Source: Mycobacterium sp. (GTDB lineage Bacteria; Actinomycetota; Actinomycetes; Mycobacteriales; Mycobacteriaceae). Taken from it: a stretch of 41,696 nucleotides of DNA. Positions 1-41,696 of this stretch are shown piece by piece. The stretch is taken from NCBI GenBank assembly GCA_025965975.1, contig JAOPVX010000033.1:1-41696 (forward strand), read 5' to 3'. The notes under the pieces were generated by a model. That model made no database searches and was not told the origin of the DNA. It saw only the letters and a program-made list of their open reading frames with translations. Each line of letters starts with the position of its first letter. Position 1 is the first letter of the stretch. The position numbers and the translations under genes were made by a program.

Positions 1-439
<439 letters not shown>

Positions 440-1351
440 GCCGTCGTTGAAAGCGAAATTCGCCTTCTAGTTGTGTGACAGCCCCGACTCACACGCAGGT
501 TCTTTGGTTTTGAAATTATTTGCTCCATTTGAAGCTGTTGGGACCGTACAAACCCATCGGCCCAAAGTCATATCCTGTGAAGGGTGTGTCGCGGATAGAT
601 CACGAGAAGATCACGGCCGCACCTGAGAATCGTCTGAGCAGGTCAGCGGTGCGTTTGACGCCCCCGCGGAATCCGAAGCCCCGGCGTGTCGGCGTGATTC
701 AAATCACGATCATTTTGTGACCTGGACCACCGGATTCTGGGATATATCGGCACCGAAATCGCCCATGTGACTACATAAATCACTGGTCAGGGGGCTTGAA
801 CTGCCGATCTCAGACGAGCGATTGCTGTCACGGAACTCGATGGATGGTGTCGTATACATAGCCGAAATCCGCTGTCCTCATGCGCTTTTCACTGATCGGC
901 GCATGTCGGTGGTTTGCGCTGACAGGGTGCAGCCGCCCCACCCGTCTAGACGTGCTGGCAACGACAGCGATTGATCCACAACGATTTTCGAGTCATACGT
1001 GCACTTGTCGCTCTACCGCGTATGGCAGCGGCGGCGGATGATCGCCTCCGCGGCCGGCCTCCTCACCCCTGGGATGCTCGAGAGTCGCAAGAAGCACCGA
1101 ACAAAGGGATGATTGGGGCTCCCAGCCCCATTCGTACCGTGACGAAATTGATGCTCACCAATCGCCGACCGGCATCAAATATGTTGTCATATAAGAGATT
1201 TCATGACCACGATCGGCGTCGGGGCGACCGCGAGCACAGATACCCATTGCCGATGGATTCGGCGTTTATCACGGCAATTTCTCGGTAAATTAGCTGCGCA
1301 GAAATATGCACGCTAAAAGGTCAAATACAATGGTTTCAATTAGCGAATTTG
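440..1351. other. Non-coding stretch of about 0.9 kb
   Basis: No convincing gene is visible. The short open frames here have poor codon use and no recognisable family. Base composition is visibly more AT-rich than the flanks, especially 1130-1350. It separates mobA from the rpf gene and must hold the rpf promoter. In M. tuberculosis the equivalent interval carries small hypothetical genes (Rv2451, Rv2452c), but nothing similar could be identified here. Confidence 0.5.
693..708. promoter_or_regulatory. CRP/Cmr-like palindrome
   Basis: CGTGATTCAAATCACG is a 7-bp inverted repeat with a 2-bp centre. It contains GTGA-N6-TCAC, the half-site spacing bound by CRP-family regulators such as mycobacterial CRP (Rv3676). 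It lies about 400 bp upstream of the rpf start. M. tuberculosis CRP is known to control rpfA, so a link to rpf expression is plausible but not shown by the sequence. Confidence 0.35.
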
Positions 1352-1942
1352 CTAGGCTATTTGCGGCGGGAGCGCGGTGCTGAGGTCGGCGGCCGTATTG
1401 ACGTTGGTCAACGACCGCTGCTCGTCCATCACGATCCGCTGGGTGTCCACGGTGTCCACCAGCGCACGCATGCTGCGCCCACCCGCCGCGACGAGCTCGG
1501 CGACGTGGTCAGCCAGTGAGGTGCGGTAGATCCCGGCCAGGTAGTGGTCGCGGCCGTCCCACGGCAGCACCACATCGGCGCCCAGACGCACCGCCGGACC
1601 CGCGAGTGAGTCGATCAGATCGGCATCGAGCAGTGGCATGTCCACCGCACACACGAATGCCAGCTCCAGTCCAGCGTCGGCGGCCGCCCGTAGCCCCCGC
1701 CCCGTCGCCAGCAGTGGACCAACACCGCGAACCTCGTCGCGTAACACCTCGGCCTCGAGTGTGGGCAGCGGTTGTCCCGGCGCCGCGATCACGAACACGG
1801 GCGAACACCGCGGGCGCACGATCGAAACCGTGTGCTCGACGAGCGTCGTGCCTTCGTACGGAAGATTCGCTTTGTCTCGGCCCATTCGGCGGGATGCCCC
1901 GCCGGCCAGAATCACTGCAGCAAGCGGCACGGGGGACGTCAC
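1352..1942 (-). CDS. mobA: Molybdenum cofactor guanylyltransferase MobA
   Basis: Transfers GMP from GTP to molybdopterin cofactor to make the guanine dinucleotide form used by DMSO-reductase-type enzymes; cytoplasmic. The N-terminal nucleotide-binding signature [14 protein letters not shown] lies at residues 12-25, followed by a Rossmann-like fold with the conserved CAVDMPLLD segment. The GTG start at 1942 gives 196 residues, the normal family length. It leaves 10 bp after korB, whereas an upstream start would run into korB. No strong ribosome-binding site precedes it, so translation may depend on coupling to korB. The mobA-korB-korA order matches M. tuberculosis Rv2453c-Rv2455c. Confidence 0.9.
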
Positions 1943-1952
1943 GTCAGAGAGG

Positions 1953-3023
1953 TTAGTCGACGGTCCAGGTGTCCTTGCCGCGAAGCAGCGACTGCAGTGC
2001 AGCCGTGTCGTGCGGCTTTGCGTCACGCGCCGACGCGACCTGATTGCGCGCCGCATCGTCGTAGGTCGGCCTACTGACCTGGCGGAAGATGCCCATGACC
2101 ATGTGCTCGAGGTTCTGCTCGGACAGCCGGGACAGCGCGAACGCGTACGCCGGGTCGTCGATCTGCGCGTTGTGCACGACGATCTCGTCAGCCGACACGT
2201 CGGCGGTCTTGGCGACCTCGAGTCCGTAGCCGGACTTCACGACGCAGTACGCGCCGTCGGCACCGAATGTGATCGGCTCGCCATGGCTGACGTTGATCAG
2301 TCGCTCCTCGGCTCCTTCCTTGCGCAGCGCATCGAAGGAGCCGTCGTTGAAGATGGGGCAGTCCTGCATGATCTCGACGAGCGCGGCGCCACGGTGCTGG
2401 GCAGCACCTCGGAGAACCTCCGAGAGGCCCTTGCGGTCAGAGTCCAAAGCGCGACCGACGAACGTCGCCTCGGCGCCGAGCGCCAGCGACACCGGGTTGA
2501 ACGGGTAGTCCAGCGAGCCCATTGGCGTGGACTTGGTGACCTTGCCGACCTCAGAGGTCGGCGAGTACTGACACTTGGTCAGCCCGTAGATCCGGTTGTT
2601 GAAGAGCAGGATCGTAAGGTTCACGTTTCGGCGCAGCGCGTGGATCAAATGGTTGCCGCCGATCGACAAAGCGTCGCCGTCACCGGTGACGACCCACACC
2701 GACAGGTCTTCGCGCGCCAGGGCCAGCCCGGTGGCGACGGTCGGCGCACGGCCGTGGATGGAGTGGAACCCGTACGTTTCCAGGTAATACGGGAAGCGAC
2801 TCGAGCATCCGATGCCGCTGACGAACGCGATGTTCTCGCGGCGCAGTCCCAGTTCCGGCAGGAAGTTGCGGATCGTGTTGAGGATGACGTAGTCACCGCA
2901 GCCCGGGCACCACCGGACCTCCTGGTCACTGGTGAAGTCCTTGGCCTTCTGCGGCTCGTCAGTGGTGGGTACCCCACCGGTCCCGGGCGTCAACCCGAGA
3001 TCTACTCCGATCACGTCTGTCAT
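1953..3023 (-). CDS. korB: 2-oxoglutarate:ferredoxin oxidoreductase subunit beta
   Basis: Thiamine-diphosphate-binding subunit of the KG:ferredoxin oxidoreductase, which oxidatively decarboxylates 2-oxoglutarate to succinyl-CoA and reduces ferredoxin. Seen in the 356-residue product: a cysteine pair WCPGCGD (Cys39, Cys42), Cys73 in [12 protein letters not shown], and the ThDP/Mg motif [12 protein letters not shown] (residues 114-125) with the downstream NN pair (142-143), then Cys151. These are the expected Fe-S and ThDP ligands. The ATG at 3023 overlaps the korA stop by 4 bp (ATGA), so the two subunits are translationally coupled. In mycobacteria this enzyme supports an alternative TCA-cycle route. 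Confidence 0.95.
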
Positions 3024-4966
3024 GCGTTAGCTCCCACGCCAGTTGTATCAGTTTCGACGGTAGCCGCCGCCAACCGTGCGAACTTGGCCTTGTCAATTTC
3101 CTTGTCGCCCAACGTCCCATCGAGGGCGGCATCGATGATGCCCTCGACCTCTTCGGCCAGGAAGGCCATGCCTTCCACCTTCGTCACCGACTGGACATCG
3201 ACCAGGAACTTGCCGCGCAGCAGCAGGGCGAGCTGGCCGAGGTTCATCTCCGGCAGCACGACGTTGGGGTAGCGACGCAGCACCTCGCCCAGGTTGGCCG
3301 GGAACGGGTTGAGATTGCGCAGCTGCGCGTGGGCGACCTTGATGCCCTTGCGTCGCGCGCGCCGGCAGGCCTCGCCGATCGGACCGTAGCTGCTGCCCCA
3401 GCCGATCATCAGCAGCTCGGCGTCGTCGGTCGGGTCGTCGACCTCGAGATCCGGTACGGCGATACCGTCGATCTTGGCTTGCCGCAGTCGCACCATCAGG
3501 TCGTGATTCTTTGGCTCGTAGGAGATGTTGCCCGAGCCGTTGGCCGCCTCCAGACCGCCGATGCGGTGCTCCAGACCGGGCGTGCCCGGGACGGCGAACT
3601 GGCGCGCCAGGGTCTCCGGGTCGCGAGCGTACGGCTGGAACGGCTCACCGGTCTTCGCGAACGTGTGGTTGATCGGCGCGTAGGTGGTCACATCGGGGAT
3701 GCTCCACGGCTCCGAGCCGTTCGCGATCGCGCCGTCGGACAGGATGATCACCGGGGTGTGGTAGGTCACCGCGATGCGCGCGGCCTCGACGGCGACGTCG
3801 AAGCAGTCGGACGGGGTCCGCGGTGCCAGCACCGCGACCGGCGACTCGCCATTGCGTCCGTACAGCGCCTGCAATAGGTCTGCCTGCTCGGTCTTGGTGG
3901 GCAGCCCGGTGGACGGTCCGCCGCGCTGCACGTCGATGACGATCAGCGGAAGCTCGGTCATCACCGCCAGACCGATCGCCTCGGATTTCAGCGAGATGCC
4001 AGGGCCGGAGGTGGTGGTGATACCCAGCGCACCGCCGTATGAAGCGCCGATGGCCGCGCCGATGCCTGCGATCTCGTCTTCAGCCTGGAACGTCAGCACG
4101 TTGAAGTTCTTGTGCTTGGACAGCTCGTGGAGGATGTCCGACGCCGGGGTGATCGGGTAGCTGCCGAGCACGACCCGAATGTCGGCGAGTTGACCCGCGG
4201 TGATGAGGCCGTAGGCAAGCGCGGTGTTGCCCGAGATCTGCCGGTACTCACCGGACTTCAGCTTGGCAGGCCCCACCTCGTACGTGCTGGCGAACGCCTC
4301 GGTGGTCTCGCCGTAGTTCCAGCCGGCCTTCAGCGCCAGCACGTTGGCCTCGGCCACGTCGGGCTTGCGACCGAACTTCTCGCGGATGAACGCCTCGCTG
4401 TGCTCCAGCTCGCGGCCGTACATCCAGGACAGCAGCCCAAGCGCGAACATGTTCTTGGCGCGCTGGCCGTCCTTCTTGGAGGCGCCGATGGACTCGACCG
4501 CGCCGAGCGTCAGCGTGGTCATCGGGACGGCCTGCACGACGTAGTCGGACAGCTCGTCGCTTTCCAGCGGGTTGGCTTCGTAGCCGACCTTCGCGAGGTT
4601 GCGCTTGGTGAACTCGTCGGAGTTGGCGATGATCAGCCCGCCGCGGGGCAGATCGGACACGTTGGCCTTGAGGGCCGCGGGGTTCATCGTGACGAGCACG
4701 TCGGGGCGGTCGCCCGCGGTAAGGATGTCGTAGTCAGCAATCTGGATCTGGAACGAGGAGACGCCGGGCAGCGTGCCCTGTGGCGCACGGATCTCGGCGG
4801 GGTAGTTCGGTTGCGTCGCAAGGTCATTGCCGAACAGAGCCGCCTCTGAGGTGAACCGGTCGCCCGTGAGCTGCATACCGTCGCCGGAGTCACCGGCAAA
4901 ACGAATGACGACCTTCTCGAGCTTCTGCCGCGTGCCTGGACTGGTGTCGTTGCCGTTCGACCCCAC
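3020..4966 (-). CDS. korA: 2-oxoglutarate:ferredoxin oxidoreductase subunit alpha (gamma-alpha fusion)
   Basis: Large subunit partnering KorB. The N-terminal gamma-type domain begins KLEKVVIRFAGDSGDGMQ (residues about 15-32); the pyrimidine-binding alpha domain follows, with GSYPITPASDILHEL, FQAEDEIAG and QRGGPSTGLPTKTEQADL; a C-terminal transketolase-like domain (LLMIGWGSSYGP) closes the protein. The GTG at 4966 is preferred over upstream starts because GGAAGGC precedes it and the product (648 residues, starting VGSNGND) matches the length and N-terminus of the M. tuberculosis protein. The open frame continues to 5143, so a longer form cannot be excluded. The 270 bp upstream should hold the operon promoter; no clear operator was found there. 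Confidence 0.93.
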   Translation of the reverse strand: MGSNGNDTSPGTRQKLEKVVIRFAGDSGDGMQLTGDRFTSEAALFGNDLATQPNYPAEIRAPQGTLPGVSSFQIQIADYDILTAGDRPDVLVTMNPAALKANVSDLPRGGLIIANSDEFTKRNLAKVGYEANPLESDELSDYVVQAVPMTTLTLGAVESIGASKKDGQRAKNMFALGLLSWMYGRELEHSEAFIREKFGRKPDVAEANVLALKAGWNYGETTEAFASTYEVGPAKLKSGEYRQISGNTALAYGLITAGQLADIRVVLGSYPITPASDILHELSKHKNFNVLTFQAEDEIAGIGAAIGASYGGALGITTTSGPGISLKSEAIGLAVMTELPLIVIDVQRGGPSTGLPTKTEQADLLQALYGRNGESPVAVLAPRTPSDCFDVAVEAARIAVTYHTPVIILSDGAIANGSEPWSIPDVTTYAPINHTFAKTGEPFQPYARDPETLARQFAVPGTPGLEHRIGGLEAANGSGNISYEPKNHDLMVRLRQAKIDGIAVPDLEVDDPTDDAELLMIGWGSSYGPIGEACRRARRKGIKVAHAQLRNLNPFPANLGEVLRRYPNVVLPEMNLGQLALLLRGKFLVDVQSVTKVEGMAFLAEEVEGIIDAALDGTLGDKEIDKAKFARLAAATVETDTTGVGANA

Positions 4967-5235
4967 TCGCCTGCCTTCCGCGATGTTTCCGGCGAAGTCG
5001 GCCGAGTCGCGGTCGGGGGACGCGCCGTCGATCGACATTCGCATGACTTTGATGTCACTGCCAGTACCGATTATTGCACTTCTCTTAGGCGAGGCTTTAC
5101 CCGACTCGCGGAAAACATGGGTGTAACCGCGGACCGAACACACTGCTCAGCGGATGTGCGAAGAGACGTCGTGAGACATAAGTGTGTTATTCGTCACGCC
5201 GTTAAGAATGTTATTTCTAAGGAAATGGTTACCGA

Positions 5236-6249
5236 TCAGTAGCACCAGCTAGGCAGGTTGTAGGGCGTGATGACCTGGATAGGGACTGGTCGCGACGGCT
5301 CGACCGGCAACGCTCCGCGTTCCTGAAGGACCAGACGCATCGCGAGCCGCGCATCGGCGCGCAGATCGTTGTGCAGCACCACCGAGATATGGCCTTCACG
5401 CAGCAGCCGCCGGTTATCGGCGTCCAGGTCGTGCGCGACAAAGACACGACACGGCCGACCGAGCCGTGCGAACGCGGCGACCGTTGCGGTGTTGCCACCG
5501 CCGACGGAGTAGACGGCCTCGACGTTGGGGTGTTTTTCCAGCGCCTCGAGCACCAGCCGCTCGTTGGTCGCGTCGATGCCGTCGCTGTCACTGACTTCGA
5601 CGATTGCCCTGCCCGAGCCGCGCAACGCCGAGCGGAACCCGACCTCCCTCTCCCCTTCGCCGCGGAACACCGTGCGGCTGAGCGTGATGAGCACATCGGA
5701 CGCCGCCTGCCCAAGCCACTGGTTCATCAGATACGCGGCCGTCACCCCCGCCCCGTGGTTGTCGATGCCGACGTAACCGCAACGCGTACTGGCCGGCACG
5801 TCGGTCGCGTACGTCACCACGGGCACGCCGCCGTCGACGAGGCGGTCGATGGCCTCGGCCACCTCGGGTTCGTTCTGCGCCTTGAGCACCACGCCGTGGC
5901 TGCCGCGAAGACGGCCAAGCGCGTCGACCATCTGCGTCGTCGAACCCGACTCCCACAGATGAAAACGTGCCCGCACATTGGCCGGCGCGAACGCCGGCAA
6001 CTCGGCCTCGACCGCGGCCCTGAAGGCGTCGGAGAACCGCTGCGGCGTCTGCATGACGACGTCGACGAGGTAGCGGCGGCCGTTGAGCCGCAGCTGGGCA
6101 CGCTGCTTGTCCAGGTCGGCGACGGCCTGCATGACCTCTGCCCTTGTGTTCTCGCGCACCCCCGGCCGCTGATTGAGGACACGGTCGACGGTGGCCTCGC
6201 TCAGCCCGGACTGCTGAGCGATCTCGCGGACCTTGTAGCGGTGCGGCAT
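5236..6249 (-). CDS. LacI-family transcriptional regulator
   Basis: Sugar-responsive DNA-binding regulator of 337 residues. The N-terminal HTH reads YKVREIAQQSGLSEATVDRVLNQ (residues 5-27, split by the turn at SGLS), with hinge helix around residues 40-60. A periplasmic-binding-protein-like ligand domain follows (VDVVMQTP, GVVLKAQNEPE, GYVGIDNHGAGVTAAYLM, VEAVYSVGGGNTATV). It is transcribed divergently from the oxygenase/dehydrogenase operon starting at 6324, only 74 bp away. It is therefore the probable local regulator of that operon, with a cyclitol or related sugar as effector (inference). The VDRVLN variant replaces the commoner VSRVLN. Confidence 0.9.
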   Translation of the reverse strand: MPHRYKVREIAQQSGLSEATVDRVLNQRPGVRENTRAEVMQAVADLDKQRAQLRLNGRRYLVDVVMQTPQRFSDAFRAAVEAELPAFAPANVRARFHLWESGSTTQMVDALGRLRGSHGVVLKAQNEPEVAEAIDRLVDGGVPVVTYATDVPASTRCGYVGIDNHGAGVTAAYLMNQWLGQAASDVLITLSRTVFRGEGEREVGFRSALRGSGRAIVEVSDSDGIDATNERLVLEALEKHPNVEAVYSVGGGNTATVAAFARLGRPCRVFVAHDLDADNRRLLREGHISVVLHNDLRADARLAMRLVLQERGALPVEPSRPVPIQVITPYNLPSWCY

Positions 6250-6323
6250 CCTTCACGTCCTGAGGTGTTTTTGATGGGTTTTTGCTGTTGAATGCGGCGG
6301 CAGTCACAGCAAGACTAGCTGCC

Positions 6324-7487
6324 ATGGCCGCACCCGTGCGCACGACATACCTACCGTGGATCGACGAGTCCGACTGCCGGCTCGACGACTTCCGCGCACA
6401 GGTGCTGCGCGACGCCGATCTCGCCGACTACCCGCTGGCGACCGATCTGCGAAGCAACGTGCTGGTTTACTCCGCAGCCACCGTCGGTGCCGCCGACCGC
6501 AGGACGCTGCAGTCCGAACTGATCCGGGCGCTGGCCGATGGGCCCGGCGTGGTGATCTTCGAGGACGCGTTCTCCGCCGGCGTGGTGGACCGGGCCAGCG
6601 AGGCGTTCTTCGCGATCATCGATGCCCAGCGTGCAACCGGCGATGCACCCGGCGACCACTTCGGCAAGCCCGGCGCCAACGACCGGATCTGGAACGCCGC
6701 GCAGAAGCTCGCGCTGCATGCCCCGCAGGTGTTCGCCGACTACTACGCCAACGATGCGCTTGCCGTCGCCTGCCAAGCGTGGCTTGGCCCACGTTACCAA
6801 GTCACCTCGCAGGTGAATGTCGTCAACCCCGGTGGCACACAGCAGGTTCCACATCGGGACTATCACCTTGGCTTCGTGCCCGCCGAGCATCTGGCCTGCT
6901 ATCCCGCGCACGTGCACCGCACATCTGGAGCGCTGACGTTGCAGGGTGCGGTGGCGCACTGCGACATGCCGCTAGAAAGCGGTCCGACGATGTTGCTGCC
7001 GTTCTCGCAGCGATTCGAGGGCGGCTACCTCGCGTTCAACCGGCCGGAGTTCATCGATTTCTTCGCCGAACATCATGTGCAGGTGCCGCTGACCAAGGGT
7101 GACGCGGTGTTCTTCAACCCGGCGCTCTATCACGGTGCGGGGTCGAACATTTCGTCCGACATCCGCCGGATCGCCAATCTGTTGCAGATCTCGTCGCCGT
7201 TCGGTCGCGCGATGGAGGCGCTGGATCGCACCGCGATGGTGCGGGCGATCTATCCCGCACTACTCGCGATGAAGGCGGCGGGCCGCCCACGGTCCGAACT
7301 GCTCAACGCTGTGGTGGCGACCGCCGAGGGTTACGCATTTCCCACCAACCTCGACAGCGACCAGCCGATCGGCAGCCTGGCACCGCCCAGTCAGGTCGAC
7401 ACCGTGCTGGCTGCCTTGGCCGACGACCACACCGCGGAACAACTCGACGTCGCGCTGCGCGACCAAGATGATCGGAGAAAGCCATGA
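6324..7487 (+). CDS. Phytanoyl-CoA dioxygenase (PhyH) family oxygenase
   Basis: Predicted Fe(II)/2-oxoglutarate-dependent oxygenase of 387 residues. The double-stranded beta-helix metal triad is visible: HRDYHLG gives His177 and Asp179, and ALYHGAG gives His270; a nearby Arg pair in SDIRRIANLL would bind the 2-oxoglutarate carboxylate. ATG 6324 is chosen because residues before it are low-complexity and no ribosome site precedes the upstream TTG at 6282; a short-leader transcript is possible. It is the first gene of a tightly packed operon and overlaps the next gene by 4 bp. Substrate unknown: the company of inositol-dehydrogenase-like enzymes suggests hydroxylation or deoxygenation of a cyclitol, a methylated inositol or another sugar derivative. 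Confidence 0.8.
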   Translation: MAAPVRTTYLPWIDESDCRLDDFRAQVLRDADLADYPLATDLRSNVLVYSAATVGAADRRTLQSELIRALADGPGVVIFEDAFSAGVVDRASEAFFAIIDAQRATGDAPGDHFGKPGANDRIWNAAQKLALHAPQVFADYYANDALAVACQAWLGPRYQVTSQVNVVNPGGTQQVPHRDYHLGFVPAEHLACYPAHVHRTSGALTLQGAVAHCDMPLESGPTMLLPFSQRFEGGYLAFNRPEFIDFFAEHHVQVPLTKGDAVFFNPALYHGAGSNISSDIRRIANLLQISSPFGRAMEALDRTAMVRAIYPALLAMKAAGRPRSELLNAVVATAEGYAFPTNLDSDQPIGSLAPPSQVDTVLAALADDHTAEQLDVALRDQDDRRKP

Positions 7488-8491
7488 CCACTCTCGGCGT
7501 AATCGGATTGGGCCGCATCGGCGCGTTCCACACCGACACGCTGTCCGGCCTCGATGGTGTCGACGGGCTTGTCGTCGCCGACGAGCGCCTCGACGTGGTT
7601 GCGGCCGTTGCTGCCAAACATGGTGCAAAACCGGCAGATTCGGTGGAGGAGCTGCTGGCATCGGGCGTCGACGGAGTCGTGGTCTCGGCCGCAACGCCCG
7701 CGCACGCCGAGTTGACGCTGGCCGCCGTACATCGCGGTCTGCCGACCTTCTGCGAGAAGCCCATCGCCGCGACCGCGGCGGAAAGCGCCAGGGTCGCCGA
7801 GGTGATCGCTCGCTCCGGCGTGCCGGTGCAGGTCGGCTATCAGAGAAGGTTCGACGCCGCATTCGCCGCCGCCAAGCGCGCGGTCGACGACGGCTCGCTG
7901 GGCCTGCTGCACACCGTCCGCAGCACCACCATGGATCCCGCTCCCCCGCCGATGGAGTACATCGCGGGTTCCGGTGGAATCTTTCGCGACTGCGCGGTCC
8001 ACGATTTCGATGTGCTCCGCTGGATCACGGGGCAACAGGCAGTCGAGGTGTATGCGACCGGCAGCGTGCAGGGCGACCCGCGGTTCACCGAGTACGGCGA
8101 CGTCGACACCGCCGCGGTGGTGGTGACGTTTGATCAGGGCACCCTTGGGTTGGTGTCGGCGGCCCGCTACAACGGCCGCGGGTACGACTGCCGGCTGGAA
8201 GTCCACGGCTTCCATGACACCGTGGTTGCCGGCTGGGACCAGGGCGCGCCGGTGCGGAATGTCGATCCGGACAACGAGTTTCCTGGCGGTCCGGCGCATC
8301 ACTTTTTCATGGATCGCTTCACCGACGCGTTTCGCGCCGAACTGACCGCATTCGTCGACGTGGTCAACGGCATCGCCGCCCCTGCGTGCACGGTGGCCGA
8401 CGCGGTCGAGGTCGCCTGGCTGGCGGAAGCCGCGACGGAGTCGTTGCAGCGCGGTGTCCCGGTACGGATCGAGGACGTGAGATCACAGTGA
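7484..8491 (+). CDS. Gfo/Idh/MocA oxidoreductase, inositol 2-dehydrogenase-like
   Basis: NAD(P)-dependent polyol dehydrogenase of 335 residues. The Rossmann motif GVIGLGRIG lies at residues 5-13. The family EKP motif (91-93) supplies Lys92, and RDCAVHDFD supplies Asp169 and His173, the Lys/Asp/His arrangement of characterised inositol dehydrogenases. The ATG overlaps the stop of the oxygenase gene (ATGA), and its own stop overlaps the next start by 4 bp. It resembles IolG but is clearly distinct from the iolG at 30169, so it probably acts on another inositol isomer (scyllo- or chiro-) or a related sugar acid. The exact substrate cannot be read from the sequence. Confidence 0.85.
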   Translation: MTTLGVIGLGRIGAFHTDTLSGLDGVDGLVVADERLDVVAAVAAKHGAKPADSVEELLASGVDGVVVSAATPAHAELTLAAVHRGLPTFCEKPIAATAAESARVAEVIARSGVPVQVGYQRRFDAAFAAAKRAVDDGSLGLLHTVRSTTMDPAPPPMEYIAGSGGIFRDCAVHDFDVLRWITGQQAVEVYATGSVQGDPRFTEYGDVDTAAVVVTFDQGTLGLVSAARYNGRGYDCRLEVHGFHDTVVAGWDQGAPVRNVDPDNEFPGGPAHHFFMDRFTDAFRAELTAFVDVVNGIAAPACTVADAVEVAWLAEAATESLQRGVPVRIEDVRSQ

Positions 8492-9384
8492 AAATCCTGA
8501 AGATCGCAGGCGCACCAATCTCGTGGGGTGTGTGCGAGGTGCCCGGGTGGGGGTATCAGCTCACCCCCCAACGCGTACTCGCCGAGATGCGTGATGTGGG
8601 GCTGGCGGCAACCGAACTGGGGCCCGAGGGCTTCCTGCCGTCCGATCCCGACGAGCTGACTGCCCTGCTGGATTCCTATAGTCTCAGCTGTGTCGGCACC
8701 TTCGCGCCGGTCCTGCTGCACGACGCCGGGCACGATCCGCTGCCCGACATCGCCGGCCCGCTCGACGCGCTGGTGGCATGCGGGGCCGACGTTCTCGTGC
8801 TGGCCGCGGCGACCGGCACCGACGGATACGACTCCCGCCCGACGCTCGACGACGGCCAATGGGCCACCCTGCTGGGCAATCTCGATCGGCTGGCCGCCGC
8901 AGCAGCGCAGAGGGGCGTGCTCGCGGTGCTGCACCCGCATGTCGGCACGATGGTGGAGACCCGTAGCGACGTCGACCGCGTGCTGGCCGGTTCGCAGATC
9001 AAGCTGTGCCTTGACACCGGCCACCTGTTGATCGGCGGCACGGATCCGCTGCAGTTGGCCCGCGCGGTGCCTGGCCGCATCGCCCACGCCCACCTCAAGG
9101 ACGTCGACGCCGCACTCGCCGCCCAGGTTCAAGCCGGTGAACTGACCTACACCGAGGCCGTACGTAAAGGCATGTACACGCCGCTCGGCGGCGGCGACGT
9201 CGACATCGCCGGGATCGTCACGGCATTGCGCGGCAACGGTTTTGACGGCTGGTTCGTAATGGAGCAGGACACCATCCTCGACGGCGAGCCGACCGATGAG
9301 AGACCGGTGCGCGACGTGCGGAGCAGCGTGGCCTATGTGCGCAGTATTTGTCAGTCCGCCGTGCCGCCTCCTATACCGGCATGA
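8488..9384 (+). CDS. IolE-like sugar isomerase/dehydratase, TIM barrel
   Basis: Xylose-isomerase-like TIM-barrel protein of 298 residues. The GTG at 8488 overlaps the preceding stop (GTGA), and residue 1 leads straight into the first beta strand KILKIAGAPISWGVCEVPG. The segments TELGPEGFLPSDPDEL, LHPHVGTMVE, CLDTGHLLIGG, HAHLKDV and VMEQDT match the metal-binding strands of inosose dehydratase (IolE). They parallel those of the iolE at 29252, of which this is a divergent paralogue. Following a dehydrogenase, it would most simply dehydrate or isomerise a keto-inositol or keto-sugar; the precise reaction is an inference. Confidence 0.8.
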   Translation: MKILKIAGAPISWGVCEVPGWGYQLTPQRVLAEMRDVGLAATELGPEGFLPSDPDELTALLDSYSLSCVGTFAPVLLHDAGHDPLPDIAGPLDALVACGADVLVLAAATGTDGYDSRPTLDDGQWATLLGNLDRLAAAAAQRGVLAVLHPHVGTMVETRSDVDRVLAGSQIKLCLDTGHLLIGGTDPLQLARAVPGRIAHAHLKDVDAALAAQVQAGELTYTEAVRKGMYTPLGGGDVDIAGIVTALRGNGFDGWFVMEQDTILDGEPTDERPVRDVRSSVAYVRSICQSAVPPPIPA

Positions 9385-10343
9385 GCCTGCGGATCGGGGT
9401 GCTCGGCGCGTCGCGGATCGCCGAACTCGCCATCGTCGGCCCAGCGCACGAGCTGGGCCACCGGCTGGTCGCCGTCGCGGCACGTGACCGGCAGCGGGCG
9501 CAGTTGTTCGCCGAAAAGCACGGCGTTGAGCGCGTTTTGGCATCCTACGACGAAGTGGTCAATGATCCCGACGTCGACGTCGTGTACAACCCGCTGGCCA
9601 ATGCGTTGCACGCGCCGTGGAATCTGGCTGCCGTCGCGGCGGGTAAGCCGGTGCTGACCGAGAAGCCATTCGCGCGCGACCGCGCGGAAGCGCAGCGGGT
9701 CGCTGCCGCGGCCGACGCCGCGGGAATCACCGTGATGGAGGGGTTCCACTACCTGTTTCATCCGGTAACCCGCCGCGCACTGGAACTAGCCGGCGACGGC
9801 ACGCTCGGTGAGCTGGTTCACGTCGAGGTGCGGATGGCGATGCCGGCGCCGGAGGACGGCGACCCGCGATGGTCGCTGGAGCTGGCGGGCGGCGCACTGA
9901 TGGATCTGGGCTGCTACGGCCTTCACGTCATGCGGCGCCTTGGCCATCCGTCGATCGTGCACGCCCACGCCGAGCAGCGCAGCCAGGGTGTCGACGCGTG
10001 GTGCGACGTCGATCTCGCTTTTCCGGGCGGGGCGACAGGACTGAGTGCGAATTCGATGGTCGCCGACGACTACATGTTCACGCTTCGCATCGTTGGCACG
10101 CGCGGAGATGTGTTGGTGCACAACTTCATTAAGCCCCACGATGACGACCGGCTGACCATCAACACGCCGGAAGGCACCACGGTCGAGCGGCTGGGCACCC
10201 GGGCGTCCTACACCTACCAACTCGAAGCGTTCGCCGCCCATGTGCAGCACGGCGCACCGCTACCGCTCGACCCCGCCGACGCGGTGGAGAACATGGCGTA
10301 TGTCGACGCCGCGTACCGTGCGGCGGGCATGGTTCCGCGCTAG
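9381..10343 (+). CDS. Gfo/Idh/MocA family oxidoreductase
   Basis: Second dehydrogenase of the operon, 320 residues. ATG 9381 overlaps the upstream stop by 4 bp; the longer frame from 9348 would invade that gene. The Rossmann motif IGVLGASRIA is at residues 5-14, NPLANALHAPW at 70-80 and the EKP motif at 94-96; GGALMDLGCYGLHVMR holds the substrate-site residues. The PLANALHAPW pattern is typical of the glucose-fructose-oxidoreductase / dihydrodiol-dehydrogenase branch rather than true IolG. The proposed role is oxidation or reduction of the sugar handled by the preceding three genes. It ends the operon, converging on degraded genes. Confidence 0.83.
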   Translation: MSLRIGVLGASRIAELAIVGPAHELGHRLVAVAARDRQRAQLFAEKHGVERVLASYDEVVNDPDVDVVYNPLANALHAPWNLAAVAAGKPVLTEKPFARDRAEAQRVAAAADAAGITVMEGFHYLFHPVTRRALELAGDGTLGELVHVEVRMAMPAPEDGDPRWSLELAGGALMDLGCYGLHVMRRLGHPSIVHAHAEQRSQGVDAWCDVDLAFPGGATGLSANSMVADDYMFTLRIVGTRGDVLVHNFIKPHDDDRLTINTPEGTTVERLGTRASYTYQLEAFAAHVQHGAPLPLDPADAVENMAYVDAAYRAAGMVPR

Positions 10344-10344
10344 A

Positions 10345-10565
10345 CCGCCGTCGCGCCATTGAGGCGACGCGGCGGGCTCCTCGAGCAGCTTGTTGCAACT
10401 GCGTTCGGCAACCGCAGCGATGGTCTTGGACGGATTTCGCCCGATGGCCCTTGGAATCACGGACCCGTCGATCACAAACAGATTGTCGTAACCGAACACC
10501 TCGCCCATGTGGTTGGTGATCCCGGCGCCCGCCGCGGCCGCCATGTTGCACCCGCCGAGCGGATG
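10345..10565 (-). pseudogene. GMC oxidoreductase C-terminal remnant
   Basis: Reading the minus strand from 10565 gives HPLGGCNMAAAA followed by GITNHMGEVFG, LFVIDGSVIPRAIG and NPSKTIAAVAERS. This is the classic C-terminal block of GMC flavoprotein oxidases/dehydrogenases (cholesterol-oxidase-like class), including the His of HPLGG and the Asn of NP. Only about 75 residues survive: the FAD-binding N-terminus is missing and the normal stop is lost, the frame running into the neighbouring gene. It begins exactly where the LuxR remnant ends, so a deletion has joined two unrelated genes. Confidence 0.7.
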
Positions 10566-11392
10566 AGTCCGCCCACCTCGGCGGCATCTACGGCGTCCTC
10601 GGCGGCAAGCTCACACAGCACGTCGACATCGAGTGGCTCACACAGCGCCAACGGTTTCAGAGCATTGACGGCGTCGCCGACCTGGTCGAGGCGGTCTTCG
10701 AGCAACTCGGCCAGCCCAGACGGGACGGCCGCGAGGCCGCGCAGCTGCCAGACCCCGTCAACTTCGGTAGCGTTCCTGCGTCGAGTGCGCCCTCGACCAT
10801 GTGGCGTAGAAACAGCGGATTACCGCCGGACGCATCCCACATGACGTCGGCGGACAGGCCCTCCAGCGTTCCGCCCAGAACGGATTCGATCAGTGTGATG
10901 CTCTGCTGCTTCGTGAACGGCATGAGGTCAACTCGCTGCAGATAATTGTCCTTCCACAACGCCGTGACGGCATCGGGTACCGGTTCACCGTTGCGGACCG
11001 TGGCCACGATCTGTCCGGCACCTTCGACGGCGATCTGGTGTAGCAGCGTCGAGGACAGGGGTCGAGCAGGTGCGCATCGTCAACACCGATGACGGTGTCG
11101 GGACCGGCGAGAATCGACTCGCGCGTGGCGGCGAGAAGGGCGACGGGTCACGGGAGCCTGTCGTCGGGACCCGGTGGGCGAAAACGCCGAGCGGGATGCT
11201 GCGCGAGGACTCGGTGCAGCCGACCCAATTGACGTCCGAACGCAGCGTTGCGGTAACCGCGCGCGCCAGAGTGGATTTGCCGACGCCGGCCGCGCCGGTC
11301 AGCACGACACCGCCGCCTGTGCCGCCCGTCAACGTCGAACGAACCGAGTCGAACTCCGCTGGGCGTTCCAGCAACTGCCACCGGTTAGCCAT
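10566..11392 (-). pseudogene. Degraded LuxR/LAL-family regulator (ATPase part only)
   Basis: The gene starts with ATG at 11392 (MANRWQLLERPAEF). It has a Walker A motif TGAAGVGKSTLA and, after a frame change, a Walker B-like VIGVDDAHLLDP, then IVATVRNGEPVPDAV, WDASGGNPLFLRHMVEGA and LAELLEDRLDQVGDAV. This is the STAND ATPase order of large LuxR (LAL) activators. At least three frame changes are needed, near 11150, 11058 (GACCCCTGTCC, where one base seems lost) and 10762. The remaining ATPase and the C-terminal HTH are gone, replaced by the GMC remnant. Non-functional unless sequencing errors explain the shifts, which would not restore the missing C-terminus. Confidence 0.75.
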
Positions 11393-11509
11393 GTCCTCAG
11401 AGTGCAAATGCCCACGTCGCGTATCTCGTCGCGAACGCGATCCCCGAAATACGGCGGTTTTGACGGGCATGATCGCTTGGTGGCGCCAGCATCGCTTGAC
11501 TGCCCGCGG

Positions 11510-12631
11510 CTAGGCCGGCAGCTGGGCTACGTCGGTCGGTTCCATTCTGGGGACGTGGTTCACTCGGTGCCGAAAGTCGCTCGACGCGTCGTACACCAGC
11601 TTCTTAAGTCGATTGATCGAGCCGAGGGGCCGGTGCGCCGCCAATCCGCACCACGAGTTGTACGACAACACATCATCACCGAATCTGCGTCGCTCGGGGG
11701 TGTCGGGGTCTTGGACGGGAAACGTTATCTTGGCGACTGGAACATGCGGGGAGTCTTTCTCCGGCCACGGGACGGTGGCATCCTCGATGGGCATTTTCGT
11801 CAGGTCAGTGCATAGCTGCACCTTTAGTTCGTATTCGGCGCTGTTGGTGCGGAACAACTCAACGACCATGTCGCGGAACGCATCCTTGCCCGCGCCTGCG
11901 GGAACCGGCTGACCGGCTAATACCTTGACGGACTTCGATAGCGGTGTGTAACAGACCTTGGCGACGTAGTCGCCCCACCGCAACGGAGCCGAGGAGTAGA
12001 ACGCCAAGCCAAGGATGTGGGTGTTGGCTTCGCTGAACAGTTCCAAGGCCACTGGGAGGGACTTATGGACGCGCTTGAGCACGGCCTGGACCGCGCCGAG
12101 CGCGGTGCCGGTCAGGATCATCGCCCGGTCGGGCATGCGAGCCAACAGCCACGCCACCGGCATGCCGCGCTTCAGATAGGCATATGCGTCGGGAAACGGA
12201 AATTCCCGATGCGTGACCAGAATGAAGTCTTGTGTCGTCGCTTTGTCGTCGGGCAGCGAGCGCTTGCCGTCCACGCCGAGCACCTTGATGGCCAGGCCGC
12301 GCACCCCGCGGCATTGGTCACTGCGCAGCGCTCCCGACGTGCTGGACAGTCTGGCGATGACCGGGTATGTCGCCGGTGTCGCGAACAGGCCCTGCCGGTA
12401 GGGCTCTGGCAGATCGGGATAAATGGTGAGCTCCCCGCGCAGGATGCCGTGGCTCTTGGCGTGGGCATCGCGGATGCCGTGCTTGTACTTCTTGAACGCC
12501 CACACGTTGTTGCCGTGCAGTGCGTCGGCGATCTTCTTGACGAGCTGATCCTCGTCGGGCCGAGGCTGCTCCAGATCGTCGCGGTAGACGACGTATGCCG
12601 GCGTAGCAGGAGGGTCAACGGTATCGGTCAT
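11510..12631 (-). CDS. Catalase-related haem protein (organic hydroperoxide-metabolising class)
   Basis: A 373-residue member of the catalase-like haem fold, much shorter than true catalases. Distal haem residues sit in RDAHAKSHGILRGELTI (His57 replaces catalase VHAKG); ARLSSTSG and RGVRGLAIKVLG match the catalase core; the catalase Asn segment is replaced by TTQDFILV. The proximal region reads LSYNSWCGLAAHRPLGSINR (Tyr324 the likely haem ligand). Relatives include mycobacterial catalase-related peroxidases and coral allene oxide synthase, which act on fatty-acid hydroperoxides. It lies 130 bp downstream of an alpha-dioxygenase-like gene on the same strand, which makes a fatty hydroperoxide substrate likely (inference). 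GAAGGAA precedes ATG 12631. Confidence 0.82.
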   Translation of the reverse strand: MTDTVDPPATPAYVVYRDDLEQPRPDEDQLVKKIADALHGNNVWAFKKYKHGIRDAHAKSHGILRGELTIYPDLPEPYRQGLFATPATYPVIARLSSTSGALRSDQCRGVRGLAIKVLGVDGKRSLPDDKATTQDFILVTHREFPFPDAYAYLKRGMPVAWLLARMPDRAMILTGTALGAVQAVLKRVHKSLPVALELFSEANTHILGLAFYSSAPLRWGDYVAKVCYTPLSKSVKVLAGQPVPAGAGKDAFRDMVVELFRTNSAEYELKVQLCTDLTKMPIEDATVPWPEKDSPHVPVAKITFPVQDPDTPERRRFGDDVLSYNSWCGLAAHRPLGSINRLKKLVYDASSDFRHRVNHVPRMEPTDVAQLPA

Positions 12632-12761
12632 GTAGATGAGTTCCTTCCGAGCGAAGGCGGCTGCGTAGTTGCGTTTTCGACCATGCCCCGTAGGGTCCTG
12701 TGCGGCATGCGTAGTGCACTACTCGAAACTGCGTCGGATGCGCGGCGCGCCGACTGCGCGC

Positions 12762-14582
12762 TCACGTCGGGTTAGCCCGCGCCGAGTTCCACGGCGCGAA
12801 CGGGTTGGCGACGCCGCGCAGCGCCGGTTCAAGGGACGGGAAGTGACGTAACAACACGGTGCGCATCGTGTTGTTCTTGACCCACTCAACCCCGCCCGGT
12901 GTGTAGACCTCCGGACAAAAATCGGTGGTGAAGAAGCGATCGCTTTCCAGCCGTCGTGATGCCATGAGGATGAACACCCGAAACGCGGTGTCGCTGAACC
13001 CGAATCCTGCCGGCTTGGCTTCGGCGTACAACCCGACCATCAGGTCAACGCGCTCGATATCGCCGTAGATCTGCCGCAACTCCGCCGCGCACGACGGATT
13101 GTCGGTCAGATCCTCAAACGATGAGGCCGGTTTCAAGCGCAACAGCCGGCGGAACTCGTTGTAGCGGGGAACACCCCGTTCGCGTATCCGCAATATGTCG
13201 ATCGCGCCGAGGTCGACAAGTTCCCCGTCAGCCTTGGTGAAGTGCTGCAGGTGGCGCGGATAGTTGTGCAGCGTGAGCGCGCCGGGATGCGCGCGGCCGA
13301 ACGAGTAGATGATGTCGTCCATCGATAGTTCGGACAGGCGCTGGCGGACCTCGAACACGGTCAGATCCGGCAGCTCGTGGCGGGCCAGTTCGGAGTCATC
13401 GTCGACCGAGCGGAAAATGAATTCGTCGGGGATCAGTGGATGCATCCGGTAGACCGCGACGAACTCCTCGGTCAGTGAATACGGGATACCATGCAGTTCG
13501 GTCGGCGATCCAGGGATGCCGCCCAGCAGCGTATTGGTGCCGAAACGGCCGAAGCGTTGGGCGAACCGTTCCCCCAGGACACCGAACCAGTTCGCACGCA
13601 ACGCGAACACGGTCGTTGGGTGGGCGATGATCGCCGGTGTCCAGTCGACGGTGTGAATCTTGGCTATCAACGCCGCATTGACCAGCCGTGCTTTGTCGTA
13701 CAGCTCCTGGTCGGTCATCGAGGGGTATTCGGCCTCGAGCCTTGCGCATATCGAGTTGTGCTCGCGCATGAACAACGAATGCAAGATCGCCAGACCGATC
13801 CAGAAGTTGCCCGCCGCGCCGTGCAGGTCGACATACTGCGCGGCCGCCTCGGGCGGCAGCCCGAGGCCATCGATCAGCAGGCGCCCCCGCGGACCGCGGA
13901 TTGCATTCGCGAAACCCGGTGAGCTTCCATAGATTTGGGAGGCGTCCCACCAATGGCTGTCTTGCGTCACGAACGTGGGTGGACCCCAGCCGTCGGGGGC
14001 GGGGTCCGGCGCGGTCCGCTTGATCACCATGTCCTCGGGGGCGGAGTCGGGCTTGGCCCGCTTGACTGCCAGGTCCTGATCTGGCCATGGGTCATCGGGC
14101 TGCAGCGGAATTCGCCACGGTTGGTCATCGGTGAAGCCGTGGCTTACCCAGTCATGGACCTCGAACTGGATCCACGCCGCGGCGAGCACGTTTAGCGTGG
14201 TGGCCGGCTGGAATTGATCGCGAGTGAGCAGCCGCCGGCTGATCAACCGCGGATTTGGTTCAAGGAGTGCAACCGGTTCCTCGGGATAGGTGTGCGTCAG
14301 CGGGACGTTTCGGCCGAATCGGCTTCCGACCGCACCCATCAGCGGATCGCTCAGATTGTTCTGGCAGCCGGTCAGCGTGCGGGCGGACAGCCCCGCTGCG
14401 GTGACGAGATGATCGCGCATCGACGCGTCGCGGCCGGTGTCATACAGATTCTTTGACCGCAGCTGTTCTCGAAGGCCGATCAGTACCGGTATCGCCAATA
14501 CGGTGGGCAACCGTGGCCAACCGATGATGCGGTCCACGCCTTCGGCAAGCCGCGCAGCGAGTCGCGTGAAGGCATTGCTCAT
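12762..14582 (-). CDS. Fatty-acid alpha-dioxygenase-like haem peroxidase (cyclooxygenase superfamily)
   Basis: A 606-residue animal-type haem peroxidase. The distal haem motif QFEVHDWVSHG gives His143. KIHTVDWTPAI and ANWFGVLGERF precede PYSLTEEFVAVYRMHPLIPD, where Tyr378 lies three residues before proximal His381 (YRMH, equivalent to YHWH in cyclooxygenases). The PYSLTEEF-VYRMH block is the signature of plant-type alpha-dioxygenases, which add O2 to the alpha carbon of fatty acids, giving 2-hydroperoxy acids that shorten to aldehydes. ATG 14582 is chosen; the frame opens at a TTG at 14639 without a ribosome site. No signal peptide is evident. Probably co-transcribed with the catalase-related gene downstream. 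Confidence 0.85.
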   Translation of the reverse strand: MSNAFTRLAARLAEGVDRIIGWPRLPTVLAIPVLIGLREQLRSKNLYDTGRDASMRDHLVTAAGLSARTLTGCQNNLSDPLMGAVGSRFGRNVPLTHTYPEEPVALLEPNPRLISRRLLTRDQFQPATTLNVLAAAWIQFEVHDWVSHGFTDDQPWRIPLQPDDPWPDQDLAVKRAKPDSAPEDMVIKRTAPDPAPDGWGPPTFVTQDSHWWDASQIYGSSPGFANAIRGPRGRLLIDGLGLPPEAAAQYVDLHGAAGNFWIGLAILHSLFMREHNSICARLEAEYPSMTDQELYDKARLVNAALIAKIHTVDWTPAIIAHPTTVFALRANWFGVLGERFAQRFGRFGTNTLLGGIPGSPTELHGIPYSLTEEFVAVYRMHPLIPDEFIFRSVDDDSELARHELPDLTVFEVRQRLSELSMDDIIYSFGRAHPGALTLHNYPRHLQHFTKADGELVDLGAIDILRIRERGVPRYNEFRRLLRLKPASSFEDLTDNPSCAAELRQIYGDIERVDLMVGLYAEAKPAGFGFSDTAFRVFILMASRRLESDRFFTTDFCPEVYTPGGVEWVKNNTMRTVLLRHFPSLEPALRGVANPFAPWNSARANPT

Positions 14583-14673
14583 GGCCACATCGTTCGACGG
14601 TTTTTGCAGGCCGATGGCGCAGTGTCGGCAGTTGCACAATTGGCTCGCGGCGGCGCGCCGCTAGATGGCGGTT

Positions 14674-14973
14674 TCATACGGACCCTCCCCGGTTGAGCCC
14701 CGTATTCGAATCGTGTAACTCGGCGGCAACGACGATGACGATTGCCACACCGATGATCTTTGCAGCAGTCACTGCCCGATGGGTCAGTATCGCGCCGATT
14801 TCGTTAATTCGCAGTCCGTTTGCCTCACCGTGCCAGTCGAACCATGCGATCCCGGAGGTAGCTATCTGCGAGGTGTCATTATGAGCACGCAGGCACGACC
14901 CAATTAGCTCGACACTCCCGAAGCGCAACGACGAGGTTGAGTCCGGCCGATCGGTGGACCGATACATGCGCAC
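14674..14973 (-). CDS. Small hypothetical protein with one membrane segment (uncertain)
   Basis: A 99-codon frame opening with GTG 14973, with an internal ATG two codons later. It ends in GLRINEIGAILTHRAVTAAK then IIGVAIVIVVAAEL, a plausible transmembrane helix. It lies 91 bp upstream of the alpha-dioxygenase gene on the same strand. Codon use is only weakly GC-biased and no family was recognised, so this may be chance. Confidence 0.25.
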   Translation of the reverse strand: MRMYRSTDRPDSTSSLRFGSVELIGSCLRAHNDTSQIATSGIAWFDWHGEANGLRINEIGAILTHRAVTAAKIIGVAIVIVVAAELHDSNTGLNRGGSV

Positions 14974-15606
14974 TGCGATGGGTTTCGACGCTCGAATTCA
15001 GCGCGGCTCGGGCCGGCCGAGGCGGCTGATGACACAATTGTTTTCTAATGAACTGCAACGTCTTTCGCAAGGAACCGAGGGTGCATTCGCTGAGGATGAC
15101 CACGGCTCGACGACGCCGGGCGGCACGATCGGCCGCTCTGGCGACGCTATGCCGCCGCTGCTAGGGCGCGCTGACCTCGGACAGCAGCATCTCGATCCGC
15201 GCCATTCCGTCGTCAGCACCGCGACGCTCGAACATCCGAAGGAGAGGCCGCGGTGGTCGTGGCCTATCCCGCGCGCAACGCTGTTTACGTCGGCACTACC
15301 GGCGATGCCGGGCTAACCGTGATTCCGCTGTAGCGGTCGCCGACGCCCCTGACGCGCGTCGCGCTGCGGGCGTCGCCGGTCGCTCTCGGGGGCCGCGCGG
15401 CGTTCGTGCCACCGTAGCCGCAGGAGCAACAGGTGACGGTGCGCCCGGAACCCCACCGACAGCGGGTCACGCCAGACCGGCGTGTGAGCCTTGGGTTCAG
15501 GTTCTGCGTGCACGAGTCCATTGTGCCGTCTCGGCGAGACGCGGGCCGGGTTGCCATGCTGCCGACCAGGTGAACGGTCGCATAACGTTTGTGACGAGCT
15601 AGGCCG
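14974..15606. other. Stretch without a confident gene
   Basis: No supported gene other than the doubtful short ORF listed at 15313-15513. On the plus strand near 15252-15332 a fragment reads VVVAYPARNAVYVGTTGDAG before a stop; this could be the tail of a lost exported protein, but nothing upstream stays in frame. Confidence 0.4.
15313..15513 (-). CDS. Possible small basic protein (uncertain)
   Basis: A 66-codon frame from GTG 15513. It starts VHAEPEPKAHTPVWRDPLSV and continues into an Arg-rich tail (HLLLLRLRWHERRAAPES). Third-position GC is high, as in real mycobacterial genes, but there is no clear ribosome site and the family was not recognised. Confidence 0.28.
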   Translation of the reverse strand: MHAEPEPKAHTPVWRDPLSVGFRAHRHLLLLRLRWHERRAAPESDRRRPQRDARQGRRRPLQRNHG

Positions 15607-16431
15607 CTATGCGCCTTTACCGCGCAATTCGTGCGAAAGCGCCTCCAGTTCGTCGCCGCCTGCCATCTCCTGCGTCAGGTGCTCGAGCGTGATGTCGTCA
15701 TACGTGCAGTCCAGCTTTTGCTGACCGCGGTTGAGCAGCACGAAGTGATCGCCGACCATGTGCGCGTGGTGCGGGTTGTGCGTGATGAACACCACACCGA
15801 AGCCGGCTTCCTTGGCCGCGGTGATGTACTTCAGCACCACGCCGGACTGCTTGACGCCGAGCGCGGCGGTGGGCTCGTCGAGGATCAGCACCCGCGCCCC
15901 GAAGAACACCGCCCGCGCGATCGCCACGCATTGACGTTGGCCGCCGGACAGCGAGCCGATCGCCACATCGACGTCGGGCAGATCGATGCCCATCTTCGAT
16001 AGCTCCGTCAGCGTGGTGGCCCGCATCGCGTTGGCGTCCAACGGCCATGGGAAGCGCTTCTGCCGGATCTCCTGGCCCAGGAAAAAGTTGCGCCACACCG
16101 GCATCAGGGGGACCACGGCGAGGTTCTGATACACCGTCGCGATGCCCTTGGCCAGTGCCTCTTTCGGCGAATTGAACTTCGTCGGGTCGCCGTCGACCAG
16201 CAGTTCACCATCGGTCTGCTGGTGCAGACCGGAGATGATCTTGATCAGCGTCGACTTGCCTGCGCCGTTGTCGCCGAGGATCCCGGTCACCTCGCCGGCG
16301 TGCACCCGAAGCGAAATATCCTTCAAAGCAGTGATATTCCCGTAGGACTTGCCGACATTCTTCATCTCGACCAACGGCACCTTGCCTCCGGACGGGGCGT
16401 CATGCACGGGTCGATCCACAGTTACGGTCAT
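15607..16431 (-). CDS. Ribose/inositol-type (CUT2) ABC transporter, ATP-binding protein
   Basis: Cytoplasmic ATPase of a sugar importer, 274 residues. Walker A GDNGAGKST is at residues 53-61; signature SLSGGQRQCVAIARA, Walker B VLILDEPTAALG and the switch His in FITHN follow. It has a single ATPase domain, like FrcA-type proteins, whereas RbsA-type relatives are double-length. It follows the permease gene by 3 bp in the order binding protein, permease, ATPase. Proximity to the iol genes and a shared operator point to inositol or another cyclitol as cargo. Confidence 0.93.
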   Translation of the reverse strand: MTVTVDRPVHDAPSGGKVPLVEMKNVGKSYGNITALKDISLRVHAGEVTGILGDNGAGKSTLIKIISGLHQQTDGELLVDGDPTKFNSPKEALAKGIATVYQNLAVVPLMPVWRNFFLGQEIRQKRFPWPLDANAMRATTLTELSKMGIDLPDVDVAIGSLSGGQRQCVAIARAVFFGARVLILDEPTAALGVKQSGVVLKYITAAKEAGFGVVFITHNPHHAHMVGDHFVLLNRGQQKLDCTYDDITLEHLTQEMAGGDELEALSHELRGKGA

Positions 16432-16434
16432 GGG

Positions 16435-17493
16435 TCACTTCTTCGCGGCGTAGTTACGGAAGGCGTTGTTGGCGATCACCGCGAACAGCAGCATCACGCC
16501 CATGAAGAACTTGAACCAGTCGGGATTCCAGCCGGCATACACGATGCCCTGTTGCACCATGCCGAAGATAAACGCGCCGATCGCGGCGCCGATCGCGGTG
16601 CCGTATCCGCCGGTCAGCAAGCAGCCGCCGATCACCGCGGCGATGATGTAGATGAACTCGTTGCCGACGCCCTGGCCGGACTGCACCGTGTTGAACGCGA
16701 ATAGCAGATGCATGCCGGCGAACCAGGCGCAGAAGCCGACGAACATGAATAGCCCGATCTTCACTGCCGTCACCGGCACACCGACCGCACGGGCACTGTC
16801 CTGGTCGCCGCCGACGGCGAAGATCCAATTGCCGATCTTGGTTTTGAACAGCACGTAGGTCGCGACGGCGGTGAACAGCAGCCACCACAGCACGGTGATG
16901 CGGACGCTGACACTGCCGATGGCGAACGACGACGAGAAGACCGCCTTGGCAGAATCCCAACCCTGCATGTCCGACACACTTTGGGTGGCCACCTGCCCCG
17001 AAATCAGCTTGGTCACAGCGAGGTTGATACCGGTGAGCATCAATAATGTGCCCAACGTGATGAGGAAGCTTGGGATCTTCGTCTTCATCACGAGGTAGCC
17101 GTTGAGGAAGCCGACGCTCAGCGCCAGGATCAGCGCCAGTCCCGCTCCCACCCACAGGTTCAAGTGCAGGTTGTACGCCAGCATCGATGCGGCCAGCGAA
17201 CTGAACGTCACGGCCACACCGGATGACAAGTCGAACTCACCGCCGATCATCAGGAGTGCCACGGCACAGGCCATGATCCCGATGGTCGACGACGCGTAGA
17301 GCACGGTGGCCAGAGCCTCGGGGCTGCGGAACGGCGGTGCCACGACCAAGAAGAATATGAAAATTGCGACCGCGCCGATCAGCGCACCCGTCTCCGGCCG
17401 AATCAGCAAGCGCTGAACACGGTTTCGCTCCTTGACCCGTTCATCGCGGACGACCTTGTGTTTGGTCAGATCCAGATCTGCTTGAGTAGACAT
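16435..17493 (-). CDS. Ribose/inositol-type ABC transporter permease
   Basis: Membrane channel subunit of 352 residues with about ten hydrophobic segments. These include IGAVAIFIFFLVVAPPF, IGIMACAVALLMIGGEFDLS and FLITLGTLLMLTGINLAVTK; the GGEFDLSSG and AVGVPV segments are typical of RbsC-like permeases. ATG 17493 is chosen because GAGAGGAACC precedes it; the longer open frame to 17688 overlaps the binding-protein gene in nonsense sequence. Middle gene of the three-gene transporter operon. Confidence 0.92.
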   Translation of the reverse strand: MSTQADLDLTKHKVVRDERVKERNRVQRLLIRPETGALIGAVAIFIFFLVVAPPFRSPEALATVLYASSTIGIMACAVALLMIGGEFDLSSGVAVTFSSLAASMLAYNLHLNLWVGAGLALILALSVGFLNGYLVMKTKIPSFLITLGTLLMLTGINLAVTKLISGQVATQSVSDMQGWDSAKAVFSSSFAIGSVSVRITVLWWLLFTAVATYVLFKTKIGNWIFAVGGDQDSARAVGVPVTAVKIGLFMFVGFCAWFAGMHLLFAFNTVQSGQGVGNEFIYIIAAVIGGCLLTGGYGTAIGAAIGAFIFGMVQQGIVYAGWNPDWFKFFMGVMLLFAVIANNAFRNYAAKK

Positions 17494-17510
17494 GGTTCCT
17501 CTCTCCCGGC

Positions 17511-18500
17511 TCAGCGAGTTCCGGACTTGGCCAGCTCGGCGACGGCGTCGATGTTGGACTTGTCGATGAACGAGGGTCCGGTCAGGGTGGGCTGGCCACC
17601 GCCGATCAGGTTCTTGTTGTTGATGAATAGCCACAGCGAGTCGATCGCGAGATAGCCCTGAAGGAAGGGCTGCTGGTCGACGGCCCACTCCACCTTGCCG
17701 GACTTGATGGCACCGACGAGCGCGGCGTTGGTGTCGAAGGTGACGACCTTGGCCGAGCTGCCGGCATTGCCGACCGACTGCACGGCAGTCAAGGCAATCG
17801 GCGCACCGAGTGCGACGACGTGGTCGACGGAGGGATCCTGCTGCAGCTTAGCGGTGATGGTCGATTCGACAGACGGCATGTCTTTGCTGTTGACGTTGAG
17901 GATCTCGGTCTGTCCCTTGAATCCCTGGGTGACGCCGGCGCAGCGGGATTCGAGCGCAACCTGCCCCTGCTCCTGGATCACGCAGATCACCTTCCTCGCA
18001 CCATCGGTATTAAGGCGTTCTCCCGCAGCAACTCCGGCGAGCTTCTCATCCTGTCCGAAATACTCCTGGATACCCTGCTGCTTGAAGTTGTCGAAACCCG
18101 AGTTGAACGCCACCACGGGGATGTTCACCGCAAGCGCGGCCTTGACTGCAGGCGCCATGGCGTCCGGCTTGGCCAACGTCACCGCGATGCCGTTGACCTT
18201 GCTGTCGATCGCGCTCTGCACCAGATTCGCTTGGTTGGGCGCTTCGGGATCGTTCGAATAGCGCAGATCGATGTTGTCCTTGTCCGCAGCGGCTTGTGCG
18301 CCCTTGCGGATGAGATCCCAGAAGGAGTCGCCCGGCACTTCGTGCGTGATCATCGCGACGGTCGCCCGCGGCGTGTTCGCCTGGCCCGCGCCCATACCCC
18401 CGCCGTTTTCCTGCGGCTTTCCGCCGGTGCTTGAACATGACGCGATTCCAACCACGAGCACGCTCGCTCCGGCGATCGCCGCGAGCCGGCTGAACCTCAT
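17511..18500 (-). CDS. Sugar ABC transporter substrate-binding lipoprotein (RbsB/IbpA-like)
   Basis: Captures the sugar outside the membrane. ATG 18500 follows an excellent ribosome site (GGAGGAGAT). The 329-residue product has a lipoprotein signal (VLVVGIASC, Cys22 as lipid-anchored residue), a Gly-rich linker, and a periplasmic-binding fold: VAMITHEVPGDSFWDLIRKG, IDSKVNGIAVTL, VVAFNSGFDN, VVTFDTNAALV. First gene of the operon; its promoter carries the shared operator at 18604-18626 on the -35 box (TTGACT). Cargo is probably myo-inositol or a related cyclitol, by context. Confidence 0.92.
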   Translation of the reverse strand: MRFSRLAAIAGASVLVVGIASCSSTGGKPQENGGGMGAGQANTPRATVAMITHEVPGDSFWDLIRKGAQAAADKDNIDLRYSNDPEAPNQANLVQSAIDSKVNGIAVTLAKPDAMAPAVKAALAVNIPVVAFNSGFDNFKQQGIQEYFGQDEKLAGVAAGERLNTDGARKVICVIQEQGQVALESRCAGVTQGFKGQTEILNVNSKDMPSVESTITAKLQQDPSVDHVVALGAPIALTAVQSVGNAGSSAKVVTFDTNAALVGAIKSGKVEWAVDQQPFLQGYLAIDSLWLFINNKNLIGGGQPTLTGPSFIDKSNIDAVAELAKSGTR

Positions 18501-18603
18501 ATCTCCTCCGCTCTTCGCGCGAGCGCTCATCGCAGTTCCGCCTCATCATTCGAGCGTCGCGTGACACGCCTCACAGCTCGATGTAATACGGCTCACACCT
18601 GAA

Positions 18604-18626
18604 AGTCAATACTTTGTTCGGACATT
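18604..18626 (-). promoter_or_regulatory. Operator copy A overlapping the transporter promoter
   Basis: On the minus strand this reads AATGTCCGAACA followed by AAGTATTGACT. TTGACT (18609-18604) is a good -35 box for the binding-protein gene, with TTACAT about 17 bp further on as -10. The core TGTCCGAACA is an imperfect palindrome. The same 22 bp occurs at 24401-24422 with 20 of 22 identities, again on a TTGAC -35 box. It lies between two divergent operons and could act on both. The adjacent GntR protein is the likely binder. Confidence 0.7.
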
Positions 18627-18689
18627 AGGACTGCATATCAAATGTTAGAGTCCGTCCATGCTGGTCAACGCAAGGGAGGTGACAACACG

Positions 18690-19466
18690 ATGAGTGACTT
18701 CGAGCTCGCGGTCTGTTCCGAGATGGTCTTCCTCGACATGCCGATCCTTGAGCGGGTGCGGCGCATCCACGACCTGGGGTTCGCCGTCGAGATCTGGAGC
18801 TGGCACGACAAAGACCTGCAGGCGCTGGCCGATACCGGCGCCAGGTTCTCCTCCATGACAGGCTATCTTCACGGCGACCTCATCGACACCGCCACCGCAG
18901 ACGACGTCGTGCGGACGGCGGAGCTGTCGGTGAAAGCCGCTGAAACACTTGGTGTTCCACGTCTGAACCTGCACACGGCGGAGCTGGTCGACGGCAAGGC
19001 TGCCCGCCCGCGCTACCGGGCAAGCGGACAGATGTGGACCACGGCGTTGCGGACGCTGGAATGCATCGGCGAGCTCGGCGCCGCGGCCGGCGTGACGTTC
19101 TGCGTGGAGAACCTCAACACGATCGTCGACCACCCCGGCGTCGCGCTGGCCCGCGCCAAGGACACGCTCGCCCTCGTCGAGGCCGTCGGGCATCCGAACG
19201 TGCGGATGATGCTCGACCTGTACCACGCACAGATCGGGGAGGGGAATCTCATCGAGTTGATCCGGCGCTGCGGCGACGCGATCGGCGAGGTCCAGATCGC
19301 CGACGTGCCGGGCCGGTGCGAACCGGGAACCGGCGAGATCAACTACCCGGCGATCGCCCGTGCCCTGCGCGACATCGGGTACACCGGCACCGTCGGGCTC
19401 GAGGCGTGGGCGTTGGGCGATAGCGCGGCGGCGCTGGCGGCGTTCCGCTCGGCGTTCGCGACCTAG
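18690..19466 (+). CDS. Hydroxypyruvate isomerase-like TIM-barrel protein
   Basis: A 258-residue sugar isomerase/epimerase, the same length as E. coli hydroxypyruvate isomerase. ATG 18690 follows AAGGGAGGTG. Family blocks: LGFAVEIWSW, TLGVPRLNLHTAE, VTFCVENLNT (metal Glu), MMLDLYHAQIGEGN and VQIADVPGRCEPGTGEINYP, which match Hyi-type proteins well; the usual ending is altered to VGLEAW. Heading an operon with a sugar ABC transporter under the probable inositol operator, it may isomerise an intermediate of cyclitol or keto-sugar breakdown. True substrate unknown. Confidence 0.82.
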   Translation: MSDFELAVCSEMVFLDMPILERVRRIHDLGFAVEIWSWHDKDLQALADTGARFSSMTGYLHGDLIDTATADDVVRTAELSVKAAETLGVPRLNLHTAELVDGKAARPRYRASGQMWTTALRTLECIGELGAAAGVTFCVENLNTIVDHPGVALARAKDTLALVEAVGHPNVRMMLDLYHAQIGEGNLIELIRRCGDAIGEVQIADVPGRCEPGTGEINYPAIARALRDIGYTGTVGLEAWALGDSAAALAAFRSAFAT

Positions 19467-19476
19467 CATCGGGTGT

Positions 19477-20799
19477 GTGTTCGATCAGCCGTTCGGGCGG
19501 CGGAAGCTATTGCGTGGCGCCGGGGTGCTTGGTGCGGCGTCGGTCGGGCTGTGGTCGGCGGGATGCGGTGACAACGACGCCGACGCGCTGACGTTCTTCT
19601 TCCAGGCCAACCCCGAAGAGGCAGACGCCAGGCTGCGGATCGTCCACGCGTTCCAAAGCACGCATCCCGACATCCGAGTGCGCACGGTGTTGTCAGGGCC
19701 GGACCCGATGCAGCAGGTCTCGACGTTCTGCGCGGGCGGCAAGTGTCCCGATGTGTTGATGGCATGGGAGCTGACGTACGCGGGGCTGGCCGAGCGCGGG
19801 GTGCTGACCGACCTGAACACGATGCTGGCCCGAGACCCGGGCTTCGCCGCCCAACTGAAAGCCGACAGCATCCGTGACCTGTACGACACGTTCGCGTTCG
19901 GCGGCGGCCAGTACGCGTTCCCCGAGCAGTGGTCCGGGAACTTCTTGTTCTACAACAAGGCGCTGTTCGACGAAGCCGGTTTGCCGCGCCCACCGGACCG
20001 CTGGGACAAGCCGTGGAGTTTCACCGAATTCCTCACCACCGCCGCGGCTTTGACCAAGCGCGACGGCTCAGGCAAGGTCACCCAGTGGGGCTTCGTCGAC
20101 ACCTGGGTCCCGTACTACTCAGCCGGCCTGTTCGGGATGAACAACGGCACCCCGTGGTGCCACCCGCGGATGAACCCCACCCACCTGAATTTCGACGACG
20201 ACGCGTTCATCGAGGGTGTGCAGTTCTATGCGGACCTCGCGGGCGTGCACCGGGTGGCGCCCAAGGCCGCCGATGCGCAGTCGATCTCCACGATGGACCT
20301 GTTCTCCTCCGGCAAGGCGGCCATGGCGCTCGGCGGGCACTGGCGATACCAGACGTTTTCGCGCGCCCAGACCCTTGACTTCGACGTAACCGTGCTGCCC
20401 GCAGGCCCGAAAAGCGACCGCGCCAGCTCCAACATCGGCACGACCGGGCTGGCCATCGCCGCGAGCAGTCCCCGAAAGCAACAGGCATGGGAGTTCGTGA
20501 AGTTCGCGACCGGCCCTGTCGGGCAGGCACTGATCGGCGCATCGGGCCTGTTCGTGCCCGTGCTCACATCCGGAACCAAGTCCGCCGGATTCGCCAGCGC
20601 CCACAACAGGATTCGCAACCTCGCCGTGCTGACCGACGGCCCGGCGCATTCGGGCTATCTACCGGTGACCCCGGTGTGGCAGAAGATCGATGCGCTGATG
20701 GACCGCGACATCGGGCCCGTGCTGCGCGGCCGCCGACCCGCAACCTCGCTGAAGACAGGGCTTTCCCCCGCCGTCGACCAGGTGCTGGGAAGCCCATGA
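19477..20799 (+). CDS. Family-1 sugar ABC transporter substrate-binding lipoprotein, Tat-type signal
   Basis: A 440-residue extracellular binding protein. The GTG at 19477, 10 bp after the previous stop, gives an N-terminus with twin arginines (GRRKLLRG, Arg8-Arg9), a hydrophobic stretch and a lipobox SAGC (Cys30). It is therefore probably exported folded by Tat and then lipidated. The mature part shows the MalE/UgpB-like fold: PDVLMAWELTYAG, EQWSGNFLFYNKALFDEAG, SSGKAAMALGGHW, QQAWEFVKFATG. It overlaps the permease gene by 4 bp. The order binding protein, permease, permease, ATPase resembles the M. tuberculosis Rv2041c-Rv2038c transporter. Cargo not determinable. Confidence 0.9.
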   Translation: MFDQPFGRRKLLRGAGVLGAASVGLWSAGCGDNDADALTFFFQANPEEADARLRIVHAFQSTHPDIRVRTVLSGPDPMQQVSTFCAGGKCPDVLMAWELTYAGLAERGVLTDLNTMLARDPGFAAQLKADSIRDLYDTFAFGGGQYAFPEQWSGNFLFYNKALFDEAGLPRPPDRWDKPWSFTEFLTTAAALTKRDGSGKVTQWGFVDTWVPYYSAGLFGMNNGTPWCHPRMNPTHLNFDDDAFIEGVQFYADLAGVHRVAPKAADAQSISTMDLFSSGKAAMALGGHWRYQTFSRAQTLDFDVTVLPAGPKSDRASSNIGTTGLAIAASSPRKQQAWEFVKFATGPVGQALIGASGLFVPVLTSGTKSAGFASAHNRIRNLAVLTDGPAHSGYLPVTPVWQKIDALMDRDIGPVLRGRRPATSLKTGLSPAVDQVLGSP

Positions 20800-21701
20800 T
20801 TTCGATCGACGACGGAGGTATGCCGACCAAGCGACGTGCGCGGGCCGGGCGGGCTTTCGTCGCGCCCAACCTGGCGGCGATCGCGGTGTTCATGCTGTTC
20901 CCACTCGGATTCTCGCTGTACATGAGCTTTCAGAAGTGGGACCTGTTCACCCCGGCGAAGTTTGTCGGGCCGGCGAACTTCCGCCACCTGTTCACCGACG
21001 ATCCACTCTTCGCGACCGCGCTGCGCAACACCGCCGTCTACACCATCGGGACGCTCGTGCCGGCAGTGCTCATCAGCCTGGTCGTCGCCGCCCTGCTTAA
21101 CCGGAAACTCAAGGGAATCAGCGTTTTCCGCGCGGTCGTCTTCGTTCCCCTCGCGGTGTCGTCGGTGGTGACGGCGGTGATGTGGCAATACATGTTCAAC
21201 ACTGACGACGGACTGCTCAACACCATGCTCGGCTGGGTCGGCATCGGGCCGGTCCCGTGGCTGCTCGACCCGGGATGGGCCATGGTGTCCCTGTGCATGG
21301 TCAGCGTCTGGAAGAGCGTGCCCTTCGCGACCGTGGTGTTGCTGGCCGCCATGCAGGGCGTGCCACACACGCTCTACGAGGCCGCAAGGATCGACGGCGC
21401 CTCTGCGACGCGGCAATTCATCTCGATCACCGTGCCGCTGATCCGCGGGGCCCTTTCGTTCGTCGTAGTCATCACGATCATCAACGCCTTCCAGGCGTTT
21501 GACCAGGTCTACGTGCTCACCGGCGGCCACGGCGGACCCGAGACGGGCACGTACGTGCTTGGCATCATGCTGTTCCAGCATGCATTCACGTTCCTGGACT
21601 TCGGCTACGCGTCGGCCCTGGCGTGGGTCATGTTCGCGATCCTGCTCGGGCTGACGCTGCTGCAGTTGCGGCTCACGCGACGGAGCTCGCTGGAACTGTG
21701 A
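20796..21701 (+). CDS. Sugar ABC transporter permease (MalF/UgpA type)
   Basis: A 301-residue membrane protein with six predicted helices, for example NLAAIAVFMLFPLGFSLYM and TLVPAVLISLVVAALL. The EAA loop reads YEAARIDGASATRQFISITV, the docking site for the ATPase. ATG 20796 overlaps the previous stop; an alternative ATG at 20820 has GGAGGT directly before it, too close to be ideal. Partner of the permease at 21701. Confidence 0.92.
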   Translation: MISIDDGGMPTKRRARAGRAFVAPNLAAIAVFMLFPLGFSLYMSFQKWDLFTPAKFVGPANFRHLFTDDPLFATALRNTAVYTIGTLVPAVLISLVVAALLNRKLKGISVFRAVVFVPLAVSSVVTAVMWQYMFNTDDGLLNTMLGWVGIGPVPWLLDPGWAMVSLCMVSVWKSVPFATVVLLAAMQGVPHTLYEAARIDGASATRQFISITVPLIRGALSFVVVITIINAFQAFDQVYVLTGGHGGPETGTYVLGIMLFQHAFTFLDFGYASALAWVMFAILLGLTLLQLRLTRRSSLEL

Positions 21702-22546
21702 TGTCGTATTTGATCCGAGGCGTGAGGCGCAGCATCGTGCGAGGTGTTGCGCTGTATGCCGCGCTGATCGGGGTGGCATGGTGTGCGCTGTTTCCGATTC
21801 TGTGGGCGCTGTCGGGATCGTTGAAGACAGAGTCGGAGGTCGCAACGCCAACCGTGATGCCGTCGCATCCGCAATGGGCCAACTACGGCGAAGTGTTCTC
21901 ACTGATGCCGTTCTGGCGGATGTTCCTCAACACCGTGCTGTACGCAGGATGCGTGACAGCGGGCCAGGTCTTCTTCTGCTCGCTTGCCGGATACTCATTC
22001 GCGCGGCTGCGATTCCGTGGCCGCGACACATTGTTCGTTCTGTACCTGGCCACGTTGATGGTGCCGCTGACAGTGACGGTGATCCCGCAGTTCATTCTGA
22101 TGCGGACGTTCGGGTGGACCGACACCCCGTGGGCGATGATCGTGCCCGGCCTGTTCGGCAGCGCGTTCGGTACCTACCTGATGCGCCAGTTCTTCCGCAC
22201 GCTGCCAACCGATCTCGAGGAAGCGGCCATTCTGGACGGCTGCACGCCGTGGCAGATCTATTGGCGGATCCTGTTGCCGCAGACCAAACCCGCGATCATG
22301 GTGCTCGCGGTGCTCACCTGGGTGAACGTCTGGAACGACTTTCTGTGGCCACTGGTGATGATTCAGCGCCAGAGCATCGCGACACTGAACCTCGGGCTGG
22401 TATGGATGCAGGGCCAATACGTTTCGCGCTGGCCGGTGTTGATGGCCGCATCCATCTTGATCCTGCTGCCCCTGTTGCTCGTCTACGCCATTGCGCAGCG
22501 GGCATTCGTGCGTGGCATCGCCGTCACGGGATTCGGCGGCCGGTAG
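21701..22546 (+). CDS. Sugar ABC transporter permease (MalG/UgpE type)
   Basis: A 281-residue second channel subunit. Hydrophobic segments include YAALIGVAWCALFPILWAL and TLFVLYLATLMVPLTVTV; the EAA motif is EEAAILDGCTPWQIYWRILL. ATG 21701 overlaps the previous TGA by one base (TGATG); the longer upstream frame lies inside the preceding gene. It is followed 3 bp later by the ATPase gene. Confidence 0.92.
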   Translation: MSYLIRGVRRSIVRGVALYAALIGVAWCALFPILWALSGSLKTESEVATPTVMPSHPQWANYGEVFSLMPFWRMFLNTVLYAGCVTAGQVFFCSLAGYSFARLRFRGRDTLFVLYLATLMVPLTVTVIPQFILMRTFGWTDTPWAMIVPGLFGSAFGTYLMRQFFRTLPTDLEEAAILDGCTPWQIYWRILLPQTKPAIMVLAVLTWVNVWNDFLWPLVMIQRQSIATLNLGLVWMQGQYVSRWPVLMAASILILLPLLLVYAIAQRAFVRGIAVTGFGGR

Positions 22547-22549
22547 GCG

Positions 22550-23598
<1,049 letters not shown>

Positions 23599-23602
<4 letters not shown>

Positions 23603-24324
23603 CGGTCCACCAAGGTGGTGTCGAAGTAGTAGCGCGACGCGCGATAGCAATGGGTGCCGAACTCGACCGCGGTGCCGGAATCGTCGAACGCAGTGCGTGC
23701 CATGGTGAGCAGCGGCGCGTTGGGTTTCTCCTCGAGCAACCGGGCCTCGGCGCGAGTGGCACCGCGGGCGCCGATCCGCTGGCGGGCCAGCCGGATGTGC
23801 ACCCCGCGGGCCCGCAGCGAGTGATACAAGCCGTTCGTCTCCAGCTCCTCCGGATCCGGTGCAATCTCGGCAGGAAGGTGGTTGGTCATAACCGCCAGCG
23901 GCTCGCCGTTGGCGCAACGCAGCCGCTGAATCGACACCACCTCGCGGTCCTCGGCCAGGCTGAGTTCGCGGGCGACCTCCTCGTCGGGCGGGCCGACGCG
24001 GTAGTCGAGCAATTGCGTGGTGGGCTCCTGGCCCGCGCGGGCGAGGTCGTCGAACAGGCTGGTCAACTCGACGCGCCGGTGCACGGGATTCTGCACCACC
24101 TGCGTGCCAACTCCCCGCTTGCGCACGAGCAGGCCCTTGTCGACGAGTTCCTGGATGGCGCGCCGGGTGGTCGGGCGCGACAACGTCAGCCGCTTTGCCA
24201 GCGCCAGTTCGTTTTCGAAGCGATCGCCGGGCGCCAGTTCGCCGTCACGGATCGCGGCCTCGATGGCCTGAGCGAGCTGATAGTAGAGAGGGACAGGGCT
24301 GGACCTGTCGAGCTCCACCGTCAT
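23599..24324 (-). CDS. GntR/HutC-family regulator, probable regulator of the inositol locus
   Basis: A 241-residue regulator. The N-terminal winged HTH reads [20 protein letters not shown], then [20 protein letters not shown] and RKRGVGTQV. The C-terminal UTRA ligand domain has [30 protein letters not shown] and [20 protein letters not shown]. Start ATG 24324 gives the normal family length and has GGAGA upstream; the frame extends to ATG 24387, which could serve a leaderless transcript. It is divergent from iolC with the 22-bp operator copy B between them. By analogy with GntR-type IolR of Corynebacterium it probably represses the iol genes and both transporters until an inositol intermediate accumulates. 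Confidence 0.88.
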
Positions 24325-24400
24325 GGGCACGGCGTCTCCGATCTCGTGTCGGACCAGATGAACGGTGGCTGCATCGTAACATCGCATGACCGAAAGTTAG

Positions 24401-24423
24401 AATGTCAGGACAAAGTATTGACA
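24401..24423 (+). promoter_or_regulatory. Operator copy B on the iolC promoter
   Basis: On the plus strand this reads AATGTCAGGACA followed by AAGTATTGACA. TTGACA (24418-24423) is a consensus -35 box pointing to iolC, whose start is 65 bp further on. The core TGTCAGGACA is a palindrome (TGTC and GACA arms). It matches operator copy A at 20 of 22 bases in the same orientation to its -35 box. This is the arrangement expected for a repressor site; the adjacent gntR gene makes autoregulation likely. Confidence 0.72.
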
Positions 24424-24487
24424 GCGTCTAGTGCTGAGGGGCACTCTCGATACCGAGTCGATCACCTCAACCCTCGGAAGGCTGATA

Positions 24488-25459
24488 TTGAGTACCACGC
24501 AGCCGTTTGACGTCCTTGCCATCGGGCGCTGCGGCGTCGACATCTATCCCCTTGAGGTCGGTGTGGGGCTGGAGGAGGTCATGACGTTCGGCAAGTTTCT
24601 GGGCGGCAGCGCCGCCAACGTCACCGTGGCCGCGGCTCGCCTGGGCAACCGCGCGGCGCTGATCTCCGGCGTCGGCGACGATCCGTTCGGCAGGTTCGTC
24701 CGCGGCGAGCTGGCCAACCTCGGAGTCGACAACCGCTATGTGGCGACTCACGGCGAGTACCCGACCCCGGTGACGTTCTGCGAGATCTTCCCGCCGGACA
24801 ACTTTCCGCTGTACTTCTATCGCCGGCCCAGTGCGCCGGACCTGCAGGTGCGCGCCGACGAGATAGACACCAGCGCCGTGCGCTGCGCCCGGCTGTACTG
24901 GTCGACAGTGACCGGGTTGTCCGAGGAGCCAAGCCGCAGCGCGCATTTCGCGGCGTGGGAGGCTCGCGAGCGGGCGCCGTTCACGGTGCTCGACCTGGAC
25001 TACCGGCCGATGTTCTGGGAGTCGCCTGCCGCGGCCACCGAACAGGTCCAGCGCGCCCTGCAGCACGTGACGGTGGCGATCGGCAACCGCGAGGAGTGCG
25101 AGATCGCCGTCGGTGAACACAACCCGCGCAAGGCCGCCGACGCGCTACTGGACCTCGGTGTCGAGCTGGCGATCGTCAAGCAGGGCCCGCGCGGTGTGCT
25201 CGGCAAGACCCGGCATGCCTCGGTGATGGTGGCTCCGAACGACGTCGACGTGGTCAACGGCCTCGGCGCCGGTGACGCGTTCGGCGGCAGCCTGTGTCAT
25301 GGCCTGCTCAACGGCTGGCCGCTGGAGAAGACGCTGCGCTACGCCAACGCCGCCGGGGCCATCGTGGCCTCGCGGCTCGAGTGCTCCACGGCGATGCCGA
25401 CTGCCGCCGAGGTCGCCGCGCTCGCCGAGCAGTGCGCGGTGGAGGCCGTCAATGTCTGA
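24488..25459 (+). CDS. iolC: 5-dehydro-2-deoxygluconokinase IolC
   Basis: PfkB-family kinase that phosphorylates 5-dehydro-2-deoxygluconate (DKG) in myo-inositol breakdown. TTG 24488 is the preferred start: GGAAGG lies 6 nt upstream and the 323-residue product matches the IolC length. The frame opens earlier at 24431 without such a site. Visible blocks: DVLAIGRCGVDIYP, FLGGSAANVTVAAARLG (sugar site), ISGVGDDPFGRFV, IVKQGPRGVLG and the C-terminal signature VVNGLGAGDAFGGSL with catalytic Asp. Its stop lies inside the first unit of the start-codon repeat of the next gene (8-bp overlap). Confidence 0.92.
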   Translation: MSTTQPFDVLAIGRCGVDIYPLEVGVGLEEVMTFGKFLGGSAANVTVAAARLGNRAALISGVGDDPFGRFVRGELANLGVDNRYVATHGEYPTPVTFCEIFPPDNFPLYFYRRPSAPDLQVRADEIDTSAVRCARLYWSTVTGLSEEPSRSAHFAAWEARERAPFTVLDLDYRPMFWESPAAATEQVQRALQHVTVAIGNREECEIAVGEHNPRKAADALLDLGVELAIVKQGPRGVLGKTRHASVMVAPNDVDVVNGLGAGDAFGGSLCHGLLNGWPLEKTLRYANAAGAIVASRLECSTAMPTAAEVAALAEQCAVEAVNV

Positions 25460-25511
25460 TTCGATGTCTCATTCGATGTCTCATTCGATGTCTGATTCGA
25501 TGTCTGATTCG
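25452..25511 (+). repeat. Five tandem 12-bp repeats, each carrying an in-frame ATG
   Basis: Units start at 25452, 25464, 25476, 25488 and 25500 and read ATGTCTGATTCG or ATGTCTCATTCG, encoding MSDS or MSHS. A sixth ATG follows at 25512 (ATGTGCGCC). The array therefore holds six in-frame start codons, and the iolC stop (TGA 25457-25459) lies within unit 1. The 12-bp period means gain or loss of units keeps the downstream frame. Confidence 0.97.
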
Positions 25512-26411
25512 ATGTGCGCCGACTACGCGGCGATTACGGAAGTGCGCGCGACCGATCCCGGCGCGATCGACCGCGCGTGGCAGAAGCGCACCACCCGGCC
25601 GACCGTGCGCGGCAACGGGAGGTTGATGATCGTCGCCGCCGACCACCCCGCCCGCGGTGCGCTCGCGGTGGGCTCGCGGCCCACGGCGATGAACAGCCGC
25701 ACCGACCTGCTCGACCGGCTGCGCGCCGCGCTGGCAGATCCCGGCGTGGACGGCGTGCTGGCCACCGCCGACATCCTCGACGACCTGGTGCTGCTTGGCG
25801 CGCTGGAGGACAAGGTGGTGTTCTCGTCGATGAACCGCGGTGGCCTGGCCGGCGCGCAGTTCGAGCTCGACGACAGGATGACCGCGGCCACCGCCGCAGC
25901 CACCGCCGCAGCGAGAATGAACGGTGGAAAGATGTTGTGCCGCATCGATCTCGACGATCCCGGCACGGTCAGCACCCTTGAGGCGTGCGCACGGGCGATC
26001 GACGACCTTGCGTCACACGGGCTGATCGCCATGGTCGAGCCGTTCATGTCGACGCGGGTCGACGACAGGGTCCGCAACGACTTGTCCCCCGACGCGGTGA
26101 TCAAGTCGATCCACATCGGGCAGGGGCTTGGCTCGACGTCGGCGTACACCTGGATGAAGTTGCCGGTGGTCGACGAGATGGACCGGGTGATGGAGTCGAC
26201 GACAATGCCGACCCTGCTGCTCGGCGGTGATCCCGCCGATCCCGACGAGGCATTCGCCAGCTGGGAGAAGGCACTGGGACTGCCGTCGGTGCGCGGCCTC
26301 ATCGTGGGCCGCACACTGCTCTACCCGGCCGACGACGATGTCAGCTCCGCGGTCGCGACCGCCGTCTCGATGGTGAGGACCTGGGCGAGCGCGGCGACGG
26401 GAAAGGATTGA
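25452..26411 (+). CDS. Cgl0159-type (DeoC/LacD-like) aldolase of the iol cluster
   Basis: A (beta/alpha)8-barrel protein of up to 319 residues, related to the Cgl0159-type class I aldolase-like proteins found in actinobacterial inositol clusters. Blocks: RLMIVAADHPARGALAVG, GVDGVLATADILDDLVLLG, KMLCRIDLDDPGTVSTLE, GLIAMVEPFMS, VIKSIHIGQGLGSTSAYTWM (probable Schiff-base lysine region) and LLLGGDPADPDEAF. The cluster lacks another obvious IolJ, so it is a good candidate for cleaving phosphorylated 5-dehydro-2-deoxygluconate (inference). The N-terminus consists of MSDS/MSHS repeats; the true start may be any of six ATGs (25452-25512). The stop lies 2 bp before iolB. Confidence 0.8.
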   Translation: MSDSMSHSMSHSMSDSMSDSMCADYAAITEVRATDPGAIDRAWQKRTTRPTVRGNGRLMIVAADHPARGALAVGSRPTAMNSRTDLLDRLRAALADPGVDGVLATADILDDLVLLGALEDKVVFSSMNRGGLAGAQFELDDRMTAATAAATAAARMNGGKMLCRIDLDDPGTVSTLEACARAIDDLASHGLIAMVEPFMSTRVDDRVRNDLSPDAVIKSIHIGQGLGSTSAYTWMKLPVVDEMDRVMESTTMPTLLLGGDPADPDEAFASWEKALGLPSVRGLIVGRTLLYPADDDVSSAVATAVSMVRTWASAATGKD

Positions 26412-26413
26412 GC

Positions 26414-27310
26414 ATGCACAGCAAGTACTACATCCCCGCGCGCAGCGGCACTCCCCCGTACCTCGTCGACGTCACCCCCGAATCGGCGGGCTGGACCGAA
26501 TCCAGCCTCAAGGTGGTGGAACTGGAGTCGCTGAAGGGGCCCACGCTGGACACCGGCGACACCGAGGTGATGATCCTGCCGCTGTCCGGCCACGCAACGG
26601 TCGAGTCCGACAACGAGACGTTCGAACTGTCGCCACGCGCGTCGGTTTTCGACGGCCCGGCCGACATGGTCTACATCGGCACCAAGAACACCTACACGCT
26701 GCACGGCGAAGGCCGCTTCGCGATCTGCGGTGCCCGCGCCAAACGGCAGCTACCCAACCGGCGGGTGGCCGCCGCGGACGTGCCCGTTGAGCTCCGCGGC
26801 ACCGGCAATTGCAGCCGCGAGGTGCATAACTTCGGCACCGCAGGGGTTTTCGAGGCGGACTCGCTGATCGCATGCGAGGTGATCACGCCGGGCGGCAACT
26901 GGTCGAGCTATCCCGCGCACAAGCACGACGAGAACTCTCCTATCGAGTCGGCGCTGGAGGAGATCTACTACTTCGAGATCGATTCGGGGCGTGGGGGTGA
27001 TGTCGCGCCCGTCGGCGCTGACGGGTCTCCTCGCGGCTTCGGTTATCACCGTGTGTACGGCACACCCGAACGTCCGATCGAGGTGCTCGAAGAGGTCCGC
27101 ACGGGCGACGTCGTCCTGGTCCCGCACGGCTACCACGGCCCGTCCATCGCCGCGCCGGGCTACCACATGTACTACCTCAACGTGATGGCCGGCCCCGGCG
27201 AGGAACGGGCCTGGAAAATCGTCGACGACCCCGAACACGCCTGGCTGCGCGGCAGCTGGGAACACCAGGACGTCGACCACCGGCTGCCCCTGCGCTCACG
27301 AGGAGTGTGA
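26414..27310 (+). CDS. iolB: 5-deoxy-glucuronate isomerase IolB
   Basis: Converts 5-deoxy-glucuronate to 5-dehydro-2-deoxygluconate. The 298-residue product is a double cupin (KduI/IolB family). The N-terminal cupin shows VMILPLSGHATVESD and the C-terminal cupin WSSYPAHKHDENSP, EEIYYFEID and GDVVLVPHGYHGPSIAAPGY, with metal-binding His and Glu residues. GGGAAAGGA precedes ATG 26414. It sits 2 bp after the aldolase gene and 1 bp before iolD. Confidence 0.94.
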   Translation: MHSKYYIPARSGTPPYLVDVTPESAGWTESSLKVVELESLKGPTLDTGDTEVMILPLSGHATVESDNETFELSPRASVFDGPADMVYIGTKNTYTLHGEGRFAICGARAKRQLPNRRVAAADVPVELRGTGNCSREVHNFGTAGVFEADSLIACEVITPGGNWSSYPAHKHDENSPIESALEEIYYFEIDSGRGGDVAPVGADGSPRGFGYHRVYGTPERPIEVLEEVRTGDVVLVPHGYHGPSIAAPGYHMYYLNVMAGPGEERAWKIVDDPEHAWLRGSWEHQDVDHRLPLRSRGV

Positions 27311-27311
27311 C

Positions 27312-29255
27312 GTGGTCTCCAAAGCATCCACATTCAAGACTCCGGACACCGAGCCGACCGTGCGACTCACCGTCGCCCAGGCCACAATTCGGTTCCTCGC
27401 CAACCAATACGTCGAGCGCGACGGCGAACGCGCCAAATACTTCGCGGGCTGCTTCGGCATCTTCGGTCACGGGAACGTCGCCGGCATCGGCCAGGCGCTG
27501 CTGCAGGCCGAAGTCGAGGCCGCGCAGACCGGTACCGAACCCGCGCTGCGATATGTGTTAGGCCGCAACGAGCAAGCCATGGTGCACAGCGCTGCGGCCT
27601 ACGCGCGCCAGAAGGACCGGCTGCAGGCGTGGGCGGTGACGGCCAGTATCGGCCCGGGATCGACCAACATGCTCACCGGCGCGGCGCTGGCCACCATCAA
27701 CCGGCTGCCCGTGCTGCTGCTGCCGTCGGACACCTTCGCCACCAGAGTGAGCGCGCCTGTCCTGCAGCAGCTCGAGGCACCCAACGACGGTGAGCTGACC
27801 GTCAACGACGCGTTCAAGCCGCTGTCACGGTTCTTCGACCGGGTGTGGCGCCCGGAGCAGTTGTCGTCCGCGCTGCTGGGTGCGATGCGCGTACTGACCG
27901 ACCCGGTCGAGACCGGCGCGGCCACGATCGCGATGCCCCAGGACGTGCAGGCCGAGGCGTACGACTGGCCGGAATCACTATTCGCCGAACGGACTTGGCA
28001 CATCGCCCGTCCGGTGCCTGAGCGCTCGGTGATCGCCAGGGCCGCCGAGGTAATCCGGTTAGCGCAGCGCCCGTTGATCGTGGCCGGCGGCGGCGTGATC
28101 TACTCCGGCGCCAACGACGTATTGGCGGCCTTCGCCGAGAAGACCGGCATCCCGGTGTCCGAGACGCAGGCCGGCAAGGGGTCGCTGCGCTACGACCATC
28201 CGCAGGCCGTCGGGGCGATCGGTTCGACCGGGACAACCGCAGCCAACGCGCTGGCCGCCGAGGCCGACGTGGTGATCGGAATCGGCACTCGTTACAGCGA
28301 TTTCACCACCGCTTCCCGCACCGCGTTCAACGATCCCGGCGTGCGGTTCGTGAACATCAACGTCGCGTCTTTCGACGCGGTGAAGCAGGGCGGGCTCTCC
28401 GTCGTCGCCGACGCCCGCGAAGCGATCGAAGCTCTGTCGAGTGCGCTGGCAGATCACTCGGTGAGCGACGAATACCGCACGCACACAGCCGAACTCGCGC
28501 GGGACTGGGGTGATATCGTCTCGGCGGCCTACAGGGTGGAGAACGACGGCAGCGCGCTGAACCAGAGCCAGGTGATCGGGCTGGCCAACACGCTGTCCGA
28601 TCCGCGCGACGTGGTGGTGTGCGCCGCGGGCTCGATGCCCGGCGATCTGCACAAGCTGTGGCGAACCCGCGACCGCAAGGGCTATCACGTCGAATACGGC
28701 TACTCCTGCATGGGATACGAAGTGGCAGGCGGCATCGGCATCAAAATGGCCAGTCCCGACCGCGACGTGTTCGTCATGGTCGGCGACGGCTCGTATTTGA
28801 TGATGGCCACCGAACTGGTCACCGCGGTGCAGGAGGGTGTGAAGGTCATCGTCGTGCTGGTGCAGAACCACGGGTTCGCCTCGATCGGCTCACTCTCGGA
28901 GTCGTTGGGCTCGCAGCGTTTCGGCACCGCATACCGCTATCGCGGCGCCGACGGGAGGCTTGACGGCGCGCAGCTGCCGGTCGACTTGGCGGCCAACGCC
29001 GCCAGCCTGGGTGCCGAGGTGATCCGCGTGGCGACGGCAGCCGAGTTCGCCGATGCGGTCAAGGTGGCCAAGGCCAACGAACACACCACCGTGATCCACG
29101 TCGAGACCGACCCTCTTGTTTTCGCGCCGGACAGCGAGTCCTGGTGGGACGTTCCGGTCAGCCAGGTGTCGACGTTGGACTCGACGCGGGCGGCGTATGA
29201 GGAGTACGCCGAGTGGAAGAGGGTTCAGCGCCGGTTCGTCAGGCCTGCGGAATGA
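27312..29255 (+). CDS. iolD: 3D-(3,5/4)-trihydroxycyclohexane-1,2-dione hydrolase IolD
   Basis: ThDP-dependent enzyme that opens the cyclitol ring to 5-deoxy-glucuronate. The GTG at 27312 follows GAGGAG and gives 647 residues, the usual length. The Pyr-domain glutamate block is VLGRNEQAMVHSAAAYAR and ASIGPGSTNMLTGAA follows. The central domain has LIVAGGGVIYSGAND and IGIGTRYSDF. The C-terminal ThDP motif runs from MVGDGSYLMMATELV to VLVQNHGFASIGSL. It overlaps iolE by 4 bp. Confidence 0.96.
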   Translation: MVSKASTFKTPDTEPTVRLTVAQATIRFLANQYVERDGERAKYFAGCFGIFGHGNVAGIGQALLQAEVEAAQTGTEPALRYVLGRNEQAMVHSAAAYARQKDRLQAWAVTASIGPGSTNMLTGAALATINRLPVLLLPSDTFATRVSAPVLQQLEAPNDGELTVNDAFKPLSRFFDRVWRPEQLSSALLGAMRVLTDPVETGAATIAMPQDVQAEAYDWPESLFAERTWHIARPVPERSVIARAAEVIRLAQRPLIVAGGGVIYSGANDVLAAFAEKTGIPVSETQAGKGSLRYDHPQAVGAIGSTGTTAANALAAEADVVIGIGTRYSDFTTASRTAFNDPGVRFVNINVASFDAVKQGGLSVVADAREAIEALSSALADHSVSDEYRTHTAELARDWGDIVSAAYRVENDGSALNQSQVIGLANTLSDPRDVVVCAAGSMPGDLHKLWRTRDRKGYHVEYGYSCMGYEVAGGIGIKMASPDRDVFVMVGDGSYLMMATELVTAVQEGVKVIVVLVQNHGFASIGSLSESLGSQRFGTAYRYRGADGRLDGAQLPVDLAANAASLGAEVIRVATAAEFADAVKVAKANEHTTVIHVETDPLVFAPDSESWWDVPVSQVSTLDSTRAAYEEYAEWKRVQRRFVRPAE

Positions 29256-30154
29256 GCACCATCCTGGTGGGTTCAGCGCCGGATTCGTGGGGCGTCTGGT
29301 TTCCGGACGACCCGCAGCAGACGCCGTACACCCGCTTCCTCGACGAGGTGGCCGACTCCGGCTATCGGTGGATCGAGCTGGGGCCGTACGGCTATCTGCC
29401 CACCGACCCGCAGAAGCTGTCCGACGAACTCGCATCCCGTGGCCTGAAGCTCTCGGCCGGGACGGTGTTCGAGCACTTGCACCATGACAATTCGTGGGAC
29501 GCGGTGTGGAAGCAGATCGAGGACGTGGCGAAGTTGACTGCAGCCGTCGGCGGCAAGCACGTCGTGGTCATTCCTGAGATGTGGCGTGACCCGGCCACCG
29601 GCGAGGCGCTCGAGGACCGCAACCTCACGGCCGAGCAGTGGAAGAGGAAGACCCTCGGCATGAACGATCTCGGCAAGGCGATGTTTGAAAACTACGGCGT
29701 ACGAGCCCAATACCACCCGCACGCCGACAGCCATGTCGACACCGAAGAGAACGTCTACCGCTTCCTTGACGGCACCGATGCCCAGTTCGTCAACCTGTGC
29801 CTGGATACCGGCCACATCAGTTACTGCGGCGGCGACAACCTCGCGATCATCAACCGTGCCCCCGACCGCATCGGATACTTACACCTCAAGCAGGTCGATC
29901 CCGAGGTGCGCGCCAAAGTCGAGGCCGAGGACCTTCCGTTCGGCGAGGCGGTCAAGTTGGGCGCGATGATCGAACCGCCGCGGGGTATTCCCGAGATGCC
30001 TCCCCTGCTATCGGCCATAGAGAAGCTCGGGATCGACGTGTTCGCGATCGTCGAACAGGACATGTACCCGTGCGAACCTGACCAACCGCTGCCCATCGCT
30101 TCGCGCACGCGGCGGTATCTCGGTTCGTGTGGCGTTCCGTCGGTCAACTTCTAG
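29252..30154 (+). CDS. iolE: Myo-inosose-2 dehydratase IolE
   Basis: Removes water from 2-keto-myo-inositol, the second step of inositol breakdown. The ATG at 29252 overlaps the iolD stop (ATGA). The 300-residue TIM barrel begins STILVGSAPDSWGVWFPDD and shows IELGPYGYLPTDPQKL, HHDNSWDAVWKQIEDV, VVVIPEMWRD, QYHPHADSHVDTEENVYRFL, LCLDTGHISYCGGDN, YLHLKQVDPEVRAK and FAIVEQDMYP, the metal-binding strands of IolE. It is a paralogue of the protein at 8488. Confidence 0.94.
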   Translation: MSTILVGSAPDSWGVWFPDDPQQTPYTRFLDEVADSGYRWIELGPYGYLPTDPQKLSDELASRGLKLSAGTVFEHLHHDNSWDAVWKQIEDVAKLTAAVGGKHVVVIPEMWRDPATGEALEDRNLTAEQWKRKTLGMNDLGKAMFENYGVRAQYHPHADSHVDTEENVYRFLDGTDAQFVNLCLDTGHISYCGGDNLAIINRAPDRIGYLHLKQVDPEVRAKVEAEDLPFGEAVKLGAMIEPPRGIPEMPPLLSAIEKLGIDVFAIVEQDMYPCEPDQPLPIASRTRRYLGSCGVPSVNF

Positions 30155-30168
30155 GAGCCGCAAACCTC

Positions 30169-31140
30169 ATGTCAGAACTGCGAATTGCCGTACTCGGTGT
30201 CGGCGTGATGGGCGCCGACCACGTCGCCCGCATCACCAGCCGGATCAGCGGCGCCCACGTGGCGGTGGTCAACGACTATCTCACCGAGAAGGCGGAACAG
30301 ATCGCCGCCTCGGTGCCCGGTGCCCGGGTGGCGGGCGACCCACTGGATGCCATCGCCGCCGAGGACGTCGACGCGGTGCTGTTGGCCACGCCGGGCCCGA
30401 CGCATGAGAAGCAACTGCTCGCGTGCCTGGAACACCGCAAACCGGTGCTGTGCGAGAAGCCCTTGACCAGCGACGTCGAAACGTCGCTGGAGGTGGTGCG
30501 CCGCGAGGCCGAACTCGGTACCCCGTTGATCCAGGTCGGTTTCATGCGCCGCTTCGACCCGGAGTACGAGCAATTGAAGGCGTCGATCGACGGCGGCGAG
30601 CTGGGTCAACCGCTTGTGATGCACTGCGTGCACCGCAATCCCGCCGTGCCACCGAGCTTTGACTCCGCCATGGTGGTCAAGGATTCGCTGGTGCACGAGG
30701 TCGACGTGACACGGTTTCTGTTCGGCGAGGAGATCGAGTCGGTGCAGATCATCAGGCCGACACCCAATCCCGGTGCACCCGAAGGACTTCAGGATCCGCA
30801 GATCGCGATCTTCCGAACGCTGAGCGGTCGCCACGTCGATGTCGAGGTGTTCGTCACCACCGGTGTTGCCTACGAGGTCCGCGCCGAAGTCGTCGGTGAA
30901 CACGGAAGCGCAACAATCGGTTTGGGCCAGGTCACCCCGGGATTCCGCGAACGCTTCGGGTTGGCCTACGACATCGAGCTGCAGCGATGGGTCGACGCCG
31001 TCCGGTCCGAGACGAACGTTGACGGCCCCACGGCGTGGGACGGGTATGCCGCCGCGGCGGTCTGCGCCGCCGGCGTGCAGTCACTGCAGACCGGTGAACG
31101 GGTCGCGGTCGAGCTCGCAGAACACGTCGGTGCCGGATGA
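30169..31140 (+). CDS. iolG: Myo-inositol 2-dehydrogenase IolG
   Basis: NAD-dependent oxidation of myo-inositol to 2-keto-myo-inositol, the first catabolic step. ATG 30169 is preceded by TAGGAG; the product is 323 residues. Rossmann motif VLGVGVMGADH at 8-18. The EKP motif gives Lys97, and KDSLVHEVD gives Asp172 and His176, the same positions as the catalytic Lys97/Asp172/His176 of Bacillus inositol dehydrogenase. That makes this, rather than the enzymes at 7484 or 9381, the main inositol dehydrogenase. It overlaps the next gene by 4 bp. Confidence 0.93.
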   Translation: MSELRIAVLGVGVMGADHVARITSRISGAHVAVVNDYLTEKAEQIAASVPGARVAGDPLDAIAAEDVDAVLLATPGPTHEKQLLACLEHRKPVLCEKPLTSDVETSLEVVRREAELGTPLIQVGFMRRFDPEYEQLKASIDGGELGQPLVMHCVHRNPAVPPSFDSAMVVKDSLVHEVDVTRFLFGEEIESVQIIRPTPNPGAPEGLQDPQIAIFRTLSGRHVDVEVFVTTGVAYEVRAEVVGEHGSATIGLGQVTPGFRERFGLAYDIELQRWVDAVRSETNVDGPTAWDGYAAAAVCAAGVQSLQTGERVAVELAEHVGAG

Positions 31141-32012
31141 AGATCGCACTCGATCCGACGCCGTTTCACCACGACTACGACCTGCTCCAGTTTCCGCGTC
31201 TGGTCGCGGATTTGGGCTATGAGTTTCTGCAACTGACGCCGCATCGGGATTTCATTCCGTTCTTCAACCATCCGCGCGCCGACGACGACCTGGTGGCCGG
31301 GTTCCGCAACGCGTGCGCCGACGCCGGGGTTGGCATCGCGTCGGTGCTGCCGGTGCTGCGCTGGTCGGATCCTGCGGAGGAAGCCCGCGAGGCGGCGGTG
31401 CGCAACTGGAAACGCGTCATCCAGATCACGGTCGACCTTGGCGTGAACGTGATCAACACCGAGTTCTCCGGCCGCCCCGAGCGCGCCGAAGAATCCGAAC
31501 GAGCGTTCTTCCGCTCGATGGAGGAGCTGCTGCCGATCTTCGAGCGCGAAGGCATCGACGTCCGAATCGACCCGCATCCCGACGATTTCGTCGAAGACGG
31601 GCTGGAGGCGCTGCGGATCATCCGCGGCGTCAACTCCCCCAACATCGGGATGGTCTACGTCGCCTGCCACACCTATCACATGGGTGGCAACATGACCGAG
31701 ATCATGCGTGCCGCAGGCGAGCGGCTACGGCTTGTCCATGTCGCCGACACGATGGATCACCGTCGTAGCCACGGGCTGCGCTACATCACGAACCCGCCTG
31801 GCAATCCGGCACGGGTGCATCAGCACCTCAAGATCGGCGACGGTGACATCAATTGGGACGAGTTCTTCGGCGGGCTCGCCGACATCGGGTTCTACCACCG
31901 CCCAGACACCGTAATGGTGTCGTCCGTGTTCGCCGAGGACGAAAACGCGCACGAGGTGTCACGCCACCAACTCAAAACCATGACCGACTTCGTCAACAAG
32001 TACACGAATTGA
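31137..32012 (+). CDS. Sugar isomerase/epimerase, IolH-like TIM barrel
   Basis: A 291-residue xylose-isomerase-like protein. The ATG overlaps the iolG stop. Blocks: MKIALDPTPFHHDYDLLQFP, YEFLQLTPHRDFIPFFNHPR, NVINTEFSGRPERAEESE, VRIDPHPDDFVEDGLEAL, MVYVACHTYHMGGNM, LVHVADTMDHRRSHG and QHLKIGDGDINWDEFFG. It resembles IolH of Corynebacterium/Bacillus iol operons. IolH has no firmly fixed reaction; isomerisation of an inosose is the usual proposal. The gene ends 18 bp before iolA. Confidence 0.85.
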   Translation: MKIALDPTPFHHDYDLLQFPRLVADLGYEFLQLTPHRDFIPFFNHPRADDDLVAGFRNACADAGVGIASVLPVLRWSDPAEEAREAAVRNWKRVIQITVDLGVNVINTEFSGRPERAEESERAFFRSMEELLPIFEREGIDVRIDPHPDDFVEDGLEALRIIRGVNSPNIGMVYVACHTYHMGGNMTEIMRAAGERLRLVHVADTMDHRRSHGLRYITNPPGNPARVHQHLKIGDGDINWDEFFGGLADIGFYHRPDTVMVSSVFAEDENAHEVSRHQLKTMTDFVNKYTN

Positions 32013-32030
32013 GAAAGACAACAACAACCT

Positions 32031-33494
32031 ATGGCTCCCAACACCATCACCCACTGGATCAACAACAAGACCTTCTCCGGCACGAGCGGCAATACGGCAC
32101 CGGTGACGAACCCGGCGACCGGTGAGGTCACCGGCGAGGTCGCACTCGCCAGTGTGGAGGATGCCCGCGCGGTGATCGACGCGGCGGCCGCGGCCTTCCC
32201 GGCGTGGCGGGACACGTCGCTGGCCAAGCGCACCCAAATCCTGTTCGCGTTTCGTGAGCTGCTCAACGCCCGCAAGCACGAGCTCGCCGAGATCATCACC
32301 AGCGAGCACGGCAAGGTGGTCTCCGACGCGCTCGGTGAAGTCAGCCGCGGCCAAGAGGTCGTCGAATTCGCCTGCGGCATCCCCCATCTACTGAAGGGCG
32401 GGTTCACCGAGAACGCCTCGACCAAGGTGGACGTCTACTCCATCCGCCAGCCGCTGGGCCCGGTCGGCATCATCTCGCCGTTCAACTTCCCGGCGATGGT
32501 GCCGATGTGGTTCTTCCCGATCGCCATCGCCGCGGGCAACACCGTCGTGCTCAAACCCTCGGAGAAGGACCCGTCGGCGGCGCTGTGGCTGGCCGACCTG
32601 TGGGCCGAAGCCGGCCTGCCGCCAGGGGTGTTCAACGTGCTGCAAGGCGACAAGACCGCCGTCGACGAGCTGCTGGCCAACAAGGCGATCAAGTCGGTGT
32701 CCTTCGTCGGCTCCACCCCGATCGCCTCCTACGTCTATCAAACCGGCACCGCGGCGGGGAAGCGGGTGCAGGCGTTGGGCGGGGCGAAGAACCACGCGGT
32801 GATCCTGCCCGACGCCGACCTCGATCTGGCCGCCGACGCGATGGTCAACGCAGGCTTCGGCTCGGCAGGCGAACGGTGCATGGCCATCTCCGCCTGTGTC
32901 GCGGTCGGCCCGATCGCCGACGACCTGGTCGCCAAGATCGCCGAACGCGCCATGACCATCAAGACCGGGGACGGCACCCGCGACGCCGACATGGGTCCGC
33001 TGGTCACCAAGGCGCACCGCGACAAGGTCGCCTCCTACATCGATGCCGGCGAGGCCGACGGCGCCAAGATCGTCGTCGACGGCCGCACCGTGGCCGTGGA
33101 TGGCGGGCAGGACGGATTCTGGCTCGGCCCGACGCTGATCGATCATGTGAAGCCCGAGATGACCGTCTACACCGACGAGATCTTCGGCCCGGTGCTTTCG
33201 GTGGTGCGCGTCGAGTCCTACGACGAAGCACTGCAACTTATCAACGCCAACCCGTATGGCAATGGCACCGCGATCTTCACCAATGACGGCGGCGCCGCAC
33301 GGCGGTTCCAGAACGAGGTGGAGGTGGGCATGATCGGCATCAACGTGCCGATCCCCGTACCGATGGCCTACTACTCCTTTGGAGGTTGGAAGAACTCGCT
33401 GATATTCGAGCGGTACAGGGTCTGGAGCAGGCCTGGGCCGGGCCTGTCGAGACCGCAGGGCAGCATCGCTTGGATGGCTGGCAGGACTGCATGA
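32031..33494 (+). pseudogene. iolA: Methylmalonate-semialdehyde dehydrogenase (CoA-acylating) iolA/mmsA, 3' end replaced
   Basis: The last inositol enzyme turns malonic semialdehyde into acetyl-CoA (or methylmalonic semialdehyde into propionyl-CoA). Residues 1-457 are normal: VGIISPFNFPAMVPMWFFP (Asn152), VLKPSEKDPS, FVGSTPIASYVYQ, GFGSAGERCMAISACVAVG (catalytic Cys283), EIFGPVLSVVRV. After MAYYSFGGWKNSL (base 33401) the expected FGD-HAHG-HFFTRGK ending, about 40 residues, is absent. A foreign tail of 30 residues (IFERYRVWSRPGPG onwards) runs to a stop at 33492-33494. The lost part forms the oligomerisation strand, so the protein is probably inactive or unstable. The break marks the edge of a deletion, insertion or assembly join. 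Confidence 0.85.
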
Positions 33495-33697
33495 CTTGTT
33501 TCGATGGCCTGGAATGGGATTGCTTCACAGGCGAGTACGGCAGTCCTCCAGTCGGGGCAGAGGGCGGCACGGCGCGGTACCTCCCGGTTACGGCGCTCAA
33601 GTATGGCGCCGCGAGCGCGCTGCAACCACGCATGCGCGAAGACAATCAACTTCGGCTGGAAGTTGAACGCATTTCTGCGGAGATCACCGGTAGCTGA
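33402..33697 (+). pseudogene. Unassigned 3' gene fragment after the iolA break
   Basis: In the frame one base off iolA, the sequence after the break reads LADIRAVQGLEQAWAGPVE, then HRLDGWQDCMTCFDGLEW, GTARYLPVTALKYGAA and ends RLEVERISAEITGS. Balanced composition and moderate third-position GC suggest the tail of a real gene whose 5' part was lost at the junction. The family was not recognised. The opposite strand is also open here and contains GPGLLQTLYRSNI, so the strand call is uncertain. Confidence 0.3.
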
Positions 33698-33805
33698 TCT
33701 GTCGAGGACCGTCCATGCCGGGTCATCCAGGAGCGCGGCGATCAGCAGTGGTCGTGGGACCCTTCAGGTCCGGAACGGCTGCGTCGTGATCGGCCCAGAA
33801 TCCGT

Positions 33806-35149
33806 TCAGAGGGTGCGGCTGGTCCTGGACTGGTACGGGCCCTGCGCGGGGAGGACAACCTTGAAGTGGTAGCCGTAGCTTTTGGCGACGCCGAACCGGA
33901 AGAAGCCGTCGCGGCCGCTGGTGACGGTCACGTAGTAGTGCCAGGTCTTCGAGCCCTGTCGCTGGTAGTAGAGCCTGAGTTTGAGGCCGCGTAGCGTCGA
34001 GAAGCTGACCTGTCCGTTGTACCAGTCGGTGACCTGGCCGTAGATCGCGCTACCGGACGACCTGCGGGAGATGTCGGCAGCCGAGAAGTGGGTTTGGTCG
34101 GTGACCGTGCTGGTGACGGTGTGAATGCCGGTACTCGACAGGGTGTCCGCCGTCGGCTGGACCCGTACCTGCCAGTCGGCGGTGCCCAGGTGGACGCCGA
34201 CGATGTTACGGAAGTTGCCGTACTGGTCGATCGGCGCACCGTAATCCTTGATCCATCTCGTGGCGCCCTTAGGCCGGTAGTAGAAGATGACCCAGCCGCC
34301 GGCCAGGCCGATCCAAGCGTTACCGTTCCAGGCCTGCACGGTGCCGGTGGCGTACAGGCCCTTGTAATAGGCGTGGTGTGCCTCGTCGTGGGACGGCAAG
34401 CTGAAACCGATGACCTGGGTCCGCGACACGCCGTCGATCCACTTGAAGTCTGCGCTTGTGGATCTCGGGAACCACTCCTGCGAGTAGTAGCTGCCGTTCA
34501 GAGCAGTGTCAACGCGCCAGTCGCTGGTCTCTCTCACCGGTTCGGTGAGGCTGAACCGGCCGTCTGCACCACTGGTCGTGGTGTAGGTGACGTTCGACCG
34601 GCTCGAGGTGTACGGCTCCATGGTGAGGGTCAGCGGAATGCCCTGGAACGGCTCCCACGTACCGTTGACCTCCACCTCCATCGTGCCCGAGAACGTCACC
34701 GCAGTCCCGGCCGGCACAGAGGCGGGAACCTTGTCCAGCACCAGCCTGCTCGGCACGTGGGCGACGTCCAGGAACATCCAGTTCGTGCTGTGGCTGGACG
34801 ACAGGTCGGTATCTCCGCCGAACAGCGCCCTGACTTCGCCGCCGGTCGGCAACGGTGTGGTGATCGTGAAGTGTCCGTCGGATCCGGTCATGCCGGAGGC
34901 AACCGGCGCGTAGGCCAACTGCCCGGGTGGCTGCATCTCGATCTGTACCGGCTCATTGGCCACCGGAGTCTTGGTGGCGCCCTCGACGAGGTCACCGTTG
35001 AAGGTCACCGGCTGCTGGTAAGCGACCGTGCTCACCGAACTCGTGAAGCCGACAATGGAGGTTGGCGGTGGACCGGCGGCACTCACTGGAACGGCAAGCG
35101 CCGCCAACGCCACACCTGAGACGGCGATCGTCGCCAGAATCCGGAACAT
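33806..35149 (-). CDS. Secreted protein with repeated Ig-like/beta-sandwich domains
   Basis: A 447-residue exported protein. It has a clear signal peptide (FRILATIAVSGVALAALAV, cleavage after VSA near residue 24), then two or three carboxypeptidase-regulatory/Ig-like repeats. These share the pattern VTFNGDL...DGHFTITTPLPTGGE, VTFSGTMEV...DGRFSLTEPV and a late TSGRDGFFRFGV. The pattern is common in Streptomyces/Actinomadura exported proteins of unknown role, probably cell-surface or matrix binding. Aromatic-rich stretches (WVIFYYRPKGATRWIKDY) repeat in the second half. No enzyme motif is seen. It sits alone, flanked by damaged genes. Confidence 0.75.
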   Translation of the reverse strand: MFRILATIAVSGVALAALAVPVSAAGPPPTSIVGFTSSVSTVAYQQPVTFNGDLVEGATKTPVANEPVQIEMQPPGQLAYAPVASGMTGSDGHFTITTPLPTGGEVRALFGGDTDLSSSHSTNWMFLDVAHVPSRLVLDKVPASVPAGTAVTFSGTMEVEVNGTWEPFQGIPLTLTMEPYTSSRSNVTYTTTSGADGRFSLTEPVRETSDWRVDTALNGSYYSQEWFPRSTSADFKWIDGVSRTQVIGFSLPSHDEAHHAYYKGLYATGTVQAWNGNAWIGLAGGWVIFYYRPKGATRWIKDYGAPIDQYGNFRNIVGVHLGTADWQVRVQPTADTLSSTGIHTVTSTVTDQTHFSAADISRRSSGSAIYGQVTDWYNGQVSFSTLRGLKLRLYYQRQGSKTWHYYVTVTSGRDGFFRFGVAKSYGYHFKVVLPAQGPYQSRTSRTL

Positions 35150-35332
35150 GTACGACCTTAATTCGGGGGGAAGTCGGGAAGATCATAATCACCTCAACCT
35201 CACGGACCCAGGTCCAGTGCGTAACGATCACGCCACCCCCGGCGCTGAGATCGTCCAGGCTGTTTGGTGGTCAGCCAGCGGGTGCGGGTGACGCTCTGGT
35301 TCCAGACCAGCCGGTGCGTGCCGGCGCCCAGC

Positions 35333-35874
35333 TCACGGGCGACCAGCGAGGTGGGGCAGCGTGTTGCGGTAGCGGCCAGGGGCGGTGCCGTAGTGGCGCT
35401 TGAACGCGGTGGAGAAGGCGTATCCGATGTGTAGCCGACATGTTTGGCGACGGTCGAGAGAGGAAGGTTGGAAGGGCCGAGCAGCCGGGCGGCGAGCGTC
35501 ATGCGATACCAGGTCAGGTAGGCCATCGGCGGTCTGCCGACGGCCGTGGTGAAGCGGCGGGCGGAGGCGGCGCGGGAGAGGTCGACATGGCGGGCGAGGT
35601 CGGCGACGCGCCACGGCTGCCCAGGGTCGTCATGGATGGCCGTCAGCGCGGCCTTCACGGCTGGATCCGGGACCGTCGGTGTCGATTCACCGGCCACCGA
35701 CCCGGCGCGTTCCAGTTCGCAGCGGACCAGGGAGACCAGCAGCGCGTCGATGAGAGCTGCGGTGGTCGCCCGATGTCCGTCGCCGGGATCGATGAACTCG
35801 TCGGCGAGGAGGCCGAGCAAGCCACGCACTCCGCGCAGTCGCCGCTCCGAAGGGCATGTGGGATCACTCGGCAT
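35333..35874 (-). pseudogene. AraC-family regulator, N-truncated and frameshifted
   Basis: From 35874 the frame reads the end of a cupin-type sensor (RGLLGLLADEFIDPGDGH, ALIDALLVSLVRCELE). The AraC HTH follows: PWRVADLARHVDLSRAASAR, PPMAYLTWYRMTLAARLL and LSTVAKHVGYTS. Near 35428 the sequence TCGGATACG lacks one base compared with the expected TCGGAATAC; after it the correct reading YAFSTAFKRHYGTAPGRYRN is in another frame, ending at 35333. Roughly the first 80 residues of the family are also missing. Inactive unless the single-base loss is a sequencing error, and truncated even then. Confidence 0.75.
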
Positions 35875-35981
35875 TCAGCGGCTGACCTAACGCGTGCCGT
35901 TGTGCGTAGTGGTCGCGGCAGCAGGGTGCCCATCCGAGTAATGTGTCGTGACTGTCTGTGATTCCGTCAGGCAAGGGCTGG

Positions 35982-36734
35982 CTATCGCGGCGTTGAAGCC
36001 TCTGCCGGTGGAACCTGTCCGGCGGGATCGACGTTGTCCTGGTCGCCGGGGCCGGGGTGAGCCGGGGCACCAGGAACGGCCCGGACCTTCCCGTTGCGAT
36101 CCTCGATCCGCACCGCCACGCCGGTCATGTCGGCGAGCTTGACCGGACCGATGAAGCGGGAGTCGTTGGCGTAGGCGCGATTGTCGCCGAGGAGGAAAAT
36201 CATGTGATGTGGCACCGTGCTGGTGGGGAACGGGTCGGTGACTGTTGGGCCGAGGTAGGGCTCGGGCACAGGTGTTCCGTTGACCACGACTGCCTCACAT
36301 CGCCCGGTCGGACCGGCAGGGCATCCGATCGTGTCACCGGGGAGGGCGACGACTCGCAGTATGGTGTCGTAGGCGTGACCGTCGCGGGCGAGGTGCACGA
36401 TGACGACGTCCCCGCGGGCGGGTGACAACGTCTTGTTGAATACGACGCGTTCCCCCATGTGCACGGTGGACTCCATGGCGGCGCTCGGTTGGGTGACGGT
36501 GACGTAGTCGCTCTGGCCGAGCAGGTTAGCCGCCGACAGGGTGGTCAGGACCACGAGACCACCGCCGACGCCGGCCGCGGCCTTGCGCAGGCGCTGTGCG
36601 CGCCGCTGGCGGCGGGCGCGGTCGAGGACCACCCGGGCCAGGTCGGGGCGGGCGTGCACCGTCGGCGCGGCAGCCGTCGCGAGCATGCGCAGTTCCTCGG
36701 CCGGTCCGTGCATCAAGGGCAGAATCTCGTTCAT
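35982..36734 (-). CDS. Signal peptidase I-fold (S26) protein lacking Ser and Lys; probable membrane partner of the sigma factor
   Basis: A 250-residue membrane protein: cytoplasmic N-terminus (MNEILPLMHGPAEELRM), one transmembrane helix at about 55-71, then an extracellular S26 domain. The usual nucleophile box PSGSM is PSAAM (Ala86 in place of Ser) and the Lys box (IKRVVGLPGD type) is ILRVVALPGD (Leu126 in place of Lys). Both catalytic residues are absent, while LGDNRAYANDSRFIGPV (183-199) is conserved. A working protease is therefore unlikely. The ATG overlaps the sigma-factor stop (ATGA) after AAGGAGACG. The topology and coupling suggest an anti-sigma or sensor role (inference). Confidence 0.8.
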   Translation of the reverse strand: MNEILPLMHGPAEELRMLATAAAPTVHARPDLARVVLDRARRQRRAQRLRKAAAGVGGGLVVLTTLSAANLLGQSDYVTVTQPSAAMESTVHMGERVVFNKTLSPARGDVVIVHLARDGHAYDTILRVVALPGDTIGCPAGPTGRCEAVVVNGTPVPEPYLGPTVTDPFPTSTVPHHMIFLLGDNRAYANDSRFIGPVKLADMTGVAVRIEDRNGKVRAVPGAPAHPGPGDQDNVDPAGQVPPAEASTPR

Positions 36735-37246
36735 CGCGTCGTCTCCTTTGCGGAGGCAAGGGAAAATTCCAGGGCGGTGCGGACCTTGAGCAGTCCGCGC
36801 GCGAGGTTGCTTTTGACGGTTCCCAGCGAGCACTGCATGATCGCGGCCGTCTCGGCTTCGCTCAGCCCGTCGACAACGCGCAGGACGACCGTGACGCGCT
36901 GCCGCGGGGGGAGGGCGGCAAGGATCTGGTCGAGATGCGCTTGGGCCGCGATCGCTTCGGCGTGATCAGGCCCGGCAGTCAGCAGGTCCGGGTCAGCCTG
37001 CACGGGGACAGGGACGAGGTGGCTGCGCCGACCCCGGTCCTTCGCGAGATTGACAAGCGTGGCTCGGACGTAGGCCTCGGGGGAATCCAGCTGCCTCGAC
37101 CAATGTCTGGTCAGCCGTAGCAGGGCGGTCTGCAGGGCATCCTCGGCCTCGGCGGGGTCCGGCACGAGCAACCGCGCAAGCCGCAGCAGCCGGTCTCCGT
37201 GGGCTTGCACGAATTTCGTGAAGTCCTGCTCCTCTGAGGGGGTCAC
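36731..37246 (-). CDS. ECF RNA polymerase sigma factor (actinobacterial 'SigE family')
   Basis: A 171-residue group-4 sigma factor. Region 2: FVQAHGDRLLRLARLLVPDP, AEDALQTALLRLTRHW and YVRATLVNLAKD. Region 4: LDQILAALPPRQRVTVVLRV, LSEAETAAIMQCSLGTVKSN with the HTH. GTG 37246 is chosen because translation upstream is nonsense and the family is about 170 residues; the ribosome site is weak. It is coupled by a 4-bp overlap to the S26-like membrane gene, the usual layout of an ECF sigma factor and its anti-sigma partner. Signal and targets are unknown. Confidence 0.88.
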   Translation of the reverse strand: MTPSEEQDFTKFVQAHGDRLLRLARLLVPDPAEAEDALQTALLRLTRHWSRQLDSPEAYVRATLVNLAKDRGRRSHLVPVPVQADPDLLTAGPDHAEAIAAQAHLDQILAALPPRQRVTVVLRVVDGLSEAETAAIMQCSLGTVKSNLARGLLKVRTALEFSLASAKETTR

Positions 37247-37358
37247 ACCTACTACAACGAGACCTGTCCCCAAGGCGTTGCACGCCGCGGCCGCGCCGCT
37301 ACACCGCGGCGAACAAGATAGGCCGACACGGTCTTCGCGCCTTCGCCGGGGGCTCGGG

Positions 37359-38083
37359 TCAGCGGGGTGCCAGGACCGCGACCTCCCAGCCGAAACCCAC
37401 CACCAGCCGGCCGTCCGGGGAAACCGCCACCGCGCGGACCGGCCGGGGGAACACCAACTGCCGCCCGGCGGGCCGGCCGGTGGCCAGGTCCCACACCCGC
37501 ACCGTCGCATCGTGGCTGCCGGTGACGGCGACCGAGCGGCCGTCCACCACCCCCGTCGCCACCGCCACCACCGGGCCGGTATGGCCGGTGAGGGGTTCGC
37601 CGACCCGTTGGCCGGTGGCCAGGTCCCAGACCCGCGCCGTCTCGTCCCAGCTGCCGGTGACGGCGACCGGGCGGCCGTCCACCACCCCCGTCGCCACCGC
37701 CCCCACCCGGTCGGTGTGGCCGGTCAGGGCCTGCCGGAACCGGTGGTCGACCATGCTTGCGGTGGCCCACTCCACCCCCCACCGCGTGTCGGCTACGCCG
37801 TCCAGAGGTACGGCGGTGATCCGCGCCGACAGGTCCGGTCCCCGTACCGGGCTGCATCCAGCGCCAGCACCTGCCGCCGCACCCCCGCACCCGCATCCCG
37901 GTGCAGATGCACCGACGCCCGGTACACCGCCCCCGCCAACCGCCCCGCAGGCCCCGGGGTCGCATCCACCAGCCCCAGCACCTCCCCCGGGACGGCATTC
38001 ACCAAGAACCCCAGATCCGGCAACTGCTCATCCGCCCCGGCAGATCCAGCCCCGACACCATGAACGCCCAGATCATCAGACAT
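37359..38083 (-). pseudogene. WD40-repeat protein with a frameshift
   Basis: From ATG 38083 the frame reads MSDDLGVHGVG, LPDLGFLVNAVPGEVLGLVD, AVYRASVHLHRDAG and LALDAARYGD. One base then appears lost near 37832 (GGGGACCGGACC), and the correct reading resumes as DLSARITAVPLDGVADTRWG. Two full WD40 repeats follow (ALTGHTDRV ... DETARVWDLATG; PLTGHTGPV ... DATVRVWDLATG) and a final blade VRAVAVSPDGRLVVGFGWE. If the shift is an error, the gene would encode about 240 residues. Such proteins are common in Streptomyces-like genomes as scaffold modules; this one has no attached kinase or protease. Confidence 0.7.
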
Positions 38084-38135
38084 ACCCCGCATGCAACCGC
38101 CTCTCATCGACACACCACGCCCATCAGGGCCCCCG

Positions 38136-38276
38136 CTACGCGACTACGTAGAGGGTGACCGTGCCGCCTGCGGTCTCCAGACCCATCAGGATGCCCCCGA
38201 GCCGCAGCCCGGGGTCGTCGCAGAACAGGATCTGTCCGCAGTCGTCGACCCCCTCCTCAAAGTGGGTCCTGCTCAT
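38136..38276 (-). CDS. Small protein of 46 residues, unknown
   Basis: ATG 38276 has GGGAGGGG upstream and overlaps the stop of the FadR remnant (ATGA). The product starts MSRTHFEEGVDDCGQILFCD, continues DPGLRLGGILMG and ends TLYVVA, with two cysteines. The start signals are good but no family was recognised; it may itself be a truncated gene. Confidence 0.4.
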   Translation of the reverse strand: MSRTHFEEGVDDCGQILFCDDPGLRLGGILMGLETAGGTVTLYVVA

Positions 38277-38475
38277 GTCCCGTACCCCTCCCGTTGATCG
38301 GATCCGGTCGGCCGGGACGTACGGGGCCGTGTGTCGTCGAAGGCGCGTACCAGTTGCCGCTCCGCGTCCGCGAGGTAGACCGACAGCAGCAGTTCCGCCT
38401 GCTGGGCGTCCCTGGACTCCAGGGCTGCCAGGAGTTCGCGGTTGCGGGTGAGGTAGGGCTCGTGGCACCCACATC
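38273..38475 (-). pseudogene. FadR/GntR-type regulator, C-terminal remnant
   Basis: In the frame ending at TGA 38273 the minus strand reads CHEPYLTRNRELLAALESRD, AQQAELLLSVYLADAERQLV and RAFDDTRPRTSRP. This is the last helices of an FCD ligand domain of a FadR-subfamily GntR regulator. Stops appear upstream near 38475, so the DNA-binding half is gone. Confidence 0.55.
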
Positions 38476-38580
38476 ACCATCTTCAGCGGCAGTCAACACC
38501 AACTGGCCGACCAACCGCCGACCCGACCAAGAATTCCAGGATTGACGCCCGTGCACGTTAAGCCAGCCGATGCCGTCCGC

Positions 38581-38621
38581 AGTGATGTTCGCGGCGTCCC
38601 CACGACGCCGCGAACATCACT
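38581..38621. terminator. Perfect 18-bp hairpin (possible bidirectional terminator)
   Basis: AGTGATGTTCGCGGCGTC (38581-38598) and its exact reverse complement (38604-38621) flank a 5-base loop CCCAC. No T-tract follows, as is common for GC-rich actinobacterial terminators. It lies in the gap between the FadR remnant and the hemerythrin gene; the rest of 38481-38816 shows nothing coding. Confidence 0.55.
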
Positions 38622-38816
38622 CCCCCACCGGGCCTGACGTTCTCTTCTCAGCAGAACGCCCAGCAGACGGATCCCTTACCCAGACACCGCCCGAGCTCCT
38701 CATACCCCGGTGATCCACACCAAACGTCCCATTTCGACCTTTGTGTCACCGAAACTTCACTGCCATACGGGCGGCGCCGCCGGCATTGCACGATCCCGGA
38801 TGGGACGCAGCCAGGA

Positions 38817-39371
38817 TCAGCTCATGGCCTTGCGGATCGCGTCCCGGGTCCGGTCGACGACCGCCGCGATGGGCCCCAAGGCGATGTTCTTTGTCGGGGA
38901 CTCGGTGCCGGGGTGCGGGTGGGTGGGGGCGATCGCCTCGGCAGCCTTCACCGCAGCGACCATGCCCTTGAGCTGCTCCGGCGTGCTCCTGCTAAGGAGA
39001 TCAGGGAACTCCACATGTTCCTCGCGCTCGGCGTGTGACTCCACGGCCTTGCGCAGCCCGGCCAACAACGACTCGAACTCAGCCGAGTCAGTACCGATCT
39101 TCTCCAACTCCTGGAGGAGTTCCTTGGCCTCCTTTTCCTCCTTCAACCGGGCATCGATGATCCGCTCGCCGTTGCCGATAGTGCGCCGTGCGAAGGGATG
39201 CACGATCTCCTCCTCGGCCGTCTCGTGCACGGCCAGCAGGCACCGCAGCTGCTCAAAGGCGTCCTTGCGGGCCTTGCCGGTGCCCTTCTCAACCTTGGAG
39301 AACAGCTTGCGGATCTCCTCATGCTGTCGCTGCAACAGGTCCACTACGTTCTCGTCCTGGTGCTTGGTCAC
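38817..39371 (-). CDS. Hemerythrin HHE-domain protein
   Basis: A 184-residue four-helix protein expected to bind a di-iron centre and sense or carry O2, NO or peroxide. Iron ligands are visible in RQHEEIRKLF (His17), VHETAEEEIVHPF (His49, Glu53, His58) and SHAEREEHVEFP. The GTG at 39371 follows GGGAGGAACGATC. The C-terminal tail is rich in Ala/Pro/Thr. No close partners: a FadR remnant lies downstream and an element remnant upstream. Such proteins are often part of the general stress response in actinomycetes. Confidence 0.9.
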   Translation of the reverse strand: MTKHQDENVVDLLQRQHEEIRKLFSKVEKGTGKARKDAFEQLRCLLAVHETAEEEIVHPFARRTIGNGERIIDARLKEEKEAKELLQELEKIGTDSAEFESLLAGLRKAVESHAEREEHVEFPDLLSRSTPEQLKGMVAAVKAAEAIAPTHPHPGTESPTKNIALGPIAAVVDRTRDAIRKAMS

Positions 39372-39511
39372 GATCGTTCCTCCCTCGCAGAGCTCATTCG
39401 GGCCAGAGTGCCTCGATCACGGGAACTACCCAGCCGGTGAGGTCCAACGCCGAAACGCACCTTCAAACCTCTGTCCAGACATGAGCGCCCTGACCTGCAT
39501 CTTTGTTGGAG

Positions 39512-40030
39512 GTTTCATGGTGTGGGTGCCAAGAATCGTGTCGGCTGGCGCCGTGGGGGTTCGCTCGGCTCCGGCGGATCTTCGGGTTTGATGGCAGGTC
39601 CCGGAAGGTCCGGCCCCGGCGGGGGTGCTGCACGGGCTGTGGGGTCACGCGTGTGCTTCTTCCGATCGGGTTGCTGGCCCGGCGGCGGGGCGAGGCCGCA
39701 TGATCGGGGTGGCTTTGGTCGCGGCGGCCCCGGGCGGGGGTTCCGATGGATCGCCCGCCGGTTGGGCCGCTGTGAGGACACGGTGCTGAGCTGGCTGCGC
39801 AGGTTCACCGCGGCTACGGCATTGGTCCGGGTGGTGTTCACCCGGTTGCTGGTGGCCGTTGATCCGGATCCGCCGCTGATCGGTACGGCCGACTCGCCGC
39901 TGGCGGACGCGGTGCCGCGATCCTGGCGTGCTCGAGAGCGATCGCCTGCCGCTGGGAGGTGTCCATGGTGTCGCCCTGGTCGGTGGTGTCCGCGGCACGG
40001 CATCAGGGGACGTTCGCGCAGGCGCGGCCC
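39512..40030 (+). pseudogene. Decayed DUF6431-type (transposon-associated HTH) gene
   Basis: Pieces in three frames line up as one protein. A zinc-ribbon-like start reads WCGCQESCRLAPWG, with RPRRGCCTGCGVTRVLLPIG and LLARRRGEAA. MIGVALVAAAPG follows in the next frame. In the third, FRWIARRLGRCEDTVLSWLR and RFTAATALVRVVFTRLLVAV lead to DPDPPLIGTADSPLADAV. The order Cys motif, HTH, VRVVFTR-L-ALDPDP is that of the DUF6431 proteins common near insertion sequences in Streptomyces and relatives. At least two frameshifts make it inactive. The sequence after it, to 40410, holds no gene. Confidence 0.55.
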
Positions 40031-40410
40031 GAGGGTAAGCCCTGGCATGTGGGGTGGCGCCGCCCCCGCGGATGCGTCGAGGCGGTGAACAGTGGCCGGT
40101 GGCCAGCCCTGTGGCCGCGCATCGCGACGATGCTCGCTGGGTTCCATACGATCTCGACAGCGTGCCGACCGTGCTGCAGCCGGCAGGACCAACGCCCTGC
40201 TGGGCTTCTACGGCGTCGGCCATGCTGCTTCGGATCGTCGGTACAGCGCTAAAGATTGATCTTTCTCGGCAGTGCTTCGGTAAAGCTTCCCCTCGTATCC
40301 GGTCACCACTGGGATCGATCTGCGCCAGGGCTGTTTGTCCATGTTTGTCAGGGTTATGGCCCTGCGCACCTCGCAACCGTGAGGTGACTCGGAGTTCACA
40401 AGGAGGGGCA

Positions 40411-40716
40411 ATGACCAGGCCAACCCCTGGCATGACCAGTCGGACAACCGACCACGAATCCACCGACGGCCACGGGCCGGTGCGACGGCTGACCACCGAG
40501 ACCAAGGCGGCCTACAAGACGACCGAGATGCTCGTCTACCTGGCCGCAGTGGCCGCCGTGCTCATCGCCTCGCAGGTGATCGGCACCGAAGATGGTCACA
40601 ACGACTACTTCCGCGCCGACAGGGCGTGGTTCTACGTCGTTCTGCTGACTATCGGGTATCTGATCAGCCGAGGACTGGCCAAGTCCGGCAGCCGAGATCC
40701 CTACAACGACCGGTAA
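40411..40716 (+). CDS. Small conserved membrane protein, two helices
   Basis: A 101-residue protein with a very good ribosome site (AAGGAGGGGCA) before ATG 40411. A hydrophilic N-terminus (about 40 residues) is followed by helix 1 (TTEMLVYLAAVAAVLIASQV), a loop (GHNDYFRADRAW) and helix 2 (FYVVLLTIGYLISRGLAKSG), ending SRDPYNDR. This pattern occurs in uncharacterised small membrane proteins of actinomycetes. Function unknown. About 55-75 bp upstream, GTTTG and GGGTTAT resemble a degenerate SigB/SigF-type promoter (-10 consensus GGGTAT), not convincing on its own. Confidence 0.8.
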   Translation: MTRPTPGMTSRTTDHESTDGHGPVRRLTTETKAAYKTTEMLVYLAAVAAVLIASQVIGTEDGHNDYFRADRAWFYVVLLTIGYLISRGLAKSGSRDPYNDR

Positions 40717-40936
40717 GGAGCGACCGCCTTGGCCCCCGGCCCTCCGGTGGAGGGCCGGGCAGGCGCGGCCTGCGTAGTGTCTTGTCCGGCCATGGCGCGC
40801 CATGGCCCGCCGTCCCGAATACAAGTGTCTGTTGAACACCCTGGCAGCGGGAGGGCCCGCCAAGGTCGGCGGCGTCGCGAATGCCGTGTGCGAGACAACG
40901 CGGCGCCGGAGATAGCCAGCACCGTTTCCAGTACAA

Positions 40937-40954
40937 TGTTAATTACCATTAACA
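40937..40954. promoter_or_regulatory. AT-rich palindrome, operator-like
   Basis: TGTTAATTACCATTAACA: 7-bp perfect arms (TGTTAAT and ATTAACA) around TACC. It stands out in a GC-rich surround and has the form of a dimeric regulator site, but no gene starts nearby on either strand. Confidence 0.35.
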
Positions 40955-41075
40955 AATATAGAGAGATCGGTAGTGATCGCCCCACTGACTTGCACTCCCA
41001 TTTGGACCATTGCGATCACACCACGTCGAATCGGCCAACTATGGTGATTATGCAGCCGCTGGCGTGGCGCCGGTC

Positions 41076-41122
41076 GTGCACGGGTCTGTCTGGTATCCCG
41101 TTGAGGATTCGAACCCGTGCAC
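41076..41122. repeat. Inverted repeat enclosing a tRNA T-arm-like segment
   Basis: GTGCACGGGT (41076-41085) is the exact reverse complement of ACCCGTGCAC (41113-41122). On the minus strand the enclosed sequence reads GGTTCGAATCCTCA and ends in ACGGGATACCA. This looks like the last part of a tRNA (T loop TTCGAAT, 3' CCA), but its T-stem partner is not conserved. It may be a second, older att fragment or chance. Confidence 0.3.
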
Positions 41123-41289
41123 TGCTCGGTGGATACAACGGGCAGTCAGCTGTCGCCAACCTGAATTACGGCGGCTCCGAGGTAGCGTGACCGGCCGCGC
41201 AGCCGGTCAATGAGCCGGGCGCGGGCTGCCTCCGGGGCCACACCCGATGAACACGGCGGACCGGACCGCCCACGGGGGTCATGATCAAC

Positions 41290-41313
41290 CCCGGCCCGGC
41301 CCGGCCCGGCCCG
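41290..41313. repeat. CCCGG tandem repeat
   Basis: Four and a half copies of the 5-base unit CCCGG (41290-41313). Simple repeat, no assigned role. Confidence 0.9.
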
Positions 41314-41406
41314 CGAGCGAACATGGAGCGAACACGGAGCACAAACTACCCAAAAAACGACACCGACATATCGGATAAAAACTGGAAACTCCCAGGTCAA
41401 CCTAGA

Positions 41407-41451
41407 TGGGGCGGGCGGGACTCGAACCCGCGACCGATGGATTATGAGTCC
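41407..41451 (-). other. 3' half of a tRNA-Met(CAU) gene; probable att site remnant
   Basis: On the minus strand: anticodon loop CTCATAA (anticodon CAU), 3' strand of the anticodon stem TCCAT, variable loop CGGTC, a perfect T arm (GCGGG, TTCGAGT, CCCGC) and the 3' acceptor strand CCGCCCC plus discriminator A, with no encoded CCA. Upstream, pairing fails beyond the third anticodon-stem pair, and no D arm or 5' acceptor strand (GGGGCGG expected) exists. Only the 3' half is thus present. Integrative elements using tyrosine recombinases leave exactly such 3' tRNA copies at one end of the insertion. Confidence 0.65.
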
Positions 41452-41561
41452 CGTTTCGGCCGCACCGATCGGTGCCGGGTGCCGATCAGCGTTGTTGTTT
41501 CGTGTCGCGCTGTGCGGGTTTCATCGGGTTTCCGTGCCGATCACTGCCGGACGGTACCGCG

Positions 41562-41696
41562 ATGATCCACGGCGTACGAGCGAACATGACCGGCGGCCCC
41601 GATGATGAGTCGTGGGGCCTGAAGACCTTTGACAGGATAGACCAGTATGGACTTGAACCAATGATCTCCGTTACCGAGGCCGAGCTCAACGAACTG
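41562..41696 (+). CDS. Hypothetical protein, 3' end beyond window
   Basis: An open frame runs off the window edge. From ATG 41562 it reads MIHGVRANMTGGPDDESWGL, then KTFDRIDQYGLEPMISVTEA and ELNEL; an alternative ATG is at 41586. The composition is protein-like (acidic, few Arg/Pro runs). No clear ribosome site and no recognised family. Confidence 0.35.
   Translation, partial: MIHGVRANMTGGPDDESWGLKTFDRIDQYGLEPMISVTEAELNEL

Follow-up and report, generated by a model that had tools for sequence, protein, structure and literature searches.

The question raised by this locus is why a gene for a fatty acid alpha-dioxygenase (aDOX) is followed by one for a small catalase-related haem protein (CAT), and whether the second enzyme could take over the hydroperoxide that the first is predicted to make. 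Both genes lie in a stretch of 41,696 nt of Mycobacterium sp. DNA, hereafter the window (Table 1). A sequence-only reading had reported that they adjoin on the same strand, and both open reading frames are indeed found on the minus strand, 130 nt apart. It had further suggested that they would form a complete route from fatty acid to oxylipin or aldehyde, which, as a whole, we likewise infer.

Table 1. Features of the aDOX/CAT locus, with positions in the window
Feature	Position	Strand	Basis
Remnant of LuxR-type ATPase regulator gene	10559..11392	-	sequence comparison
CAT, small catalase-related haem protein, 373 aa	11510..12631	-	Pfam, family profile, residue alignment
aDOX-CAT gap, 130 nt, same strand	12632..12761	-	read from sequence
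GGAAGGA, resembling a ribosome-binding site, 10 nt ahead of the CAT start	12642..12648	-	read from sequence
Perfect 12-nt palindrome GTAGTGCACTAC in the aDOX-CAT gap	12711..12722	.	sequence scan
aDOX, plant-type fatty acid alpha-dioxygenase, 606 aa	12762..14582	-	Pfam, solved relatives, residue alignment

The identity of the genes and the conservation of their key residues are established. aDOX matches the Pfam family An_peroxidase (4.7e-102), and its top solved relatives are the alpha-dioxygenases 4kvj, 4hhr and 4kvl (E 3e-107 to 1e-106), which it matches over its full length (query residues 7-601), the next solved match being lactoperoxidase 8s6c (1e-26). An NCBIfam search gave no match for either aDOX or CAT. 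The start of aDOX is placed at the ATG at 14582, with a TTG at 14639 as an alternative start that the open frame permits. Across 19 aligned aDOX rows, Tyr378, His381, His310, Arg544 and Arg549 are invariant, and the distal His of the HDW motif is present in the window copy and in 16 of the 19. We take Tyr378 to be the catalytic tyrosine, His381 the proximal and the HDW histidine the distal His, and His310, Arg544 and Arg549 the substrate-binding His and Arg; with these assignments the window copy holds the whole set. The roles of the tyrosine and of the haem ligands in alpha-dioxygenases are stated in PMC8720084, and the plant and cyanobacterial enzymes (4kvj, 4hhr; CalDOX and LepDOX, PMC8720084) belong to the same family and share the same catalytic Tyr, His and Arg. 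Judged by its sequence, this alpha-dioxygenase would oxygenate fatty acids at C2.

The linkage of the two families was followed through a sample of 198 genomes of the genus, the window's own genome included. A close (class-1) aDOX occurs in 30 of them and CAT in every one of these 30; the two genes lie at most 310 bp apart in 29, the remaining pair being split by contig ends. Likewise, aDOX is accompanied by CAT in 32/32 named loci of the class. The conserved adjacency that the sequence-only reading had proposed as a test is thus borne out, and the genus-wide counts reject chance adjacency. Among 30 distinct unfused tandem loci, a CAT start codon in 4-nt overlap with the aDOX stop (ATGA or GTGA) is available in 21, or in 22/31 when one locus is counted twice. 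The sample also includes 24 full-length aDOX genes that are more distant, and no CAT was detected within 10 kb of these on their contigs. The distances of aDOX and of CAT are correlated over 49 loci (Mantel r 0.86; 0/2000 permutations as high); shared species history confounds this correlation, which is not taken as proof.

The dependence between the two genes is one-sided. In all 32 named loci of the class, CAT is followed by a gene for a LuxR-type ATPase regulator, and 8 of the 38 CAT-bearing genomes of the genus have retained CAT and this regulator without a class-1 aDOX; in 6 of these 8 no full-length aDOX match whatsoever was detected. CAT therefore acts, or once acted, on another substrate or in another role. 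A quick tree places 7 of the 8 CATs concerned outside the aDOX-linked CATs. In the aDOX tree the sister of the class is the aDOX of locus L121 (66% identical), with no CAT in its 6-kb flanks. These observations would suit an inherited bystander linkage, in which CAT and the regulator formed an older unit and aDOX landed alongside once, but the class aDOX is always found with CAT, in-frame fusions and 4-nt overlaps recur, and a fusion in the reverse order exists in a separate aDOX clade, so that such a history is highly improbable.

The conservation of the pair and its fusion in both orders are established. In 10 of the 30 class-1 genomes, aDOX and CAT form a single open frame; with 29/30 adjacent and 10/30 fused, the arrangement is that of a Nostoc-like tandem of a dioxygenase and a catalase-related gene. 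Three of the ten fusions sit in single-contig assemblies, and seven of the ten were re-read. This C-terminal fusion of CAT requires at least three changes on well supported branches of the tree. One indel within the 4-nt overlap would be enough to imitate a fusion, yet assembly error is countered by three fused clades, each of several genomes, in which the frames are consistent and the linkers differ; the argument is weaker for L114 and L115, fused rows that stand alone. The reverse order, CAT-aDOX, was found in ten loci, namely nine plasmid records, mostly of Rhizobium, and one actinobacterial genome (G322). A natural fusion of this kind is the plasmid-encoded protein WP_199287286.1 of Rhizobium phaseoli. 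Similarity to aDOX had been detected in 26 plasmid records, 13 of which were opened, and nine of the 13 carry CAT-aDOX. Four of these reverse fusions were placed in the aDOX tree, where they form a separate clade. The N-terminal extensions of the distant mycobacterial aDOX loci L103-L105 and of L097, an Acaryochloris relative, were also considered as CAT fusions and rejected, as Pfam finds in them weak TPR-like matches and no Catalase. Since some other bacteria have the two proteins joined in one chain, in either order, aDOX and CAT very probably cooperate in handling a reactive fatty peroxide.

A member of the catalase superfamily, CAT has a marginal Pfam Catalase match (26 bits, cut-off 25); as this match covers residues 36-122 only, a full-length catalase domain was discarded. 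With a profile of the CAT family, the best solved relative is the short protein 3e4w (320 aa; 9.3e-16), ahead of the full catalases, although the similarity is remote and a search with the single CAT sequence did not find 3e4w. CAT has the short form of the catalase core, and its invariant Tyr347 falls in the column of the haem ligand, as in the catalase-related fatty hydroperoxide enzymes (cAOS/cHPL, small mycobacterial type). All 29 class-1 rows carry the distal His (His57), Thr140 at the catalase distal Asn column, which was set by profile alignment of CAT to catalase 9t0l, and Lys343 four residues before Tyr347. True catalases have an Arg at this distance from the proximal Tyr, and an Arg is likewise found there in the other CAT subfamily (8 rows). 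3e4w also has Thr in the distal Asn column and differs from class-1 CAT in bearing Arg instead of Lys ahead of the proximal Tyr. CAT was thus rejected as a true H2O2 catalase, given that the distal His is present but both the distal Asn and the Arg before the Tyr are absent. That it acts on a fatty acid hydroperoxide is suggested by the genomic link to aDOX, which is the support for this assignment.

The superfamily to which CAT belongs would also agree with a protective role, in which CAT removes H2O2 or lipid peroxides that harm the oxygenase haem or the cell, makes no specific product and is held close to the oxygenase by fusion. Its best solved relative, which we take to be the mycobacterial organic peroxidase MAP-2744c, points the same way, as do the eight genomes with CAT and regulator and no nearby aDOX, since this is what is expected of a free-standing peroxide enzyme. 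The Thr and Lys residues are, however, unlike those of true catalases, a general scavenger has no need of fusion, and the CAT profile finds three weaker matches elsewhere in the window's genome, which are probably ordinary catalases; a protector is therefore unlikely.

Substrate, reaction, product and regulation are predicted as follows. The pair would form a two-haem relay, in which aDOX, from its family and conserved catalytic residues, would use O2 to oxygenate a free fatty acid at its alpha carbon, yielding a 2(R)-hydroperoxy acid. CAT would receive this unstable compound and carry out a controlled O-O cleavage at its tyrosinate-ligated haem, within one protein where the two are fused. The preferred outcome, a lyase-like formation of a chain-shortened aldehyde and CO2, is tentative, and reduction to the 2-hydroxy acid would be the second choice; overall, an aldehyde rather than a 2-hydroxy acid as the product of CAT is put at somewhat over one chance in three, which we would call doubtful. 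That CAT acts on the 2-hydroperoxy acid made by aDOX at all is given a probability of about 0.6. Counting for the relay are the conserved catalytic residues of both proteins, the 30/30 co-occurrence, the fusions in both orders, the 4-nt overlaps and the lack of CAT beside distant aDOX, together with the known fates of aDOX products and two kinds of precedent, a catalase-related lyase paired to a dioxygenase and catalase-related/lipoxygenase fusions. Counting against it are CAT and regulator without class-1 aDOX in 8 genomes, the L121 aDOX without a flanking CAT, the window's 130-nt gap and broken regulator, and two departures from catalases, Lys ahead of the proximal Tyr and Thr in the distal Asn column.

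The products of aDOX break down to aldehydes or are finally recovered as 2-hydroxy acids (PMC4490225, PMC8720084). In plants the decay proceeds unaided, so that a second enzyme is not strictly required. The partial reduction to 2(R)-hydroxy acids in plants (PMC4490225) lends some colour to the idea that CAT is a peroxidase with an external electron donor and that the module provides 2-hydroxy fatty acids to be built into lipids. The likeness to 3e4w, presumably an organic peroxidase, agrees with this idea, as does a reductase with flavodoxin, FAD and NAD domains (F5), convergent beyond the regulator. This reductase, however, is found in only 9/33 loci, lies on the opposite strand and bears a molybdopterin-binding domain, as a component of another system would, and no electron-donor gene common to most of the class was recognised among the neighbour families typed, which makes a donor-driven peroxidase quite improbable.

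Brash et al. (2014) are said to have described in Nostoc punctiforme a linoleate 10S-dioxygenase and a catalase-related 10S-hydroperoxide lyase. That system, cited in PMC13049297, resembles the relay in that the fatty hydroperoxide of a COX-family haem dioxygenase is cleaved by a catalase-related haem protein encoded by a separate gene. It differs, by its description, in its dioxygenase, which here is of the plant alpha-dioxygenase type with a hydroperoxide expected at C2, and some of the genomes have the present pair as a fusion, with a LuxR-type regulator belonging to the cluster. In corals, a catalase-related allene oxide synthase or hydroperoxide lyase is fused to the 8R-lipoxygenase that supplies its hydroperoxide (PMC5617202); the partner there is unrelated to aDOX, the distal Asn is conserved (Asn137) where CAT has Thr, and aDOX and CAT are joined in both orders. 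Fungal fusions also unite a dioxygenase and a hydroperoxide-processing haem domain in one chain, the second domain being a P450 and not catalase-related (PMC13049297).

The plant and cyanobacterial alpha-dioxygenases differ from the present ones in being described without a partner in the available text of PMC8720084. The word catalase is absent from its main text, and sequences of more than 1000 residues were dropped there before tree building. For the plant 2-hydroperoxide, the accessible parts of PMC8720084 and PMC4490225 give spontaneous decomposition or reduction and name no partner enzyme, and the aDOX/CAT fusion in both orders points to one. A literature search found no described aDOX partner enzyme, no aDOX/CAT fusion and no mycobacterial pathway of this type; the sequence-only reading likewise knew of no such described pathway in mycobacteria. 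At a little under even odds, the pair represents an undescribed class of di-haem oxylipin synthases, composed of an alpha-dioxygenase and a catalase-related peroxide-processing domain, whose fusion would have arisen at least twice in opposite orders (in mycobacteria, and in Rhizobiales and other actinobacteria). Such a class would serve a dedicated, regulated alpha-oxidation to chain-shortened aldehydes or another specific lipid derived from the 2-hydroperoxide, its catalase-fold site, which in the mycobacterial class has Lys close to the proximal Tyr and Thr replacing the distal Asn, being suited to alpha-hydroperoxides. If this is true, the lipoxygenase and the 10S-dioxygenase are joined by a third kind of oxygenase that has a catalase-related haem protein as its partner, and the old question of what the alpha-hydroperoxide is for and what handles it can now be tested directly with a single cloned protein. 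The pair also suggests a lipid-oxidation route with its own regulator in mycobacteria, Nocardia and Gordonia.

The regulator, a third conserved gene that had been absent from the sequence-only reading, would probably control the cluster in related genomes; also absent there were CAT and regulator without nearby aDOX, the L121 aDOX without CAT and the Nostoc precedent. In the window the regulator gene is broken: about residues 10-289 of 875 are left, in four pieces and three frames, and this control would have been lost. Given the 130-nt gap and the broken regulator, the window's pair may represent a copy in decay or one that has been rewired. Horizontal insertion was considered from base composition, but the GC contents of the two genes (63%) and of the window (65%) are too close, and no inference was drawn. 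The palindrome in the gap is a possible operator, put forward from its sequence.

Both genes of the module, for which the sequence-only reading had proposed a two-enzyme route from fatty acid to oxylipin or aldehyde, were recovered at exactly the positions it had assigned when the ORFs of the window, which comes from a genome of 7.4 Mb, were checked. The predicted 606-residue product of the first gene is a plant-type fatty acid alpha-dioxygenase (aDOX). Its Tyr378, His381, His310, Arg544 and Arg549 are invariant in 19 aligned rows and the distal His is kept in 16 of the 19; a structure-relative alignment places Phe at the Tyr position in the solved relative 4kvl. The 373-residue product of the second gene, a catalase-related haem protein (CAT), belongs by sequence to the catalase superfamily as a distant member, the small protein 3e4w being its top solved relative in a profile search.

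Features and loci of the aDOX/CAT comparison
Feature	Position	Detail
aDOX gene, window (-)	14582..12762	
CAT gene, window (-)	12631..11510	
Regulator remnant, window	11392 to 10559	Residues about 10 to 289 of 875; four pieces in three frames
Sugar-catabolism-type genes and sugar-type ABC transporter, window	6282-10343 and 15607-19466	Named by ORF reading
aDOX-CAT fusion genomes		G086, G022, G073, G116, G131, G154, G061, G067, G059, G060
CAT-aDOX fusions, Rhizobium		Rhizobium phaseoli, R. jaguaris, R. leguminosarum, Rhizobium sp. NXC24, CB3060, CB3171, Kim5
CAT-aDOX fusions, others		Phyllobacterium sp., Nonomuraea gerenzanensis, G322 (same taxonomic class as the window)
424-aa protein/Dyp-type peroxidase/CAT cassette, L161	1526-10784	
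Same cassette, further loci		L159, L162, L166, L167, L169, L180, L185, L187, L191, L199

In the genus, 198 genomes (one per species, the window's own included) were searched with each protein and the coordinates compared; as these genomes are related, the counts are not independent events. Close aDOX (class-1, at least 64% identical) is present in 30 of the 198, and CAT in all 30, on the same contig in 29. The two matches lie on one strand in 23 of these, separated by 7 to 134 bp, and are divergent in six, separated by 262 to 310 bp. In the thirtieth genome (G021) the aDOX match stops 61 bp short of a contig end and the CAT match starts 57 bp inside a different contig. Two sets stand outside these counts: 17 partial matches to aDOX, at 20-36% identity, and six weak matches to CAT, none better than E 9.1e-5. 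No CAT was detected within 10 kb of 24 distant full-length aDOX loci (43-52% identical), some of them on short contigs.

A wider survey, with one genome per species and an aDOX alignment as the query, kept the best 80 of at least 580 relatives, and at 41 of these 80 a profile built from protein alignment A1 located CAT in the flanking sequence, taken as 6 kb or less where the contig ended; one of these matches is cut short by a contig edge. The window falls, in the aDOX tree, into a clade of 50 rows, supported at 97/85 and called the class here, together with 32 survey loci (Mycobacterium sensu lato, Nocardia and Gordonia) and 17 further loci, one of which duplicates a survey locus; CAT adjoins aDOX in every row. 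Among the best 80 of at least 580 relatives, CAT stands beside aDOX at 32 of 32 class loci, whereas only 9 of the 48 others have it. These 48 include L121, a Thermoleophilia locus that is sister to the class and that its identity alone (66%) would make class-1; the profile search found no CAT in its flanks.

Of the 30 genus genomes with class-1 aDOX, 10 encode aDOX and CAT in a single open frame, and a longer re-reading of seven of the ten gave one chain with both domains, CAT being C-terminal. Between the NPFxPW end of aDOX and the first Tyr conserved in CAT lies a linker of roughly 9 to 30 residues. In the 69-row aDOX tree, the 12 rows with this fusion imply at least three changes, gains or losses, on well supported branches. 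The reverse order, with CAT N-terminal, was found in ten loci, several of the Rhizobium fusions being near-identical copies. Four of the ten were used in building the profile, so that their profile match is by construction; CAT in those four was also recovered by single-sequence phmmer, and both Catalase and An_peroxidase domains were matched by Pfam in the R. phaseoli protein. Four CAT-aDOX rows form a separate, fully supported clade in the aDOX tree, and G322 holds the only such fusion among the aDOX matches of a 296-genome phylum sample. Of 26 plasmid records with aDOX similarity, 13 were opened: nine are fused, no fusion was found in those of Streptomyces NBC_00069, Qingshengfaniella and Calothrix, and the Acaryochloris relative has an N-terminus of another kind.

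At 22 of 31 unfused tandem class loci (21 of 30 distinct ones, since L127 and L112 are one locus) a start codon for CAT is available in a 4-nt overlap with the aDOX stop, these starts being mechanical candidates with further ones at most of the loci. The 130-nt gap of the window is the longest minimal gap among such loci; it contains a 12-nt palindrome, and a ribosome-binding-like GGAAGGA precedes CAT.

A gene of about 870 residues follows CAT or the fusion at 32 of 32 class survey loci, although contigs end inside two copies and stretches are missing from that of L128. Pfam matched AAA, TPR and C-terminal LuxR-family GerE domains in the one copy tested, so the gene is a predicted LuxR-type ATPase regulator. 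Across 33 loci compared, aDOX, CAT and the regulator remnant are the only nearby window ORFs in families with more than two members. Sugar-type genes flank the module on both sides.

Two papers (PMC4490225, PMC8720084) describe the products of aDOX as unstable 2(R)-hydroperoxy acids; these either lose CO2, leaving a chain-shortened aldehyde, or finish as 2-hydroxy acids. A catalase-related haem protein beside or inside the aDOX chain would be well placed to take this product. By chemical reasoning, no allene oxide would form from a hydroperoxide at C2 that has no double bond next to it, so that cleavage with CO2 loss, or reduction, is the likely outcome at CAT. Its His57 and Tyr347 occur in all 29 class rows of alignment A3, which holds the window and 36 loci out of the 40 where CAT matched in full, four near copies being omitted. 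These class rows have Thr at the catalase distal Asn column. Four residues before the Tyr, where catalases have Arg, the class has Lys, and Arg is found in 3e4w and in a second CAT subfamily. Members of that subfamily neighbour aDOX in Streptomyces, Chloroflexota and Pseudonocardia, and all 8 of its 8 rows carry Asn in the column of the distal His. The closest precedents are the Nostoc 10S-dioxygenase tandem, as described in a paper that cites it (PMC13049297), and the coral fusions (PMC5617202). Searches of open-access titles and abstract starts listed no report of an alpha-dioxygenase/catalase-related pair or fusion, which is weak evidence, as subscription literature lies mostly outside them.

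That CAT acts instead as a protector is a serious rival to conversion of the aDOX product, because CAT also exists without aDOX: class-1 aDOX is absent from 8 of 38 CAT-bearing genus genomes. The 30 of 30 co-occurrence, set against these eight, means that, within the genus, class aDOX comes with CAT but CAT can do without aDOX. The regulator directly follows CAT in all eight, and no aDOX was seen in the stretch of about 6 kb on each side (about 2.5 kb only on one side at L211). Among the eight genomes, G077 and G142 carry a distant aDOX at another place, and a genome search found no full-length aDOX in the remaining six. In a CAT tree made by a quick method, with long branches, the aDOX-linked CATs are supported at only 91; seven solo CATs are their sister, and one is nested inside them, which probably reflects loss of aDOX.

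Within L205-L211, six of the eight solo CAT-plus-regulator loci have the same neighbours on both sides, and L211 agrees with them on the single side for which its contig has sequence; this is a stable chromosomal site. The nearest-type plasmid CATs (L098, L099, L101; three opened of 124 records, 44-47% identical) adjoin a Dyp-type peroxidase and another common protein, and no aDOX was matched in the stretches around them. A 3-hydroxyacyl-CoA dehydrogenase is also present at the Roseomonas and Deinococcus plasmid loci, and an oleate hydratase in Roseomonas.

Elsewhere, in Streptomyces and other bacteria, the flanks of aDOX hold a cassette of a 424-residue protein, a Dyp-type peroxidase and second-subfamily CAT; the 424-residue protein was not seen in L191, and CAT was not matched in L162 and L180. 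A second, distant mycobacterial aDOX (L212, from G077) adjoins a Dyp-type peroxidase and the 424-residue protein, with no CAT found in the stretch around it. A patatin-like phospholipase follows aDOX in L161 and L180, is annotated upstream of the Phyllobacterium CAT-aDOX fusion (L216) and lies downstream of the unfused Calothrix aDOX (L096). Three mycobacterial aDOX relatives (L103, L104, L105) carry N-terminal extensions with weak TPR-repeat matches, the distal His being missing in L103 and L105. Finally, five mycobacterial loci (L128, L130, L135, L137, L158) have a member of neighbour family F6 upstream of aDOX in divergent orientation, and the one copy tested combines hemopexin repeats with an astacin-like part.
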